Below are positions 1-64,000 of a stretch of DNA of 64,000 bases, in pieces. A program made the translations under genes and the position numbers. The stretch is from Uliginosibacterium aquaticum (lineage in GTDB: Bacteria; Pseudomonadota; Gammaproteobacteria; Burkholderiales; Rhodocyclaceae). The stretch is from positions 1 to 64,000 of the forward strand of contig NZ_JABCSC020000001.1 of the NCBI RefSeq assembly GCF_012972705.2, written 5' to 3'. A model generated the notes under the pieces. That model saw nothing but the letters and a program-made list of their open reading frames with translations, searched no databases and was not told the DNA's origin. Every line of letters starts with the position of its first letter. Position 1 is the stretch's first letter.

Positions 1-60
1 GAGAGATGACAGTCTGGTCGCGGTCGTCAGCACGAAAGCAGCGGTTTGAAGCGTTCCGGA

Positions 61-91
61 GAAACAAAAAGAAAACCGGCCTAGCGGCCGG
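61..91 (-). terminator. Rho-independent terminator of the 259-aa membrane protein gene
   Basis: Read on the minus strand, a 6-bp GC stem (arms 76-81 and 86-91, loop TAGC) is followed at once by a T-rich run (complement of 61-75, almost all A on the plus strand). It lies about 50 bases after the stop codon at 138, the expected place for an intrinsic terminator. Confidence 0.75.
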
Positions 92-137
92 CATTCACAA
101 ACCAGTTGACGGGAAGTCCCTTAGAGAGTGGTTAGCG

Positions 138-860
138 CTATACATGGCCGAGTGCTTTTAAGTCTTCGATCCATTTAGTAAACAGGGCCTGCACTTGCCT
201 CGTTTTTTCGTGCAGTTGCGTGCTCAATGTTCTGTATTCGGCCACTTTTTCTGCATCGTAGAAAACCAACTCCCTATCCATGTTTAAGTGGGGGGCTAGG
301 CAGTATCTGTAATCTCCGTCGGCAGGACGGGTGTTTGGAAAAACAAAGAAGTTCGTACCGACGAACTCCTCGAGCCGCCCTGCGGCTAAAGAAAACTCAC
401 GATAGGCTGTGGCGGTAGAGTGGTGTTGAAATACAAACTCTGGCTTTAGAAATCGTGTCGAAACTTCATAAAACTCGGAATGGAGTTTTGAGGTATAGGA
501 ATGATCGTCAAGAAGATTTGAAAGGTAGGACCTAGCCCGTTCAATAGAGATGTTGGCTGCCCAAAAGGTTGATTTATCTGCTTGGATCTTTGCCTGCCGC
601 GGATCGGCAATAAAGTGCTTGTACGCCAGTAGCCCTAAGCCGGGAATTATCTGCGCTGTTGCGAGCAGCCATTGATAACTCTCATTCACCACGACGCCTG
701 CTTTCCCAAGAGCCGCAATGAGAATTCCCTGCCACCAAGGGCCGGTGAATGTAGCTAGACCACTGCCGACCAGAAGAAGCCCTAGCGCGACAAAAATGTG
801 GCGCTTATACGAGAAGGACCAAGTTCCGGTTGATACGTTGTGTGATAGTTCGATGGACAT
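138..860 (-). CDS. Orphan membrane protein of unknown function
   Basis: I do not recognise this protein. From the ATG at 860 it has 240 residues; the frame stays open to a TTG at 917 (259 aa), and neither start has a good ribosome site. Two hydrophobic stretches near the N-terminus (one beginning FVALGLLLVG, one AQIIPGLGLLAY) predict two membrane helices, followed by about 150 charged, probably cytoplasmic residues. Its base composition is unlike the rest of the window: two sampled 60-base lines are 43% and 52% GC against 67% in selO. It stands alone with its own terminator, which suggests acquired DNA. Confidence 0.7.
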   Translation of the reverse strand: MSIELSHNVSTGTWSFSYKRHIFVALGLLLVGSGLATFTGPWWQGILIAALGKAGVVVNESYQWLLATAQIIPGLGLLAYKHFIADPRQAKIQADKSTFWAANISIERARSYLSNLLDDHSYTSKLHSEFYEVSTRFLKPEFVFQHHSTATAYREFSLAAGRLEEFVGTNFFVFPNTRPADGDYRYCLAPHLNMDRELVFYDAEKVAEYRTLSTQLHEKTRQVQALFTKWIEDLKALGHV

Positions 861-1381
861 CTCGTGCGCTAACGTGAAGTAGCCCTCAAAGTGAGGGCGT
901 ATTGGTTTATTTATCAAAACGACCCGGATTCTCAGACTTCTGTTTTATAAGAAATTTGAAGCCTTACTTGGCGTCAAAGTGATAAATAAAACAATGGCGC
1001 CGTTTTTTCCACAGGTTTTCTTCATGTTGTCTGATGAGGTGCGAAATGACTACAAGTGGAACAAGTGCTTCTGGGGGTGATGGGTGATCGTTCTGACCGG
1101 GTATCTGTTATGCATCGTAGGCCGGCCTCTCCGTTTGGTATTACAAGCTTGACTCAGCATGCTCGCCACATCTTCCTTAGCCTCTCCGCCAGCGTCAATT
1201 GGCTTCAGGCTGGAAGTGTGAGAAATATCAAACCGGGTTACATGTTTGTCATCGCCTCGGTGCGCTTAAGTGCTCTTGAGGTTCGTGGCCAAGAGAGCCT
1301 CCTTTGGGCGCGGACAGCGCGCGAGATAGATGGTGTGCGCAGGTATAGTGATGCGTAGGTCTGGCGAATGGAGATGAAGGG
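861..1381. other. Gap without a convincing gene
   Basis: Roughly 460-520 bases separate the orphan membrane gene from the retropepsin-like gene. The part next to 917 is AT-rich and must hold the minus-strand promoter, but I cannot place a well-spaced -35/-10 pair. A 100-codon frame at 1056-1358 opens with GTG but has no ribosome site and no recognisable domain, so I leave it out. GC content rises towards 1380, so this may be the edge of an acquired segment. Confidence 0.4.
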
Positions 1382-2152
1382 GTGAAAGCATACTTTTGGG
1401 GCTGGCTCGTGTTGATGTGTGTGGCCAAGGCGGATGCGCTGGAGCCGGAGCGAGTGCTGCACTTTGAATTGAGGCAACAACTGCCGATCCTTCAAGTGCA
1501 GGTAGATGGCCGGGAGGCGTCCCTGATTCTTGATCTTGGCGGGGCGGCAGCTTTGGCCTTGCGGCCGGACTGGCCGGAAGCCGGGGCGGCGGGCGAAGTC
1601 CGTGAGCATTCGCTGGCGCTTGCGCCGGGTGAGCTTGAGGTGGTGCCGGCTACGGTCTGGAGAAAAACGCGTATCCCGCCAGGTATCGATGGTTATCTCG
1701 GCTGGGCCTATCTTCAGCGTTACAACCTGGTGTTCGATTACGCGAAGCAGGCGGTGAGGCTCTACCCACGCGGGGCGGTGCATGCCGAATGTGCCGGCGT
1801 GCCGGTGCCCTTGCGCCGCCTGGGCTCGCTGCCCTATGTGCAGTTTGATCATGCGGGTCAGGCGCTTCTGTTGGGCCTGGATACCGGGGCGAATCAGAAT
1901 CTCATCAAGCCTGATGTAGCCGGCGCGACCTTGCCGGACAAAATTCTTTCGATCGATGGTGCGACGCTGGCCGGGCAGGCACTCAAGCTCGGGCCCTTGC
2001 GGGTGCTTGAGCTGCCGATTCCGACGCTGCATGGCTTGCTCGGCTACGATTTTTTTGCCCGCTATCGCGTCTGCCTCGATCCTGCCGCCAATACCTTTGC
2101 ACTCTCGGCCTTTGAACCGGAGCCGGGTGCTGCAGCCGACGGGGCGCGCTGA
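1382..2152 (+). CDS. Secreted retropepsin-like aspartic protease family protein
   Basis: This 256-residue protein starts at GTG with AAGGGG just before it and a GGAG further upstream. It has an N-terminal signal peptide (cleavage probably near AKADA). Two retropepsin-like lobes can be seen: a degenerate one with LILDLGGA around residue 50 and a classical one with GLDTGANQNLI around residue 162, each followed by a hydrophobic strand. The DTG of the second lobe is the catalytic-type motif of pepsin-fold enzymes; the first has DLG. It probably acts in the periplasm, with unknown substrate. It may be an inactive relative, since one lobe lacks the Thr. Confidence 0.7.
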   Translation: MKAYFWGWLVLMCVAKADALEPERVLHFELRQQLPILQVQVDGREASLILDLGGAAALALRPDWPEAGAAGEVREHSLALAPGELEVVPATVWRKTRIPPGIDGYLGWAYLQRYNLVFDYAKQAVRLYPRGAVHAECAGVPVPLRRLGSLPYVQFDHAGQALLLGLDTGANQNLIKPDVAGATLPDKILSIDGATLAGQALKLGPLRVLELPIPTLHGLLGYDFFARYRVCLDPAANTFALSAFEPEPGAAADGAR

Positions 2153-2246
2153 GTATTCAACTGCCCCACCGGGGTTGCGTGGACAAGCCTTTCATCTGGA
2201 TTGGGGGCTGAACGCCCGGCCAGGCATTGCAAACCTGCGGCTGGCC

Positions 2247-2615
2247 TTACTTTTTGAGCAGATCCTTGAGTGCGGCAAAGGGATTATGCGTCGCACTGCT
2301 GTGGCCGTTCTCGCCGCCGCCTTGCCCCGAGTCCGCTTCGAGATAACGTGAGTGCTCGTTCTCGTGGCAGTAGATGCACAGCAGCTCCCAGTTGCTGCCG
2401 TCCGGGGGATTGTTGTCGTGGTTGTGGTCGCGGTGGTGCACGGTCAGCTCGCGCAGATTGTCGCGTGTGAAGCTGCGCGTGCAACGGCCGCAGACCCAGG
2501 GGTAGAGCTTCAGGGCCCGTTCGCGGTAGCCCTGCTCACGCTGCTCGGCACTCTTGCGGGCCTCGGCCACAAGGCGGTCAAGGCGGTTGGCATCGGGGGT
2601 TTTGGGCTGGGCCAT
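2247..2615 (-). CDS. yajD: YajD-family HNH nuclease-like protein
   Basis: A 122-residue cytoplasmic protein of the length usual for YajD. It has two zinc-type CxxC pairs (CGRC near residue 42, CIYC near residue 80) framing a beta-beta-alpha metal core with VHHRDHNHDNN and a following ELLCIYCHENEH segment, the typical HNH arrangement. The catalytic-type histidines are present. It is convergent with the retropepsin-like gene and lies just downstream of the small secreted protein and Band 7 genes on the same strand. The biological role of YajD proteins is not established, so no substrate is assigned. Confidence 0.85.
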   Translation of the reverse strand: MAQPKTPDANRLDRLVAEARKSAEQREQGYRERALKLYPWVCGRCTRSFTRDNLRELTVHHRDHNHDNNPPDGSNWELLCIYCHENEHSRYLEADSGQGGGENGHSSATHNPFAALKDLLKK

Positions 2616-2648
2616 GAGTATTGTTCCGGAGGATGAGGGCGTGGGGAC

Positions 2649-3113
2649 TTAGTGCTGCCTGGCGCGCCGGGCGGGCGGAATGTTGAGCACCCCGGCGCCG
2701 TCGATGCGCAGTGCTTTGCCGAGCCGCACGGTTTTCACGGTGACGCTGAATTCCGGCCAGCCCCTGCCTTGCAGTTCGACATAGCCGGGCGCGGGGCAGC
2801 GCCGCAGCTCGAAGCCCTGCTCGGGATAATCCTGGGCATCAAGGAGCAGATCGAAACCCCAGCCGAGTTCTGGGTCTCGCTGTAGCCCCTCGGCCTGTTT
2901 GGCGCGGTAGGCCTTGCGCAAGCCCGGTGAGGCAAGCGGATTGGCATCGAGCCAGGCCTCGACGGGCTGGCTGCTGCTGCCCAGAAACACGGCATCGTTG
3001 TAGGCGAGATAGCCCTGCATGAAGCGCAGCGCAAGGGCCGCCTCTTCAGGGCAGGCCGCCTGCGCCGGCAGGAGGGCGAGGCTGCAGGCCAGGGCGGAGA
3101 GGAATCGCTGCAT
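2649..3113 (-). CDS. Small secreted protein of unknown function
   Basis: A 154-residue protein with a clear signal peptide (MQRFLSALACSLALLPAQA, cleavage before AACPEE). The mature part is about 135 residues, has two cysteines that could form one disulfide (ACPEE and RRCPAPG), and ends in a basic tail. I do not recognise a domain. It follows the Band 7 gene by 12 bases on the same strand, so the two are probably cotranscribed; whether they work together is unknown. Confidence 0.65.
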   Translation of the reverse strand: MQRFLSALACSLALLPAQAACPEEAALALRFMQGYLAYNDAVFLGSSSQPVEAWLDANPLASPGLRKAYRAKQAEGLQRDPELGWGFDLLLDAQDYPEQGFELRRCPAPGYVELQGRGWPEFSVTVKTVRLGKALRIDGAGVLNIPPARRARQH

Positions 3114-3125
3114 GCTGCAGGGCGC

Positions 3126-3986
3126 TTACTTTGGTGAAGGGATGTTGATCAGCGGCGTGCTGCTCATGTTGGCCGGGATCACCACGGTATGGGCCGAGCC
3201 TTTCTCAGCGAACTTGGCCAGGGCCTGATTCACTTCGTGCTGCAGGTATTCGCGGGTGAGCGAGCCGGAGATGATGGCCTGGGCCTTGGCGATGCCTTCG
3301 GCTTCGGTGATCTTGATCTGGGCTTCGCGCTTGGCGATTTCGGTCTGGATCGTCATGGCCTCGAGGCGCTTCTGGTTGGCCACGGCGGCGCGGATGGATT
3401 CTTCGATGGAAGGATCGGTCATGACCGAGCGGATCACCACGCGTGACACGGAGAACACCTTTGGGTCATTGGCTTCGAGCTGGGCCTGCACATTCTTGTG
3501 CATGGCCGCGGCGATTTCGTCGCGCTTGGTATGCAGGATCAGCGAATCGACCCTGGAGACTTCCTCATAGGCCGCGTTGCGCACCAGACGCGAGACCAGG
3601 CCGTGGGCCGGGAACCACACGCCGCTCTCTTCATCGCGGGCGGACTGGTTGGCGTACTTGGCCTGCAGCTCGGTGATGCCGCCAGGGGCGACGTGGTAGT
3701 AGATGGTGATGTCCATGTCGCGCAGGCTGAGGTTGTCTCGCGCCTTGGGCGTGAGGTCCTGCACGTCGATGGCGATTTCCTTGGCGGTGAATTCCTGCAC
3801 CTTGGAGATGAAGGGCCACTTCATGTAGATGCCCGGCCCGATTTCGTCCGGCGAGATCACGCCGAGTGTGGTGCGGATGCCCACGTTTCCAGTGCCGATG
3901 GTGCCGAACACGCCGCTGAACGCGAAAAACAGGATCAGGATCAGAAAAAAGAAACTACCGAGTCTGGACAACCATTGCGCCTGCAT
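3126..3986 (-). CDS. Band 7 / SPFH (prohibitin-like) membrane protein
   Basis: A 286-residue protein with one N-terminal membrane helix (FFFLILILFFAFSGVFG), then an SPFH domain starting with GTIGTGNVGIRTTLG and a C-terminal helical segment rich in Ala, Glu and Lys (EAQIKITEAEGIAKAQ) that forms the coiled coil typical of prohibitins. Family members oligomerise on the membrane and often modulate proteases or membrane microdomains. The start is ATG at 3986 preceded by AGGGAGAG. It leads a probable two-gene operon with the small secreted protein. There is no adjacent NfeD gene, which argues for prohibitin type rather than the NfeD-linked stomatin type. Confidence 0.85.
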   Translation of the reverse strand: MQAQWLSRLGSFFFLILILFFAFSGVFGTIGTGNVGIRTTLGVISPDEIGPGIYMKWPFISKVQEFTAKEIAIDVQDLTPKARDNLSLRDMDITIYYHVAPGGITELQAKYANQSARDEESGVWFPAHGLVSRLVRNAAYEEVSRVDSLILHTKRDEIAAAMHKNVQAQLEANDPKVFSVSRVVIRSVMTDPSIEESIRAAVANQKRLEAMTIQTEIAKREAQIKITEAEGIAKAQAIISGSLTREYLQHEVNQALAKFAEKGSAHTVVIPANMSSTPLINIPSPK

Positions 3987-4039
3987 CCTGCTCTCCCTGT
4001 TTAAGTGTCGTGTGATCCGCTCAGCATATCATCGGGGTG

Positions 4040-4642
4040 TTAAGCCAGCTTCTGCTCAGCTGCCGCGAGGCTGGCGTAGCCATAGAGTTTCGCGGTGTGC
4101 TCCATGGTCACGGTGGTGAGGTTGCGCCCCTCCTCCTGATATTCCTCCACCATGCGCAGGTAGGCGCGCAGGGTGTCTTCGGAATAGGTGCCAAGCTCGC
4201 CGCGCAGATAGGTTTCGAAGGAGGTGCCCTGCGGGCCGTCCTCCTCGGTGCGGATCAGGCGAGCCTGATCCGACATGCGCGGCCACTCGCGCGCGAAGGC
4301 TTCACGCCATTCCAGCTGAATTGCGATGACGCGCTCGATCGTGCGCCGCTGCCAGTCGCTCAGCGGCGGCAGCAGATGCGCGAAGCCGGCGTATTCGGCG
4401 GGTGCGGTGGAGGCCATCATGCGCGCGTATTTCTCCTGCACCAGATTGCGACCGAGCTGCGCGGCGCGCTTGAGGTCGGCGTGGTAGCTGGCGAGCGTGC
4501 CATTGTCCCAAGCCAGAAACTGGCTCTTGCGCATGATCTCGAAGGTCTCGAAGTTGTCCTGACAATTGGCGCGGCCGCCTTCGTTTTCAACCTTGTCGAA
4601 GGCCTGCCATTCGAGTTGCACGATGTCGTCGATGAGGCTCAT
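4040..4642 (-). CDS. DUF4125 family protein
   Basis: A 200-residue soluble protein matching my recollection of DUF4125, a family without known function. I chose ATG 4642 (MSLIDD) because AGGAAA precedes it at good spacing; the upstream extension in the same frame is translated REP repeat. It contains a conserved-looking core around KSQFLAWDN and DLKRAAQLGRNLVQEKYARM. The next gene upstream on the same strand encodes a TPR-DUF4037 protein. DUF4037 and DUF4125 are, as I recall, found together or fused in other bacteria, so the two probably act in one process. Three REP units lie between them. Confidence 0.8.
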   Translation of the reverse strand: MSLIDDIVQLEWQAFDKVENEGGRANCQDNFETFEIMRKSQFLAWDNGTLASYHADLKRAAQLGRNLVQEKYARMMASTAPAEYAGFAHLLPPLSDWQRRTIERVIAIQLEWREAFAREWPRMSDQARLIRTEEDGPQGTSFETYLRGELGTYSEDTLRAYLRMVEEYQEEGRNLTTVTMEHTAKLYGYASLAAAEQKLA

Positions 4643-4663
4643 GGGGTTTCCTGTGTGTGTGTT

Positions 4664-4765
4664 CCGTAGGTGCGGCTTCAGCCGCACGCATGGATGGCGA
4701 AGCTTGCGTAGGGCGGACTTCAGTCCGCCGCCACGCGTGGTGTGCGGCTAAAGCCGCACCTACGG
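4664..4765. repeat. REP/BIME cluster with three units
   Basis: Three copies of a palindromic unit are visible: 4666-4687 and 4707-4729 in forward orientation and 4741-4764 inverted. Each has the head GTAGG followed by a GCGG-CTTCAG-CCGC type hairpin. A linker with ACGCGTGG precedes the inverted unit; the same linker recurs at the other two clusters in this window. The inverted unit's GTAGG head contains the TAG stop codon of the TPR-DUF4037 gene. Confidence 0.85.
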
Positions 4766-6493
4766 GTTGGCGAGAATGCTGTCGACATGCGCTTCAAGAT
4801 AGGACTCGCCCGGCTGACTGAAGCCCTGCGCGATGATTTCCCGCAGCACGGCGGCGCAGATTTCTTCGACCAGCGGCGTAGCCTCGGCCGCCAGGGTCTG
4901 CGCCAGTTGTGTGAGTTGGCCGTGCAGCGCGGCGAGCCTGGGCAGGCTGCCGACGCTGTGCACCAGCCACTTGTCGGCCGGGGTATAGCGCCGGTTCAGC
5001 ACATGAATCGCCGCGCAGGCCTGGCGGATGAACTCGGCCTGCGCCATCAGCGCAGCGGCCGGCTCGCCGCGCGTCAGCGCGCGCGGCAGGTTGTACTGCC
5101 CGCTCTGCGCCATCTTCGCCACGGCCTGCGCAAGCTTGCGCCGTACGATGCCATCGGGATAGTAAGCGGCCAGCGCAGCACGGATACGGCTGAACTCGCC
5201 GGCCGGGTCGGAGAAGACTTCGCCATTGGTGACACAGGCCAGCAGTGGCTCCGGAATCTGCAGCCAGTCCGCTTCGGACTGCGGCAGCTCCGCCGCGCCG
5301 AGGAATTCGCGGTAGAAACCGGAGATACTGAACACGCCCACGCGCTGGCCGCTGCGGCGCCCGGGCCGGCGCGCCGGGAAGCCGGCGAACTCGGGCGGCA
5401 GGCGCTCGTAGTCGGCCTGCATCTGCTTGCCTAAGGCCGCGTAATCCTCATCCGTGAGCCAGATGCAGAAGCCGGGGCCGAAATCGTGATCGCGGGACTG
5501 CTCGTCATCGAAGCCGAAGCACTCCGAGCCGTGGCCCACCAGACCCACGGCGATGCGGTGTGCAATCGGCGCGTAGTCAGCCAGCAGGCTGCCGCGCATG
5601 GCTTCGTAGTACTGGCGCGCGAGGGCCAGGCCTTTGAGCTGCGGGCGCAGTGCGGCGGCCACCTGCTGCGCCTCGCGCTTGCAGGCTGCACTGCGAGTCG
5701 GGTCGGAGGCTTCAAGCACCAGCGCGAGGCTCTCCAGCATGTCGGCATAAGGCTGGTTCTTGCCGAAGCGCGCCTCGATCTCGCGCAGGGCACGTTCGTA
5801 CAGCGCGGCGGCTTCGCTCGCGTTCCCCTCCTTGAAGCACACCTCGCCCAGCGCGGCGATAGCCGCAGCGTGATGGCCGCTCGGGCGCGGCAGTGCGGCG
5901 AACAGCCGGTCGGCCTCCTCCAGCGCAGCACGCGCTTCGGCGAGCTGGCCCAGGCGCACGCGCGACTGCGCGAGGTTGGTGAGGCTCACCGCCACATCGT
6001 GTTCCGCGCCCGGATTGCTGCGACTGATCGGCAGCGCGGCTTCGAGGAACTGGATCGCGCGGGCGTGATCGCCGGCTTCCTGCCAGGCCAGGGCGAGGTT
6101 GTTGTAGAGCGTGGCGACGAGGAAGGCATCCTGCACGCCCAGCGCGAGGAACATGCGTCCCACTTCTTCGAAGAGCTCGATGGCGCGCTGAAACTGGCCG
6201 TCCGCGCGCCAGGCCGTGGCGACGTTGAGCAGGGTGGTGGCGTAGTGCAGGCTGTTCTTGAGGCCCAGCTCTTCGAGCAGGCCCAACGCCTTGCTGGCCG
6301 CCGCCAGTGAGTCCTTGAAGCGGCTGGTGCTGCGGTAGTAGCCCATCAGCTCGTTGAGCAACGAGAGCACCGCGCCCTTGTCGCCCTCGGCTTCGCCACG
6401 GGCGATGTGGTCGAGCATGAAGGCTTCGACCTGATCGTAGGCGCCGCGCTGGAAAAGGCTGTCGAGCTGCTGCAGGACCTGCTGGATGTCCAT
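4760..6493 (-). CDS. TPR-repeat protein with DUF4037 nucleotidyltransferase-like domain
   Basis: A 577-residue soluble protein. Residues about 1-285 form tetratricopeptide-like helical pairs (for example NNLALAWQEAGDHARAIQFLEAAL near 131-154). Residues about 290-577 match DUF4037. The strand-loop GLVGHGSECFGFDDE followed by SRDHDFGP (GHGSE at 320-324, DHD at 335-337) has the GS...DxD layout of the nucleotidyltransferase fold, so nucleotide or tRNA-like substrates are possible, but activity is unproven. It precedes DUF4125 on the same strand. Its last sense codon is followed by a TAG inside a REP unit, so the present 3' end may have been set by repeat insertion. Confidence 0.8.
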   Translation of the reverse strand: MDIQQVLQQLDSLFQRGAYDQVEAFMLDHIARGEAEGDKGAVLSLLNELMGYYRSTSRFKDSLAAASKALGLLEELGLKNSLHYATTLLNVATAWRADGQFQRAIELFEEVGRMFLALGVQDAFLVATLYNNLALAWQEAGDHARAIQFLEAALPISRSNPGAEHDVAVSLTNLAQSRVRLGQLAEARAALEEADRLFAALPRPSGHHAAAIAALGEVCFKEGNASEAAALYERALREIEARFGKNQPYADMLESLALVLEASDPTRSAACKREAQQVAAALRPQLKGLALARQYYEAMRGSLLADYAPIAHRIAVGLVGHGSECFGFDDEQSRDHDFGPGFCIWLTDEDYAALGKQMQADYERLPPEFAGFPARRPGRRSGQRVGVFSISGFYREFLGAAELPQSEADWLQIPEPLLACVTNGEVFSDPAGEFSRIRAALAAYYPDGIVRRKLAQAVAKMAQSGQYNLPRALTRGEPAAALMAQAEFIRQACAAIHVLNRRYTPADKWLVHSVGSLPRLAALHGQLTQLAQTLAAEATPLVEEICAAVLREIIAQGFSQPGESYLEAHVDSILANP

Positions 6494-6599
6494 CGGTGAA
6501 TCCTCTCTGGAGTTTCCGACAGCCTAGCAAGGAGCGCGCGCGCGCAGCTGGTCTCAGATCAAGTCCGGCTGCGCAGCGCGATCCCGGCGCACGCTTGGC

Positions 6600-8099
6600 T
6601 TATTGAAATGCCACCTCGGCGAAGCTTCTGAGCTTGCGGCTGTGCAGCGCATCCGGCCCGCGCTCGCGCAGGATCTCCAGCGCCCGGATGCCGATACGCA
6701 GGTGTTGGTCGACCCGCTCGCGGTAGAAGTTGTTGGCCATCCCCGGCAGCTTGATCTCGCCATGCAATGGCTTGTCGCTCACACAGAGCAGGGTGCCGTA
6801 GGGCACGCGGAAGCGGAAGCCGTTGGCGGCGATCGTGGCGCTCTCCATGTCCAGCGCCACCGCGCGGCTTTGCGAGAAGCGGCGCTGCGGGGTGTTGTCC
6901 GGCAGCAGTTCCCAGTTGCGGTTGTCGGTGGTCGCTACCGTGCCGGTGCGCAGCAGCCCCTTCAGCGCTGCACCCGAGAGGCCGGTCACGTCGGCTACGG
7001 CGGTTTGCAGGGCGAGCTGGATTTCGGCCAGCGCCGGAATCGGCACCCACACCGGCAGGTCTTCGTCGAGCACATGGTCTTCGCGCACATAGGCGTGCGC
7101 CAGCACATAGTCGCCCAGCGCCTGGGTGGTGCGCAGTCCGGCGCAATGCCCCAGCATCAGCCAGGCATGCGGGCGCAGCACGGCGACGTGGTCGGTGATG
7201 GTCTTGGCGTTCGCCGGGCCGACGCCGATGTTGACCATGGTGATGCCGCTGCCATCGGCGCGCACCAGGTGGTAGGCCGGCATCTGCGGCAGGCGCGGCG
7301 GCTGTTTGCCGAGCGCATCCAGCTCGCCCGCCGGCTCGCCGACGCGGCGCGTGATGACGTTGCCGGGCTGGACGAAAGCGAGGTAGGGGCTGGCCGGGTC
7401 ATTCATCGCCTCCAGCCCCATGCGCACGAATTCGTCGATGTAGAACTGGTAGTTGGTGAACAGCACGAAGTTCTGGAAATGCTCGGGCGAGGTGCCGGTG
7501 TAATGGCGCAGGCGCTGCAAGGAGTAATCCACGCGCGGGGCGGTAAACAAGGCGAGCGGATGGGCTTCACCGGGCGCGGTGGCATGGGTGCCGTTGGCGA
7601 TGCCGTCGTCCATCACCGAGAGATCCGGCAGATCGAAGAGATCGCGCATCAACATGCGCCGCTCGGCACTCATGCTGCCTTCGATGTGGTCATAGTCGCC
7701 AAAGGAGAAATGCACCGGAATCGGCTGCGAGCTGATGCCCACTTCCAGCTCCACATCATGGTTTTGCAGCAGCAGACGGAACTGGTCGAGGAAATAGCCG
7801 GCGAAGAGGTCCGGTCGGGTCAGGGTGGTTTCGTAGTGGCCGGGGCCGGCGACGAAGCCGTATGACAGACGCTTGTCAGCGGTACGCGCCTTGGCAACGG
7901 TACTGGTGTGGATGCGCACGAAGGGATAGCAGGCGCGGGCGCGTTCCTCTTCGGCTTCCGGCACGGTTCCGGACACGTATTGCTGGAGGGCTTCGCGCAG
8001 GTGATTGATGCTGGCGTTGTAGATCAGCTGAACCTGGGCCAGAGCAGCTTCGGCATCGGTGAAGCGCAGCGGGGCAATGAAGGGCGGGCGATGGGGCAT
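6600..8099 (-). CDS. amn: AMP nucleosidase
   Basis: A 499-residue cytoplasmic enzyme that hydrolyses AMP to adenine and ribose 5-phosphate, helping to control adenylate pools. The N-terminal half is the AMP-nucleosidase-specific domain. The C-terminal half is the phosphorylase-type fold with GHCAGLR and ALDMESATIAANGF, the substrate-binding Met-Glu-Ser segment of this superfamily. Length fits the family (about 480-500). ATG 8099 is preceded by CGGAGAA; an in-frame upstream extension lacks a ribosome site. It appears monocistronic. Confidence 0.92.
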   Translation of the reverse strand: MPHRPPFIAPLRFTDAEAALAQVQLIYNASINHLREALQQYVSGTVPEAEEERARACYPFVRIHTSTVAKARTADKRLSYGFVAGPGHYETTLTRPDLFAGYFLDQFRLLLQNHDVELEVGISSQPIPVHFSFGDYDHIEGSMSAERRMLMRDLFDLPDLSVMDDGIANGTHATAPGEAHPLALFTAPRVDYSLQRLRHYTGTSPEHFQNFVLFTNYQFYIDEFVRMGLEAMNDPASPYLAFVQPGNVITRRVGEPAGELDALGKQPPRLPQMPAYHLVRADGSGITMVNIGVGPANAKTITDHVAVLRPHAWLMLGHCAGLRTTQALGDYVLAHAYVREDHVLDEDLPVWVPIPALAEIQLALQTAVADVTGLSGAALKGLLRTGTVATTDNRNWELLPDNTPQRRFSQSRAVALDMESATIAANGFRFRVPYGTLLCVSDKPLHGEIKLPGMANNFYRERVDQHLRIGIRALEILRERGPDALHSRKLRSFAEVAFQ

Positions 8100-8160
8100 G
8101 GTGTTTTTCTCCGTGATATTCCAGTCTGGATCAAGCATACCGCATGCCGGGAGATCGTTT

Positions 8161-8529
8161 TCAGTGCTCTGGCCGCCGCCACAGCCAGATGGCCACCGTC
8201 AGCATCACCAGTGCTACGCCGAGGGTGATCAGGCGCGGGGCGCCGGAGAAATACATCAGCCCGGCGCTGGCCGTCATCATGATCGAGGCGGCCCATTTTG
8301 CGCGGCGAGACATTGCACCGTGTTCACGCCAGGCGCGGATACTGGCGCCCCAGCGTGGGTGATTCAGCAGCCAGGCTTCGAGCGCCGGCCAGCCGTGCCC
8401 GGCCGCCCAGGCCGCCAGCAGCAGGAAGGGCACGGTGGGCAGGCCCGGCACGAAGATGCCGATGAAACCCAGCAGCAGCGCGCTACCCGCGAGCAGGCGC
8501 CACAGGATCAGAGCCAGCATCCGGCGCAT
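8161..8529 (-). CDS. DUF454 (YbaN-like) small membrane protein
   Basis: A 122-residue protein with membrane helices. The N-terminal ALILWRLLAGSALLLGFIGIFVPGLPTVPFLLLAAW segment shows the conserved G-PGLP-TTPF type signature of DUF454. Two more helices follow, then a short basic tail. The start ATG at 8529 overlaps the chrA stop as TGATG, so translation is probably coupled to the chromate transporter gene. No function is established for the family. Confidence 0.85.
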   Translation of the reverse strand: MRRMLALILWRLLAGSALLLGFIGIFVPGLPTVPFLLLAAWAAGHGWPALEAWLLNHPRWGASIRAWREHGAMSRRAKWAASIMMTASAGLMYFSGAPRLITLGVALVMLTVAIWLWRRPEH

Positions 8530-9875
8530 CAGAGGAGGCCTTTCACGAGCAGGCCGGCCAGGGCGCAAAGACCGATCACGCCCATGACATTCGCCTTGTA
8601 ACGTAGCAAGGCCACCGCAGCTGCCAGCGCAATCAACGCAGCCGGCCACTCGAAGCCCACATCAAAGCCCTGCGGCCACAGCACGTGGTACGCGAAGAAC
8701 AGCGCTAGATTCACGATGACCCCCACCACGGCTGCCGTGATCGCAGTGAGCGGAGCGGTGAAGTGCAGCGCATCGCGGGTTGATTCCACCAGCGGAGCGC
8801 CGGCGAAGATGAACAGGAAGGACGGCAGGAAGGTGAACCAGGTGGCCAGACAGGCGCCGACCAAGGCCGTGAACACGATGGCCGGGCCGGACAGGAAGGC
8901 GCCGGAGGCCATCTGCGTGCCCTCGTTCCAGCCGCCGACGAAGCCGACGAAGGCCACCACCATGATCAGCGGACCCGGTGTGGTCTCGCCGAGCGCCAGC
9001 CCGTCGATCATCTGGCTGGGGCTGAGCCAGCCGTAGTGCAACACCGCGCCCTGATACACATAGGGCAGCACCGCGTAGGCACCGCCGAAAGTCAGCAGCG
9101 CCGCCTTGGTGAAGAACCAGCCGGTCTGGCTGAAGAAGTGCGTCCAGCCAGCGAAAGCCACCAGCAAGCCCATCGGCAGCAGCCATAACACGGCGCCCAG
9201 GCCGCAGATCAGGATCAGGCGGAACCAGCGGAAACGCGCATGCTCCGGTGTGGGCGTGTCGTCGTCGATCAATGCTGGGCCGTAAGACTTTGCCGCGCCA
9301 GAATGACCGCCGCCGGTGCTGAAAGCCTCGGGCTGCAGGCGCCCGCCGAGCCAGCCCAGCGCTGCCGCGCCCGCCACGATGGCCGGAAACGGTACATGCA
9401 ATGCAAATATCGCGATGAAAGCCAGCGCCGCAATGCCCCACAGCCAGCGGTTATGCAGGGTGCGCCCGCCGATGCGCCAGGCCGCCTGCAGCACGATGGC
9501 GCACACCGCCGGTTTGATCCCGTAAAACAGCCCTGCTACCAGCGGCTGCTGGCCGAAGGTCATGTACAGCCATGACAGCGCGATCAGGATCAGCAGTGAA
9601 GGCAGCACGAACAGCACCCCCGCCGCAATGCCCCCCCAGCTGCGGTGCATCAGCCAGCCAAGATAGGTGGCGAGCTGCTGGGCTTCCGGCCCCGGCAGCA
9701 GCATGCAGTAATTGAGCGCATGCAGGAAACGCTTCTCTGAGATCCAGCGCCGCTTCTCCACCAGTTCGCTGTGCATCAGCGCGATCTGGCCGGCAGGGCC
9801 ACCGAAGCTGATGAAGCCCAGCCGGAGCCAGAAGCGCAGGGCGGTGAAGAAAGGGATGCTGGCGGGTAGATTCAA
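8529..9875 (-). CDS. chrA: ChrA-type chromate transporter (two CHR domains)
   Basis: A 448-residue polytopic inner-membrane protein of the long-chain CHR family. Two homologous halves are visible, each with an FGG motif ([14 protein letters not shown] near the N-terminus, [16 protein letters not shown] in the second half) and a PGP motif (LLPGPEAQQ and TTPGPLIMV). Such proteins export chromate by proton exchange; some members carry other anions. I chose a TTG start at 9875 because it overlaps the TGA of the upstream VF530 gene as TTGA and falls exactly before the conserved N-terminus; no ATG lies nearby. It is coupled downstream to DUF454. No ChrB regulator is adjacent. Confidence 0.85.
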
Positions 9876-10087
9876 GCGAAAGTATCCAGGTACAGGTTTT
9901 CGACCTGACTGCGGGCCCAGGGGGTCTGGCGCAGGAATTTCAGGCTGGACTTGATGCTCGGATCGAGGATGAAGCAGCGCACTTCGATGCGTCGGCCGAG
10001 TTCTTCCCAACCGTAGTGCTCGACCAGGCGAGTCAGGATGAATTCGAGCGTGAGGCCGTGGAGCGGATTCTTGGGCTGCGGATGCAT
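9872..10087 (-). CDS. VF530 family DNA-binding-like protein
   Basis: A 71-residue protein ([12 protein letters not shown] start at 10087) matching the VF530 family, a small conserved helical fold with motifs [23 protein letters not shown] and [18 protein letters not shown]. The family (DUF2132) has a solved fold but no firmly known role. Its stop overlaps the TTG start of chrA by four bases, and its 5' region overlaps nothing coding, though the M48 gene begins divergently at 10175. The ribosome site is weak. Confidence 0.8.
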
Positions 10088-10174
10088 GAGGAGGGGACGG
10101 AGTGCTGGAGCCGGCTGCGGAATGCCCCGGCGTTCCGCGCTAGTATGCCAGCACCCTGTTTCGCTAGGACCACC

Positions 10175-11032
10175 ATGCGCTATCGCAATGCCGCCACCCG
10201 CCGACCCGATCCTCAAGACGCCGCCCGTGGTGAGCACGGCGAGCTGCTGCGTCTGCTCCTGAGCGTGAGCCTGATCCTCTTGGCCTGCCTCTTCGCGGCG
10301 GATCGGCTGGCCGTGTGGCTGGCGCCGCACTTACCCTTTGCGGCCGAAGTGCAGCTCGCCGAGAGCCTCAAACTGGATCGCCTGGCGCCCACTCTGGGCG
10401 GCGGCCCGGGGCCACAGGATGCGGCGATCCAGCAGGCCCTGCAGCAACATGCCGGGCGAATAACAGCCAGCCTGCAGCTGCCGCCCCAGATGCCGATCCA
10501 GCTGCATTACGTGGCGGGGGATACGGTGAATGCCTTCGCCACCCTGGGCGGACATGTGTTCGTGTTTCGTGGCCTGCTCGAAAAGCTGCGCTACGAGGAG
10601 GAACTCGATGCCGTGTTGGCTCACGAAATCGGCCATGTGGCGCATCGGCACATGGTGCGCCAACTCAGTCGCGGGGTGATGACGGCCAGCGTACTGGGCC
10701 TGATCGGCGTGCGCAGCCCGGCGCTCAATCAGTGGCTGATCGGCGATGTGCAGCAACTGCAGATGCTGGCTTACAGCCGTGAGGCCGAGCGCGAGGCGGA
10801 TGCCACGGCGCAGCTCGCCAGCCAGCGCTTGCACGGCGGCAATCAGGGCCTCGTGAAGCTCTTCGAAACCTTTACGGCCCTCCAGGCTGAGCGTGGCGTG
10901 CGCGCACCGGCTTGGCTGCAGAGCCACCCACTGCCGGCTGAGCGGGCAGAGCAAGCGCGAGTCGCCGGGCAGGATGCGGCACGACTCACGCCGCTGAGCG
11001 GAGCGCTGGCCCTGGGGCGAGCCGAACCGTGA
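10175..11032 (+). CDS. M48 family zinc metallopeptidase
   Basis: A 285-residue membrane-anchored protease. One N-terminal membrane helix ([22 protein letters not shown]) is followed by a catalytic domain with HEIGH ([15 protein letters not shown]), the zinc-binding HExxH, and a downstream EREADATA, whose first Glu-Ala-Asp is the usual third zinc ligand segment. This is a BepA/LoiP-like topology, probably periplasmic, where relatives take part in envelope protein quality control. ATG 10175 follows AGGA. The gene is divergent from VF530-chrA and convergent with the YbjQ-domain membrane gene. Confidence 0.88.
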
Positions 11033-11042
11033 GCCTGCTTTT

Positions 11043-12089
11043 TCAGTGCTGTGCCGAGTACCAGGCCTCGTACTGCGGCCCGAGCGGTCGCAGGTCGTAC
11101 TGCAGCACGCCCAGTGCGCCGCGCAGCACGGTGAGGCGTATCGGGCTGCCTTCAGGCTGGGCTGCCCAGTAATCGGCGTAGTCGTAGAAATACAGCTCCG
11201 GCAGGCCTGCTGTCACCGGCTGCAGCAGGCCTTCGCTGGCGACCTTGTACGCCACCTGCTGGGGGCCGTGGCTGAGCAGGCTGTTGAGGCGCAGCACGCC
11301 GAAATAGAGCGTGGCCTGCAGGGCGGGAATTGTCAGCAAGGCCAGCACGATGGCGCTGGACCACGGCGTCTTCGCGCGCCGGGCCCACAGCAGCAGGGCG
11401 AAGCTGCCCGCGCAGGCCAGCATGAAGAACAGCGCCGTCGGCGCACCATGAGCATAGCGCCACTGATGCGTGAAGCGCGCGTCGCCGATGAGTTCGACAA
11501 AGGCATAGATCACCGCCGCTACCAGCGCGAGCAGCCAGGTACGCGTGAAGCGGTGTTTGAACAGGCTGAAGTTCTCCGGCGACGCCAGAGCCGGCCCTGG
11601 CCGATGGTGGGCGCGGCTCTCGGCGACCGAGCCCGTCGCGAGGACGAAGGCGGTACCGACCGCCAGCACTTCCACCTGGGTGGCTTCGCCGCCGCGGCTG
11701 TTGGAGATGCGGCTGGTGGTGATGCGCACGTTGAATACGTGCTTCGCTCCGCGTGCCTTGGCCGCCTGCTTCAGACGCACCATGGCCTGGCGGCGGCCGC
11801 GTTCCAGCAGCTGTTCGTAGGCGCGGTAGTTGCCGCCGACGATCTTGCGCAGACCGGCCACGAAGAAGCGGAAATAGTCCGACGCGATCACTGCACTGCC
11901 GGTGACCAGCAGCGGATCGAGCACCTGCGCGGAAGCGGGCGGATAGCGCGTGGCGAAGACCAGCACATCGGCCACCGCGTCTTCCTCGGCGGCGAGGCTG
12001 CGCAGATGGGCGCGCTCGTTGCGGCGGCCGCGCCAGTAGCCGATGGTCACCAGCACGAGGAAAACCCCGAGCTTGATCAGCAGTTCCAT
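11043..12089 (-). CDS. Membrane protein with N-terminal YbjQ-like domain
   Basis: A 348-residue protein. An N-terminal helix (LLIKLGVFLVLVTIGYW) is followed at about residues 40-160 by a YbjQ-type domain (VTGSAVIASDYFRFFVAGLRKIVGGNYRAYEQLLERGR and AKARGAKHVFNVRITTS), then by four or so membrane helices and a C-terminal soluble tail. YbjQ (DUF74) is a homopentameric fold of unknown function. The gene begins 9 bases after the stop of a standalone YbjQ protein, so the two are an operon and probably interact or co-oligomerise. Confidence 0.75.
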   Translation of the reverse strand: MELLIKLGVFLVLVTIGYWRGRRNERAHLRSLAAEEDAVADVLVFATRYPPASAQVLDPLLVTGSAVIASDYFRFFVAGLRKIVGGNYRAYEQLLERGRRQAMVRLKQAAKARGAKHVFNVRITTSRISNSRGGEATQVEVLAVGTAFVLATGSVAESRAHHRPGPALASPENFSLFKHRFTRTWLLALVAAVIYAFVELIGDARFTHQWRYAHGAPTALFFMLACAGSFALLLWARRAKTPWSSAIVLALLTIPALQATLYFGVLRLNSLLSHGPQQVAYKVASEGLLQPVTAGLPELYFYDYADYWAAQPEGSPIRLTVLRGALGVLQYDLRPLGPQYEAWYSAQH

Positions 12090-12098
12090 GACGTGGGC

Positions 12099-12413
<315 letters not shown>

Positions 12414-12478
12414 GTCAGCTCCTGCATTCAGATGTGGGGCGCACCTTGCAGGAACATGCCGGGCGGGTCAAGTCGGGA

Positions 12479-13096
12479 TCAGACGCTGGCCAGTTCCTGG
12501 CGTGCCTGGCGCAGCACCGAAAGCCCACCGGACAGCGCCAGCCCTGCCATCACCAGGGCCACGGCCAGATCCGGCCAGGCGCTGCCAGTGCCGAACACCC
12601 CGGCCGCTGCGAGCATCACGGCGATGTTGCCGATGGCATCGTTGCGGCTGCATAGCCACACCGAACGCATGTTGGCATCCCCTTCGCGGAAGGCGTAGAG
12701 CAGCAGGGCCACGCTTGCGTTGGCGGCCAGCGCGACGAGGCCGATCACGCCCATGGTCAGTGGCTCCGGCGGAATGCCTTGCCAGGCGGACCAACCCGCG
12801 CGGAGCAGCACGAAGACGCCGAAGGCGGCCATGGTCAGGCCTTTCAGCCAGGCCGCACGGGCGCGCCAGACGAGGCCCAGCGAGAGCACGGCGAGAGATA
12901 GGGCGTAGTTCGCCGCATCACCCGCGAAGTCGACCGCATCGGCCCACAGGGACACCGAGCCGGAGCTCAGACCGCCAATGATTTCGACGCCGAACATCAG
13001 CGCATTCACCCACAGCGCGATCCACAGCGCACGGCGAAAGCGTGGGCTCGGGGCGGTGCTGGTGGAGCAACTGGTTTCACAGGAACAGCAGGCCAT
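12479..13096 (-). CDS. CDF-like heavy-metal cation transporter
   Basis: A 205-residue inner-membrane protein with about six helices. The N-terminus ACCSCETSCS is cysteine-rich and may bind metal. The second-helix motif SVSLWADAVDFAGDAANY resembles the CDF metal site DxxHxxxD but has Asp where His is usual, and the later SRNDAIGN replaces the usual HxxxD. ATG 13096 follows AAGGAAA. A divergent MerR-type regulator and a 19-bp-spaced promoter imply induction by Cd, Pb, Zn or similar. It lacks the cytoplasmic C-terminal domain of full-length CDF exporters. Confidence 0.8.
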   Translation of the reverse strand: MACCSCETSCSTSTAPSPRFRRALWIALWVNALMFGVEIIGGLSSGSVSLWADAVDFAGDAANYALSLAVLSLGLVWRARAAWLKGLTMAAFGVFVLLRAGWSAWQGIPPEPLTMGVIGLVALAANASVALLLYAFREGDANMRSVWLCSRNDAIGNIAVMLAAAGVFGTGSAWPDLAVALVMAGLALSGGLSVLRQARQELASV

Positions 13097-13132
13097 GAGG
13101 ATTTCCTTGCAGGGAGGTTGAGGGATGACTTG

Positions 13133-13163
13133 ATTCAACACCCTGTAGTCACTTCAGGGTCAA
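13133..13163 (-). promoter_or_regulatory. MerR-type promoter and operator for the metal transporter
   Basis: On the minus strand a -35 TTGACC (13158-13163) and a -10 TTGAAT (13133-13138) are separated by 19 bases, the long spacing that MerR regulators untwist. Between them lies the 21-base dyad 13140-13160 with arms ACCCTG and CAGGGT, close in form to CadR/PbrR operators. It points towards the transporter gene; the regulator gene starts 34 bases beyond on the other strand. Confidence 0.88.
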
Positions 13164-13196
13164 GCGTTTAGTATCACAGCCTGCAAGGAGCGAAAC

Positions 13197-13667
13197 ATGG
13201 ACACCATCTGGCGCATCGGCGAGCTGGCCCGGGCCACCGGGATCGAGGTCGAAACCATCCGTTACTACGAGAAGACCGGCCTGCTGCCGCCCCCGGCGCG
13301 CCAGGCCAATGGCTACCGGGCTTACGGGGCTGCGCATCTGGAGCAGCTGGCCTTCATCCGCCATTGCCGTGCGCTGGACATGAGCCTCGCGGATATCCGC
13401 CGCCTGCTCGACTTCCTGCAGCAGCCGCAGGCCGATTGCGACGATATCAACCTGCTGGTCGACGCCCAATTGTTGCGGGTGCGCGCCCGCCTGGCCAGCA
13501 TGCAGGCGCTGGAGCGGCAATTGATTGAGTTGCGCGGGCGCTGCGCCCAGCCGCATCAGGTGGCAGACTGCGGCATCCTGCACGAACTGGTGGCCGCAGC
13601 GCATGGCGAGGCCTGTGCCTGCCATGCGCCCGGCACGGAGCCGCCGGTGGTTCAGGCGCCGAGGTAG
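13197..13667 (+). CDS. MerR family metal-responsive regulator, CadR/PbrR-like
   Basis: A 156-residue cytoplasmic activator. The N-terminal winged helix-turn-helix has the MerR signature IGELARATGIEVETIRYYEKTGLL; a dimerisation helix follows. Cys81, Cys116 and Cys125 (CGILHEL) are placed like the metal-binding cysteines of CadR and PbrR, and the tail adds CACH near 140-143. Cd or Pb sensing is therefore likely, Zn or Hg less so. It is divergent from the transporter and shares the operator region. Its last 16 bases overlap the end of the convergent DUF1993 gene. Confidence 0.9.
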   Translation: MDTIWRIGELARATGIEVETIRYYEKTGLLPPPARQANGYRAYGAAHLEQLAFIRHCRALDMSLADIRRLLDFLQQPQADCDDINLLVDAQLLRVRARLASMQALERQLIELRGRCAQPHQVADCGILHELVAAAHGEACACHAPGTEPPVVQAPR

Positions 13668-14155
13668 TCGCGCTTGCCGATCTCCACGCCGTTGTGGCGC
13701 AGGATGTTGTAGGCCGTGGTGACGTGGAAGTAGAAGTTTGGCAGGGCATAGCCGATCAGATAGTCCAGGCCCTTGAACTGCAGCTCGCGCGGGCCGGCCT
13801 TCACGTTGATGTCACGCGTCTCCGAGCCATCGATCTGCACAGCCGGGATGGTTTCGATGAAGGCAATGGTCTTGGCGATGCGTGCCTGCAGTTCGGCAAG
13901 CGTCTGCTCGTTGTCCGCGTAGCTCGGCACTTCGACGCCGGCCAGGCGGGCAACTGTGCCCTTGGCGAAGTCGCAGGCGATCTGCACCTGGCGCGTGAAG
14001 GCGAACATGTCCGGGAACAGTCGACTGGCCAGCAGTACGGCCGGATCGATTTTCTTGGCTTCGGCATGGGCTGCGGCCTTGGCGAGGATGGCGTCGAGCG
14101 CCTTCAATTGGGCAATCAGGCGCGGGCTGCTGGCGACGTACATCGAAATGCTCAT
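13652..14155 (-). CDS. DUF1993 domain-containing protein
   Basis: A 167-residue soluble, mostly helical protein matching DUF1993 over its full length: opening SISMYVASSPRLIAQLKALDAILAKAA, central LASRLFPDMFAFTRQVQIACDFAKG, and closing PNFYFHVTTAYNILRHNGVEIGKRDYLG. The fold is related to DinB-like four-helix bundles. No function is known. It is convergent with and slightly overlaps the MerR gene, and divergent from selO. Confidence 0.9.
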   Translation of the reverse strand: MSISMYVASSPRLIAQLKALDAILAKAAAHAEAKKIDPAVLLASRLFPDMFAFTRQVQIACDFAKGTVARLAGVEVPSYADNEQTLAELQARIAKTIAFIETIPAVQIDGSETRDINVKAGPRELQFKGLDYLIGYALPNFYFHVTTAYNILRHNGVEIGKRDYLGA

Positions 14156-14296
14156 GGTTTTCTCTTTTGAAGTTCCCGGAGGGCGGACCTGAAGCTTAGC
14201 GCATCGCCGACAGGCATCTGACCTTACTCAGGATGTGGCTGAAATCTTGCTCTAAAACCGTAGACTGAAGACTGAGCCTCTCGCCGTAAGCCTCCC

Positions 14297-15883
14297 ATGT
14301 CCCTACCTGCCGATCTTGCTGCCCTGACTTTCGATCACCGTTTCCTGGGCGCCCTGCCGGCCGATCCGCTGGATCTGGCACAGCCGCGCACGGTACAGGG
14401 AGCGATGTATTCCTTCTGTGTGCCAACCCCGGTGGCCGCCCCGCGCCTTCTGCACTGGTCGGCCGAGTGCGCGGCCCTGCTCGGGCTCGGTGCGCTGCCC
14501 GTCGATGCGCAGGCGGCGGCGGAAGTCTTCGCCGGCAATCGCCTGCTCACCGGCAGCCAGCCCTATGCCACCTGCTACGGTGGCCACCAGTTCGGCAACT
14601 GGGCCGGTCAGCTTGGTGACGGCCGCGCCACCCTGCTCGGCACGGTGATCGGTGCGGACGGGCTGCGCCTCGAAGTGCAGCTGAAAGGGGCGGGGCTGAC
14701 GCCTTACTCGCGCCATGCCGATGGTCGGGCGGTGTTGCGCTCCTCGATCCGCGAATATCTGTGCAGCGAAGCCATGCACCATCTGGGCGTGCCGACCACC
14801 CGCGCGCTGTGCCTGGTCGGCACGGGGGAAGCGGTGCTGCGCGACATGTTCTACGACGGCCGGGCACGCGAGGAGCCGGGCGCCATCGTGACCCGCGTGG
14901 CGGAGAGCTTCCTGCGCTTTGGACACTATCAGCTGCCGGCCGCGCGCGAAGACCTCGGCCTGCTGCGCCAGCTGGTCGACTACACCATCACGACCCACTT
15001 TCCGCAGCTCGGAAGCCCCTCGCAGGAGGTCTATCTGGCCTGGTTCCGGGAGGTCTGCGAGCGTACCGCGCTGCTGATGGCGCACTGGCTGCGGGTGGGC
15101 TTCGTGCACGGCGTGATGAATACCGACAACCTCTCGGTGCTGGGCCTCACCATCGATTACGGCCCCTATGGCTGGCTGGACGCCTTCGAGCCCGGCTTCA
15201 CGCCCAACACTACCGACCGTGGCGGGCGCTACGCCTATGCCGAGCAGGCCCGGGTGGCCGGCTGGAACCTGAGCTGCCTGGCCAATGCACTGCTGCCGCT
15301 GGTGGGCGACATCGGGGCGCTGGAGCGTTGCCTCGATGCCTATGGCGAGGCTTTCGAGCGCCACTATCTGGCGATGCTGCGCGACAAGCTGGGCCTGCCG
15401 CAGGAGGGGCCGGAGCAGCCGGACTTCGAGCTGGTCAGCGGGCTGTTCGCCTGCTTCGCGACAGTCGATACAGACATGACAATCTTCTACCGTGCGCTGG
15501 CCCGTATGAATGCGGATACGGAACGTGAAGCTGCGCTGCAGATTCTGGCCCCGGCCTTCTATGCCGAGCCTTCCACCCAGGCGCGCGAAGCCTTTGCGGA
15601 CTGGCTTGGCGCCTGGCAGGCGCGGATTGCTACTGCGCCGGAAGTGGCCGCCGCGCGCGTGGCGCGCATGAATGCTGCCAACCCCTGGCTGATCCCGCGC
15701 AACTGGTTGGCCCAGAACGCCATCAAGGCTGCCGAAGCGGGGGACCTGAGCGTGCTGGAGCGGCTCATGACGGCGATTCGCCAGCCCTACACGGAGCAGC
15801 CCGAATTTGCCGATCTGGCCGACCGCCGGCCGGACTGGGCACGTAACGAGCCCGGCTGCTCGGCTTTGTCCTGCAGTTCCTGA
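14297..15883 (+). CDS. selO: Protein adenylyltransferase SelO (YdiU)
   Basis: A 528-residue pseudokinase-fold enzyme that transfers AMP from ATP to Ser, Thr or Tyr of target proteins and in E. coli affects redox homeostasis. Family marks include YATCYGGHQFGNWAGQLGDG, the active-site segment VHGVMNTDNLSVLGLTIDYG with its Asn and Asp, and the terminal Cys-containing segment GCSALSCSS, which in eukaryotic SelO carries selenocysteine. The protein is somewhat longer than E. coli YdiU. It appears monocistronic, with 140 bases upstream shared with the divergent DUF1993 gene. Confidence 0.93.
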   Translation: MSLPADLAALTFDHRFLGALPADPLDLAQPRTVQGAMYSFCVPTPVAAPRLLHWSAECAALLGLGALPVDAQAAAEVFAGNRLLTGSQPYATCYGGHQFGNWAGQLGDGRATLLGTVIGADGLRLEVQLKGAGLTPYSRHADGRAVLRSSIREYLCSEAMHHLGVPTTRALCLVGTGEAVLRDMFYDGRAREEPGAIVTRVAESFLRFGHYQLPAAREDLGLLRQLVDYTITTHFPQLGSPSQEVYLAWFREVCERTALLMAHWLRVGFVHGVMNTDNLSVLGLTIDYGPYGWLDAFEPGFTPNTTDRGGRYAYAEQARVAGWNLSCLANALLPLVGDIGALERCLDAYGEAFERHYLAMLRDKLGLPQEGPEQPDFELVSGLFACFATVDTDMTIFYRALARMNADTEREAALQILAPAFYAEPSTQAREAFADWLGAWQARIATAPEVAAARVARMNAANPWLIPRNWLAQNAIKAAEAGDLSVLERLMTAIRQPYTEQPEFADLADRRPDWARNEPGCSALSCSS

Positions 15884-15886
15884 GGG

Positions 15887-16783
15887 TCAGCTTCTAAGGG
15901 ATTGCCAGGCAGAAAGCCGGGCCATGACCGCTTGTTCGACAGCGACATAGCCCGGTACGCAGTCGAACTGCTCCCGGCTGCCATTCTTCCGGCACTGCCC
16001 CGATGCCCCGCAATAGCTGTCGCAGTGACCTGTGGCATAGGTGATTCGGTGCATCGGGTTGCCCTGGCGGTAGATGGCTCGGTGGCTCCAGGCGATCGAG
16101 CTGCCCAGCACCACGATCTCGGCATCTGTCGCACCTGCGAGTACGGAGAGGCCGTTCTGGCCAGAAACGAACAGGCGGCAGCGATTGATGGTGTGGAATG
16201 CCTGATCGATGCTCTGGCGGTTGGTGAGATCCGTGCAGCCTGCCAGCGGGCGTGAGGTTTTCATTAGCCGGTCCGCCTGGCTGTAGCTGTCCTTGCCGAT
16301 TACTGCCACCGAATGTCCTTGTTCGAGGATGCGGTCGGCCAGGCTTTGCCAGTATTCGTGTGGCCAGCTACGGGTGATCCAGGTTTGCGAGGTGTTCAGG
16401 ACCACATCGAAGTTTTCGGCTTGGTCGGCTTCCAGGGGAAAATACTCCAGCTGTTTCTCGTCAAAATCTAGCGTACCGAGCCGCAGCGGGATACTCATGA
16501 AATCGAAGGTGTCGATTTTCTGGTGATGACACCACTCGGTGTCGAACATCTTGATGACCTTGCGGGAGGAGGCATACAGCTGCAGAGCCGTGCCGTCGCC
16601 GATGGGACTGGCCGTTTTCACATACGGACAGTTCCTGAACAGGTCAGGATGGTGAGTGAAAATGTCCAGCGTGATTGGCTCGCCCCAGTTCTTGAGCAGG
16701 CTTTTCAGGACCGGAATGGCAAACAGGCAATCTCCCAAGCCTTCGCAGGTCAGATATACCCCGATTCGTTCAGCCAAAATCAT
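15887..16783 (-). CDS. Glycosyltransferase family 9 (heptosyltransferase)-like protein
   Basis: A 298-residue protein from ATG 16783 (a TTG at 16813 would add ten residues; neither has good ribosome spacing). The N-terminal YLTCEGLGDCLFAIPVLKSLL matches the GLGD nucleotide-sugar loop of GT9 enzymes, and SGQNGLSVLAGATDAEIVVLGSS resembles the C-terminal donor-binding G-N-G segment. The likely role is adding a sugar to a surface glycan. It stands alone, away from any LPS cluster, and a sampled line is 55% GC, lower than its neighbours. It ends 3 bases from the convergent selO stop. Confidence 0.7.
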   Translation of the reverse strand: MILAERIGVYLTCEGLGDCLFAIPVLKSLLKNWGEPITLDIFTHHPDLFRNCPYVKTASPIGDGTALQLYASSRKVIKMFDTEWCHHQKIDTFDFMSIPLRLGTLDFDEKQLEYFPLEADQAENFDVVLNTSQTWITRSWPHEYWQSLADRILEQGHSVAVIGKDSYSQADRLMKTSRPLAGCTDLTNRQSIDQAFHTINRCRLFVSGQNGLSVLAGATDAEIVVLGSSIAWSHRAIYRQGNPMHRITYATGHCDSYCGASGQCRKNGSREQFDCVPGYVAVEQAVMARLSAWQSLRS

Positions 16784-16875
16784 CTCCAGAGTTTGAATGC
16801 AGGTATTGGCCAAGCATGAGCCGCCGGAGATTTTAAAGGATGCGGCAGCGCCTACGGGGCGCCAAAAAAACAGGC

Positions 16876-18480
16876 TCAGAGCTTGTAAGCGGATACCACG
16901 CCCTGCATTTCCTGCGCGAACTGGTCCAGCTCATTAGCCAGGGAGGCGCTGCTGCGTGCTGCGGCGCTGCTCTCTTCAGCCATCTGGGCGATCTTTTCGA
17001 CATGCACGGCGATGCTGTTGCTCGCTGCGCTCTGTTCGCGGATCGCGCTGGAGATTTCTTCCACCATGCTCTGCGAGTTGTTGCTGCCTTCGCTGATGCG
17101 GTGAATGGCCTGACTGGCAATGCCGGCGCGCTCCACGCCGGCTTCGACCATGCTGACAGCCTCTTCCATGCTGGTGGCCGCCTCCTGGGAGAGGCTGCGG
17201 ATGGCGCTCACCATGCTGCTGATCTCGGTCGTTGAACTGGCGGTGCGCTCGGCGAGCTTGCGCACTTCGTCGGCCACCACCGCGAAACCACGGCCCTGTT
17301 CGCCGGCACGAGCGGCTTCGATGGCGGCATTCAGCGCCAGCAGATTGGTCTGGTCGGCCACTTCCTTGATGACCGAGACGATCGAGGAGATCTGGTCACC
17401 ATGTGCTTCGAGCTCGCGGATACGCGAGGACACATGGCTCACCGAACGCGAAATGGCGTTGATGTCGCTGACGGTTTCGTCGATCACACGGATGCCGTCG
17501 TGGGCCAGTTTGCCGGATTCCTGGGCCAGATCACGTGCTTCGGTGGAGCGGTCGCTCACATGGTTGATGCTGACCGTCATCTCCTCGATGCCGGCGGCCA
17601 TGCCGGAGGCTGAATCGCTCTGCAGGGCTGCGGCGTGTGCCACTTGCCCGGCGGTGTCGCTCATCTGGCTGGAGGAAGTGCTGATTTTGTCGGCATGACC
17701 GGCAATCGAAGAAAAGCTGGCATTGAGCTTGGTGAGCAGGCGATTGAGTGCATTCGATACGGTGGCGATCTCGTCCTGCCCATTCACTTGGGCGCGTACC
17801 GAAAGATCCAGATTCCCCTCGATTTTCTGCATCGCCTGCTGGATATCGTCGAGTGAGCGCTTGATGCTGCGAATCACCGAGAAGCTCAGGCCGCCAATTA
17901 CGGCCAGGGCAACAAGAATGATGGCGAGGGAAATCTGCATGTCGCTGCTGGCCGCGGCTTCGGCGGCCTGTGCTTCGCGGCTGGCCGATTCGATGTTGAA
18001 CTCGATGTGTTCATCGAGCAGCTTCGAGAACTGGGCGCGCTTGGCGCCCATCGGCCCGGACATCTCGGGTGCGCTGCCGCTGGCGCGGGCTTTGGTGATG
18101 AATTCGGCAAGTAGTCCCAGATATTCCTTGACCAGTCCGCTGGTCACCCGGAAGCGTTCCTTGCCTTCGGCAGTCTGAATCAGCGCTTCGTAGCCGGCCA
18201 TGTCCTGCTTCACGCGCTCGGCTCGTTTTTCCATGTCTTGCTCGATCTGCGCCTTGACGGCAGGTTCCGTGCTGAGGGTGTGGCGGAACAGGCCTATGGC
18301 GATCTGCTGCTGCTCCGAGCGCACGTTGTGTAGCAGGTTCAGGCCCGGAATGGCGCGGTTGTTGATGTCTTCGAGCGTTGTGGAGCCCTCCCGGGCGGCG
18401 TACAGACCGGCAGCGCCCACCAGGATCAGGGCGGAGGCTGCACACAGGGCCAGGATGATCAGTTTGCGGGCGATGGACAT
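16876..18480 (-). CDS. Methyl-accepting chemotaxis protein
   Basis: A 534-residue receptor. The N-terminal helix ([21 protein letters not shown]) and a second helix near residue 190 ([21 protein letters not shown]) bound a four-helix-bundle periplasmic sensor; then come a HAMP segment and the cytoplasmic signalling coil with the hairpin tip [20 protein letters not shown], which binds CheA and CheW. It is paralogous to the receptor at 48721-50343. ATG 18480 follows AGAGAGA. A sigma-28-like promoter precedes it. No che genes are near. The ligand is unknown. Confidence 0.92.
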
Positions 18481-18522
18481 GATTTCTCTCTGTGGGTGAG
18501 TTGGAGGGCACTCATTCAATGC

Positions 18523-18550
18523 TGTACGGCATCCAGAGGCGTCTTCTTGA
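18523..18550 (-). promoter_or_regulatory. Candidate sigma-28 (FliA) promoter of the chemoreceptor gene
   Basis: On the minus strand TCAAGAAG (18543-18550) is followed after 12 bases by GCCGTACA (18523-18530), resembling the FliA pattern TAAA/TCAAG - GCCGATAA. It lies about 40 bases before the start codon. The 3' element is only half conserved, so confidence is limited, but a better match precedes the other receptor gene in this window. Confidence 0.4.
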
Positions 18551-18680
18551 ACGGATGTTTGCCGCGATGGCCCGGCTCCCGGCCCGGCGCCACAGGAAAA
18601 CCCGCACAGGCGGGTGCGCAAGATTTGCGTTGGCGTGACGTTAAGCGTGGGATACCACCCGATCCGGCCCTCAAGCGCCC

Positions 18681-20159
18681 ATGTTTACCCCTGTCCAGAT
18701 CCATCATTCCGCTCCTTCGATCCTGCGTCGCGGGCTGTGGCTGTCGATGTTTGCCCTGCTGGCGGTGATGTGGGGCCTGGTGCTGGTGTTTTCGGGGATG
18801 TATCGCGATCGTCTGCTGTCTGACGCGACGCGGGAGCTGGAGCAGCTCAACAGTGTGGTCACCCAGCACACCCTCGCTCTGTTGAAGAGTGTGGAAACCG
18901 ATCTGCGGGTTGTGGACCTCTGGCTGCAGGCCCATGTGAACTCCGATCCGCTGACAGACCCGGCTTTCCTTGCGTTGCTTGAGGAGCTGCGGCGCCTCTC
19001 CGGTGATCTGATCGATCTGCGTCTGCTTAGCAGCGATGGCACGGTGCATCCTGGGGCTGACGCCGCAGGAAGCGGGCCGGTGAATGTTAGTGACCGTGAT
19101 TACTTCAAGGCCCAGCTGGGGCATGGCGAGCGCCGCCTGTACATCGGCAGCCCGGTGGTGAGGCGCACGACGGGAACATGGGGCATCCCGATTTCCTGGC
19201 GCCTCGAAAACGAGCGTGCCGGGCTGAAGATGGTGGTTGCTGTGGTCGAGCTTGACCGGCTGATCAAACCGCATGAGCAATGGCGCCTCAAGGAATGGGG
19301 CGGCCTGCTGCTGGTGCGTGCGGATGGTCGTCTGCTGTCGCGCGCACCAATGGATCCGGCCATGCTTGGCAAGGATGTCAGCGGCTCGCCGAACTTTCCG
19401 CGTTTTCATACGGCGGAGCGGGGGCATTTCGAGTCCGATGGCCGCTTCAGCGATGGCGTGCGGCGCATCGTCAGCTTCGAGCACTTGCCGGACAAGTCGC
19501 TGTTTGTCGTGGCAACCCGTGGCTTCGATGAAGCGCTCGAGCCCTATTTCGCCACCCGCCGCCTGGTGTTTACGGTGGCCGGCGTCCTGAGCGTGCTGGC
19601 GCTGGCTTTTGCCGGATTCATGCACCGCATCCAGCGCTCTCTTTTCAAGGCCCAGCACCATATCCAGCGTCTGGCGATGGAGGATGAACTAACCGGGGTG
19701 ATGAACCGGCGCGCCTTCTTCCTTCAGGCAGGACGGGAGTTCGCGCGGGTAAGCCGGGCAAAGGGCCGGCTCAGCCTGCTGATGATGGATATCGATCATT
19801 TCAAGCAGATCAACGATCGGCATGGTCATGCGGTGGGTGATGAGGTGCTGGCAGCGCTGCCCGCGCTGTGGGCGCAGGCCCTGCGGCGTGGCGATCTGCT
19901 CGGTCGCCTCGGGGGTGAGGAATTTGGTGTGCTGCTGCCGGATACCGGGCCGGAGGGGGCGGCCGAGATCGCCGAACGCCTGCGTGCCCTGAGCGCACGC
20001 TCGCGGCCGTCCAGCCGGGTGGCCGCTCTGGAGGTGACGATCAGCATTGGCGTGGCCAGCAGCACGCCCGCCGATGCCGACTGGCAGGCCATCCTGGCGC
20101 GTGCCGATGCGGCGCTCTACCGGGCCAAGGCGACAGGTCGCAATCGGGTCGAGGCTTGA
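18681..20159 (+). CDS. Membrane-bound diguanylate cyclase with periplasmic sensor
   Basis: A 492-residue protein. Two membrane helices ([21 protein letters not shown] and [19 protein letters not shown]) flank a periplasmic Cache/PAS-like domain of about 270 residues containing DRDYFKAQ and [16 protein letters not shown] domain follows with [16 protein letters not shown] for metal and GTP binding and an intact GGEEF near residue 410. RRGD five residues before it is the RxxD inhibitory site. It should make cyclic di-GMP in response to an external ligand. It is divergent from a chemoreceptor gene. Confidence 0.9.
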
Positions 20160-20333
20160 GCTGAAGGGCTCGCTCAAAAGCGTCGGGCGAATGAGCACCT
20201 GCCCTGATGAGGCGGGCGGCCGCGCGGGGTACAGCTTGTCGCATGGCGATCGGCTTTCTACTCTTCAAGCGTGTCCTGGCACATGGGGCCTGCCAGCCCT
20301 TCTCCGCCCAGCATGACTCTGAGGAGTATTCCC

Positions 20334-20576
20334 ATGCCGCATCTGCTTTCGCATGATTTTCACGTAGAGTTTCCTGATCTGGCCGAGCGTGTCGACCGGC
20401 TGCGCAGCAGCCAGCCGGTTTTTGCGCAGAAGTATGAACAGCACGTGGCTCTCGACAAGGACATCACGGATGCCCAGGACGGTCTCCGGGCGCTTGACGA
20501 TTTCGCCCTGGAAGACTTGAAGAAGCAGCGCCTGCAGCTCAAGGAGGAGCTCTACCGGATGCTGCAGGCGGCCTGA
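20334..20576 (+). CDS. YdcH family small protein (DUF465)
   Basis: An 80-residue coiled-coil protein. ATG 20334 is preceded by GAGGAGT. Family marks are the opening HLLSHDFHVEFPDLAERVDRLR, the middle DKDITDAQDGL and the closing LKKQRLQLKEELYRML. YdcH-type proteins are common in proteobacteria and have no settled role. It stands alone between the diguanylate cyclase gene and a convergent membrane protein gene. Confidence 0.88.
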   Translation: MPHLLSHDFHVEFPDLAERVDRLRSSQPVFAQKYEQHVALDKDITDAQDGLRALDDFALEDLKKQRLQLKEELYRMLQAA

Positions 20577-20601
20577 GCCCTAAGCGCCGGGCGAGCAGCA
20601 C

Positions 20602-21840
20602 CTAGAACAGGATCCCGAACAGGTTCTTCAGCAGCTCCTCCAGCGACATCATGGTCAGCAGTAGGGGAAGCAGCGGTGCCAGCGCAGCTGCGGCCAGGTG
20701 CAGGAGGGCATCACGGGTGATGGGGGCAGGGCGCATGCCGCGCACCACCTCGTAGCTGTTGCCCAGGTCGGCCAGTGACTGGATGTCACCACTGCCGACC
20801 AGCGGCTCATCCTCCGGCGCACCACCGCGCAGCCATTTGCGGTCGAATTCACGCACATAGCGTTCGGCCAGACCGCCGTATTCGCGCAGGCCCTGGCGCT
20901 TGGCTTGCAGCAGCTGAGGCGTGAACACCAGCAGGGGGCCGAATACCACGCACAGCAGGAAAGCCACGATCAGCCCGACTTCGGCCTTGTATTGCGGCAG
21001 GCTGGCGCCGGCGAAGAAGATGCGGCTGGCAATCTGCCCAGCCAGCAAGGTACCATGGGCCGCCACCAGAATGGCAAAGGCATACACCGTGTTGGCGAGA
21101 AAGCCAAGGCCACCGACGCGGTCCGGATGGGTGGGCAGTAACTGCAGCGGAATACGCGACACCTGCCACAGGAAGCGCGCCCAGATGAAGAGGCGGAAAT
21201 ACCAGCGGATCAGGATGAACTGGAAGATCGGCAAGCTCACATAGCCATACCAGATGCCGGCGAGGGACAGGTGTGAGCCCTCCGCAGCGGGCGTGATGTA
21301 CCAGGAGGCAACATCGAGGGCGATGTACTGGCGCCAGATCACCAGAACCCCCAGGGCATACACCAGCACGATTAGCAGCAGCTCGGCTGACACCGAATTG
21401 CGCAGACGGAACGCGGCGCGCAGGGCTTCATCGAAGTGCTGACGGGCCTCACCGGGAATCAGATTGCGCGCCAGAAAGGCCTGCACGATGGGCCCCAGAC
21501 GCTGATGTACCACCATCTCGGCGCCGATCAGCAGCGGCAGCGCCAGCAGGAAGCGCACATGCACCTCCACGTCGTGCAGGAAGGGGACGGTGCCGCCGGC
21601 CATCCGCCCTTCGAAGGCGGACAGCAGCAGCAGCGGCAGCCAGGCTAGCAGCGCGATGCTGATGACGCGCTGGCGCATCAGGTGCAGGCCGTCATCGGCC
21701 AGATGAGTGCGGCGCAGGAGCTGGAACAAGGGCCCGCCCAGGACCAGCGAAAATTCCTGCGCATCGCGGAAGCTGGCATCGTCTGGCAAGGTGCTGGCGG
21801 CTTGTTCCGGCGCTGCCCCAGGTTTGTTCAGATTCATCAT
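20602..21840 (-). CDS. Large multi-helix membrane protein of unknown function
   Basis: A 412-residue polytopic protein; I do not recognise a named family. ATG 21840 follows GGAG at good spacing. At least six hydrophobic helices can be seen (for example VISIALLAWLPLLLLSAF, FLLALPLLIGAEMVVH, LLLIVLVYALGVLVIW, VGLIVAFLLCVVFGPLLVF, and a C-terminal LAPLLPLLLTMM). The soluble N-terminal 30 residues and the loop near PTHPDRVGGLGFLANTVYAF are candidates for conserved function. It begins 48 bases after the GGDEF gene on the same strand, so the two may be cotranscribed. Confidence 0.7.
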   Translation of the reverse strand: MMNLNKPGAAPEQAASTLPDDASFRDAQEFSLVLGGPLFQLLRRTHLADDGLHLMRQRVISIALLAWLPLLLLSAFEGRMAGGTVPFLHDVEVHVRFLLALPLLIGAEMVVHQRLGPIVQAFLARNLIPGEARQHFDEALRAAFRLRNSVSAELLLIVLVYALGVLVIWRQYIALDVASWYITPAAEGSHLSLAGIWYGYVSLPIFQFILIRWYFRLFIWARFLWQVSRIPLQLLPTHPDRVGGLGFLANTVYAFAILVAAHGTLLAGQIASRIFFAGASLPQYKAEVGLIVAFLLCVVFGPLLVFTPQLLQAKRQGLREYGGLAERYVREFDRKWLRGGAPEDEPLVGSGDIQSLADLGNSYEVVRGMRPAPITRDALLHLAAAALAPLLPLLLTMMSLEELLKNLFGILF

Positions 21841-21887
21841 GCTGCTCCGCCTTTCTTGCCGGCTGGCCCCGGCAAGCCTGAAACCGC

Positions 21888-22796
21888 TCAGCTCTTCAGC
21901 AGGGTGGTGAGGAGGTCCGGCTCGGTCTGGGCCCATACCACGCGATTCTGGCCGCGCCGGCGAGCCCGGTAGAGGGCGACTTCGGCCGCCTCGATGAGCA
22001 TGGCCTCGCTGATGTGGCGTAGCCCTGGCGCCCCATCGGCCACGCCGATGCTGACGCTGAGTAAATGTTGCGGGCCGGCGGCAATGTGCAGGCCCTCAAC
22101 TTCGGCGCGCATGGCCTCGGCGATCCGGCGCGCCTCGGTGCCGGGCGTATCGCCCAGTAGCACGACAAACTCGTCGCCGCCGTAGCGTGCCACCAGATCG
22201 GCGGGCCGGCGGGCGTGTTCGCGCAAGAGGGTGGCAATGGCGATCAGGCATTCATCGCCGATGCGTGTGCCGTGAAGTTCGTTGATTGTGCGCAGGTGAT
22301 CGGTGTTCAGCATGAGCAGGCTCAGGGGCTGTTTCTGGCGTCGGGCGCGGCCCAGCTCAGCGCCGAGGCTGAGGGCGAAAAGCTGACGCGTGGCCAGGCC
22401 GGTGAGCGCGTCGTGCTGCAGTTGCGGGCTGTGGAGGACGGCCAGGACGACTTCCCCGGCGTACTCGATGCGCCAGGCCTTGAGGTGGTAGTAGTCGTGC
22501 GCTTCCGGGCCCTTGCTGAAGTAGTCCTGGCTGAAGCCTTCGCCACCTTCTTCCGCCAGCTGGCTCAAAGCCTCGGCGGCCGCGCCGGCGCTGCGGTCGC
22601 CACTGCCGGCGGCCGCATTCAGTAGTGTGAAGTAGTTCTGCCCCGGCCAGGGCTGACCCACTGCGCCGCTGACGCGTGGGCTGATCTGCCAGGCCGGGTT
22701 GGCGAAGAGGATCTCGCCGTCTGCGTCCAAGAGCAGCGCCGGGGCATCCAGGGCCTCCAGAAACAGGCGAAACAGCTGTGGATCAAGCGGAAGCAT
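21888..22796 (-). CDS. GGDEF protein with PAS-like sensor and altered metal site
   Basis: A 302-residue soluble protein. Residues about 12-125 look like a PAS domain (APALLLDADGEILFANPAW). The GGDEF domain has an intact RYGGDEF and an RxxD inhibitory site (RPAD), but the metal-binding segment reads LMLNTDHLRTINELHG: the first Asp of the usual DIDHFK is Asn (residue 164), Phe is Leu and the GH pair is GT. It may be weakly active, or a GTP or c-di-GMP sensor. The membrane protein gene follows on the same strand. Confidence 0.85.
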   Translation of the reverse strand: MLPLDPQLFRLFLEALDAPALLLDADGEILFANPAWQISPRVSGAVGQPWPGQNYFTLLNAAAGSGDRSAGAAAEALSQLAEEGGEGFSQDYFSKGPEAHDYYHLKAWRIEYAGEVVLAVLHSPQLQHDALTGLATRQLFALSLGAELGRARRQKQPLSLLMLNTDHLRTINELHGTRIGDECLIAIATLLREHARRPADLVARYGGDEFVVLLGDTPGTEARRIAEAMRAEVEGLHIAAGPQHLLSVSIGVADGAPGLRHISEAMLIEAAEVALYRARRRGQNRVVWAQTEPDLLTTLLKS

Positions 22797-22920
22797 GGTG
22801 GGCTCGCGGAAGGCTGCGCATGCTGTGCTATAGCAGTCGCCCCCGATCGCCTCAAGGCGGACGGCCCGGAGGTTCGCGCATCTGGCGGGTGGGCGGCTTG
22901 CCGCCCATGTGCAACAGCCC

Positions 22921-23364
22921 TCAGGCGGCGGCTATGGCCGCGATGGCGGCTTCCAGCTCCGGGTTGTGTTCGCGCGGGATCACACGTGGGCGCTTGTCGG
23001 CGCCGATCGCGACGTAGCTGAAGGTGGCTTCGGTGACGCAGAAGCGCTCGCCGATCTGTTCGCCGGTCACTTTCTTGACCCATACCTCTACTTTCACCTT
23101 CAGCGAGGTACGGCCCACGTGTGCACATTCGCCATACACGCAGACCACATCGCCCACTGCGACCGGGCGGTGGAAGCTCATCGCATCGACGGCCACCGTG
23201 ACGATCCGGCCGCGTGACAGCTCCTTGGCCAGGATGGCGCCACCCAAGTCCATCTGTGACATGAGCCAGCCGCCGAAGATGTCGCCGCTAGGGTTGGTGT
23301 CGGCCGGCATGGCCAGGGTGCGCAGTTGCAGGCTGCCGCGCGGGGTACGGGTCAGGTCGTTCAT
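22921..23364 (-). CDS. Acyl-CoA thioesterase, YciA-type hotdog fold
   Basis: A 147-residue cytoplasmic enzyme hydrolysing acyl-CoA thioesters. The hotdog domain has the family motif NPSGDIFGGWLMSQMDLGGA, in which Asn and Asp are the catalytic-type residues, then VTVAVDAMSFHRPVAVGDVV. ATG 23364 follows AGGAA; the upstream in-frame extension has no ribosome site. It is divergent from the succinylglutamate desuccinylase-like gene. A 16-base perfect palindrome near 22892-22907 lies downstream but has no T tract. Confidence 0.9.
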   Translation of the reverse strand: MNDLTRTPRGSLQLRTLAMPADTNPSGDIFGGWLMSQMDLGGAILAKELSRGRIVTVAVDAMSFHRPVAVGDVVCVYGECAHVGRTSLKVKVEVWVKKVTGEQIGERFCVTEATFSYVAIGADKRPRVIPREHNPELEAAIAAIAAA

Positions 23365-23503
23365 GGAAAGTGTTCCTGTGTGGGGGGCAGGGGCATTATG
23401 CCGCGAGCCCGATCTGGCCGGGGTGATGATGCTGATAGCCCGCTGCACATGGCTTCCTGCGACAATACGTGCCCGCTGAATCGATCTTCATCCGGAGTTC
23501 CCC

Positions 23504-24493
23504 ATGAGTCACCCCGTCCACATCCAGCCTTCCACCACCGCCTTGCGCGTGCATAGCTTTGCCGGCCTTGAACCAGGCCCGAAGCTGCTGGTGCTGGGCG
23601 CCGTGCATGGCAACGAGGTGTGCGGCTCGCGTGCCATCGAGCGCCTGATTGCCGAGTTCGATTCCGGTGCGCTGAGCCTCAAGTGCGGCACCCTGACTTT
23701 TGTGCCGATCACCAATCCGCTGGCCTACCACCTCAAGCAGCGCATGGGTGACCGCAATCTCAACCGCAACCTGCGCCCCACCGCCGAGCCGGTCGACTTC
23801 GAGGATCGCATCGCCAATGCGCTGTGCCCCCTGCTCGAGGCGCATGACGCGTTGCTCGATCTGCATTCCTTCCACACCGGCGGTGAGCCCTTTGCCATGC
23901 TCGGCCCGCAGGATAATTCCGGCTCCCTGGAGCCATTCAGCCATGCTGCCCGGGAGCAGGCGCTGGCCGTGCGCCTGGGCGTACGCCGCATCGTCGAAGG
24001 CTGGCTGGACACTTATGCGCGTGGGGTGGCTCGCCGTCTCGCCTATCCGGACGCCAGCCTGCGCGCCCAGATGCTCAGCACGGATCCGAGCTATGGCGTG
24101 GGCACCACCGAATACATGCGCTCCAAGGGGGGCTACGCGATCACGCTGGAATGCGGTCAGCATGAAGATCCGGCAGCACCGGAAGTGGCCTATAAGGCGA
24201 TCTGCAACACCTTGGCCTTGCTGGGTCTGATCGACGCGCCCGTTCCGGCGCCGCACCCGGCGCCGGAACTGCTGCGTCTGGTGGATGTGATCGACCGCAT
24301 GCACCCGGACGACCGTTTCGTGAAGGAGTGGAAGAGCTTCGACCCGGTCGAGGCGGGCGAGGTGATCGGCATCCGCCACGATGGCACGGAGGTCCGTGCG
24401 CAGGGTACCGGCTTCATCGTCTTTCCGAATCCGAAGTCCCTGCCCGGCAACGAGTGGTTCTACTTTGCCCTGCCGAGCGATCGGCCGCTCTGA
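23504..24493 (+). CDS. Succinylglutamate desuccinylase/aspartoacylase family zinc enzyme
   Basis: A 329-residue M14-like zinc amidohydrolase. Zinc ligands are visible in GAVHGNEVCGS (His and Glu, HxxE) and LLDLHSFHTGG (third ligand His). The catalytic Glu is probably in ITLECGQHEDP. Such enzymes remove acyl groups from amino acids or small amides; the exact substrate cannot be read. ATG 23504 follows CCGGAG. It stands alone, ending at a strong terminator shared with the convergent nap operon. Confidence 0.85.
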   Translation: MSHPVHIQPSTTALRVHSFAGLEPGPKLLVLGAVHGNEVCGSRAIERLIAEFDSGALSLKCGTLTFVPITNPLAYHLKQRMGDRNLNRNLRPTAEPVDFEDRIANALCPLLEAHDALLDLHSFHTGGEPFAMLGPQDNSGSLEPFSHAAREQALAVRLGVRRIVEGWLDTYARGVARRLAYPDASLRAQMLSTDPSYGVGTTEYMRSKGGYAITLECGQHEDPAAPEVAYKAICNTLALLGLIDAPVPAPHPAPELLRLVDVIDRMHPDDRFVKEWKSFDPVEAGEVIGIRHDGTEVRAQGTGFIVFPNPKSLPGNEWFYFALPSDRPL

Positions 24494-24512
24494 ATCCTGC
24501 GCAGGCTTCCAT

Positions 24513-24546
24513 GCACAAGGCCCCGGTTTACGGGGCCTTGTGCTTT
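24513..24546. terminator. Bidirectional terminator between the aspartoacylase-like gene and napC
   Basis: A perfect 13-bp stem (24513-24525 with 24531-24543) closes on the loop GTTTA. It is followed by TTTCT on the plus strand, and the minus strand also has a short T stretch inside the arm. It sits between two convergent genes and probably ends both transcripts, including the nap operon. Confidence 0.85.
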
Positions 24547-24560
24547 CTGGCAGGGCGGTT

Positions 24561-25238
24561 TCAGTTCGCCGGAGAAGCGGCCGCCTCAGGTTTGGGCGCG
24601 ACAGGCGGGTGCATCACTTCCGGCGACACGGCATCACGCTCGGCGCCGATGTGCTGTTCGATCGGCGGCAGGTTGTGGGCAATGCCCTTGTGGCAGTCGA
24701 TGCAGGTCATGCCGTCGGCAAAACCCTTCTGGTGCATGGCCGCGCCGCGGCGGTTCTGCTCGGCGTAGTCCATCGAATCGTAGTTGTGGCAGTTGCGGCA
24801 CTCCTGTGAGTTGTTGGCCTTCATGCGCCGCCATTCGTTCTGCGCCAGGCGCAGGCGCTCGGCCTGGAACTTCTCGGGGGTGCTGATGCTGCCGGTGAGC
24901 TTGCCCCACACTTCCTTCGAAGCCTGAATCTTGCGGATCACCTTGGGCACCCACTCCTTGGGCACATGGCAGTCCGGGCAGGTGGCGCGCACGCCGGTGC
25001 GGTTGGAGTGGTGGATGGTGTTGCGGTACTCCTGATAGACGTTTTCCTGCATCTCGTGACAGCCGATGCAGAACTGTTCGCGGTTGGTCAGCTCCATCGC
25101 AGTGTTGAAGCCGCCCCAGAAGATGATGCCGGCGGCGAAGGCCACGGTGAGGCCGCCGAGACCGATGAACCACTTCTTCTTCAAGAGCGCACACAGCCGC
25201 GCCTTGAGGCCGTTGCAGGTGGTGTTCTCGTTTGTCAT
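24561..25238 (-). CDS. napC: NapC tetraheme cytochrome c, quinol dehydrogenase
   Basis: A 225-residue NapC/NirT protein that oxidises membrane quinol and passes electrons to NapAB in the periplasm. One N-terminal helix (WFIGLGGLTVAFAAGIIFWGG) anchors it, and four CxxCH heme motifs follow: CIGCH, CPDCH, CRNCH and CIDCH. ATG 25238 is preceded by AGGACA; upstream in-frame codons lack a site. A Pro/Ala-rich tail is a small extension. It is the last gene of napDAGHBC, separated from napB by a 123-bp palindromic element. Confidence 0.95.
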   Translation of the reverse strand: MTNENTTCNGLKARLCALLKKKWFIGLGGLTVAFAAGIIFWGGFNTAMELTNREQFCIGCHEMQENVYQEYRNTIHHSNRTGVRATCPDCHVPKEWVPKVIRKIQASKEVWGKLTGSISTPEKFQAERLRLAQNEWRRMKANNSQECRNCHNYDSMDYAEQNRRGAAMHQKGFADGMTCIDCHKGIAHNLPPIEQHIGAERDAVSPEVMHPPVAPKPEAAASPAN

Positions 25239-25269
25239 TTTTTTGTCCTGTGAAGATCGAGTTCTGGGA

Positions 25270-25392
25270 CTAAGCGGAGAAGCCGCCATAGCGAGCGCGT
25301 CAAGGTCGTGAGGAGAAGCGGAGTCGTACGAGTGGTACGGCGAGCATCGCAGTGACGAGATTGGCGTGCGTAGTAGGCGGATACCCGCTTAG
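25270..25392. repeat. 123-bp imperfect palindromic element inside the nap operon
   Basis: The outer ends are inverted copies: CTAAGCGG at 25270-25277 and its complement CCGCTTAG at 25385-25392, extending imperfectly to about 18 bases each. Inside, GCGCGTCAA pairs imperfectly with TTGGCGTGCG, and GTAC at 25326-25329 faces GTAC at 25335-25338, almost at the centre. The whole can fold into one long hairpin, like a MITE or genome-wide intergenic repeat. Its right end provides the TAA stop of napB. Confidence 0.7.
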
Positions 25393-25850
25393 CGCATGCC
25401 GGCGGCTGGCTGGAACTTGTTCGCCACCAGCGGTTTGGCATCGGTCTGCGGCACATGGCACTGGGTGCAGAAGTAGCGGCGGGGGGAAATGTTGGAGAGT
25501 TCGGTGCCTTCGCGGGTCTTGAAGTGAGTCACGCTGACCTTGGTGGCGCCGGTGTCCTTGGTGCGGTTCCAGGCGTGACAATCCATGCACTTGTTGAAGT
25601 TCTTGGTGATGTTGTAGCCCTTCACGGTGTGCGGGATCAGCGGCGGCTGCTGCACGAAGTCGCGTGGCAGCGGTGGCTGATCGCGCTCATTGCGGAAGTT
25701 GTCCGACGCGGCTTCCGGGCCGTCGATCGGTACGCCGCGCATGCCGAAAGCCTTCACGCCAGCAAGCGGATCAGGCACAGGTTCGGTTTTCTGGGCATAG
25801 GCCGGGGCCAGCATGAGGCAGGCAATCAGCGTCAGTATCAGTTTTTTCAT
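25389..25850 (-). CDS. napB: NapB diheme cytochrome c subunit
   Basis: A 153-residue periplasmic subunit that passes electrons from NapC to NapA. A signal peptide ([18 protein letters not shown]) and two heme motifs, CMDCH and CTQCH, are present; the Tyr/His-rich stretch QQPPLIPHTVKGYNI holds typical axial-ligand histidine. ATG 25850 overlaps the napH stop by four bases. The protein ends Met-Arg, then TAA, and that stop lies in the terminal repeat of the 123-bp palindromic element. Confidence 0.95.
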   Translation of the reverse strand: MKKLILTLIACLMLAPAYAQKTEPVPDPLAGVKAFGMRGVPIDGPEAASDNFRNERDQPPLPRDFVQQPPLIPHTVKGYNITKNFNKCMDCHAWNRTKDTGATKVSVTHFKTREGTELSNISPRRYFCTQCHVPQTDAKPLVANKFQPAAGMR

Positions 25851-26707
25851 TTTTTGCTCCTGTTGAATCGGCTGCCGAATCGGAAGACCTCTTGACTGCA
25901 TACATCGATACAGCGACCGCAGTTCGTGCAGTCGCCATCCAGAATCAGGGGGGTGTCATTCGGGTCGCGCGGCTTGAGGGCCGGGCGGATCACCTGGGGT
26001 TCGGGGCACACGGCGAAGCAGTCCATGCAGTCGTTGCAGGCGCTGCGCTGGTGGGCGGCGACACGGATCAGGGCGCTCTTGCCGAACAGGCCGTAGAGCG
26101 CCCCCATCGGGCAGACGTGGCCACACCAGCCGCGTCCGGCCAGCAGCAGGTCGTAGAGAAACACGCCCAGCACGAAGACCCAGCCGGCGCCGAAGCCGAA
26201 GATCAGGCCGCGCTGCAGCATCGATACTGGATTGACCCATTCCCATACCAACGAGCCGCTGAGGGCGGCGGCGAGCAGTACGAAGCCGAGCAGCCACAAG
26301 CGGGTGGCCTCGTGCGGGCTGCGCCCGCTCTTGAGGCCCAGGCGGCGGCGCAGCCAGCCGGCGCTATCGGTCACCACATTCATCGGGCAGACCCAGGAGC
26401 AAAACACCCGGCCGCCCACCAACAGGTAGAAACCGAGCACGATGGCCACGCCGATGAGCGCGCTCATCTCAGGCCAGTGGCGGGTGGCCAGCATCTGCAG
26501 GAACAGGAAGGGATCGGTCAGCGGCAGCACATCCAGGGTCAGGCTGGAGGCGAGGTTGCCCTTCACGAGCCACCCGCCGAACCACGGTCCGGCGAGGAAG
26601 GCGGCGAGGATCAGTAACTGCGACGCGCGGCGCAGCAGCAGCCATTTGTGGGCGGCGAGCCAGCCCTTGTCGGCGATGGCTTCGAGGCCGGGGCGCTGCG
26701 CGCTCAT
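25847..26707 (-). CDS. napH: NapH quinol-dehydrogenase membrane ferredoxin
   Basis: A 286-residue inner-membrane protein with four helices and cytoplasmic iron-sulfur sites. Two CxxCP motifs of the polyferredoxin type (CSWVCP and CGHVCP) lie between helices, and two [4Fe-4S] ferredoxin motifs follow at the C-terminus ([12 protein letters not shown] and [11 protein letters not shown]). With NapG it forms a menaquinol or ubiquinol to NapC/NapB electron route. It overlaps napG and napB by four bases each, so all three are translationally coupled. Confidence 0.95.
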
Positions 26708-27501
26708 GGCTGGCCTCCCGGCGCCGATTGCGCGTCGAAGCCGCGTACGGGCAGCTTCAGCTGCTCGCTGATCAGTGAGCCACCGGCCTTGTCCTTCTCT
26801 TCCCAGCCACGCCGGTAATGCTCGGCAGCCTTGCCTTGAGCCAGGCGGGCGGGCAGCACCTTGATGGCGGCTTCAGGAAGGATGCAGCTCTTCTCGCATT
26901 TGCCGCAGCCGGTGCAGGCGTCCGAGTGCACCGTGGGGATCAGCATCGCGTGGCGGGTGGCGGCCGGGCCTTCGCGCTCTTCACGCGGGTTGCGCCGCAT
27001 TTCCAGGGTGATCGCTTTGTCGATGACTGGGCAGACGCGGTAGCACACGTCGCAGCGCAGGCCGAGGAAGTTGAGGCAGTTTTCCTGGTCGATCAGTACC
27101 GCAATGCCCATCTCGGCCTGGCGGATGTCGCTGAGCGCGTGATCGAGCGCGCCGCTGGGGCAGGCTTTCACGCAGGGAATGTCCTCGCACATTTCGCAGG
27201 GAATGTCGCGAGCCGTGAAATAGGGCGTGCCACTGACTACGCCATCGCCGGGCGTGGCGAGCTTGAGCGTGTCGTAGGGGCAATCGCGCACGCACAGGCC
27301 GCAGCGGATGCAGGCGCCGAGGAAGGCTTCCTCCAACAGTGCGCCGGGTGGGCGGATCGCTTGCGCGGGGCGTGCACCGGCCTGTTTCGAATAGAGTGTG
27401 ACGCCCATGGCGAGCAGGCAGGCGCCCCCGGCCGCACCGGCCATTTCCTTGAGGAAACGGCGGCGCGGGCTGGCGTTGGCTGGCTTGGTGGGCTCGCTCA
27501 T
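26704..27501 (-). CDS. napG: NapG ferredoxin-type periplasmic protein
   Basis: A 265-residue iron-sulfur protein with a twin-arginine signal ([12 protein letters not shown]) and four [4Fe-4S] motifs: [43 protein letters not shown] and [11 protein letters not shown]. It works with NapH in quinol oxidation. I chose ATG 27501; an in-frame TTG at 27516 would add five residues. The spacing to napA is about 55 bases and includes an 8-bp hairpin. Confidence 0.93.
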
Positions 27502-27527
27502 GAGGGGCGGAGTCAAGGTTCAGGCGT

Positions 27528-27549
27528 GATCCCGGACCCGGCCGGGATC
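27528..27549 (-). other. Intercistronic hairpin between napA and napG
   Basis: GATCCCGG (27528-27535) and CCGGGATC (27542-27549) form a perfect 8-bp stem with a 6-base loop just past the napA stop. There is no T tract, so it is more likely an mRNA-stabilising or processing hairpin than a terminator; napG has no separate promoter that I can see. Confidence 0.55.
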
Positions 27550-27556
27550 AGCGCAT

Positions 27557-30097
27557 TCAGGCGCGGGTCACTTTCACCGCGCACTTCTTGAAGTCCGTCT
27601 CTTTCGAGATCGGGCAGGTGGCATCCAGCGTGAGCTTGTTCACCAGCCGGCCTTCATCGAAGAAGGGGATGAAGATCAGGCCCACCGGCGGCTTGTTGCG
27701 ACCGTGCGTTTCGATGCGTGCGGTGATCTCGCCACGCCGCGAGGCGACCTTGACCAGCATGCCGCGTTGCAGCTTGCGCTTCGTGGCGTCGTCCGGATGC
27801 ATGAAAATCACCGCTTCCGGCACCGCCTTGTGCAGCTCGGGCACCCGGCGCGTCATCGAGCCGGTGTGCCAGTGCTCCAGCACGCGGCCGGTGCATAGCC
27901 ACAGGTCGAAGTCCTTGTCCGGCATTTCCGGCGGATTCACATAGGGCAGCGCGAAGATGACGGCCTTGCCATCCTTGTGGCCGTAGAACTTCACACCTTC
28001 GCCCTTCTTCACATAGGGATCGAAGCCTTCGCGGAAGCGCCACAGGGTTTCCTTGCCATCCACCACCGGCCAGCGCAGGCCGCGCGCCTTGTGATACATG
28101 TCGAAATCGGCGAGATCATGACCATGGCCGCGGCCGAACTTCGCGTACTCCTCAAACAGGCCTTTCTGCAGATAGAAGCCGAAGATTTTCGACTCGTCGT
28201 TCATGTAGCCGGTAATGGCGTGGGCATTCACCTTCTCGACTTCGCTGAGCGGGAATTTGTTGACCACCTTGTTGGCGTAAAGCACGTCATACAGGGTCTT
28301 GCCCTTCAGTTCCGGCTTCTTGGCGATCAGCTCGGCCGGCCACACTTCCTCGACCTTGAAGCGCTTGGAAAACTCGATGTACTGCCACAGATCCGAGCGT
28401 GCATCGCCCGGCGCCTTGACCTGCTGGCGCCAGAACTGGGTGCGCCGCTCGGCGTTGCCGAACGCACCTTCCTTCTCGGTCCACATCGCGCTGGGCAGAA
28501 TCAGGTCGGCGGCCAGTGCGGACACCGTGGGATACACATCCGAGACCACCACGAAGGCGGCCGGATTGCGCCAGCCCGGATAGACCTCGCCGTTGATATT
28601 CGGCCCGGCCTGCATGTTGTTGGTGGTGCTGGTCCAGTAGCACTTCACCTTGCCATCCTTCAGGGCCCGGCTCTGGGCCACGGCGTGCAGACCGACCTTG
28701 TCGGAAATGGTGCCGTCGGGCAGCTGCCAGATCTCTTCGGCGTGCTTGCGGTGCTCGGGGTTGGTGACCACCATGTCCGCCGGCAGGCGGTGTGCGAAGG
28801 TGCCGACTTCGCGTGCGGTGCCACAGGCACTGGGTTGGCCGGTGAGCGAGAAGGGGCTGTTGCCGGGCTCGCTGATCTTGCCCACCAGCAGGTGGACGTT
28901 GTAGATCATGTTGTTCACCCAGGTGCCGCGGGTGTGCTGGTTGAAACCCATGGTCCAGAAGGAGATCACCTTCTTCTTCGGGTCGGCATACAGCTCGGCC
29001 ATCTTCTGCAGCTTGGCGGCCGGCACGCCGGAGAGTTTGCTGACCTTCTCCACGGTGTATTCAGAGACGAACTTGGCGAATTCTTCGAAGCTGATCGCTT
29101 CGGCTTTGCCCACGTCGCCCTTGGGTTTGCCGTCCGCCCCCGGGTAGCCGTTGTTGGTGGCGTTCTTTTCCAGATCGTGGCCGGGGCGCAGGCCGAAACC
29201 GATGTCGGTTTCGCCTTTCTTGAAATTCACATGCTTCTTCACGAAATCCAGATTCACCTTCTTGTTCTGGATGATGTAGTTGCAGATGTAGTTCAGGATC
29301 GCCAGATCGGTGTTGGGCACGAAGACCATGCCGTTGTCGGCCAGATCGAAGGAGCGATGCTCGAAGGTGGACAGCACGTGCACCTGGCATTGATCGTGGG
29401 ATAGCCGGCGATCCGTGATGCGGCTCCACAGGATCGGGTGCATCTCGGCCATGTTGGAGCCCCACAGCACGAAGGCATCGGTCTGCTCGATATCGTCGTA
29501 GCAGCCCATTGGCTCATCAATGCCGAAGGTGCGCATGAAGCCTGTGACGGCGCTGGCCATACAGTGGCGCGCATTCGGGTCCAGGTTGTTGGTGCGGAAA
29601 CCGGCCTTGTAGAGCTTGCTGGCGGCATAGCCTTCCCAGATCGTCCATTGGCCCGAGCCGAACATGGCGATGGAATTCGGACCGCTCTCCTTGATCGCAG
29701 CCTTCCACTTCTCGGCCATGATGTCGAAAGCCTTGTCCCAGCTGATCGGCGCGAATTCGCCGTCCTTGGCGTACTGGCCGTTCTTCATGCGCAGCAGCGG
29801 CTGGGTCAGGCGGTCGGCGCCATACATGATCTTGGACAGGAAGTAGCCCTTGATGCAGTTGAGCCCCCGGTTGACCGGTGCGTCCGGGTCGCCCTGGGTC
29901 GCTACGATCTTGCCGTTCTGCACGCCCACCAGCACCGAGCAGCCGGTACCGCAGAAGCGGCAGGCGGCCTTGTCCCAGCGCACTTCGCTGGGGGTGGCTG
30001 CAGCCGTGGCGGCATGCACCAGCGGGCTGCCCACGGCGGTTGCGGTGGCGGCGGCCAGCGCCTGGGTCTTGATGAAATCGCGGCGACTGAGGCTCAT
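27557..30097 (-). CDS. napA: NapA periplasmic nitrate reductase catalytic subunit
   Basis: An 846-residue molybdenum enzyme reducing nitrate to nitrite in the periplasm. The N-terminus has a Tat signal ([14 protein letters not shown]). The [4Fe-4S] site is [17 protein letters not shown] with a later [10 protein letters not shown], and the Mo-bis-MGD binding Cys is in [11 protein letters not shown]. Length matches NapA (about 830-850). It overlaps napD by four bases and is probably exported after NapD binding. No napE or napF is present. Confidence 0.97.
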
Positions 30098-30399
30098 GCT
30101 TGCATCTCCTGTACGTGTCTTTTCTTGGAACTGGCCATGGCGGCGGCCAGTTCGTCCGGGGTGACTTCTTCGTCGGTGTATTCGTAGGCCAGCGTGGTGC
30201 CCAGCACGCCGCTGGCGACGGACACGGCGAGAATCGAATCGGTGACGGCATAGCCTTCGCCGTCTTCCAGCATCACCACCAGGCGGCCTCCATCCGGTGT
30301 CGTGCCATGCAGGCTCACGCCGGCAATGCCGACGAGGCGGGCGGCGACTTCGGCGGCCTGTTCCGGCCTGACCCTGACCAGCAGACTTACGATCTTCAT
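30094..30399 (-). CDS. napD: NapD Tat-signal chaperone for NapA
   Basis: A 101-residue cytoplasmic protein that binds the NapA twin-arginine signal. Family marks are the opening [21 protein letters not shown], the [19 protein letters not shown] strand and [13 protein letters not shown] 30399 is preceded by TTGGAGAA. It is the first gene of the nap operon, about 140 bases downstream of an FNR-type site. Confidence 0.92.
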
Positions 30400-30537
30400 G
30401 TGGTTCTCCAATCCCGGTGGGCTATCGAAGCAGTCTGGTAAAAATGCACTGCCGTGGTGCGCCATTCCGCCCAAAAGGGAAATGCCCCGCACTGGTGCTA
30501 TCAGGGGGATTGGAGTCGCTTGGCCGGGGTAGCCTCC

Positions 30538-30551
30538 TTGATTCGTGTCAA
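30538..30551 (-). promoter_or_regulatory. FNR/Dnr-type operator upstream of napD
   Basis: TTGATTCGTGTCAA matches the FNR half-site pair TTGAT-N4-ATCAA with one mismatch. It lies about 140 bases upstream of napD, in a gap of about 190 bases between napD and the upstream operon. If it were at -41.5 the transcript would start near 30503; I do not see a good -10 there. Confidence 0.7.
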
Positions 30552-30569
30552 GAATGGCCAGAGCCCTTG

Positions 30570-30589
30570 CCCGGCAAGGCTTTGCCGGG
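30570..30589 (-). terminator. Hairpin after the membrane protein gene, possible terminator
   Basis: CCCGGCAA (30570-30577) and TTGCCGGG (30582-30589) form a perfect 8-bp stem with a 4-base loop directly after the stop codon at 30591. No T tract follows on the minus strand, so termination may be weak or Rho-dependent. It separates this operon from the nap promoter region. Confidence 0.4.
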
Positions 30590-30590
30590 A

Positions 30591-31886
30591 TCAGGGATTA
30601 CCCGCGGCCGGGCGAACGCGAGGTGGCAGGGTGTGAAGCAGGGCGAGTCGCTGGCGGTAGGCGTGCATCGCGCGAGCCAGCAAGCTCAGCTGGACGAGCT
30701 TGCTGGCCGCGAGCAGGGCTGCACCGGGCAGGACCAGCACGGGAACGAAGGCGGCTGTCGTGAGCACCAGGCTGGCGCCGAAATCGGCCAGCAACTGCGC
30801 ACGCTGGGCGCGCTCAGGCACGATCTGGTGCAGCAGGGGCAGACGCGCGCGGGCCTTGTTGGCGCGTTGCCAGTGCAGCCAGATCAGGAAGGGCACGATG
30901 CGGTAGAGCATCACGCTGATCGTGCCACCCCCCAGTCCGGTCAGTGCCAGCACGCCGAAGGCTAGGCCCCAGCGCGGGTCCGACGCCAGGCTGGCGAGCA
31001 GGCCCAGCAAGGCCAGCCCGCTGCTCAATGCAGCGACCGCCAGCCAGCCCCAGTGGAAGGCATCGCGCTCGCCGCGCCGCGCTTCCACCACGCGCAGCCC
31101 GGTGAGCAGGCCGAAAGCCAGGCACAGAAGGGCCAGCAAGGCCGTGCAGAGCTGTGCCAGCGTGCTCCAGCCGGCCAGGCTGGCGAGGCCTCCGGTGAGC
31201 AGCAGCAGTGGCAGGCTGCGCGTGGCCTGCTCCCAGTGCTTGGGGTAGTGCGCGCTGACATGGAACATCGGCACCACTACGCTGCTCACGCTGATGATCA
31301 GGCCGCCGATCCAGCCGATCAGCCCCCACTGCGCATGCCAGTCCACGAGCTGCAGGAAGGGCAGGGCCCAGCCGAAACGCATTACGCCGATCAGGCTGAG
31401 GCCCAGCAGCACGGTGGCGGCAAAAGCCAGGGCATTGCGCCGCAAGGCGGCGGGCAAGGCCGCCTGCAGGCGTTGTTGCCACAGCGCGCGGATAAGTTTG
31501 GTCAGGAAACTGAGCAGGCTGGCGGCCAGCAGCAGGCCGGCTGTGAGCAGCCAGGCCGGGTCGGCGAAGAGGAAGCCGCCGGCGAGCGCGTAGGCCCCCG
31601 CCAGCAGCGCGGACAGGATCAGCCAGTCCAGCCGTGGCCAGCGCGGCAGGGCCAGGCCGCAGGCCACCGGCACGAACTGCAGGAGCGCTCCCAGCATCAC
31701 CGGCATCAGACCGGCCAGGGCGAACAGATGCACGGCGGCCAGCGCGGCCGGATGCCAGCGCGTGAGCAGCGCTTCAGGCTGCCAGGCCAGCAGGATTCCC
31801 GCCGCGCCCATGCCGGCCAGGCCGGCCAGAAAGTGGGCGAAGGAAAGATCAGGCGCAGGCGAGGCTTCGGTGGAGACGAGTTGCAT
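30591..31886 (-). CDS. Polytopic membrane protein, heme-copper-oxidase-I or NnrS-like
   Basis: A 431-residue inner-membrane protein with about 12 helices and no large soluble domain. Histidines lie in helices: WHPAALAAVHLFALAGLMPVML, DWHAQWGLIGWIGG and VVVPMFHVSAHYP, then FLIWLHWQ. This pattern resembles small subunit-I-like or NnrS-like heme proteins linked to nitrogen oxides. I infer a heme-binding role but cannot fix the family. ATG 31886 is the first good start, though its ribosome site is weak. It follows the DUF2249 gene after a REP pair. Confidence 0.6.
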   Translation of the reverse strand: MQLVSTEASPAPDLSFAHFLAGLAGMGAAGILLAWQPEALLTRWHPAALAAVHLFALAGLMPVMLGALLQFVPVACGLALPRWPRLDWLILSALLAGAYALAGGFLFADPAWLLTAGLLLAASLLSFLTKLIRALWQQRLQAALPAALRRNALAFAATVLLGLSLIGVMRFGWALPFLQLVDWHAQWGLIGWIGGLIISVSSVVVPMFHVSAHYPKHWEQATRSLPLLLLTGGLASLAGWSTLAQLCTALLALLCLAFGLLTGLRVVEARRGERDAFHWGWLAVAALSSGLALLGLLASLASDPRWGLAFGVLALTGLGGGTISVMLYRIVPFLIWLHWQRANKARARLPLLHQIVPERAQRAQLLADFGASLVLTTAAFVPVLVLPGAALLAASKLVQLSLLARAMHAYRQRLALLHTLPPRVRPAAGNP

Positions 31887-31958
31887 GGGCGTGTACAAGC
31901 GGAACTGGCCGCGAAGGTTTCGGTCGGGGTGCTTGTGGCCGGGTCAGAGACTTGTTTT

Positions 31959-32018
31959 CGTAGGGCCGACTTCAGCCGGCCTGCCACGCGGCTTGTGCAA
32001 CTGAAGTCGCTCCTACGA
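31959..32018. repeat. REP/BIME pair between DUF2249 and the membrane protein gene
   Basis: A forward REP unit (31959-31981, head GTAGGGCCGACTTCAG) and an inverted unit (31997-32018, complement head GTAGGAGCGACTTCAG) are joined by a linker with CCACGCGG, as at the other two clusters. The inverted head supplies the TAG stop of the DUF2249 gene at 32013-32015. Confidence 0.85.
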
Positions 32019-32246
32019 GGTTTTTCCCGCCGCCGCGATGTGCAGGCGGAACTGCTCGTAACCCGAAAAATCCTCGCGCTTGGCCGTCCATGCCCAGCCG
32101 CGTTCGCGCAGCCAGTCGTAAAGCGGGAAGGGCTCGCGGTGGATGAGCACTTCCAGCGCTTCGCCGGCCGGCAGCACATCCAGTGCGGCCATGATGCGTT
32201 CGAAGGGCTCGGGTGGCGGCAGGCCGCGCACATCCAGTGTTTCCAT
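32013..32246 (-). CDS. DUF2249 domain protein
   Basis: A 77-residue cytoplasmic protein matching DUF2249, a TusA/SirA-like small fold often found with hemerythrin or nitrogen-oxide genes. Marks are LDVRGLPPPEPFERIMAALD and PFPLYDWLRERGWAWT. Its start overlaps the stop of the hemerythrin gene at 32246, so translation is coupled. The stop codon is inside a REP unit. The exact role is unknown; cofactor or sulfur transfer, or NO stress, are inferred from neighbours. Confidence 0.85.
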   Translation of the reverse strand: METLDVRGLPPPEPFERIMAALDVLPAGEALEVLIHREPFPLYDWLRERGWAWTAKREDFSGYEQFRLHIAAAGKTS

Positions 32247-32695
32247 CAGGTCTCCCGGCGCAGCACGATCTGTGCGCTGAGCTCACCGACGCGCGGCCCA
32301 AGGCCTTGCTGCGCCATCGGGTAGAGGATGTTTTCCTCCTTCATGTTGTGTTGCTGCAGCAGGATCAGCAGGGCTTCGCCGTAGCCGCGTACGCCGTCCG
32401 TTTCCTGTGCGGCGATGGCTTCGGCCAGATCAAGCAGCAGTTCGCGCGCTTCCTCGTGCTCCATGCGCATTACGGCGGTGGGCCCGCATGTCATGCCGGA
32501 GCTGGCTTCGAAGGCCGGGAAGAGCACTTCCTCCTCGGCGGCGAAGTGAGCCAGGATGTCATGGCGCAGGGCTTCGAAGGCGGCGCTGGCGGCCTGCCAG
32601 TCGCCGCCGATGGCGCTGCGGCGCAGCGCGCCGAGCTGCTCGTCGCAATGGCGGTGATCGGTGGTGAGATAGGTCACGAAATCAGGGGAGCTCAT
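32246..32695 (-). CDS. Hemerythrin HHE-domain protein
   Basis: A 149-residue cytoplasmic protein from ATG 32695 (an alternative ATG at 32707 adds four residues but leaves almost no leader). Metal-ligand histidines appear in TTDHRHCDEQ, RHDILAHFAAEEEVLFPAF, RMEHEEARELL and QQHNMKEENILYP, a typical di-iron four-helix bundle. Such proteins bind or sense oxygen or NO, or repair iron-sulfur clusters. It leads an operon with DUF2249 and the polytopic membrane protein, behind an FNR-type promoter. Confidence 0.9.
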   Translation of the reverse strand: MSSPDFVTYLTTDHRHCDEQLGALRRSAIGGDWQAASAAFEALRHDILAHFAAEEEVLFPAFEASSGMTCGPTAVMRMEHEEARELLLDLAEAIAAQETDGVRGYGEALLILLQQHNMKEENILYPMAQQGLGPRVGELSAQIVLRRET

Positions 32696-32724
32696 TGTTT
32701 TATCCATTCTCTGAGTGTGGTCTG

Positions 32725-32767
32725 AGTATGGGAATTGCCGCCCCCGGCTGTAATTGACTCGTATCAA
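32725..32767 (-). promoter_or_regulatory. FNR-type class II promoter of the hemerythrin operon
   Basis: The FNR-type site TTGACTCGTATCAA (32754-32767) is one mismatch from consensus. A -10-like CATACT lies at 32725-32730, about 31 bases from the site centre, exactly where a class II FNR promoter needs it. The predicted transcript start near 32718 gives a leader of roughly 20 bases to ATG 32695. Confidence 0.8.
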
Positions 32768-32838
32768 GCGCGTCAGCGCCGCAGGCGGCGGTGCGCGTCG
32801 CGTCGCGACGAGGCCGACACAAGTGTGCGACTCTGTGA

Positions 32839-32857
32839 TTAAATGAGAATGGTTCTT
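32839..32857 (+). promoter_or_regulatory. Candidate Fur box upstream of the ECF sigma gene
   Basis: A 19-base site centred on TGAGAATGGTTCTTG resembles the Fur consensus (I count 11 of 19 matches). It lies 45 to 60 bases before the GTG start of the sigma factor gene. The AAATGAGAAT half recurs in opposite orientation before the TonB-dependent receptor gene. Confidence 0.65.
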
Positions 32858-32899
32858 GTTAAGAAATCATAAGCAGCTCCAAGCTGTTTCAACTCATTC

Positions 32900-33421
32900 G
32901 TGGATTCTGTCGTGCTGGAGCGTTATCACCGTGAGCTGCTGAATTTCCTGAATCGCCAGGTGAGCGATCGCGATACGGCGGCCGATCTTGCGCAGGAGAG
33001 TTTCCTGCGGGTGCTGTCGGTGCAGGGCAGCGGCCAGGCCATCCTGGACGTGCGGGCCCTGCTCTATCGCACGGCCCGCAATCTGATCGTCGACTTTCAT
33101 CGGCGCGATGCGGTGCGCCGGCACGAGCCCCTCGATGCCTTGCCCGAAGAGTTTCATCCGCCAGCGCCACGCCATCTGCAACCCGAAGAGGTGCTGGCCT
33201 CGCAGCAGATCATCCGTGCCTATGTGGCCACCATCGAGGCGCTGCCGCCGCGTTGCCGTGAAGCCTTCGTGCTGTCCATTCTGGAAGGCCTCAGCCATGC
33301 GCAGATTGCACAGCACATGGGGGTTTCGGTCAGCATGGTGGAGAAGCATGTGGTGCGCGCAATGGTGGCCTGCAAGCTGTGTGAGCGGCAGCTGCGCGGG
33401 GCTGGCTCCGGCAGCGCCTGA
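32900..33421 (+). CDS. FecI-like ECF sigma factor
   Basis: A 173-residue ECF sigma factor of the iron-starvation group. Region 2 shows RDTAADLAQESFLRVL, and region 4 shows EALPPRCREAFVLSILEGLSHAQIAQHMGVSVSMVEKHV, a helix-turn-helix. The GTG start at 32900 is the only plausible one, since the reading frame begins at the conserved N-terminus. The FecR-type regulator and the receptor gene follow, so it probably activates the receptor when a siderophore binds. Confidence 0.9.
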   Translation: MDSVVLERYHRELLNFLNRQVSDRDTAADLAQESFLRVLSVQGSGQAILDVRALLYRTARNLIVDFHRRDAVRRHEPLDALPEEFHPPAPRHLQPEEVLASQQIIRAYVATIEALPPRCREAFVLSILEGLSHAQIAQHMGVSVSMVEKHVVRAMVACKLCERQLRGAGSGSA

Positions 33422-33526
33422 GCTCGGCTATAGTCCGCCCAAAAGTACGCCCGTATGCCGCAGGGGTGAGGAAATGCCCGCCCTCATGCGTCTACTGCAC
33501 AAGAACATGCCTTCCGCCCCCTGCCC

Positions 33527-34681
33527 ATGAACTCGCGCTCACACGATCACGCCCCCGCCGCCGCCCCGGATCCCGCCGAGGATGCGCGCGACTTCGACGC
33601 CTTTGCCCAGGATCAGGATCCGCTCGACATTGAGGCGGCGACCTGGGCGCTGCGCCGGCGCAATGGTCTGGACGCAGCGGGCGAGGCTGAACTGGCGGAC
33701 TGGCTGAAGGCGGATCCGCGCCATGGTGCGGCCCTTGAGGACATGGAGCACACATTCGATGAGCTGCGGCATTTGCCCGACGAGCATCTGGCATCCCTCA
33801 GGGCCGGCCTGGGCGAGCGGGCTGCAGGCGCTCCGCCGCAGGCTCCGGCCCCGGCCTGGCCGCCCGCGTTGCCGCGTCCGCCGGCCCGCAACGGCTGGAG
33901 GGCATGGCTGCAGGGCGGCTGGCTGCCGCAGGCCATGGCGGCGGCGCTGGCCTGTGTCGTGGTGGCAGGTGCCTGGCTGGGCTGGCAGCAGTGGCAGCTG
34001 CAACCGGGCTTCGTGCAGGCCTATGCCACCGAGCGCGGGCAGCAGCTCAGCGTGAGCCTGCCGGATGCGGCAAGCCAGGGCAGCACGCTGCAGCTTGATA
34101 CGGCCAGCCGGGCCGAGGTGCGCTTGTTCCGCGACCGTCGCGAAGTGCACTTGCAGGAAGGTCAGGTCATGTTTGTCGTGCATCCGGACGCGCAACGTCC
34201 ATTCCATGTGTGGGCCGGAGGGGTGCGCGTCACCGTGGTGGGCACCCGTTTTTCGGTGCGCCACAGCCAGAGTGGCCGTGATGCCGGCCAGACGGTGGTG
34301 GAAGTAGAGGAGGGACGGGTGCGGGTGGCGCCCGCCAGCGCCGATGCCCGCCTGGCGAGCGTGGAGTTGCATGCCGGCCAGCGTGTGGTGGCGGATGGCC
34401 GCGGCCAGCTCAGCGCGCCCGCCGCGCTGCCGCCCACCGCCGTGGCCCCCTGGCGTGAGGGGCGGGTGAGTTTTGACCAGACGCCGCTGGCCGACGCCAT
34501 CGCTGAGTTCGAGCGCTATGGCCATACCGGCCTGGTGGTGCGTGATCCGGCCGTGGCGGCGCTGCCAGTGGGCGGCAGCTACACCTTGCGCCAGTTCCAG
34601 CAGTTCGCCCGGGCCTTGCCGCAGCTTCTGCCCGTGCGGCTGGAGTCGCACGGCGCGCTCACGGAGGTGGTGGCAAGGTAG
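33527..34681 (+). CDS. FecR-type transmembrane sigma regulator
   Basis: A 384-residue inner-membrane regulator. The N-terminal DUF4880 domain (EAATWALRRRNGLDAAGEAELADWLKADPRH) binds the sigma factor, one membrane helix (AMAAALACVVVAGAWLGW) follows near residue 140, and the periplasmic FecR domain (with VTVVGTRFSVRHS) and DUF4974-like C-terminus receive the signal from the receptor's N-terminal domain. It lies 105 bases after the sigma gene; a TATAGT at 33428-33433 might give it an extra promoter. Confidence 0.92.
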   Translation: MNSRSHDHAPAAAPDPAEDARDFDAFAQDQDPLDIEAATWALRRRNGLDAAGEAELADWLKADPRHGAALEDMEHTFDELRHLPDEHLASLRAGLGERAAGAPPQAPAPAWPPALPRPPARNGWRAWLQGGWLPQAMAAALACVVVAGAWLGWQQWQLQPGFVQAYATERGQQLSVSLPDAASQGSTLQLDTASRAEVRLFRDRREVHLQEGQVMFVVHPDAQRPFHVWAGGVRVTVVGTRFSVRHSQSGRDAGQTVVEVEEGRVRVAPASADARLASVELHAGQRVVADGRGQLSAPAALPPTAVAPWREGRVSFDQTPLADAIAEFERYGHTGLVVRDPAVAALPVGGSYTLRQFQQFARALPQLLPVRLESHGALTEVVAR

Positions 34682-34694
34682 CGGCAAAAAAACT

Positions 34695-34713
34695 TTGAAG
34701 AATTCTCATTTGC
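34695..34713 (-). promoter_or_regulatory. Candidate Fur box upstream of the TonB-dependent receptor
   Basis: Read on the minus strand this site contains AAATGAGAAT followed by TCTTCAA, again about 11 of 19 matches to the Fur consensus. It shares the 10-base core with the site before the sigma gene and lies about 100 bases before the receptor ATG. Confidence 0.5.
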
Positions 34714-34813
34714 AACATGAGGATTCGCTGGGGGTGGTGCGTCTTCATCGGCAGGAGGATCCGCAGCGGCGAGCTGCGGTCCGGCAATCAACGACCGATT
34801 CAGGAGTTCCCCC

Positions 34814-37192
34814 ATGCGCGCAGCGCTGCACCACAAGAACCGCTTCACCCCGGCACCCCTGGCTCTGGCTGTCGCCCTCAGCCTGACCCTGGCGGCCACT
34901 GCACCGACCCATGCCCAGACTGGCACCCCGGCGGCTGCCGCGCTGAGCATCAACATCCCGGCCCAGCCGCTGGGCCATGCGCTAAACGAGCTGGCGCGGC
35001 AGGCCAACCTGCAGCTGAGCTTCCCGGCCGAACTGGTGGCCGGCAAGACGGCACCGGCCGTGTCCGGCCAGCTCACACCGCGTCAGGCGCTCGATCGCCT
35101 GCTTGCCGGCAGTGATCTCGAAGCCAGCGTGGACGGCAGCGCGGTACTGGTGAAGAAGGCCCCGCCGCGCACGGCCGGCACTGACAAGGAGCTGGCAGCG
35201 GTCGTGGTGAGCAGCCTGCGCGCCAATCGCGTCTCCAAGGGCGCGACCGGTCTGCCGATGGAGGTCAAGGAAACGCCGCAGAGCATCAGCACCTTTGACT
35301 CAGTCGACATGCAGAACTATGGCGTGACAGGCAGCAACCAGGCGCTGCAGATGGTCACCGGCATCAATGTGGAGCAGTACGAGACCAACCGGGCGACCTT
35401 TGAATCGCGCGGCTTCGAGATCCAGCTCACCCAGATGGATGGTCTGGGCATGACCAACAGCTGGGGCACGGTCGTGGGCCAGCAAGACACCTTCCTGTTC
35501 GACAAGATTGAGGTCATCCGCGGCGCCAATGGCCTGCTGACCGGGGTGGGCAACGCCTCCGGCACGGTCAACTACGTGCGCAAGCGCCCCACCAACAAGG
35601 ACGAGGGTCAGGTGGTGCTGGAAGGTGGCTCCTACGACAAGAAGCGCGTTGCGCTCGATTACAACAAGGTGCTGACTGAAGACGGCACGGTGGCCGGCCG
35701 TGTCGTGCTGATCCATCAGGACAAGGACTCCTGGATCCGCAGCCTGAACGATCGCGACACCACGCTGTACGGCGTGATCGACAGCCAGATTGGCAGCAAC
35801 GGTGTGCTGACGGTGGGCGTGACGGACCAGGATCATCGCCAGAAGTCACCGATGTGGGGCTCGCTGACGCTCAACTACGCGGACGGCAGCCAGGCCAGCT
35901 TCGATACCAGCGCGTCCACCTCGCAGGACTGGACCTACTGGAACACCAAATCGACAACCGCCTTCGCTGAATACACCCACTATCTGAGCGACAACTGGGA
36001 AGGCAAGTTCACCTACAACAAGCGCCACGCCGAGGAAGAAACGCGCCTGCTCTACGCCTACTCGCTTTCGGGGGCGCTCAACAATGACAACACCGGCCTG
36101 GTCGGCTGGCCCTATGGCAGCTACACGACGACTGACAGCGATCTCTTCGACCTCAACCTGAGCGGCAACTTCAACCTGTTCGGCCGCAAGCACGAGCTGA
36201 TCACCGGCCTGAGTCACTCCATCGAGGAAACTGACACCGATACCTACAGTTTTGATTCCAGTTACATGCTGCAGGCCTTGCCGGCCTTCCCCTACGGCGG
36301 CAACGTCTATCCGGAACCGAACTGGGGCGCACGCACACCGGCCTCCGGGGGCAAGCAGACCCTGACCCGTCTCTATGGCGCGACCCGTCTGGCGCTGACT
36401 GATGAGCTGCGTGCGATCGTGGGTCTGAACTCCGTGAAGCTCGAGCGTGAAGGCAGCTCGCGCTACGGCTCGGTCACCACCACCACCGAATATCCCGACA
36501 CCCGCAAGTCCAGCCCCTATTACGGCCTGACCTACGACATCACGGGCAACCTGCTGGGTTACCTCTCCTATTCCGAGATCTTCCAGAATCAGGACCAGAC
36601 CGACTACAGCGGGGCCTATCTGGATCCGATGAAGGGCGTCAACCGCGAAGCCGGCCTGAAGGCCGACTGGCTCGACAAGCGCCTGCTGACCACCTTCGCC
36701 GTGTTCAGCGCCAAGCAGGAAGGCCTGGCCACCTATGACGGTATGACCAGCGCGGGTCAGTACGCCTACGTGCCCAAGGATGTGAAATCTACCGGCTTTG
36801 AGCTCGAGGCCACCGGCAAGATCGGTCGCGATGCGAACCTGGCCCTGGGTTTTACCCGCATCAAGCTGACCGGGCCGGATGGCAATGACATCTATGAATG
36901 GGTGCCACGCACGCAGGTGAAGGCGCGCTTCGACAGCGCCATCCCTGGCTTGCCCGCGTTGCGTCTGGGCCTCTCCACACGCTGGAACTCCGACGTGAGG
37001 AAGAACGGCGGCGCCCGCCAGGACGCCTATTCCGTGTCCGATGCCTTCGCCCGCTATCAGATCACCCCGGAGATGTCGGCCCGCCTCAACGTCAACAACC
37101 TGTTCAACCAGAAGTACGTCACCGGGATTGCCTATGGCGCGGTCTATGGCGAGCCACGCAGTGCTTACCTCACGCTTGATTACAAGCTTTGA
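34814..37192 (+). CDS. TonB-dependent siderophore receptor with signalling N-terminus
   Basis: A 792-residue outer-membrane receptor of the FpvA/FhuE type. After the signal peptide (cleaved near THAQT) comes an STN signalling domain (IPAQPLGHALNELARQANLQLSF), then a plug with DKIEVIRGANGLLTGVGNASGTVN and a C-terminal beta barrel ending in LTLDYKL with a terminal Leu instead of the usual Phe. The STN domain talks to FecR, making this a regulated receptor. ATG 34814 follows AGGAG. The ligand is probably a hydroxamate-type siderophore, by family only. Confidence 0.92.
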   Translation: MRAALHHKNRFTPAPLALAVALSLTLAATAPTHAQTGTPAAAALSINIPAQPLGHALNELARQANLQLSFPAELVAGKTAPAVSGQLTPRQALDRLLAGSDLEASVDGSAVLVKKAPPRTAGTDKELAAVVVSSLRANRVSKGATGLPMEVKETPQSISTFDSVDMQNYGVTGSNQALQMVTGINVEQYETNRATFESRGFEIQLTQMDGLGMTNSWGTVVGQQDTFLFDKIEVIRGANGLLTGVGNASGTVNYVRKRPTNKDEGQVVLEGGSYDKKRVALDYNKVLTEDGTVAGRVVLIHQDKDSWIRSLNDRDTTLYGVIDSQIGSNGVLTVGVTDQDHRQKSPMWGSLTLNYADGSQASFDTSASTSQDWTYWNTKSTTAFAEYTHYLSDNWEGKFTYNKRHAEEETRLLYAYSLSGALNNDNTGLVGWPYGSYTTTDSDLFDLNLSGNFNLFGRKHELITGLSHSIEETDTDTYSFDSSYMLQALPAFPYGGNVYPEPNWGARTPASGGKQTLTRLYGATRLALTDELRAIVGLNSVKLEREGSSRYGSVTTTTEYPDTRKSSPYYGLTYDITGNLLGYLSYSEIFQNQDQTDYSGAYLDPMKGVNREAGLKADWLDKRLLTTFAVFSAKQEGLATYDGMTSAGQYAYVPKDVKSTGFELEATGKIGRDANLALGFTRIKLTGPDGNDIYEWVPRTQVKARFDSAIPGLPALRLGLSTRWNSDVRKNGGARQDAYSVSDAFARYQITPEMSARLNVNNLFNQKYVTGIAYGAVYGEPRSAYLTLDYKL

Positions 37193-37201
37193 GCTTTGAG
37201 C

Positions 37202-37229
37202 CCGGACCGGCAGTTTGATGCCGGTCCGG
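37202..37229 (+). terminator. Hairpin after the receptor gene
   Basis: A perfect 11-bp stem (37202-37212 and 37219-37229) with loop GTTTGA lies 10 bases after the receptor stop codon. No T tract follows, so it may attenuate rather than end transcription before the DUF3649 gene. Confidence 0.45.
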
Positions 37230-37290
37230 CGTACGCCATCCAGACCGAACCCGCCGGACCTGCTTCACCCAACAGGCTTAGCCCACAGAC

Positions 37291-37599
37291 ATGACACGCA
37301 CGCATTCGCGACCCCTGCAGCAACTTGGCATTGCCCTGCGAATCCTCGCCGCCATTCCCGGCGGCTGGGCCTTTTCCTGGGGCTTCGTGGCCTGCGGCAC
37401 GGCGGCCCTGGTGGCCCTCGGCGCGCCCTTTCATGATGCCGAGACGGCCTTGCTGATGCTGGGCCTGCTGGTTTTTGCCGGCGTCTTCCTGTGGTCCTTC
37501 GCCGCGCGCAGCGTGCTGCGGGTGTGTGCGGTGCTGGTCGGCGGTGCCCTGCTCTTCAACGCCGCAGCCCTGCTGCTGCAGCGTGCGATCCTGTCCTGA
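37291..37599 (+). CDS. DUF3649 small membrane protein (iron-uptake associated)
   Basis: A 102-residue protein with three hydrophobic helices (AAIPGGWAFSWGFVACGTAALV, ALLMLGLLVFAGVFLWSF and VCAVLVGGALLFNAAALLL). It matches DUF3649, a family that often sits with TonB-dependent receptors and PepSY membrane proteins. It starts the three-gene set that follows the receptor. The function is not known; involvement in siderophore reduction or import at the inner membrane is inferred from context. Confidence 0.85.
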   Translation: MTRTHSRPLQQLGIALRILAAIPGGWAFSWGFVACGTAALVALGAPFHDAETALLMLGLLVFAGVFLWSFAARSVLRVCAVLVGGALLFNAAALLLQRAILS

Positions 37600-37609
37600 G
37601 GGCGCCGCC

Positions 37610-39310
37610 ATGTTCACGAGTTTTCGCCAATCCATGGCCTGGCTGCATACCTGGTTCGGCCTCGCGCTGGGCTATGTGCTGATGGCCTGCTTCTTCTTTG
37701 GTGCGCTGTCGGTGTTCGATCGCGAGATCGATCGCTGGGCGCTGCCCGAAACGCGTTTCGCGCCGCAGCCCATGCCCTCCTTCGACAAGGTCTTGTTGCC
37801 GGCCTTCGCGCGACTCGAAGCGGACCCTGCCGACTATGCCCTCAACATGCCGGCGCTGCACGATGCGGCCAAAGGCCCGCAAACCCCGCGCCAGGAACTG
37901 CCGCCCGACGAGTACTGGGCCTACACCACCCACCGCGATCCGGTGCTGGCCATTGGCGCCGGCTTCCGCGTGCCGCAGCCGAAAGATCCGGGCCTGGAAA
38001 ACCATATCCACGCCAATGCCACGATCGATCCGCGCAGCGGCGCGGCCGTGCCTTCGGACCAGCTCAAGATCGGCAGCCAGTGGTTCTACCCGATGCACTA
38101 CAGCCTGAACTGGCAGTGGCAGAACATGGGCATCTTCACCGTGGGCCTCGCCGGTCTGGTGATGCTCGTCGCCCTGGTGAGCGGCGTGATCATGCACCGC
38201 AAGTTCTTCCGCGAGTTCTTCACCTTCCGCCCGCAGAAACAGACCCAGCGCAGCCTGCTCGATCTGCACAACCTCACCGGCGTGGTGGCGCTGCCCTTCC
38301 ACTTCTTCTTTGCCTTCACCGGCCTGCTGATCTTTGCTGGCTTCTACTACTTTCCGGTGTCGCAGTTCCAGCTCAAGCCCCTGCACGATCAGCACGAGAT
38401 CATCGAGGCGCGCGAAACAGGTCTGCCGCATCAGCGTGCCGGCATCCCGGCGCCGCTGGCTTCGGTCGACGCCATGATGGCGGAGGCCAAGCGTCGTTGG
38501 GCCGCGCGTGACATGGCTGGTGAGGTTGGCTTCCTGCAACTGCATCACCTGGGTGACGCCAACGGCTATGTGAGCATCTACCGCGCGGGGAGTGATCGCG
38601 TGGCGCTGGTCGGCGAAGCGATCCACTTCAAGGCCAGCAGCGGCGAAGTGCTGCGCGAGGAGCCGCCGCGCGCGGCCGTGCCGGCGCTCAACGAATTCCT
38701 CACCGGCCTGCACCTGCAGCATTTCGAGCACTGGCTGTTGCGCTGGCTTTACGTGCTGGGCGGCCTGCTTGGTTGTGCCTGCATCGCCACCGGCTTCATC
38801 TTCTTCGTCGAAAAGCGCAAGCGGCAACACGCCGCAGCCGGCAGCCCCGGCGCCCGCGTAGTGGATGCCCTGGCCGTAGGCTGCGTCACCGGCATGGTGA
38901 TCGCGGCGGTCGGCATGCTGGTGGTCAATCGCCTGCTGCCCGCCGGGCTCAGCGGCAAGGGGGAGTGGGAGCAGCAGATTTTCTGGGGCCTGTGGTTGCT
39001 GGCCTTCGTGCATGCCGCCCTGCGCGGCGCTCCCGTGGCGCAGGCGCGCATCAATCCGGCCTGGCGCGAGCAGTGCTGGGCCATCGCCGCGCTGGCGCTG
39101 GCGGCGGTGCTGCTGAACTGGCTGAGCACCGGCGACCACCTGCTGCAGACGATCATCCTCGAACCGTACTGGGCCGTGGCCGGCGTGGATCTGAGCCTGC
39201 TGGCAGCCGCCGGCCTCGCCGCCCTGGCGGCGCGCCGGCTGGCGCGGCGTGAGCAGCGCGCGCTGCTCAGCCCGAGTGCAGCGCCGGAGACGGAGGTGGT
39301 TCATGCCTGA
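37610..39310 (+). CDS. PepSY-associated membrane-helix protein
   Basis: A 566-residue inner-membrane protein with the PepSY_TM architecture: an N-terminal helix (AWLHTWFGLALGYVLMACFFFGALS), a periplasmic region, helices near VFTVGLAGLVMLVALVSGVIM and GVVALPFHFFFAFTGLLIFA, and four more helices at the C-terminus. Conserved histidines (LHTWFG, IMHRKF, DLHNLTG, ALPFHFF) suggest heme binding; some relatives are ferric-siderophore reductases. ATG 37610 is 10 bases after the DUF3649 stop. Confidence 0.88.
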   Translation: MFTSFRQSMAWLHTWFGLALGYVLMACFFFGALSVFDREIDRWALPETRFAPQPMPSFDKVLLPAFARLEADPADYALNMPALHDAAKGPQTPRQELPPDEYWAYTTHRDPVLAIGAGFRVPQPKDPGLENHIHANATIDPRSGAAVPSDQLKIGSQWFYPMHYSLNWQWQNMGIFTVGLAGLVMLVALVSGVIMHRKFFREFFTFRPQKQTQRSLLDLHNLTGVVALPFHFFFAFTGLLIFAGFYYFPVSQFQLKPLHDQHEIIEARETGLPHQRAGIPAPLASVDAMMAEAKRRWAARDMAGEVGFLQLHHLGDANGYVSIYRAGSDRVALVGEAIHFKASSGEVLREEPPRAAVPALNEFLTGLHLQHFEHWLLRWLYVLGGLLGCACIATGFIFFVEKRKRQHAAAGSPGARVVDALAVGCVTGMVIAAVGMLVVNRLLPAGLSGKGEWEQQIFWGLWLLAFVHAALRGAPVAQARINPAWREQCWAIAALALAAVLLNWLSTGDHLLQTIILEPYWAVAGVDLSLLAAAGLAALAARRLARREQRALLSPSAAPETEVVHA

Positions 39311-39620
39311 AGCTTTTTGGCTCTTGCTTGCCTGTCTGCTGAGTCTGGCCGGCATGGCCTGGCTGGCCCTGGCGATGGCCGTGCATTGGGAGCAGGTCAT
39401 GCTGCAGCCAGCGGCCCGGGCGGCTGGCGTACGCCTTCTGCTGCGTGGCGCGGGCGCCTGTGCCCTGGCCCTCGCGGCCGCAGCCTGCCTGCTGGCTGAT
39501 CGGCCTTCGATGGCCCTGCTGGTGTGGCTGATGTTGCTTGCTGCCAGTGCCCTGACGGTGGCCCTGACGCTCGCCTGGCGACCGGCCCTGTTGCGCGGGC
39601 TGTGCGCCCTGCGAGGCTGA
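39303..39620 (+). CDS. DUF3325 family small membrane protein
   Basis: A 105-residue protein of three helices ([38 protein letters not shown] and [19 protein letters not shown]). It matches DUF3325, typically the last gene after a PepSY_TM gene in iron-uptake loci. ATG 39303 overlaps the end of the PepSY gene by eight bases, so the two are coupled. The function is not known. Confidence 0.82.
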
Positions 39621-39685
39621 GAAGCCCTCGACGGCGCGGCCCATCGCTGCGATGCTCGGGGCTTCGTCTCCAACCTCCCGTCCGT

Positions 39686-39937
39686 ATGAACTGTCGCTCT
39701 GGTTGCGCCGCCTGCTGCATCGCGCCCTCGATCTCCAGCCCCATCCCCGGCATGCCGCAAGGCAAGCCGGCCGGGGTGCCCTGCATCCAGCTCGATGCAG
39801 CCTTGCGCTGCAAGATCTTCGGCATGCCCGGTCGCCCGGCCGTGTGTGGCGGGCTGCAGCCTTCGGCGGAAATGTGTGGCGATTCGCGCGAGCAGGCGAT
39901 GCACTGGATCGGCGCGCTGGAGCAGGCCACGCGCTGA
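39686..39937 (+). CDS. YkgJ-type cysteine-cluster protein
   Basis: An 83-residue protein with eight cysteines in [26 protein letters not shown] and MCGD, the arrangement of the zinc- or iron-chelating (YkgJ) family. ATG 39686 is chosen because the cluster starts directly after it (MNCRSGC). It lies after the iron-uptake block but separated by 65 bases, so it may be independent. The metal is not known from sequence. Confidence 0.8.
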
Positions 39938-40083
39938 TCGCGTCGTGCATCGCCGCTGCTCTGGTCGGTAGCTATCGCATCCTGCAGGCGCACGCCACGC
40001 GCGGGCGGTAGCCCTGATGTGCCCCGAGGCCAAGTTCATCACGCCGGCATGCATCGTGGCGCGGTCTCGCCGCAGTGCGCCCG

Positions 40084-40089
40084 TATAAT
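40084..40089 (+). promoter_or_regulatory. Consensus -10 element upstream of uppP
   Basis: A perfect TATAAT lies 30 bases before the uppP start codon. No convincing -35 is visible at 16-18 bases, so this is probably a -10-driven promoter, or one with a weak -35. Confidence 0.5.
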
Positions 40090-40118
40090 CCGGGTTTCCC
40101 CCAGCCCGGCGCATTTTC

Positions 40119-40940
40119 ATGGACCTCATCCTGCTGCTCAAGGCCGCCATTCTCGGCATCGTCGAAGGCCTCACCGAATTTCTGCCGATCTCCTCCACCG
40201 GCCACCTGATCCTGGTCGGCACCCTGCTGGATTTTCACGATGAGCGCGGCAAGCTGTTCGAGATCGTGATCCAGTCCGCCGCGATCCTGGCTGTGGTGTG
40301 GGAATACCGGGCCCGCCTGGGCCATGCCCTGATCAGCGCCACCCGCGAGGAAGCTTCGCGCCGTCTGCTGGTGAACGTGGCCATCGCCTTCCTGCCGCTG
40401 GCCGTGCTGGGGCTGGTATTCGGCAAGTGGCTCAAGCTGCATCTGTTCAACGCGCCGGTGGTGGCCGCTACCTTCATATTCGGCGGCCTGATCATCCTGT
40501 GGGCTGAGCGCAAGAGTCATCACGAGCGTGTTGCAACGGTGGAAGACATGAACTGGCTGGATGCGCTGAAGGTCGGCGTCGCCCAGGCCTTCGCCCTGAT
40601 TCCCGGCACTTCGCGCAGCGGCGCGACGATCATCGGCGGCATGCTCTTCGGTCTCTCGCGCAAGGCGGCCACCGAATTCACCTTCTTCCTCGCCATCCCG
40701 ACCCTCGGCGTGGCCGGCCTCTACTCGCTCTACAAGGAGCGTGCGCTGCTCTCGGTGGACGATCTGGGGATGTGGGCGGTGGGCATGCTGTTCTCCTTCA
40801 TCTCGGCTTTTGTCTGTGTGCGCTGGCTGATCCGTTTCGTGTCCACCCACAGTTTCAAGGTCTTCGCCTGGTACCGCATCGTGTTTGGCCTGATCGTGCT
40901 GCTCACCTGGCAGATGGGCTGGGTGCACTGGGCGGACTGA
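40119..40940 (+). CDS. uppP: Undecaprenyl-diphosphatase UppP (BacA)
   Basis: A 273-residue inner-membrane enzyme that dephosphorylates undecaprenyl pyrophosphate, recycling the lipid carrier of cell-wall synthesis; overexpression gives bacitracin resistance. The catalytic segments are [16 protein letters not shown] (with the key Glu residues) and [13 protein letters not shown]. Seven or eight helices are predicted. It is monocistronic, with a consensus -10 upstream and a terminator after. Confidence 0.95.
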
Positions 40941-40967
40941 GTTTGGCGCCTGAGTTCTGTTTTTCAG

Positions 40968-40993
40968 AAGCCCGGCCGCGCCCGGGCTTTTTC
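40968..40993 (+). terminator. Rho-independent terminator of uppP
   Basis: An 8-bp stem (AAGCCCGG at 40968-40975 and CCGGGCTT at 40982-40989) runs into TTTTTCTT. It lies about 30 bases after the uppP stop. Confidence 0.88.
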
Positions 40994-41156
40994 TTGTCCT
41001 GATCGGCGCCGCTCCTGGCGTTTAGCGGCCGATGTTGCCTAGATACGACGCCTGTGTCGCATGCCGTGAAAGGCGGGCCAGAAAGTGATCGCCGCGCGCC
41101 TTGTCTCCTTGTTAGCCTTTCCCGCCTTTAAATTTTTTAACAAGTTGTACGGGGGA

Positions 41157-42500
41157 ATGATGTTCAAGTATGGAGCGGGGTGTGCGGCGCTGCTGACGGC
41201 GCTAGTGTTGGTTGCGTGTGGCGGCGGCGGCGGCGGTGGGGGTGGTGGAGCGAGCGCGCCAGCAACAGCTGCCGTGGCTGCTGGCAGCTCATCTGCAGCG
41301 GCCTGCGCCGGCAGCGCCAGTGCGGCTACGGGCGATTTCAGTTTGTCCACGACGTCGGTGAGCCTCACTGGCACGGCGGGCTCGCCTCTGGCTTCCTCGC
41401 AGACTGTCACGATGACGGTGAGCAATCCGGCGGCGACCACCGTGTTCATCACCCAGACCGATGCCTGGCTGACGATCACCCCCAATCTGGCCGGCGGCTA
41501 TGCCACGGTGACGGCCAATGCCTCCACGCTGGCGGCGGGTTTTTACTGCAGCATCGTGAACGTCGCCCTGCGTAACGCAGCCGGGGCCACCCTGTCGTCG
41601 CGGGATGTGGCGGTGAGCTTCAGTGTTGCGAGCGGGGCAACTGCGGCTTCGAGCTCCTCGCGTGCTTCGAGCGCCTCCAGCTCTTCGCTGAGCGTGCCGG
41701 CATCGGTGAGTTGGAACAGCTACAACGGAACGCTGCATCCGACTGCGGACGGCGCGCTTGTTCTCGGGAGTGGGAGTGGCAGCAAGTTCGTGCTGGTCGG
41801 TGGATCGATCTCCGATTCATTGCCGGCCTCCAGTTCGAGCTCAAGCGCGAGTTCGACGAGCAGCTCTGCGGCCAGCTCAAGCAGTGGCACCGCATATTTC
41901 ATGGATTACATGAGCGCCAGTGGTGGCACGCTGAGCCTAGATTCGTCAGCCGTGCCGCTGAACCGCAGCCTGGTCCGCAGCAGCAGTGCGCTCAACACCA
42001 GCCCCAGCTATCCGCGTTACATGACTTTCCTGACCCGCGTGATGCCGGTGAGCGGTGTGAGCTATGACGTCAATACTCGCCTGGCTGAGTTCGAACTGGC
42101 CTTTGCCGACAGCCGTGTGGTGCTGGTGCTGCGCGGAGACGCCAGCAGCAGCAATGTGCGTCTGCAGACTGTCGAACAGGGCGGGAGTGATGTGGTCGCA
42201 CAGATCGACATGACCCAGCCGCATATCTTCCAGATCGCGGTGACTCTGACCAGCGCCTACGCCGGTACCGTGACGGTGTATGTGGATGGCAACTCCACGC
42301 CCTTGCTGGGCCCGCTGAGTACCACCAACATGCAGCGTACCTACGCGGTGGGGCAGGACTATGTGCAGTTCGGTGACAACCGCAATGTGGCCTTCCGCAG
42401 CAATCTGGACTGGATGGCCTGGACGACCCAGGGTGCTTACAGTCCGGCGCAGCTGGCCGGCAAGCTGCCCAGCGGCCTCGGGGTGACCACCGGTTACTGA
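41157..42500 (+). CDS. Polyserine-linker lipoprotein of unknown function
   Basis: A 447-residue predicted outer-membrane lipoprotein. The signal peptide ends in the lipobox LVAC (Cys21), followed directly by ten glycines. Residues about 40-150 form a beta-sandwich domain (BACON- or Ig-like: FSLSTTSVSLTGTAG and DAWLTITPN). Two serine-rich linkers (SSSSRASSASSSS and a longer one further on) border the rest, which resembles a LamG-like or carbohydrate-binding domain near the C-terminus (FELAFADSRVVLVLRG). ATG 41157 or 41160 follows a G run. A ligand is not known. Confidence 0.75.
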   Translation: MMFKYGAGCAALLTALVLVACGGGGGGGGGGASAPATAAVAAGSSSAAACAGSASAATGDFSLSTTSVSLTGTAGSPLASSQTVTMTVSNPAATTVFITQTDAWLTITPNLAGGYATVTANASTLAAGFYCSIVNVALRNAAGATLSSRDVAVSFSVASGATAASSSSRASSASSSSLSVPASVSWNSYNGTLHPTADGALVLGSGSGSKFVLVGGSISDSLPASSSSSSASSTSSSAASSSSGTAYFMDYMSASGGTLSLDSSAVPLNRSLVRSSSALNTSPSYPRYMTFLTRVMPVSGVSYDVNTRLAEFELAFADSRVVLVLRGDASSSNVRLQTVEQGGSDVVAQIDMTQPHIFQIAVTLTSAYAGTVTVYVDGNSTPLLGPLSTTNMQRTYAVGQDYVQFGDNRNVAFRSNLDWMAWTTQGAYSPAQLAGKLPSGLGVTTGY

Positions 42501-42522
42501 TCCGCTATTGCCGCAGTTGCGA

Positions 42523-42549
42523 GGGCGCAGCTTTGGCTGCGCCCTTTTT
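42523..42549 (+). terminator. Rho-independent terminator of the polyserine lipoprotein gene
   Basis: A perfect 9-bp stem (GGGCGCAGC at 42523-42531 and GCTGCGCCC at 42536-42544) with loop TTTG is followed by TTTTT. It sits between the lipoprotein gene and the YqiA-type gene. Confidence 0.9.
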
Positions 42550-42622
42550 CTTTGTTGCAACGCATCACGCTGAGCGGCGCAGGCTGGCAGAATCCGGTTT
42601 TGCCGATTTCTGGCCGCTTGCC

Positions 42623-43195
42623 ATGATCCTCTACCTCCACGGTTTCCGTTCCGGCCCCCAATCCCAGAAGGTGCAGGCACTGGCCCTGCGCATGGCGCAG
42701 CGCGGTCTGGGTGATTACCTGTGGTGCGAACAGCTGTCGCCGGTGCCTTGCGAGGCGATTGCCCAGGCCGAGGCGCAGCTTGCGCGCTGCACTACGCCGC
42801 CGCTGCTGGCGGGCAGTTCGCTGGGCGGCTTCTACGCAACCCATCTGGCCGAGAAGCATGCGCTGCAGGCTGTGGTGATCAATCCCTTCGTTCCCCATGC
42901 TGGCTTTGACCAGAGTCTGTTCATCGGAGAGCACCAGATGATCTACAGCGGTGAGCGCTTCAGCTTCACGGCAGAACACGCCGCGCAGATCGCCGCGCTG
43001 GATGTGGCGCGGATCAGTCGGCCGGAGAATTTCTGGCTGCTGGCAGAGGAGGGCGACGAGGTGCTGGACTACCGCCATGCGCTCAAGCGTTACGCCGGCT
43101 GCCACCAGAGCGTGCTGCCCGGCGGCGACCACAGCTTCACGCGCTGGGATGATTACCTCGATGCAGTGATCGAGCGCGCCGGGCTGGCCGCATGA
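42623..43195 (+). CDS. YqiA-family alpha/beta-hydrolase esterase
   Basis: A 190-residue cytoplasmic esterase. The N-terminal MILYLHGFRSGPQSQK is the family's oxyanion loop, the nucleophile is in LAGSSLGGFYAT (G-x-S-x-G), and the last part GGDHSFTRWDDYLD holds the catalytic His with a preceding Asp in EEGDEVLDYR. ATG 42623 was chosen by alignment with this opening. It overlaps the RarD gene by four bases, so the pair is coupled. The substrate is unknown. Confidence 0.9.
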   Translation: MILYLHGFRSGPQSQKVQALALRMAQRGLGDYLWCEQLSPVPCEAIAQAEAQLARCTTPPLLAGSSLGGFYATHLAEKHALQAVVINPFVPHAGFDQSLFIGEHQMIYSGERFSFTAEHAAQIAALDVARISRPENFWLLAEEGDEVLDYRHALKRYAGCHQSVLPGGDHSFTRWDDYLDAVIERAGLAA

Positions 43196-44076
43196 ACGCA
43201 GCACAACAAGGTACGCGCGCCGGTTTCCTGGCGGCGCTGACGGCGTTTTCGATCTGGGGCGTGGCCCCGCTGTACTGGAAGCTGCTCACCGGCGTGCCAG
43301 CACTTGAAACGGTGGCCCACCGCGTCGTCTGGTCGCTGCTGATGCTGACTGGCGTGATGGCCTGGCGGGGGGGCTTCACGGTGTTGCGTCGGCTGGCGGG
43401 CGAGCCGCGCCTGATCGGTCTGCTGGCGCTGACCACGACCCTCACGGCGGTGAACTGGCTGCTCTTCGTGTGGGCCATCGTCAACAACCATGTGCTGGAA
43501 GCCAGCCTCGGCTACTTCATCGCGCCGCTGATTAATGTGCTGCTGGCCGCGATCTTCCTGCGCGAGCGTCTGCATACCTGGCAGAAACTGGCGGTGGCCC
43601 TGGCCTGTGCCGGCGTGCTGTGGCGGGTGTGGCATCTGGGTACGCTGCCTTGGGTGTCGCTGAGCCTGGCCGTGACCTTCTCGCTCTACGGCCTGCTGCG
43701 CAAGCGCGCGCCGATCGGAGCGCTGGACGGGCTTTTCGTCGAAACCCTGCTGGCTGCGCCGGTGGCGCTGGGCTGGCTGCTGTGGCTGCAGGCCGGCGGC
43801 GAGGGCCACTTCAGCGGTGCGGGCACGATTGCGGCACTGATCGGCACCGGCCTGATCACCGCTGTGCCGCTGTTTCTCTACACCGTGGGCGCGCGCCGCT
43901 TGCGTTACACCACCCTGGGCTTCATCCAGTATGTGGGCCCGAGCCTGCAATTCGCCCAGGCGGTGTTCCTGTTCCATGAGCCCTTCAGCCATGTTGCGCT
44001 GATCAGTTTCATGTTCATCTGGGCCGGGCTGGCGGTGTTTTCACTGGACGCCTTGCGCCGCGCCCGTGCGGCTTGA
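43192..44076 (+). CDS. RarD-type EamA transporter
   Basis: A 294-residue inner-membrane protein of ten helices in the drug/metabolite transporter superfamily. The RarD opening GFLAALTAFSIWGVAPLYWKLL and the repeat-like second half GLITAVPLFLYTVGARRL with TTLGFIQYVGPSLQF are clear. The physiological substrate of this family is uncertain (E. coli RarD was linked to chloramphenicol resistance). It overlaps the esterase gene by four bases. Confidence 0.9.
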   Translation: MNAAQQGTRAGFLAALTAFSIWGVAPLYWKLLTGVPALETVAHRVVWSLLMLTGVMAWRGGFTVLRRLAGEPRLIGLLALTTTLTAVNWLLFVWAIVNNHVLEASLGYFIAPLINVLLAAIFLRERLHTWQKLAVALACAGVLWRVWHLGTLPWVSLSLAVTFSLYGLLRKRAPIGALDGLFVETLLAAPVALGWLLWLQAGGEGHFSGAGTIAALIGTGLITAVPLFLYTVGARRLRYTTLGFIQYVGPSLQFAQAVFLFHEPFSHVALISFMFIWAGLAVFSLDALRRARAA

Positions 44077-44099
44077 GCAGCTTCCGGGGCGGCGCCCGC

Positions 44100-44105
44100 T
44101 ATAAT
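44100..44105 (+). promoter_or_regulatory. Consensus -10 element upstream of the RNB gene
   Basis: A perfect TATAAT lies 32 bases before the ATG of the ribonuclease gene. TTGAGC upstream is 21 bases away, too far for a normal -35. The context (preceded and followed by GCC-rich sequence) resembles the one before uppP. Confidence 0.5.
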
Positions 44106-44136
44106 CGCCGGTCGCAACCCCCGCAGGCTGAATTTG

Positions 44137-46062
44137 ATGAATGTGCTGTTTGAAGAGGACGGGTCTTTCAAGACCGCCACCATCCTCACCGATAACGATT
44201 CCTCCCTGCAGGTGGAAACCGCCACGGGCAAGCGTGTGAAGCTCAAGGCGGCGAATGTGCTGCTGCGTTTTGCCAGCCCCTCTGCGGCTGATTTGCTGGC
44301 CCAGGCCGATGTACTCACGGCCGACATGGATACCGAATTCCTGTGGGAAATGTGCGGCGACGACGAGTTCGCCTTTGCTGAATTCGCGGCCGATTATTTC
44401 GGCCACACGCCCTCGGCGGTCGAGTCGAGCGCCGTGCTGGTGAAGCTCTTCGCTTCGCCGATCCACTTCCACCGCAAGGGCAAGGGCCGCTTCCGCAAGG
44501 CTCCGCCCGAAATCCTCGCGGCCGCCCTGGCCGGCGCCGAGAAAAAGCGCCTGCAACAGGAACAGGTCGAGCGCATGAAGACCGAACTCATGGCCGGCAC
44601 GCTGCCCGCCGAGTTCCCGGCCATGCTGCAGGCCTTGCTCTACAAGCCGGACCGTAACCGCCTCGAAACCAAGGCGCTCGAAGCGGCGGTGGATGAGAGC
44701 GGTCAGTCTGCCCCGCGCCTGCTGCTCAAGGCCGGTGCCTTGAAGAGCAGCCACGAGCTGCATCTGGGCCGCTTCTTGTTCGAGTATTTCCCGGAAGGCA
44801 CGGCCTTCCCGGCGCTGGCCGCCCCGCCCCTGCCGGAGGATCTGCCGCTGGCACCGGCCTCCGCCTTCTCGATCGATGACGCCACCACCACCGAGATCGA
44901 CGACGCCTTCTCGCTGGTGCCGCGTGCTGAAGGTGGCTGGACAGTCGGCATCCACATTGCCGCGCCGGGCCTGGGCATCCGCCCCGGCTGCCCGATCGAC
45001 GCGGTGGCCCGCAAGCGTTTGTCCACCGTCTACATGCCCGGCAACAAGATCACCATGCTGCCGGATGACGTGGTTAGTGCCTACACCCTCGGCGAAGGCC
45101 AGGCCCGCCCGGCGCTGTCGCTCTACGTCGAAGTGAATCGCGACTTCAGCATCGCCGGCATGGCGAGCCGCATCGAGCGCGTGCATGTGTCGTCCAACCT
45201 GCGCCATCACGACATCGAGCCGGTGTTCAACGAAAACAGCCTGCAGGCCGAGGCCTTGCCGGATGCGCCTTACATGGCCGAGCTGAAGACCCTGTGGGAG
45301 TTCGCTACGGTGCTGGAGGCCGGGCGCGGCAAGCCCTCGGCCAACCAGAACCAGATGGATTTCAACTACTACGTCGACTGGTCGCAGGACACGCCGGATG
45401 GCCCCGGCCACATCACGATCGAGCAGAGGAAGCGCGGCTCGCCGCTGGACAAGCTGGTCGCCGAGCTGATGATCCTGGCCAACTCCAGCTGGGGCAAGCT
45501 GCTGCATGAAGCCGGCCTGCCGGCGATCTACCGCATCCAGGCGGGCGGCCGGGTGCGCATGAGCACCGCGGCCGGTCCGCACGAGGGGCTGGGCGTCGAC
45601 AACTACGCCTGGTCTTCCAGCCCGCTGCGCCGCTATGTCGACCTGTGCAACCAGTGGCAGCTGATCGCCCACCTGCGTGGCGAAGCGGCCCCGTTCGCAC
45701 CGGGCTCGGCCGAGCTGGCGCACGCGATGAGCGATTTCGACGCCACCTACAGCGCCTACAACGAATTCCAGCGTGGCATGGAGCGCTACTGGTGCCTGCG
45801 CTGGCTGCGTCAGGCTGGGGTGAAGGAAACTCCGGCCAAGGTGCTGCGCGAAAACATCCTGCGCCTGGAAGAAGTGCCGCTGGTGTTCAAGCTGCACTCC
45901 CTGCCGGCAGGTGTGAATGCGCATGAACGCGTGCAGGTGGGCGTCGACAAGGTGGATCTGATCGACGTCGAGCTGCGCGGCAAGTACCTCGCCACCCTGG
46001 CGCCGCTGACCACCGCGGAAGACGGGACCGACGGCGAAGAAGAAGAAACGCCGCTCGCGTAG
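44137..46062 (+). CDS. RNB-domain exoribonuclease (RNase II family)
   Basis: A 641-residue 3'-5' exoribonuclease. The RNB catalytic core has FSIDDATTTEIDDAFSL, whose Asp residues hold magnesium, and PLRRYVDLCNQWQLIAHL near residue 505. The N-terminal domain is about 240 residues without an obvious classical cold-shock motif, and the C-terminal S1-like part is short. This is the two-domain betaproteobacterial type rather than E. coli RNase R. It is followed after 11 bases by the TonB-type gene. Confidence 0.9.
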   Translation: MNVLFEEDGSFKTATILTDNDSSLQVETATGKRVKLKAANVLLRFASPSAADLLAQADVLTADMDTEFLWEMCGDDEFAFAEFAADYFGHTPSAVESSAVLVKLFASPIHFHRKGKGRFRKAPPEILAAALAGAEKKRLQQEQVERMKTELMAGTLPAEFPAMLQALLYKPDRNRLETKALEAAVDESGQSAPRLLLKAGALKSSHELHLGRFLFEYFPEGTAFPALAAPPLPEDLPLAPASAFSIDDATTTEIDDAFSLVPRAEGGWTVGIHIAAPGLGIRPGCPIDAVARKRLSTVYMPGNKITMLPDDVVSAYTLGEGQARPALSLYVEVNRDFSIAGMASRIERVHVSSNLRHHDIEPVFNENSLQAEALPDAPYMAELKTLWEFATVLEAGRGKPSANQNQMDFNYYVDWSQDTPDGPGHITIEQRKRGSPLDKLVAELMILANSSWGKLLHEAGLPAIYRIQAGGRVRMSTAAGPHEGLGVDNYAWSSSPLRRYVDLCNQWQLIAHLRGEAAPFAPGSAELAHAMSDFDATYSAYNEFQRGMERYWCLRWLRQAGVKETPAKVLRENILRLEEVPLVFKLHSLPAGVNAHERVQVGVDKVDLIDVELRGKYLATLAPLTTAEDGTDGEEEETPLA

Positions 46063-46073
46063 AATTCCCGCGC

Positions 46074-47078
46074 ATGTCTGCCGCTACTCCCCGCCCCTCC
46101 ACCCCCAAAGCAGCCAAGGCTGAAAAGCCCGCTGCGGTGGTGAAACCCGCTGCCTCGGGCAAGTCGTCTTCTTCCGGCAAGCCGGCGCGCAAACGGGTGC
46201 GGGGCCGCTCCCTGTCCTGGCTGGGCGGCCATGCCCTGGGCTTGGGGGTTGCGCTGTCGGTGCTGCTGCACGGCGTGTTCGGCGCGATGAATTTCGTGGC
46301 GCCCCCGGGCGGCCTCAAGAAGCTGGAGGAAAAGGGCCTCCAGGTGGTGCTGGTGAATTCCCGCCACAAGAAGCCCCCGCGCGATGCGCAGGCCTTGGCT
46401 CAGGCCAACCTCGATGGGGGGGGCGAGCAGGCTGACCAGAAACACATGCCGACTTCGCCGCTGCCGCCGCAGGATTCGGTGCGTGATGGCGAGGCCGTGG
46501 CCGAGGCGCAGCAGCGTGTGCGCCAGATGGAGGCGCGCCAGCGTGAATTGCTGGCCCTGGCGCAGGGCAGCAAGAAGCAGGTGGCGCCCGAGCGGGCTAA
46601 GCAGAGCGAAGAAACCCCCAGCGAAACCAAGCCTACCGAGCGTGGCCTCGATCTGAATTCGGCTCAGGCCATCGCGCGCCAGGAGGCGGTGGTGGATAAG
46701 CTCGTCAAGGATTACGCCTCGCGGCCGCGCAAGGGCTTCATCTCGCCGCGCACCAAGGAACACAAGCTGGCCATGTACGGCGAAGCTTTCCGCCTCAAGC
46801 TGGAGCGTATCGGCGAGGTGAATTTTCCGCGCAGCGCGCGCGGCTCCATGTACGGCAGCGTGATGGTGGTGGTCGAGATCCGTCCGGACGGTTCGCTCGA
46901 ATCTGCCGAGATTGCCCGCCCGAACGCCAATCCCAAGCTCAATGAAGCCGCACTGCGCATCGTGCGGCTGGCTGCGCCCTATGCGCGCATTCCGGATGAG
47001 CTGCGCAAGGATTACGACATTCTGGTGCTGGCGCGCACCATGAACTTCACGCGCGACGAGATCAGCGTCGAGCAGTGA
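46074..47078 (+). CDS. TonB-type energy transducer
   Basis: A 334-residue protein with the TonB layout: a basic N-terminus, one membrane helix (ALGLGVALSVLLHGVFG), a long linker with charged coil (AEAQQRVRQMEARQRELLALAQG) and a C-terminal domain of about 95 residues with MVVVEIRPDGSLESAEI and NEAALRIVRLAAPYARIP. It probably spans the periplasm to outer-membrane receptors, although no ExbB/ExbD genes are near. It follows the ribonuclease gene and precedes a shorter paralog of its own C-terminal domain. Confidence 0.82.
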   Translation: MSAATPRPSTPKAAKAEKPAAVVKPAASGKSSSSGKPARKRVRGRSLSWLGGHALGLGVALSVLLHGVFGAMNFVAPPGGLKKLEEKGLQVVLVNSRHKKPPRDAQALAQANLDGGGEQADQKHMPTSPLPPQDSVRDGEAVAEAQQRVRQMEARQRELLALAQGSKKQVAPERAKQSEETPSETKPTERGLDLNSAQAIARQEAVVDKLVKDYASRPRKGFISPRTKEHKLAMYGEAFRLKLERIGEVNFPRSARGSMYGSVMVVVEIRPDGSLESAEIARPNANPKLNEAALRIVRLAAPYARIPDELRKDYDILVLARTMNFTRDEISVEQ

Positions 47079-47098
47079 GCGCTGACCGGGATACACAC

Positions 47099-47542
47099 AT
47101 GTCCAGACTGATTGCTGCCAGCCTGCTGCTGCTCGCCCTGCTGCCGGCCGCCCGGGCTGACGAGGCGCCGCTGGCGGCGGCCAGCCAGCCGGTTGAAGCC
47201 GCCGCGCCGCGCACCATCGTTGTGGCCCTGCGCAGCCGCGAAGCGCGCCTGGCCTTCTATCGCGAGGCCTGTCTGCAACAGATCCTGGCCGAATTGCGCG
47301 AGCGGGTGCCGCGCGATGCGGCAGGCAAGGTCGCCCATGGCAAGAGCCTGCTGTCGCTGGAAGTGGCTGCCGATGGCAGGCTGGTGGCGAGCGAGCTGAT
47401 CCAGCCGGATACCAGTGCGGCCCTGAATGCAGCGCTCTTGCAGAGCGTGCAGGCGGCCGCGCCCTATCCCGCTTTTTCACCGGCGTTGAGCAAGGATTAC
47501 GATCACATGGTCCTGATCCTGCCCTTCAATTTTGGTGACTGA
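47099..47542 (+). CDS. Periplasmic TonB C-terminal-domain-only protein
   Basis: A 147-residue secreted protein with a signal peptide (SRLIAASLLLLALLPAARA). The rest aligns with the C-terminal domain of the gene before it: LSLEVAADGRLVASELIQP, AALNAALLQSVQAAAPY and LSKDYDHMVLILPFNF correspond to the same places there. It has no membrane anchor or linker, so it may be a soluble duplicate. A GTG at 47075 overlapping the previous stop is an alternative start, but the signal peptide favours ATG 47099. Confidence 0.75.
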   Translation: MSRLIAASLLLLALLPAARADEAPLAAASQPVEAAAPRTIVVALRSREARLAFYREACLQQILAELRERVPRDAAGKVAHGKSLLSLEVAADGRLVASELIQPDTSAALNAALLQSVQAAAPYPAFSPALSKDYDHMVLILPFNFGD

Positions 47543-48554
47543 GAGGCGCCTCACGCACGCTTCCAGCGGGCCAGAGGCGGCCCTCGAAAGTTTGCGCGTG
47601 CTGGCCGCCGCGGCCGTGGTCTGCGTGCATGTGGCGGCGACCGCCCTGATCGCTGCGCCCGATGCCGTGAGCTGGTGGAGCGCGAATCTGTGGGACAGCT
47701 TTGCGCACTGGTGCGTGCCGGTCTTCGTGATGCTTAGCGGCGCCTTGCTGCTTGGCCGCCGCGAGCCGGCCCCTCATTTCTGGCGCAAGCGCGCGGCGCG
47801 CCTGGTGTGGCCGCTGGTTGGCTGGAGCCTGATCTATCTCGGGCTGCAGGCCTGGCAGGCTGCGCACTGGTCGCTGCCGGGCCTGCTGGCTTTGCTCGTG
47901 CGCGGCACGCCTTATTACCACCTCTGGTACCTGTGGATGCTGCCGGGCCTGTATCTGGCCACGCCGGCGCTACGCCTCGGTGTGGCGAGCTGCTCGCGGC
48001 GCCAGTTGTGGTGGCTGTGTGCAGGGCTCAGCGTGCTGGCGGCACTTGAGGTGCCGCTGGGCTGGAGCAAGCAGTTCTTCCTGAGCAGCAGTCTGGCTTA
48101 TCTCGGCTGCTATCTGCTGGGCTGGCTGTTGTTCACCCAGCAAACCCAGCCGCCTGTGCGCTGGCTGTGGGCCGGTTTTTTGCTGGGCGGCGCCGGGGTG
48201 GCGGTGGGCGCCGGGCTGTTGCGGCCCCTGCTGGGAGCACGGGCCATCGAGTGGATGTACGCCTATCCGAACCCGCTGGTGCTGGGCATGGGCGCCTGTG
48301 CCTTCATGCTGGGCCTGCGCCTGTTGCCGGGGAAGGCCTGGGCCGGGTGGCTCGCACAGTTCGCGCCGCTTTCCTTCGGCATCTACCTGGTTCATCCGCT
48401 GTGCTTGCTGGGCCTGTCGAAAGCCGGCTTCACGGCCCTGCACTGGCACCCGGCACTGGGCATTCCGCTGCTCAGCGGACTGGTGCTGCTGCTCTCAGCC
48501 GTCGGTGTGGTCTTGCTGGCGCGGCTGCCGGGGATGTGGCGCCTGGTTCGCTGA
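47532..48554 (+). CDS. Acyltransferase family 3 membrane protein
   Basis: A 340-residue inner-membrane O-acyltransferase (OafA/WecH-like) with about ten helices. Family marks are ESLRVLAAAAVVCVHVAATAL with its conserved His, CVPVFVMLSGALLLG, and YYHLWYLWMLPGLYLATP. Such proteins acetylate surface glycans or other envelope molecules. The start is TTG 47532 or GTG 47535, overlapping the gene before by about ten bases, so coupled translation is likely. Confidence 0.85.
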   Translation: MVTERRLTHASSGPEAALESLRVLAAAAVVCVHVAATALIAAPDAVSWWSANLWDSFAHWCVPVFVMLSGALLLGRREPAPHFWRKRAARLVWPLVGWSLIYLGLQAWQAAHWSLPGLLALLVRGTPYYHLWYLWMLPGLYLATPALRLGVASCSRRQLWWLCAGLSVLAALEVPLGWSKQFFLSSSLAYLGCYLLGWLLFTQQTQPPVRWLWAGFLLGGAGVAVGAGLLRPLLGARAIEWMYAYPNPLVLGMGACAFMLGLRLLPGKAWAGWLAQFAPLSFGIYLVHPLCLLGLSKAGFTALHWHPALGIPLLSGLVLLLSAVGVVLLARLPGMWRLVR

Positions 48555-48610
48555 GCGAAGGTTTCCATACGCCAGCGTTTTGAGGTGGGTCAAGTAAGGA
48601 TCGGGAGGCT

Positions 48611-48637
48611 TCAAGCTTGGCGGCTGGCGGCCGTTAG
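48611..48637 (+). promoter_or_regulatory. Candidate sigma-28 (FliA) promoter of the second chemoreceptor
   Basis: TCAAGCTT (48611-48618), an 11-base spacer and GCCGTTAG (48630-48637) match 12 of 16 positions of the E. coli FliA consensus with the exact spacing. It lies about 80 bases before the receptor ATG. Confidence 0.6.
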
Positions 48638-48720
48638 GCCCTGATGACCCATGCCTTTGTCTCCCTGGGAGTGACGCAGGCATGGGCAGCCCCTTTGACT
48701 CCTGTGCATATCTCACTGCC

Positions 48721-50343
48721 ATGAACCTCAGCGTATCCAGCCGCCTGCTCGTGATGAGCGGCGCATCCATCCTGTCCCTGTTCCTGGTTTCACTGGCAGG
48801 TTTCTTTGCCGCCAGGGCCCCGCAGCAAAGCCTCGAGCAGTTCCAGCAGAACCTGCTGCCGAGCATGGAGCTGGTGGCCGATATCGAGCGCGATTTCCTG
48901 GCCGTGCGGCGCCTGATCACGGTGCACGTCACCGAGCTGTATGACACCAAGAAGAAGGAAGATCGCGCTGCGATCATGGCCGCGCGCGAGCGCATGGATG
49001 CTGCCTTCGAGCGTTACAGCCGGGAGATGGTGGTCGATGAGGAGGACCGCAGCCTGCTCGAAGCGGTGCGCAAGGAAGTGGCCACTTACGATCGCGTGCG
49101 CGACGAGGTGCTGGCCAAGTCCGATGATTTTGATGTGGATGGCGCCCGCGATGCCCTCACCGGCATCGGCGTGGCACAGGGCAACAAGGTTTCGGAGGCG
49201 ATCAAGGCCCATCGCGAGTACAACCATCGGCAGGCGGACCGGATGGTGCAGGCGGCCTCCAGTCAGGCCTCTTCACTGCTGACGGTCTCCTGGATCGTGG
49301 CCTTGCTGGCGACCCTCATCAGTGGTGGCCTGGCTTTCATGCTGATCCGCAGCGTGCGCGTGTCACTGCATGCGGTGCAGGATACGGTCGAGCATATTGA
49401 GCGCCGGCTGGATTTCACGCGGCGCATCCCGGTACTGCAGCGCGACGAGCTGGGGGCCATCGCAGGGGCGATCAATCGCCTGATTGATCGCATGCAGGGC
49501 AATCTGCAGACCATTGCCGGCAATGCCCAGTCCCTCGCCGCCGCCGCCAGCCAGACGGCCGGATCCTCCGAACAGGTCGCGCGCGCTTCGCTGCAGCAGA
49601 GCGAGGCTGCTTCCGACATGGCGGCGACCGTCGAAGAGATGACAGTGAGCGTCAACCATGTGGCCGAACGCGCTCAGGAGGCGAACCAGCTCTCCAATGC
49701 GTCGGCACAACTGGCGGCCAACGGCGAACTGGTGATCGGCCAGACCGTGCGTGACATCAATGACATCGCCGCGGTCGTCGCGGATTCCTCAGCCCGCATC
49801 CACGAGCTGGAGGCACATGGCGAACGCATTTCCAGCGTGGTGGCAGTGATCAAGGAAGTAGCGGATCAGACCAATCTGCTGGCCCTCAACGCGGCCATTG
49901 AGGCCGCCCGGGCCGGTGAGCAGGGGCGCGGCTTTGCCGTGGTGGCCGATGAGGTGCGCAAGCTCGCCGAGCGCACCCGCAGCTCCACCCAGGAGATCGG
50001 CTCCACCATCGAGGCCATGCGCGGCAGCGCCTCCGCGGCGGTGGCCTGCATGCAGGAAGCCGTGCAGCGGGTCGGCACCGGCGTCTCTGGCGCGGAAGAA
50101 ACCAACCAGGCGATTCAGGTGATCCGCAGCGGTAGCCGCGACGCGGTGCAACGCGTGGAAGAAATCGCTACTTCGATCCGTGAGCAGGGCGCCGCCACCA
50201 ACTCGATCGCGATCCAGGTCGAGAAGATCGCCCAGATGTCCGAAGAAAGCAGCGCCGCCGCAGGCGAGAGTGCCGACGCAGCACGCGCACTGGATCAGCT
50301 GGCCCGCCAGATGCACGAAATCGTCGCGGCCTATCGGCTGTAA
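48721..50343 (+). CDS. Methyl-accepting chemotaxis protein
   Basis: A 540-residue receptor. Two helices ([21 protein letters not shown] and [23 protein letters not shown]) flank a helical periplasmic sensor; then HAMP and the conserved signalling tip [24 protein letters not shown] 48721 is preceded at a distance by the FliA-like promoter. The cytoplasmic part is close to the receptor at 16876-18480, including the same C-terminal pattern ending in AAYRL against SAYKL, so they are paralogs with different sensors. Confidence 0.92.
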
Positions 50344-50383
50344 GCGGGGCAGTAAAGTTGGCGTGGTCTCCGCAGTCGCGGCT

Positions 50384-51082
50384 TCAGTCACGCGCGATGC
50401 TGACGCCATGACTGGCTTCAAGTTCGTCGAAGAAATCATCGAGGCGCCGGCCCGGCAGATCCGGGAAGCGGGCGGGCAGGGTGTCGAGATGCTGGATGCG
50501 GTCGACACGGAAATGGCGGAAGCCCTCGCGCAGTTCGCACCAGGCAATCAGGGTCCAGGCGCGTCCCCAGAAGAACAGGCCCAGCGGCCACAGGCGGCGT
50601 TGTGAGGGGGTCTGGTCTTCGCGCACATAGGCGATGTCCACGATCTTGTGCCCGCGCACTGCGAGGCGCAGCGGCTGCAGCCAGGGGAGCTGATCTGCGC
50701 CGATCGGTGGCACGAACAGGCGGGCGAGCTGGGCTTCGCGTTTGAGCGCTTCCGGCAGCACGTTGTGAATTTTGGCCAGCGCTGCGCCGGCCGAACGCGC
50801 CAGCTCCGCATCGCCCCAGGCCTGCACCATGCGCGAGCCGACCAGCAGGGCTTCGAGTTCTTCCGGGCTAAACAGCAGTGGTGGCACATCCAGCCGGTAG
50901 CGCAGGCGGTAGCCGACTCCGGCCTCACCCTCGATCGGCACGCCGGAGAGGGTGAGGTCGTGGATATCGCGGTACAGGGTGCGCAAGGACACCTGCAGCT
51001 GCTCGGCGAGCCACTGGCCGGTGGCATGGCGCCGGGCACGCAGCAGTTCAACGAGGCGGAAGAGGCGGTCGGCGCGGCGCAT
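50384..51082 (-). CDS. YafY-type HTH and WYL-domain regulator
   Basis: A 232-residue cytoplasmic regulator. The N-terminal winged helix (RADRLFRLVELLRARRHATGQWLAEQLQVSLRTLYRDI) matches HTH_11, and the C-terminal two-thirds matches the WYL ligand-binding domain (IVDIAYVREDQ and WPLGLFFWGRAWTLIAWCELR, where the usual WYL appears as WTL). It is 50 bases after the VOC gene on the same strand, an arrangement common for YafY regulators, and may control that gene. Confidence 0.9.
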   Translation of the reverse strand: MRRADRLFRLVELLRARRHATGQWLAEQLQVSLRTLYRDIHDLTLSGVPIEGEAGVGYRLRYRLDVPPLLFSPEELEALLVGSRMVQAWGDAELARSAGAALAKIHNVLPEALKREAQLARLFVPPIGADQLPWLQPLRLAVRGHKIVDIAYVREDQTPSQRRLWPLGLFFWGRAWTLIAWCELREGFRHFRVDRIQHLDTLPARFPDLPGRRLDDFFDELEASHGVSIARD

Positions 51083-51132
51083 CAGGCAGAGTGGAGCGGA
51101 TAGCTGAAGAATCGCACCTTACACTAGGCCGC

Positions 51133-51501
51133 TCAGTGCATTGAATGCAGGCCGATGACATTGCCCTCGGTATCGAAGAACAGGGCGAAGTAACCGATCT
51201 CGGGGCGGATCAGGGTCTTGGGCGTCACGATCATGCCGCCGGCTGCTTCGACGCGCGCCAGTACCTGGCCCAGGTCGTCGCCACCGTTCAGATAGATACG
51301 TACCCCGTCCTTGTGCGGGCGGGCCTGGGCCATCTCGATCAGGCAGCCGCTCACCGCTTCGCCTGCGTGCGGCCAGATCGCCATGCGGCTGTCCGGCCCG
51401 CAGGCTTCCGGCTTGAGTTCGATGGCGAAGATGGTTTCGTAGAAACGGCGGGCGCGCTCGAAATCGGCGACGGGGATTTCAAACCAGTGAATGGCATGCA
51501 T
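51133..51501 (-). CDS. VOC (glyoxalase/bleomycin-resistance) family protein
   Basis: A 122-residue protein of the vicinal oxygen chelate fold. Marks are HWFEIPVADFERARRFYETIF at the start and FALFFDTEGNVIGLHSMH at the end, with potential metal-ligand residues in both. It is of the PhnB/YafY-partner type, with unknown substrate. It precedes the YafY-type regulator gene. Confidence 0.9.
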   Translation of the reverse strand: MHAIHWFEIPVADFERARRFYETIFAIELKPEACGPDSRMAIWPHAGEAVSGCLIEMAQARPHKDGVRIYLNGGDDLGQVLARVEAAGGMIVTPKTLIRPEIGYFALFFDTEGNVIGLHSMH

Positions 51502-51572
51502 GACAGACTCCTTGTTGCGGTTGAGGAGCCGTCATGTTGCGCGGGGCCTGCTGACAGCGTGGTGTCAGCAGG

Positions 51573-53897
51573 CTAGCGCTGCAGACTCAGTTGCAGCGGC
51601 CCTGCAGCGAGTTGCAGCAGCACGCTGCCGTCCGCCTGCTGCTGCCAGCTTTGCGCGCCACTGAGGGTTTTCACGCCAAAGCCAGGGCGCAGCCGCAAGC
51701 TCAGTGGCTCGCGCAGCGTGGCGGAGAGACTCAGCCCGTGGGGAGTGCGGATGCCTTCCAGACTGAGCGCTGCGCTGGCGGAGAGCTCCAGCGGGCCCGC
51801 CAGGCCGCGGGCTTCGATCAGGCTGAAGCGCAGCGTATCGCCCTCACTGCTGAAGCTGGCGGCCATCCCGGCAAGCTGCCAGCCCGCCGCGTCGACCTGC
51901 TTCTCGGCCGCGCGCGCGATCAGGACGATGTCATTGCCGATGCTGGCGGCGAAGCCCTTGCCGGCGGGCAGAGTCTGCACATTGGGCAGACCCGCTTCGT
52001 TAGCCCGCCAGGGATAGAGCAGGGTGAGGAAATCCTGTTGCTTGGCGGGCGACCTTGTTTCGGTCGTGACATGCCATTCGTTCGGCATTTTCGCTTGGTA
52101 GCTGGCGCCCACCGGCGGCTCGAAGGCGTCGCTCTGGCGCATCGTCAGGGCAGTCGCTGCCGGGCTGAGGAAGCGCACTGTGAGGCGCGCGTCCTTCTGC
52201 TGCTGGGTGATCTCGCCACGCTCCGGCGCAAGGCTCATTTCGCTGCGGGCATGGAGTTGCCACTGGAACTTCACCGCCTCCGCTGCGCTGGCTTCATCGA
52301 GCATCACGAAGTAGCGCCGGTTGACGAAGAACACGTGGCGCAGGGCGCGCTCGGCATGCGGGGCATAGGCGCGGCTGGCATCGCCCGTAGCGAAGCTGAA
52401 GCTGGCGCCATCGGCAAAGCGCGTGATCGTGCCGCTGGCCGAGGCATCCTTGATGCGCTGGCCCTCGCCGCCGAAGAGCAGGGCGTTCTTGGATTTCGTC
52501 TGGCGGCTCCAGCCATCGTGATGCGGGCTGCCGTAGTACTCGCGGTAGCCGGAGCTGATCGCCAGTGGCTGGCCGTAGGCGTTGAGCACGAAGCTGTTCT
52601 GGTCCGAAAAGCCGTGGCTGGCCGAGCCCTGCGGGCTGGAGCGGAAGCCGAGCATGATGTCGTCGGCAGCGCCGAGTGCCGAGTGCATGCTGACGACGCC
52701 AATGTCATCGAAGTAGAGGCTCTGCGGCAGGTCTGCCAGACGGACTTCAGGCAGGGCCGCCTGACCGGTGCGGAAGCGCTGCAGGAAGGCGTCGATGCCA
52801 TCGTAGGTGTAGTAGCCGAAGCTGGTCGGGGGCTTCTGGCGCAGCAGGCGCGCATAGGCCAGCGGGTAGGGATCGCGGTTGAGGATGGCGGCCTTTTCAA
52901 GAATCAGGGCGATGCTGCCGGAAGGGTTGGCGATGTTGTTCAGGTCACCGAAGAAGGAGCCGCCGTAGGGCATCTGGTTGTACACGCCGAAGTAGGCGGT
53001 GTTGCGCCAGAAGGGGCGGGCCAGCGGTTCGCTGAAGCCGAGGATGGCCATGCCTTCCAGAAAACGCTGGTGCTGGGTGATGCCGGTGCTCCAGTAGTTG
53101 AGCCCTTCGGCCCAGCCGCCGGCCGGCCCGCCCCACACCGGGAACTGGCGCAGGTAATACTCGTAGCTCCAGGCCAGCCAGCCGGGGGCCGCCTTGGTGT
53201 CATGCAGCAATACAAGGCCGCCCTGCCCCAGCGTGGAGATGAAGCGCATCGGGTGGCTCAGCGAGTTGTCCGGCGTGGTCGGGCGGGTGAGGCTGAACTT
53301 GGGCTGAACCTGACTCGCCAGCACTTCCATGCGTGCGATCAGCGCACGGCTCACGGTCTTGCGCTCGTCTTCGCTGAGCGCGCCGTACGCCCAGTCGTAC
53401 GCAAACAGCATCGGGCGCAGGGACTGGATGAACAGCTCGTCGTTGCTGCGATAGGTGTCGCGGTCGATCGACCAGCTGGCCAGATGCAGCAGCCAGCGCG
53501 CCGCTTCACGGCCGTAAGCGGGGTCTTCGGTGAGCAGCCAGCCGAGCGCGTAGCGTTGCGCCCAGGCGGCGGTGTCGTTGGCGGCCTTGTAGCCGGCCTG
53601 CCAGAGCTTGGTGCCCTCGCTCGTGCCGTTCTTCACGGCGCGGGGTTCGGGGATCAGTGGCTTGTTGTCCAGCGCGGGCAGGGCCAGCTTCGCGAGTGCG
53701 GCGCTATCTGGCTGGGCCGGCAGTTCCTTGAAGAAGGCGCGCAGGGTGGGCAGGTCGGCCGGGCGGATCAGCAGGCGCGGATGCTCGTTGGCGATCTTCT
53801 GGCTGAACTCGGCACTGCGCGTGGCGACCAGCTCGGCATCGGTCTGCGCCAGCGCCGGCAGGCTGAAGAGGGCGATGAGGCAGAGCAGGCGGCGCAT
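51573..53897 (-). CDS. Secreted heparinase II/III-like polysaccharide lyase (DUF4962)
   Basis: A 774-residue enzyme with a signal peptide (RRLLCLIALFSLPALAQ). The N-terminal half is an alpha/alpha toroid (DUF4962) with SHPMRFISTLGQGG and GGWAEGLNYWSTG, matching His and Tyr places of the catalytic site. The C-terminal half is the heparinase II/III beta sandwich (SHGFSDQNSFVLNAYGQPLAISSGYREYYG). Family enzymes cleave uronic-acid polysaccharides such as alginate or heparin-like glycans by beta-elimination. The substrate is not known. It stands alone. Confidence 0.82.
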   Translation of the reverse strand: MRRLLCLIALFSLPALAQTDAELVATRSAEFSQKIANEHPRLLIRPADLPTLRAFFKELPAQPDSAALAKLALPALDNKPLIPEPRAVKNGTSEGTKLWQAGYKAANDTAAWAQRYALGWLLTEDPAYGREAARWLLHLASWSIDRDTYRSNDELFIQSLRPMLFAYDWAYGALSEDERKTVSRALIARMEVLASQVQPKFSLTRPTTPDNSLSHPMRFISTLGQGGLVLLHDTKAAPGWLAWSYEYYLRQFPVWGGPAGGWAEGLNYWSTGITQHQRFLEGMAILGFSEPLARPFWRNTAYFGVYNQMPYGGSFFGDLNNIANPSGSIALILEKAAILNRDPYPLAYARLLRQKPPTSFGYYTYDGIDAFLQRFRTGQAALPEVRLADLPQSLYFDDIGVVSMHSALGAADDIMLGFRSSPQGSASHGFSDQNSFVLNAYGQPLAISSGYREYYGSPHHDGWSRQTKSKNALLFGGEGQRIKDASASGTITRFADGASFSFATGDASRAYAPHAERALRHVFFVNRRYFVMLDEASAAEAVKFQWQLHARSEMSLAPERGEITQQQKDARLTVRFLSPAATALTMRQSDAFEPPVGASYQAKMPNEWHVTTETRSPAKQQDFLTLLYPWRANEAGLPNVQTLPAGKGFAASIGNDIVLIARAAEKQVDAAGWQLAGMAASFSSEGDTLRFSLIEARGLAGPLELSASAALSLEGIRTPHGLSLSATLREPLSLRLRPGFGVKTLSGAQSWQQQADGSVLLQLAAGPLQLSLQR

Positions 53898-53924
53898 GGG
53901 AGTTCTCACAAAAACGCTTTGAAA

Positions 53925-53983
53925 CGTAGGTGCGACTTCAGTCGCACTCAACGCGTGGCTGGCCGACTGAAGTCGGCCCTACG
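53925..53983. repeat. REP/BIME pair between the heparinase-like gene and xth
   Basis: A forward unit (53925-53947, head GTAGGTGCGACTTCAG) and an inverted unit (53961-53983, complement head GTAGGGCCGACTTCAG) are joined by a linker with AACGCGTGG, the same kind of linker as at the two other clusters. Confidence 0.88.
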
Positions 53984-53999
53984 AAAACCTGCCCCGCTT

Positions 54000-54758
54000 C
54001 TACAGGAGTTCGACCAGCACCGGTGCGTGATCAGAAGGCCGCTCCAGCTTGCGCGGAGCCTTGTCCACCCAGCAGCGCGTGGCCTGCGGCACCAAGGCCT
54101 GCGAGAGCAGCAGGTGGTCGATGCGCATGCCGAAATTACGGCGGAAAGCCATCATCCTGTAGTCCCACCAGGAATAGATTTTCTCGGGTTGCTCGAAGAG
54201 GCGGAAGGCGTCCGCGAGGCCCAGATCGAGCAGGCGGCGGAAGGCTTCGCGCTCGGGTACCGAGACGTGGATTTCGTCCTTCCAGTCCGGGTGCGCGTCG
54301 CGGTCTTCCGGGGCGATGTTGTAGTCGCCCGCCAGCACCAGCTTCGGGTGGCGCGTGAGTTCATCCTTGATCCAGGCGGTGAGCGCGGCGAGCCAGTCCA
54401 TCTTGTAGGCGAACTTCTCGGAGCCGACGGCCTGACCATTCACCACATAGGCGCTGATGATGCGCACGTCACTGATCGTGGCGGCGATGATGCGTTTCTG
54501 TTCGTCGGCAAAGCCGGGGATGTCGCGCTGCACATCCTGCGCCGGCAGCTTTGAGAGGATCGCCACGCCGTTGTAGGTCTTCTGCCCGTTGAACACTGCG
54601 TGATAGCCGGCGGCCTCGATCTCGGCGAGCGGGAAGGCCTTGTCTTCGCACTTGAGCTCCTGCAGGCAGACCGCGTCGGGCGATTCGCTGGCGAGCCAGT
54701 CGATGAGATGCGGCAGGCGAACCTTGAGGCTGTTGACGTTCCAGGTGGCAATTTTCAT
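54000..54758 (-). CDS. xth: Exodeoxyribonuclease III
   Basis: A 252-residue DNA-repair nuclease and AP endonuclease. The fold shows all usual motifs: KIATWNVNSLKVR, LQELKCEDK, AYVVNGQ, LAGDYNIAPEDRD, and RIDHLLLS followed by PSDHAPVLVEL, whose Asp and His are catalytic. The length is as expected. It is preceded after 47 bases by the methyltransferase gene on the same strand. Confidence 0.95.
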   Translation of the reverse strand: MKIATWNVNSLKVRLPHLIDWLASESPDAVCLQELKCEDKAFPLAEIEAAGYHAVFNGQKTYNGVAILSKLPAQDVQRDIPGFADEQKRIIAATISDVRIISAYVVNGQAVGSEKFAYKMDWLAALTAWIKDELTRHPKLVLAGDYNIAPEDRDAHPDWKDEIHVSVPEREAFRRLLDLGLADAFRLFEQPEKIYSWWDYRMMAFRRNFGMRIDHLLLSQALVPQATRCWVDKAPRKLERPSDHAPVLVELL

Positions 54759-54805
54759 GGCGTGTCGGGAGTGAGTGCCTGCTTCGATGCGAGCGGGTCG
54801 GTGGC

Positions 54806-55762
54806 TTATTGTGCCAGTGCCAGGGCGGCCTCGGGCGGCGGCGCCAGCGGCTTGCGGTAGAGCAGTACTTTCAGTGCGCGCGCTTCCGACTGGTCAGCAA
54901 AGACATCCGGGTTGGCCAGGCGGCGCACGAACTCGAGCTCCGCTGCGGTTTCCTGCATGCGGGTGGTGAGGAAGGCCGTGTCGAGCTTGGGCGTGTTCAG
55001 GCACACCAGGGCGTAGCCGCCCGGCGCGAGCAGGCCGGGCAGGCGACGCAGCAGGCGGGTGTAGTCCTTCTCGGCCACAAAGCTGCCTTTCTGGTAGCTG
55101 GGCGGATCGACGATCACGATTTCATACGGCCCTTCCCGCCCGAGCCGGCCCCAGGACGTGAAGATGTCGTGCGGCAGGAAGCTGGCGCCGCGCTCCAGGC
55201 CGTTGAGCTGGTGATTGCGTTTGCCGATGGCCAGCGCGCCCGGGCTCATGTCCACATTCACCACGCGTGCCGCGCCGGCCTGCAGGGCGGCTACCGAGAA
55301 GGAGCAGGTGTAGGCGAAGAGGTTCAGCACGCGCCCGCCGCTGTGGCCCGCGAGATGCGTGCGCAGCCAGCGCCGGGCTTCCCGCATGTCCGGAAAGAAG
55401 CCGTGGTTGAGGCCGCGCAGCAGATGCACGCCGTAGCGTGCGCCGTCTTCGCTGACGATATGCGGCTCTGGCACACTGCCGGCCATCAGACGGGTTTCGG
55501 CGCGGGCATCCTGGCGGAACTGGTAGATCCAGTTGAGTGCCTGGCCCGGTGCGAGGCTGGCCAGGCGGGTGGCCAGTGCGTCGTGCACGACGCCGAGCTG
55601 CGCCTCTTCGAGCGGCTGAAAACTGGTGAGCAGCCAGACCGGCGGGTAGAAGTCGAGCGAGAGGTGCTCGCAGCCCGGGTGCAGGCCACCCCGGCCGTGA
55701 AAGATGCGACCGGCATCGGTGGGCAGATCGGTGTGGGCAATGGCGTCCAGCAAGGCTTGCAT
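54806..55762 (-). CDS. Class I SAM-dependent methyltransferase, RlmI-like
   Basis: A 318-residue methyltransferase. The SAM-binding motif is RVLNLFAYTCSFSVAALQAGA, the acidic strand is VVNVDMSPGA, and the catalytic motif is DPPSYQKGSF, as in RlmI/RlmK rRNA cytosine methyltransferases. The N-terminal PUA domain of full RlmI is not evident. The target is probably rRNA or another RNA. It is upstream of xth on the same strand. Confidence 0.85.
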   Translation of the reverse strand: MQALLDAIAHTDLPTDAGRIFHGRGGLHPGCEHLSLDFYPPVWLLTSFQPLEEAQLGVVHDALATRLASLAPGQALNWIYQFRQDARAETRLMAGSVPEPHIVSEDGARYGVHLLRGLNHGFFPDMREARRWLRTHLAGHSGGRVLNLFAYTCSFSVAALQAGAARVVNVDMSPGALAIGKRNHQLNGLERGASFLPHDIFTSWGRLGREGPYEIVIVDPPSYQKGSFVAEKDYTRLLRRLPGLLAPGGYALVCLNTPKLDTAFLTTRMQETAAELEFVRRLANPDVFADQSEARALKVLLYRKPLAPPPEAALALAQ

Positions 55763-55874
55763 GGGGGAGCTAGGGTGGGGATCGGGGCGGCCATTCTGCC
55801 AGCGTCTTGGGCGGGTGGCGCTTTCGCCTGCGGCTGCGGGCTAGAATGCAGCACTCCCACGAAGACGCTTTCCG

Positions 55875-57188
55875 ATGACAGCCCTCTGGATTCTGGTATT
55901 GCTGATTGCGGTGTCCGGCCTGTTTTCACTGGCCGAGATGGCTTTTGCCTCGGCGCGGCGCGCGCGCCTGATGCAGATGGCGGAAGACGGCGATGAAGGC
56001 GCGGTGGCTGCGCTGGCGATCAAGGAGCAGTCGAGCCGCCTGCTTGCCGCCACGCAGACCGGCATCACCGCCGCTGCGCTGCTGATGGGCGTGTATGGCG
56101 AATCGGCGCTGACCAGCGAGCTGGTTCGCTGGCTTGACCTGCACGCCCCGGCGCTGATGGACTGGAACGGCATGATTGCCTTCAGCTGCATGATCGTGGT
56201 GGTGACGGCGACTTCGATCGTGTTTGGCGAGATCGTGCCCAAGCGCATTGCGCTGGCCTATCCGGAGCGCCTGGCCGCCTCGCTGGCGCCGATGATGACG
56301 CTCTTCATCCGCACCCTGTCGCCCGCCATCTACCTGCTCTCCTTCCTGGCCGACCGCGTGATTGCGCTGCTGCCGGTGCAGGCCGCGCCGGCTGTGACCA
56401 GCATGGAAGACATCCTCGCTTTCGTGACCGAGGGCGAGCGCACCGGCTCGATCCAGCGTGAAGAAAGCCATCTGCTGGGCAATGTGGTGCGCCTGGAGGA
56501 TTGGCGCATGGCGACCATCATGACGCCGGTGAGCGACGTGGTGTACATCGATCTGCTCGACTCGCAGGAGAACAATCTCAAGCGCATGGTCGAGTCGCCG
56601 CATTCGCAGTTGCCGGTATGCAAGGGGGATGTGCAGCAAGTAATTGGCATCGTGCAGAGCCATGACATTCTCAAGGCTTCGCTCGAAGGCCGGATCGATT
56701 TCGGCTCGCTGCCGCTGGAGCCGCCCTTGTTCGTGCCTTCCAGCCTGACCCTTGGCGATCTGCTGCGTACCTTCCGCCAGCGCCGGGCGGACTTCGCCTT
56801 TGTCGTCAGCGAGTTCGGCCTCACCGAAGGCATCGTGACACTCGGGGATCTGATGACCTCGCTGGTGGGCGACATGATGCCCTTCTCGGATGATCCGGAC
56901 GAAGCACTGGCGGTGGAGCGCCCGGATGGCTCCTGGCTGCTCGATGGCCTGCTGCCGATCGATGAGATGCGCGACAAGCTGGGCCTGCGCGAGCTGCCGA
57001 TCGACTCGATGGGCACCTATCACACCGTTGGGGGCTTCGTGCTCGCCACGCTGGGGCACATCCCGCGCAAGGCCGAACGCCTCGTGTGGGAAGACTGGGA
57101 GTTCGAAGTGGTCGACATCGACCGCAACCGGGTGGATCAGGTGCTGGCGAGCCGACTTTCGGGCCCTGTTACGGCTGCGCCGGGCTGA
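55875..57188 (+). CDS. CNNM/CorC-type hemolysin family protein
   Basis: A 437-residue membrane protein. The N-terminal DUF21/CNNM domain has three or four helices (LWILVLLIAVSGLFSLAEMAFASARRARL), two CBS domains follow (MTPVSDVVYI and the segment with HSQLPVCKGDVQQVIGIVQ), and the C-terminal CorC_HlyC domain is present (DGSWLLDGLLPIDEMRDKLG). The family is linked to magnesium or cobalt efflux and to membrane integrity. A -10-like TAGAAT at 55842-55847 precedes it. Confidence 0.92.
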   Translation: MTALWILVLLIAVSGLFSLAEMAFASARRARLMQMAEDGDEGAVAALAIKEQSSRLLAATQTGITAAALLMGVYGESALTSELVRWLDLHAPALMDWNGMIAFSCMIVVVTATSIVFGEIVPKRIALAYPERLAASLAPMMTLFIRTLSPAIYLLSFLADRVIALLPVQAAPAVTSMEDILAFVTEGERTGSIQREESHLLGNVVRLEDWRMATIMTPVSDVVYIDLLDSQENNLKRMVESPHSQLPVCKGDVQQVIGIVQSHDILKASLEGRIDFGSLPLEPPLFVPSSLTLGDLLRTFRQRRADFAFVVSEFGLTEGIVTLGDLMTSLVGDMMPFSDDPDEALAVERPDGSWLLDGLLPIDEMRDKLGLRELPIDSMGTYHTVGGFVLATLGHIPRKAERLVWEDWEFEVVDIDRNRVDQVLASRLSGPVTAAPG

Positions 57189-57203
57189 AGCGCCGCTGGC
57201 GCG

Positions 57204-58193
57204 TCAGTGCCCGGCAGGGCCCGTCGGGCAAGCTGCGGCACATACACAATTGCGCCCCGAATCCTTGGCCTGATAGAGCAGCTTGTCCGCATGCTCGAGG
57301 AGTGCCTCGGGAGCCATCTCGGCCGTTGGCACCAGGGTGCTGACGCCCAGACTGATGGTGACCGAGGGCGCGCAGACTGAGCCGCGGTGCGGGATCCCCA
57401 GCTCAAGAATGGCCTGACGGCACCTTTCCGCGATCAGTGCAGCGGCTTCATTGGGCGTGTCGGGCAGCAGCATCACGAACTCCTCGCCGCCGTAACGGGC
57501 AAAGAGATCCGTCGAGCGGACCGGGATTCCGGTGATCGCGCGGGTCAGGCGCTGCAGGCACTCGTCGCCCTGTAAATGACCGTAGCTGTCGTTGTACTGC
57601 TTGAAGAAATCAATATCGAAGAGGATCAGGGACAGCGGCGACTGGCTGCGCTGCGCACGCGCCCATTCGCTCTTCAGGTGCTGATCGAACAGGAAGCGGT
57701 TGCCGATGCCGGTCAGCCCGTCGCGCCGAGAGATCTCCTGCAGTTTCTCGTTGAGGGAGAGCAGCTCTTCTTCCATCCGCTTGCGCTCGGAGATGTCGAA
57801 CATGAAGCCGACCAGATCCGTCGTCTTGCCCTCGGTGTTGCGGATCACATGCACCACATCGCGGATCCACACGAAACTTCCGTCCGCCTTCAGCGCACGA
57901 TAGTCCGCCTCATGGTCGATGCCTTCTTCCGACTGGCGGATGCAGAAGGCCGCGATTGCCGCACGCTCTTCCTCATGGATGCGGTTGATCCAGTCCATGG
58001 CGCCCAGCCAGCTCTCCTGCGGCCAGCCCAGCAAGGCTTCGATCTGCGGACCGATGTAGTCGAACTGCTTGGTCTCCCAGTTGAGTTTCCAGGGGATCGC
58101 ATTGGTCGATTCCAGCAGCGTCTTGTAGATCCCCCAGTCGTCATCCCTAGGTTCGATCTTTTTGGCAGGCTTGAAGTTGTCGATGTAGTCCAT
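57204..58193 (-). CDS. PAS-domain diguanylate cyclase
   Basis: A 329-residue cytoplasmic protein. Residues about 30-150 form a PAS domain with a PAC extension (LLGWPQESWLGAMDWINRIHEEERAAI and EADYRALKADGSFVWIRDVVH). The GGDEF domain is complete: LILFDIDFFKQYNDSYGH and RYGGEEF, with RSTD five residues upstream as inhibitory site. It should be an active c-di-GMP synthase. It is convergent with the CNNM gene and may follow the S10 peptidase gene on the same strand. Confidence 0.92.
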   Translation of the reverse strand: MDYIDNFKPAKKIEPRDDDWGIYKTLLESTNAIPWKLNWETKQFDYIGPQIEALLGWPQESWLGAMDWINRIHEEERAAIAAFCIRQSEEGIDHEADYRALKADGSFVWIRDVVHVIRNTEGKTTDLVGFMFDISERKRMEEELLSLNEKLQEISRRDGLTGIGNRFLFDQHLKSEWARAQRSQSPLSLILFDIDFFKQYNDSYGHLQGDECLQRLTRAITGIPVRSTDLFARYGGEEFVMLLPDTPNEAAALIAERCRQAILELGIPHRGSVCAPSVTISLGVSTLVPTAEMAPEALLEHADKLLYQAKDSGRNCVCAAACPTGPAGH

Positions 58194-58220
58194 GGCCGGG
58201 GTTTCTGCGAAGTGGTGGGG

Positions 58221-59510
58221 TCAGTCGGGCTGGCCGGTTTCGGGGTTCTTTGCATGCAAGGACCATGCTCGGCTCAGCTTGTGCAAGACGCCAATCAGGC
58301 GGGGCTGATCGTGGGCGGCGAGATGGCCTGCGTTCAGCACCTTGATCCAGCTGAGGCTGTCGCCATCCTGGATGAAGCCCAGCACTGGCCCCTGGGGATC
58401 ATCTTTCCATTGCTGCGTGGGGGCGCGCTGGAAGGCCGCGGCGCTGTCGCCCTGCAGGCGGCGCAGCCACGCGCCGGTGCCGAGGAAGTTGCAGTCCTTT
58501 GCATCATTCAGGCCGGACACGATGATGAACTGCAGGCCACCGTCCAGCAGCTTCTGTACCGTACCGAGATACGAGTCATTCACGCCAAACGCATACAGAT
58601 TGCCGATTGCGGCGGACCACGATTCAGTGACGACGGGCTCCGCGGGCGCATGGATCGCTGCGCGGACGTCCGCCCGGTTGATGTAGTCCAGCACCGGCTG
58701 AAAAGGCGGATCCTCGGTTTGCGCCGTATTCGCCATGTAGAGGCCGCAGAGCTGCTGGATGGCCTGATTGATCTGCGGGTAATTGTGCGCATAGTCCGCA
58801 TCGAGCGCCTGCTTCTGCTCCGGCGTGATCAGGCCGTGGTTCAGGGCGTAGCTGGTGTCGGTAGCCATCTGGGTCATCGGATCGACCCAGGCATCGGCGA
58901 GTACCACGGTCTGCAGATCCAGCACCGGATTGCCCGGCACCTGATTGCCGGCGAGGATGGCTTCGGCCAGCAGGGGCAGATAGGTGCCGGCGTAGGATTC
59001 GCCCGCCAAGATCAGCGGATTGGCCGCGATTTCCGGATGCAGGCGGATGAAGTTGAGCAGCGCTTGGTAGAGCTGATCGATGCCTTGCTTCACGTTCTGC
59101 GGCAGATGTTTCTCGTCCTTCGCGAAGGACAGCGTGACGCCGAGCGGATGCTCGAACACCAGATAGTTCGCGACCTGGTTCCAGCCGTCCGGATTGTTGG
59201 CAATCCTGAAACTGCCGCCCTTGTCTTCATTGAACACAAAGGGGCCGTTTTCGATGAACAGGCCCCAGAAGCTGCTGGAACCCGGGCCGCCGTTGGACCA
59301 CAGGATGGTCGGGCTGTTCTTGTAGTCAGCCGTGCCGGCGAACCAGTAGAACAAGGCCTCATCATCCGGCCCACCGGGCTGGGCGCGAATCGAGGCGTAG
59401 CCGGCGAACTGCGTCTGCGCAGGCACGCCTAGGTCCGGCAGTGTCGTGATCTGGTCAGCTGGCTGGGCGGGGGGCGGGGCGGGAGGGTGGCGAGGATCAG
59501 GCATGCTCAT
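58221..59510 (-). CDS. S10 family serine carboxypeptidase without a signal peptide
   Basis: A 429-residue protein with all S10 marks: WSNGGPGSSSFWGLF (oxyanion region), AGESYAGTYLPLLAEAIL (catalytic Ser), VSGLNDAKDCNFLGT (catalytic Asp) and LNAGHLAAHDQP (catalytic His). S10 enzymes are common in eukaryotic vacuoles and rare in bacteria; here the Pro-rich N-terminus has no signal peptide, so it may act in the cytoplasm. It overlaps the cupin-like gene by four bases and is translated after it. Confidence 0.85.
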   Translation of the reverse strand: MSMPDPRHPPAPPPAQPADQITTLPDLGVPAQTQFAGYASIRAQPGGPDDEALFYWFAGTADYKNSPTILWSNGGPGSSSFWGLFIENGPFVFNEDKGGSFRIANNPDGWNQVANYLVFEHPLGVTLSFAKDEKHLPQNVKQGIDQLYQALLNFIRLHPEIAANPLILAGESYAGTYLPLLAEAILAGNQVPGNPVLDLQTVVLADAWVDPMTQMATDTSYALNHGLITPEQKQALDADYAHNYPQINQAIQQLCGLYMANTAQTEDPPFQPVLDYINRADVRAAIHAPAEPVVTESWSAAIGNLYAFGVNDSYLGTVQKLLDGGLQFIIVSGLNDAKDCNFLGTGAWLRRLQGDSAAAFQRAPTQQWKDDPQGPVLGFIQDGDSLSWIKVLNAGHLAAHDQPRLIGVLHKLSRAWSLHAKNPETGQPD

Positions 59511-60349
59511 CGCCCTGGCCGCCAGTCCGGCACCACATTGCGTGCCATCTCGAGGCTGTCCTTGTCATACACCAACACCGTGTTGGCACTGGCCAGCGCA
59601 GAGTCCGCCACGGTCAGTGCATACACGCCGACCAGCGTGCCATCGCCGTGGATTGTGCCGCTCGGAGTGTAGAGCGCATAGCCATACGGGATCTGGAAGG
59701 CCGTGAAGTGAAAGACTTCCTCTGCAATCTGCTTGCCGATCACGATGTAGCCCCCGCACGCTTCCGAAGTCGGGATATGGATGTGCGGGAAGTCGTGCGT
59801 TTCGACGAAGATGCCACCACCACCGTGGACCTTCATCAGAAAGTCTTTCTTGTAGTCCTTGGTGTAGTCGTACTCCATCAGGGCGATTTCGTACTTGGGC
59901 GACGAGAGCACGAAATCGCTGCCGGCTTCGATCAGTTGCAGGCCGTAGTAGCCGACGTTGTCCGGCGTGGCGATGACGGTCGGGATGCTGAAGTCTTCCG
60001 GCACCAGCAGGCAGCCCATCGCGCCGAACACGTTGGCGCTGCCGCCGCTCACTACCTTGATGCCGGTTTCGAGCGCTTCCTGAGTTGAGAACCAGCGTGC
60101 CTCCACCTTTACCATCGGCGGCCGTTCAGCCACCGGACGGATCGCATGCGGGTCCGATAGCTCGAAACGCCAGCTGGAGACGCCTTTGTCGACAAAGGCG
60201 AGGTTCTTCCCGGTAGTCATCACCGGTTTGTTCGGGTCCGGTTTGCCCTTGCGAACGGCATAGCGGGTCAGTTCCACGCTCTTGACGATGGTCTCGCGCA
60301 GAAGCCCGGGATGAAGCTTGCCCTTCTTGTGGCCGCTCTTCTTGTTCAT
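59507..60349 (-). CDS. Cupin-like protein of unknown function coupled to the S10 peptidase
   Basis: A 280-residue soluble protein I do not recognise. The C-terminal half looks like a cupin barrel: HDFPHIHIPTSEACGGYIVIGK (His185, His189, His191), HFTAFQIPYGYALYTPSG (His214) and TIHGDGTLVGVYALT (His234), giving a plausible metal site. The N-terminal half (VSSWRFELSDPH and VEARWFSTQEALETG) may be another beta domain. One sampled line is 47% GC, well under the window's norm. It overlaps the carboxypeptidase start by four bases, so both are made from one message. Confidence 0.7.
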   Translation of the reverse strand: MNKKSGHKKGKLHPGLLRETIVKSVELTRYAVRKGKPDPNKPVMTTGKNLAFVDKGVSSWRFELSDPHAIRPVAERPPMVKVEARWFSTQEALETGIKVVSGGSANVFGAMGCLLVPEDFSIPTVIATPDNVGYYGLQLIEAGSDFVLSSPKYEIALMEYDYTKDYKKDFLMKVHGGGGIFVETHDFPHIHIPTSEACGGYIVIGKQIAEEVFHFTAFQIPYGYALYTPSGTIHGDGTLVGVYALTVADSALASANTVLVYDKDSLEMARNVVPDWRPGR

Positions 60350-60405
60350 CGTTGTTGTTCCCTGTTGGTTTGAGCGGACTCTCGGGAGTCCTGGAGTTAT
60401 TTGCG

Positions 60406-60436
60406 ACTAATACCAAAGTATAAAATCGATATTAGT
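60406..60436. promoter_or_regulatory. AT-rich dyad upstream of the cupin-like gene
   Basis: ACTAATA (60406-60412) and TATTAGT (60430-60436) are perfect 7-base inverted arms around an AT-rich centre. On the minus strand TTGACA (complement of 60434-60439) overlaps one arm and TATACT lies between the arms, but their spacing of about 13 bases is too short for a normal promoter. It is a likely operator 57-87 bases before the cupin-like start. Confidence 0.45.
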
Positions 60437-60634
60437 GTCAAATATGCTAAATCCAGCCATTGAACAACGCAAAGGATTACAAATATTCGGTTTGAGTGAT
60501 GATGGGGGGCCGGCGCTCTACCTGCGGACGCGCGAAAGCCCCCCGCCTGCGGCGGGGCGCCGATGCCAGGAGGTGGGGGGCGGGCCGGATGACCCGGAGC
60601 GGGGGATGAAGCTGAGAAAGCGCTGGCGGGGGGC
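60437..60634. other. Intergenic region with no gene seen
   Basis: Between the dyad and the stop of the glutaredoxin-like gene there are roughly 200 bases of mixed composition, rising from AT-rich to very G-rich near 60560-60600. I see no coding frame with a domain, no tRNA and no clear terminator with a T tract. Confidence 0.4.
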
Positions 60635-61096
60635 TTACTTCGGATAGCCGGCCAGATTCAGTTCGTTGCCCCAGGCGCCCGGCTCGAAACCGTCGAGTAC
60701 CCGGCTGCCGACCAGCAGGGTCGGCACACTGAGCTCTGCCTTGCCGAGCTGGCGCTTGTAGGCGTCGATCTCTTCCTGGGTCTTGAGCAACTTCTCGCTG
60801 AAGGGCGCCTTGCGTTTGCCGAGGTAGTCGCGCGCCAGCTTGCAGGGCTCACCACAGGCTTCGCCGGTGAGCAGGACCAGCGGGAAGCGGCTGGCAGCCC
60901 GGCGTGTTTCATAGGGCAGCTTCTCCTGCTCGATGCTGCTGTCGTAGAGGCGGCGGGTCTGGGCCTCGGTCTCCGTGGGCGGGGTGTCTGAGTAATGTAC
61001 CTTGCCGCTCTTGTCCGTCCAGCGATAGACCTCGGCACCTGCCGTGCCGGCGAGGCACAGCAGGGCGATGACCAACAGAATCTTTGAATGCTTCAT
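60635..61096 (-). CDS. DUF4124 and glutaredoxin-like secreted protein
   Basis: A 153-residue protein with a signal peptide (KHSKILLVIALLCLAGTAGA). An N-terminal DUF4124 domain (EVYRWTDKSGKVHYSDTPP) is followed by a thioredoxin-fold glutaredoxin-like domain with CGEPC in place of CPYC, then a SVPTLLVGS cis-Pro loop. It should act on disulfides or glutathione in the periplasm, but the DUF4124 part suggests a binding role. It follows the oligopeptidase A gene after 19 bases on the same strand. Confidence 0.88.
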   Translation of the reverse strand: MKHSKILLVIALLCLAGTAGAEVYRWTDKSGKVHYSDTPPTETEAQTRRLYDSSIEQEKLPYETRRAASRFPLVLLTGEACGEPCKLARDYLGKRKAPFSEKLLKTQEEIDAYKRQLGKAELSVPTLLVGSRVLDGFEPGAWGNELNLAGYPK

Positions 61097-61115
61097 GCTG
61101 CCTCCTTGCAGGATC

Positions 61116-63173
61116 TCAGGCGGCGATCATGCCGCTGTGGCGCAACAGGGCGTCGACTTCCGGATCACGGCCGCGGAAGGCGCGGAAGGATTCCAGCGCC
61201 GGCCGCGAGCCGCCCACCGAGAGGATCTCGGTGAGGAAGCGTTCGCCCACCTGACTGTCGAACACGCTGCCGCCGGCCGGGCGGGCTTCTTCGAAGGCCG
61301 CGAAGGCGTCCGCCGACAGCACCTCTGCCCACTTGTAACTGTAGTAACCGGCCGCGTAGCCGCCGGCGAAAATGTGCGAGAAGCTGTTGGCGAAGCGGTT
61401 CCAGGCCGGCGGGAAATTCACCGCCACTTCACGCCGCACTTCGTCGAGCAGCGGTTGCACGCCGGCTGCGGGATCAAAAGCCCAGTCATGGTGCAGGCGC
61501 AGGTCGAAAAGCGAAAACTCGAGCTGCCGGACGGTCTGCATCCCGCTCTGGAAGTTCTTGGCTGCCAGCATCTTGTCGAATAGCGCGCGCGGCAGCGGCT
61601 CGCCGCTTTCCACATGGGCGCTCATGCCGCAGATCACATCCCATTCCCAGCAGAAGTTCTCCATGAACTGGCTCGGCAGCTCGACCGCATCCCATTCCAC
61701 GCCGGAAATGCCGGATACCCACAGATCCTCGATCCGGGTCATCAGGTGGTGGAGGCCGTGGCCGGCCTCGTGGAACAGGGTCTGCACATCGTCGTGGCTG
61801 AAAGTGGCCGGTTTGCCATCTACCGGGCCGGGGAAATTGCAGACCAGATAGGCGATCGGGGTCTGCACGCCGCTGGCCAGGCGGCGGCGCGACAGGGCGC
61901 TGTCCATCCAGGCGCCGCCGCGCTTGGTGGCACGGGCGTGGAGGTCCAGATAGAACTGGCCGACGAGCTGGCCGGCACGTTCGATGCGGTAGAACTGCAC
62001 ATCCGGATCCCACACCGGCGCCTGATCGGCCCGGATCTGCACGCCGTACAGGCGCTCGACCACCCCGAACAAGCCAGCCAGCACCTTGGGTTCCTGGAAG
62101 TACTGTTTCACTTCCTGATCGGAATAGCTGTAGCGCGCCTGGCGCAGTTTTTCAGAGGCGAAACCCACATCCCAGGGCTCCAGCGTGCTGAGGCCCAGCT
62201 CGCTGGCGGCGAAGGCGCGCAATTCCATCATGTCACGCTCTGCGAAAGGCTTGGCCTTGGTGCCCAGATCGCGCAGGAAGGCCAGAACCTGTTCCGGTGA
62301 CTCGGCCATCTTGGGTACCAGCGAGACTTCGGCATAGCTCTGGTAGCCGAGCATGCCGGCCGCTTCGCGCCGCAGGGCGACGATGCGGGCGATGTTCGGC
62401 GCATTGTCCCATTCCGGATGGCCCAGTTCGGCCGAGAACTCCGAGGCGCGGGTGGCCGAGGCGCGGTACATGGCTTCGCGCAGGCTGCGGTCTTCGGCGT
62501 ACTGCATCACCGGCAGATAGGAAGGCATGCGCAGCGTGAACAGCCAGCCCGGCTTGGCTGCAGCTTCGGCCTCGTTGCGCGCTGCGGCGATCACGTCGGC
62601 CGGCAGGCCGGCCAGGCGGCTTTCGTCGGTGACATGCTCGGTGTAGGCATTGGTGGCATCCAGCACGTTCTCGGAGAACTTCGCGGCCAGCGCGGCGAGC
62701 TCTTCCTGGATCGCCTGGAAGCGCGGCTTCTGGTCTTCGGGCAGCTCGGCACCGGAGAGGCGGAAATCACGAATCTCATTCTCGATGATGCGTTGGCGCA
62801 CGCTGCTCAGGCGGGCGAACTCTGACGAAGCGCGCAGGGCCTTGTACTTGGCGAAGAGGGCGAGGTTCTGCCCGAGCTCGGAGTAGTAGCGCGTTACTTC
62901 CGGCAGCAGGGCGTTGTAGGCATCGCGCCAGGGCGGCACGTCGAGCACGCTGTGGAGATGGCCAACGATGCCCCAGGCGCGCGACAGGCGCTCGCCGGCA
63001 TCCACCATCGGGGCTACGAAGGCATCCCAGGTGGCCGGCACTTCAGGCGCGGTCTGGCGCGCGATGAGTGCGCGGCCTGCTTCCAGCAGCTCACGGATGG
63101 CCGGGCCGACCTCTTCCGGGGTGACGGCATCGAAACGGGGCAGGGAGGAGAAATCGAGCAGGGGCGAGGTCAT
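61116..63173 (-). CDS. prlC: Oligopeptidase A (M3 family)
   Basis: A 685-residue cytosolic zinc peptidase that degrades signal peptides and short peptides. The metal site is FHEAGHGLHHLM (HExxH) with a third ligand Glu in the downstream SGVEWDAVELPSQFMEN. The long helical N-terminal part (DFSSLPRFDAVTPEEVGPAIREL) matches the family, as does the length (about 680). ATG 63173 follows AGGACTC. It is divergent from the HDOD gene. Confidence 0.95.
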   Translation of the reverse strand: MTSPLLDFSSLPRFDAVTPEEVGPAIRELLEAGRALIARQTAPEVPATWDAFVAPMVDAGERLSRAWGIVGHLHSVLDVPPWRDAYNALLPEVTRYYSELGQNLALFAKYKALRASSEFARLSSVRQRIIENEIRDFRLSGAELPEDQKPRFQAIQEELAALAAKFSENVLDATNAYTEHVTDESRLAGLPADVIAAARNEAEAAAKPGWLFTLRMPSYLPVMQYAEDRSLREAMYRASATRASEFSAELGHPEWDNAPNIARIVALRREAAGMLGYQSYAEVSLVPKMAESPEQVLAFLRDLGTKAKPFAERDMMELRAFAASELGLSTLEPWDVGFASEKLRQARYSYSDQEVKQYFQEPKVLAGLFGVVERLYGVQIRADQAPVWDPDVQFYRIERAGQLVGQFYLDLHARATKRGGAWMDSALSRRRLASGVQTPIAYLVCNFPGPVDGKPATFSHDDVQTLFHEAGHGLHHLMTRIEDLWVSGISGVEWDAVELPSQFMENFCWEWDVICGMSAHVESGEPLPRALFDKMLAAKNFQSGMQTVRQLEFSLFDLRLHHDWAFDPAAGVQPLLDEVRREVAVNFPPAWNRFANSFSHIFAGGYAAGYYSYKWAEVLSADAFAAFEEARPAGGSVFDSQVGERFLTEILSVGGSRPALESFRAFRGRDPEVDALLRHSGMIAA

Positions 63174-63265
63174 TTTTCGAGTCCTGGAGGCAAATACTGA
63201 AGTTCAGGTGCCATTCTGCCGTCAATAAGGCAGAGCGGCAAAAATCGGCGCGAGAGGGCTGGACT

Positions 63266-64000
63266 ATGGCGGAAACAGGCGATCGGCGGGCGGCTTTCAG
63301 TGCCGCCATCGAAAAGGAATTGAAGAGCGGTGAACTGGTCTTCCCGACCAGCATGCAAGCCACGATGAAGATCCGGCGCGCGCTGGATGATCAGAATTCG
63401 AGCCTCACGTCGGTGTCCCGGGTGATCAGCCTGGAGCCGCTGCTCTCGGTGAAGCTGCTGCGCATGGCCAACTCGGCCTTCTTCAACCCGGCCGGGGTGG
63501 AGGTGACGGATGTGCAGCGCGCGCTGATGCGGGTGGGGGTGAATAATGCCCGTACCCTGGCACTGGCCGTGATCGGCGATCAGCTGGCCACGGCTCAGGA
63601 GTTTGCGCCGGTGTGGCGCCTGGCTGACCAGTTGTGGCGGCATTCGCTGGACGTGGCCTCGCTGTCCTATGCGATTGCCATCCAGCTCGACAGCACGGTG
63701 CCGGATACCGCGCTGCTGGCAGGCATGGTGCATGACATCGGCCAGTTCTACCTGCTGGCGCGGGCTCATGAATTCCCCGAGCTGCTCGAAGAGCAGAGCG
63801 AGCTGGCCGAGTTCATCCTGTACTGGGATCGGCGCGTGAGCCAGGCCGTGCTGCAGTCGCTCGGTACGCCGGAAACCATCACCGACGCGCTTGACGCGCA
63901 GGAGGAGTGCAGTGGCAGCTGGCCGCCGCGCAAGCTTTCGGACATCCTGTTTCTCGCCAACTCGGCCGCTGGTACGCCGAATCCTTTCTCCACCGTGTCG
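63266..64000 (+). CDS. HDOD-domain protein, cut by the window end
   Basis: The first 245 codons of a gene that runs past 64000. ATG 63266 lies after a GAGAGGGC ribosome-like site. The HDOD domain is clear: SRVISLEPLLSVKLLRMANSAFF, VNNARTLALAVIGDQL, and LAGMVHDIGQFYLLARAHEFP, which keeps an HD pair that many HDOD proteins lack. Such proteins act as signalling adaptors in regulation of motility and c-di-GMP networks. It is divergent from the oligopeptidase A gene. Confidence 0.85.
   Translation, partial: MAETGDRRAAFSAAIEKELKSGELVFPTSMQATMKIRRALDDQNSSLTSVSRVISLEPLLSVKLLRMANSAFFNPAGVEVTDVQRALMRVGVNNARTLALAVIGDQLATAQEFAPVWRLADQLWRHSLDVASLSYAIAIQLDSTVPDTALLAGMVHDIGQFYLLARAHEFPELLEEQSELAEFILYWDRRVSQAVLQSLGTPETITDALDAQEECSGSWPPRKLSDILFLANSAAGTPNPFSTVS

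Follow-up and report, generated by a model that had tools for sequence, protein, structure and literature searches.

A conserved TPR, nucleotidyltransferase-fold and DUF4125 cassette in Uliginosibacterium aquaticum and its relationship to the putative BssJ and BssG proteins of toluene degraders

Two neighbouring genes at 4040-6493 on the minus strand of Uliginosibacterium aquaticum raise the question whether their products work as one unit and what that unit does. The analysed window comprised 64,000 nucleotides (positions 1 to 64,000 of contig NZ_JABCSC020000001.1). The initial annotation described a TPR array fused to a nucleotidyltransferase (NTase)-like domain and followed by a DUF4125 gene, and both open reading frames were found with the corresponding Pfam matches. 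The first gene (4760-6493, minus strand) codes for a 577-aa TPR-NTase protein, assigned by Pfam, the fold of its relatives and conservation. Kinesin-light-chain-like TPRs form the adaptor part, residues 1-285 (5639-6493, minus strand; TPR_12 in three stretches, E 8e-23). The NTase motif G320-x-G-S...D335-H-D337 (GHGS-x11-DHD, residues 320-337; 5483-5536, minus strand) is invariant in 77/77 cassette NTases. The translation of residues 320-340 is GHGSECFGFDDEQSRDHDFGP, and the GHGSE, DHD and FGP noticed earlier were located exactly there (G320-H-G-S-E ... D335-H-D337-F-G-P). The motif had been attributed to the DUF4037 part; it is indeed an NTase motif, but it precedes the Pfam DUF4037 model (E 8e-32, residues 410-510; 4964-5266, minus strand), which spans the helical C-terminal domain. 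No Pfam family matched the catalytic core before that domain. In a review of HEPN proteins, DUF4037 is listed as a tail of aminoglycoside-NTase-like proteins that are "occasionally fused to TPRs" (PMC3710099). The second gene (4040-4642, minus strand; DUF4125, E 5e-81) codes for a 200-aa all-helical protein with dense invariant polar residues, as judged by Pfam, modelling and conservation.

The pN/pS values of both genes, 0.24-0.33 against two genus relatives, indicate that the genes are real and under purifying selection. The most likely start of the DUF4125 gene is the ATG at 4642, with AGGAAA upstream, rather than the GTG at 4687, which is inside a hairpin repeat. The intergenic stretch (4670-4759) contains three short, perfect, REP-like palindromes, GTGCGGCTTCAGCCGCAC, GCGGACTGAAGTCCGC and GTGCGGCTAAAGCCGCAC (4670-4687, 4713-4728 and 4742-4759), and a near copy occurs at 34634-34651 of the window. 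They are likely a repeat element and no functional part of the cassette. According to Pfam, the neighbours of the window cassette include an AMP nucleosidase and a Band 7 protein, among others. Upstream of the TPR-NTase gene, at a distance of 107 bp and in the same orientation, is the AMP nucleosidase gene (6600-8138, minus strand). The cassette of Uliginosibacterium sp. 31-16 is directly preceded by a chromate transporter gene and a small gene; therefore, the AMP nucleosidase gene looks inserted in the window's lineage and is no conserved partner.

To follow the linkage of the parts, 84,980 GTDB species genomes were scanned, resulting in 253 DUF4125 relatives, and the best 80 of the 253 loci, a set biased toward close relatives, were fetched. 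In these best 80 of 253 loci, the order TPR, NTase, DUF4125 was kept throughout the cassettes. All three parts were encoded in one open reading frame in 17 loci, as a TPR-NTase gene and a DUF4125 gene in 43 and as three genes in 11; the remaining loci were cut by contig ends or were without one part. In several genus relatives the TPR part is a gene of its own. The NTase adjoined DUF4125 in 78/79 of the fetched loci with enough sequence, which agrees with the statement in the initial annotation that the two families are neighbours or fused elsewhere. The window genome is of Rhodocyclaceae type, with Uliginosibacterium and Dactylopiibacterium as its nearest relatives. Among 61 relatives, DUF4125 and DUF4037 were present in the same nine, always adjacent or in one cluster. 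These nine were all eight genomes of the window's genus and one from another genus; no further genome among the 398 sampled in the phylum contained DUF4125. In a Bacillota sample, DUF4125 was found in 6/299 genomes, all six with an adjoining DUF4037 gene, whereas any DUF4037 occurred in 13/299. The gene-neighbourhood survey proposed at the outset thus resulted in a DUF4037-DUF4125 linkage beyond chance, and the case for the cassette parts being one functional unit is strong.

The three-part composition is not fixed. The TPR part is missing from locus L072 and from the version in the toluene (bss) cluster, a lone DUF4125 occurs in L098, five Actinomycetota genomes have a distant DUF4125 gene and no DUF4037, and cassette-type NTases are present in two genomes without DUF4125 (L134 and L135). 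In L135 (6749-12681) the TPR and NTase pair ends an apparent polyamine gene set, presumably for carboxynorspermidine and spermidine synthesis, as recognised by eye from the sequence. In L028 (7034-10591), the fused protein has 1186 aa, of which about 360 are extra residues that separate the TPR part from the NTase part. On a tree of NTase and DUF4125, at least four changes of architecture took place within the one conserved order. The Rhodocyclaceae-type clade and the Bifidobacteriaceae clade are each nested inside Bacillota diversity, which suggests that the cassette was transferred between phyla. Nearly all of the best 80 of 253 loci came from anaerobe-rich groups, namely Bifidobacteriaceae, Lachnospiraceae and other Clostridia, and Desulfovibrionaceae. 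Conserved neighbours were detected within Bifidobacteriaceae only; elsewhere, outside bss clusters, the adjacent genes were unrelated.

For the fold of the NTase part, a natural fusion fragment consisting of NTase and DUF4125 (L031, 527 aa) was modelled with AlphaFold from a 98-row alignment. The mean pLDDT was 94.2, and the pTM of 0.81 suggests a defined packing of the two parts in the model. With VIA, residues 16-324 of this model matched 3c18 (Z 12.3), ANT(4'') (12.1), kanamycin NTase (11.7), LinB (10.6) and ANT(6)-Ib (9.1), the structures 3c18, 6un8, 1kny, 3jyy and 8vxb being those in the range of Z 9-12, and these scores exceeded most other rows. The structural match to nucleotidyltransferases, whose absence was to refute the earlier proposal, was obtained. 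Foldseek gave probabilities of 0.93-1.0 against NTases with a best E of 1.8e-3, and a profile search of the PDB with the NTase alignment resulted in no significant match; because of this modest E value and the lack of a solved relative by sequence profile, the match is one of fold and not of close kinship. The model has the two-domain fold of the Pol beta-type antibiotic-NTase branch, an NTase core with GS...DxD and a helical substrate domain, which is shared with ANT(4''), kanamycin NTase, LinB and ANT(6). Unlike these solved aminoglycoside and lincosamide NTases, to which it has no detectable sequence similarity, the cassette NTase lacks the third catalytic acid and is joined to TPR and DUF4125 by fusion or gene linkage.

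The residues G320, G322, S323, D329, D330, S333, D335, H336, D337 and R384 were invariant in 77 cassette NTases, so that G322 and S323 of the hG[GS] motif and D335 and D337 of the DxD motif were kept in 77/77. In the helical domain Q463, N468, R471, R475, P505 and K508 were invariant in 79 rows and belong to the cassette-specific motifs Q-x-GQYN-xx-R-xxx-R and P-xx-KW. An NTase fold with kept nucleotide and metal motifs is strongly supported. The position of the third acid, on the strand R384-V-G386-V-F-S (5327-5344, minus strand), was placed by sequence alignment and secondary structure (DSSP). It is Gly386 in the window and Gly in 75/77 members, with Arg in the other two. Asp and Glu occupy it in the nearest non-cassette relatives, L117 and L145, respectively, of which L145 was aligned gap-free in both runs and L117 with an insertion; the remoter DUF4037 NTases, for which the strand was aligned in part, show RVDW or PVDL. 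Due to the missing acid in 77/77, the activity is not assured: of the earlier statement that the DUF4037 part transfers a nucleotide, the fold, GS and DHD stood, and transfer itself is an uncertain prediction.

The absent acid may instead mean that the NTase is a nucleotide-binding pseudoenzyme, one that would sense a nucleotide as a signal and control DUF4125 or a TPR-bound client with no transfer, and this would count against the reading of the cassette as one functional complex. Besides the Gly or Arg counts, such a role fits the model, where the Gly equivalent is on the strand, followed by a helix, at which the acid belongs. However, decayed enzymes usually lose catalytic and substrate-pocket residues, and in the cassette GS, both Asp of DHD and the pocket are invariant; in addition, the alignment of this strand in distant relatives is uncertain. 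A pseudoenzyme is considered unlikely on balance. A composite active site, with DUF4125 giving the missing acid, was also considered and is disfavoured, as Gly-type NTases occur in the L134 and L135 genomes without DUF4125.

The suggested structure prediction was also carried out for the window DUF4125 protein alone and gave an all-helical model with pLDDT 95.4 and pTM 0.90. Against the PDB and viral models it had no fold match (best VIA Z in the PDB 4.5, none at 5 or more, and HEPN not among the rows listed), and a PDB profile search with the DUF4125 alignment gave no significant match; the missing match does not prove a new fold. Several weak rows to terpene synthases (Z about 2) were judged to be chance. 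The invariant residues, mostly polar, were E11, N20, C27, Q28, R38, N66, E70, K71, Y72, R128, S141, E143, Y145, E149 and Y153. The lone Actinomycetota proteins keep 30/36 near-invariant positions, and because nearly all residues are retained there, the conserved core serves DUF4125 itself and not the NTase alone. The idea of DUF4125 as a dedicated target of the NTase is accordingly unlikely. About 13 residues after EKYARM are deleted both in the lone actinobacterial proteins (L128-L132) and in the bss version (L141), but not in cassette members.

A toxin-antitoxin role had been mentioned as possible, and in its most specific form DUF4125 would be the toxin and the NTase an antitoxin nucleotidylating it, as in HEPN/MNT (type VII) systems. 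Such systems share with the cassette the two-gene layout, the NTase gene coming first, and the split into a helical and an NTase partner. In contrast to HEPN/MNT, the DUF4125 proteins have no conserved His, Rx4-6H occurring anywhere in only 24/81; the DUF4125 model had no fold match at Z of 5 or more, with HEPN not among the rows listed. The cassette is chromosomal and fixed in 8/8 genus genomes, is permanently fused into one protein in 17 of the best 80 of 253 loci, and DUF4125 exists free of its partner. No cassette relative was found in phage and viral collections, and the only plasmid record matched was a chromosome-sized 2.1 Mb Fusobacterium record. Comparison with known defence models (PADLOC) gave no cassette match; a weak match to TPR (E 0.007) was all that was obtained. 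Both a toxin-antitoxin and a phage-defence role are disfavoured, and the type VII version is very improbable.

A search of the literature under DUF4037, DUF4125 and their Pfam and InterPro numbers yielded no functional report for either family, and in that sense the system is uncharacterised as was stated; it is, however, not nameless, since its members appear to be BssG and BssJ. In the family relative G023 (L141, 3680-14963), DUF4125 and NTase genes are within a longer bss cluster, whose glycyl radical enzyme (864 aa) has a full-length match to TutD/BssA (4pkc, 1861.8 bits). BssA is followed by a NorQ-type AAA protein, a VWA protein, DUF4125, two small genes, the NTase, an SDR/epimerase and an amidohydrolase. 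The two genes between DUF4125 and the NTase code for an unassigned protein and a DUF4258 domain, the latter open reading frame having a weak match to the MqsA antitoxin zinc-binding domain as well. The order in L141 agrees with the published one, bssE, F, G, (P/orfXY), I, J, K, L, in which bssE codes for an AAA+ protein, bssF for a VWA protein and bssK for an SDR (PMC7285207, PMC5874301). The L141 NTase counted from its ATG has 307 aa, equal to the published length of BssJ (PMC5874301), and the published bssJ primers of Magnetospirillum 15-1 translate to VGVFE and APYFKW, which are motifs of the NTase family (PMC7285207). From this length and these peptides, the NTase is identified as the predicted BssJ. 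The published bssG primers (MFSQVR, LDEGRN) are compatible with DUF4125; its identification as BssG is less firm, being based for the most part on position.

The L141 pair shares 44% (NTase, with the same motifs) and 33% (DUF4125) identity with the window pair, but in the bss operon the TPR is absent and the order is reversed with genes between, whereas the copy in the window stands alone as a compact cassette. As no bss cluster surrounds it, the window pair represents relatives of BssJ and BssG and not the bss genes themselves. In a limonene degrader, bssE is followed by lrcL (DUF4125) and lrcM (DUF4037); this adjacent, expressed pair of the ring-cleavage operon belongs to the same families and differs from the window pair in its place within a hydrocarbon operon beside bssE (PMC12583861). 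A bssJ insertion mutant of Azoarcus sp. CIB retained growth on toluene and m-xylene; growth was lost in a bssF mutant with a possible polar effect on bssG (PMC5874301). No glycyl radical enzyme gene was found within 10 kb of cassettes outside bss clusters, and for this reason the glycyl radical link is not extended to all members. Two glycyl radical matches were found in the window genome; one was read as an anaerobic ribonucleotide reductase and the other as a probable pyruvate formate-lyase, and both enzymes are common.

The catabolic setting also bears on a two-enzyme small-molecule pathway, in which the NTase would adenylylate a metabolite, DUF4125 would carry out a neighbouring step and the TPR part would only act as a scaffold. 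The bss and lrc members are within catabolic operons, the NTases closest in fold act on small molecules and are built of the same two domains, the cassette-specific invariant residues of the helical domain suggest one fixed substrate, and DUF4125 retains its dense polar core even when alone. Against it, most genomes have no conserved metabolic neighbours, most members have the TPR fused, which would indicate a protein client, and the bssJ mutant grows on toluene. Such a pathway is a possibility of some weight, although an improbable one.

The explanation tentatively preferred, at slightly less than even probability, is one functional complex of a TPR adaptor, an NTase-fold domain with its helical substrate domain, and DUF4125, auxiliary in anaerobic metabolism. 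The TPR part suggests a protein client; the pocket of the helical domain and the conserved core of DUF4125 are suggestive of fixed ligands. As we infer the chemistry, the TPR part would recruit the client, and the NTase part would bind NTP and Mg2+ through GS and DHD; the bound NTP would serve either for modifying one conserved substrate in the QxGQYNxxRxxxR/PxxKW pocket or for reading its state, and DUF4125 would act via its own second pocket on the same client or pathway. The setting would be the maintenance or regulation of anaerobic metabolism, probably as an auxiliary rather than an essential function. The term anaerobic metabolism rests here on taxonomy and the two hydrocarbon clusters, since the neighbours are otherwise unconserved and no glycyl radical enzyme is nearby. 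A bolder proposal, which we regard as a long shot, is that the cassette represents a nucleotide-dependent system of a new class for protein maintenance in anaerobes, with a TPR-recruited client, modified by a two-carboxylate NTase, and DUF4125 as an enzyme whose all-helical fold is new; in hydrocarbon degraders the same core would serve glycyl radical enzymes.

With a high-confidence prediction and no solved match, DUF4125 lends itself to structure determination. The proposed identification of the cassette core pair with BssG and BssJ of the toluene cluster is new here, and this membership would connect an open question of toluene degradation with a cassette that is accessible to study in the form of one fused protein. 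The pair is shared by Bifidobacteriaceae, anaerobic hydrocarbon degraders and many Clostridia of the gut, and one function would explain genes in all three.
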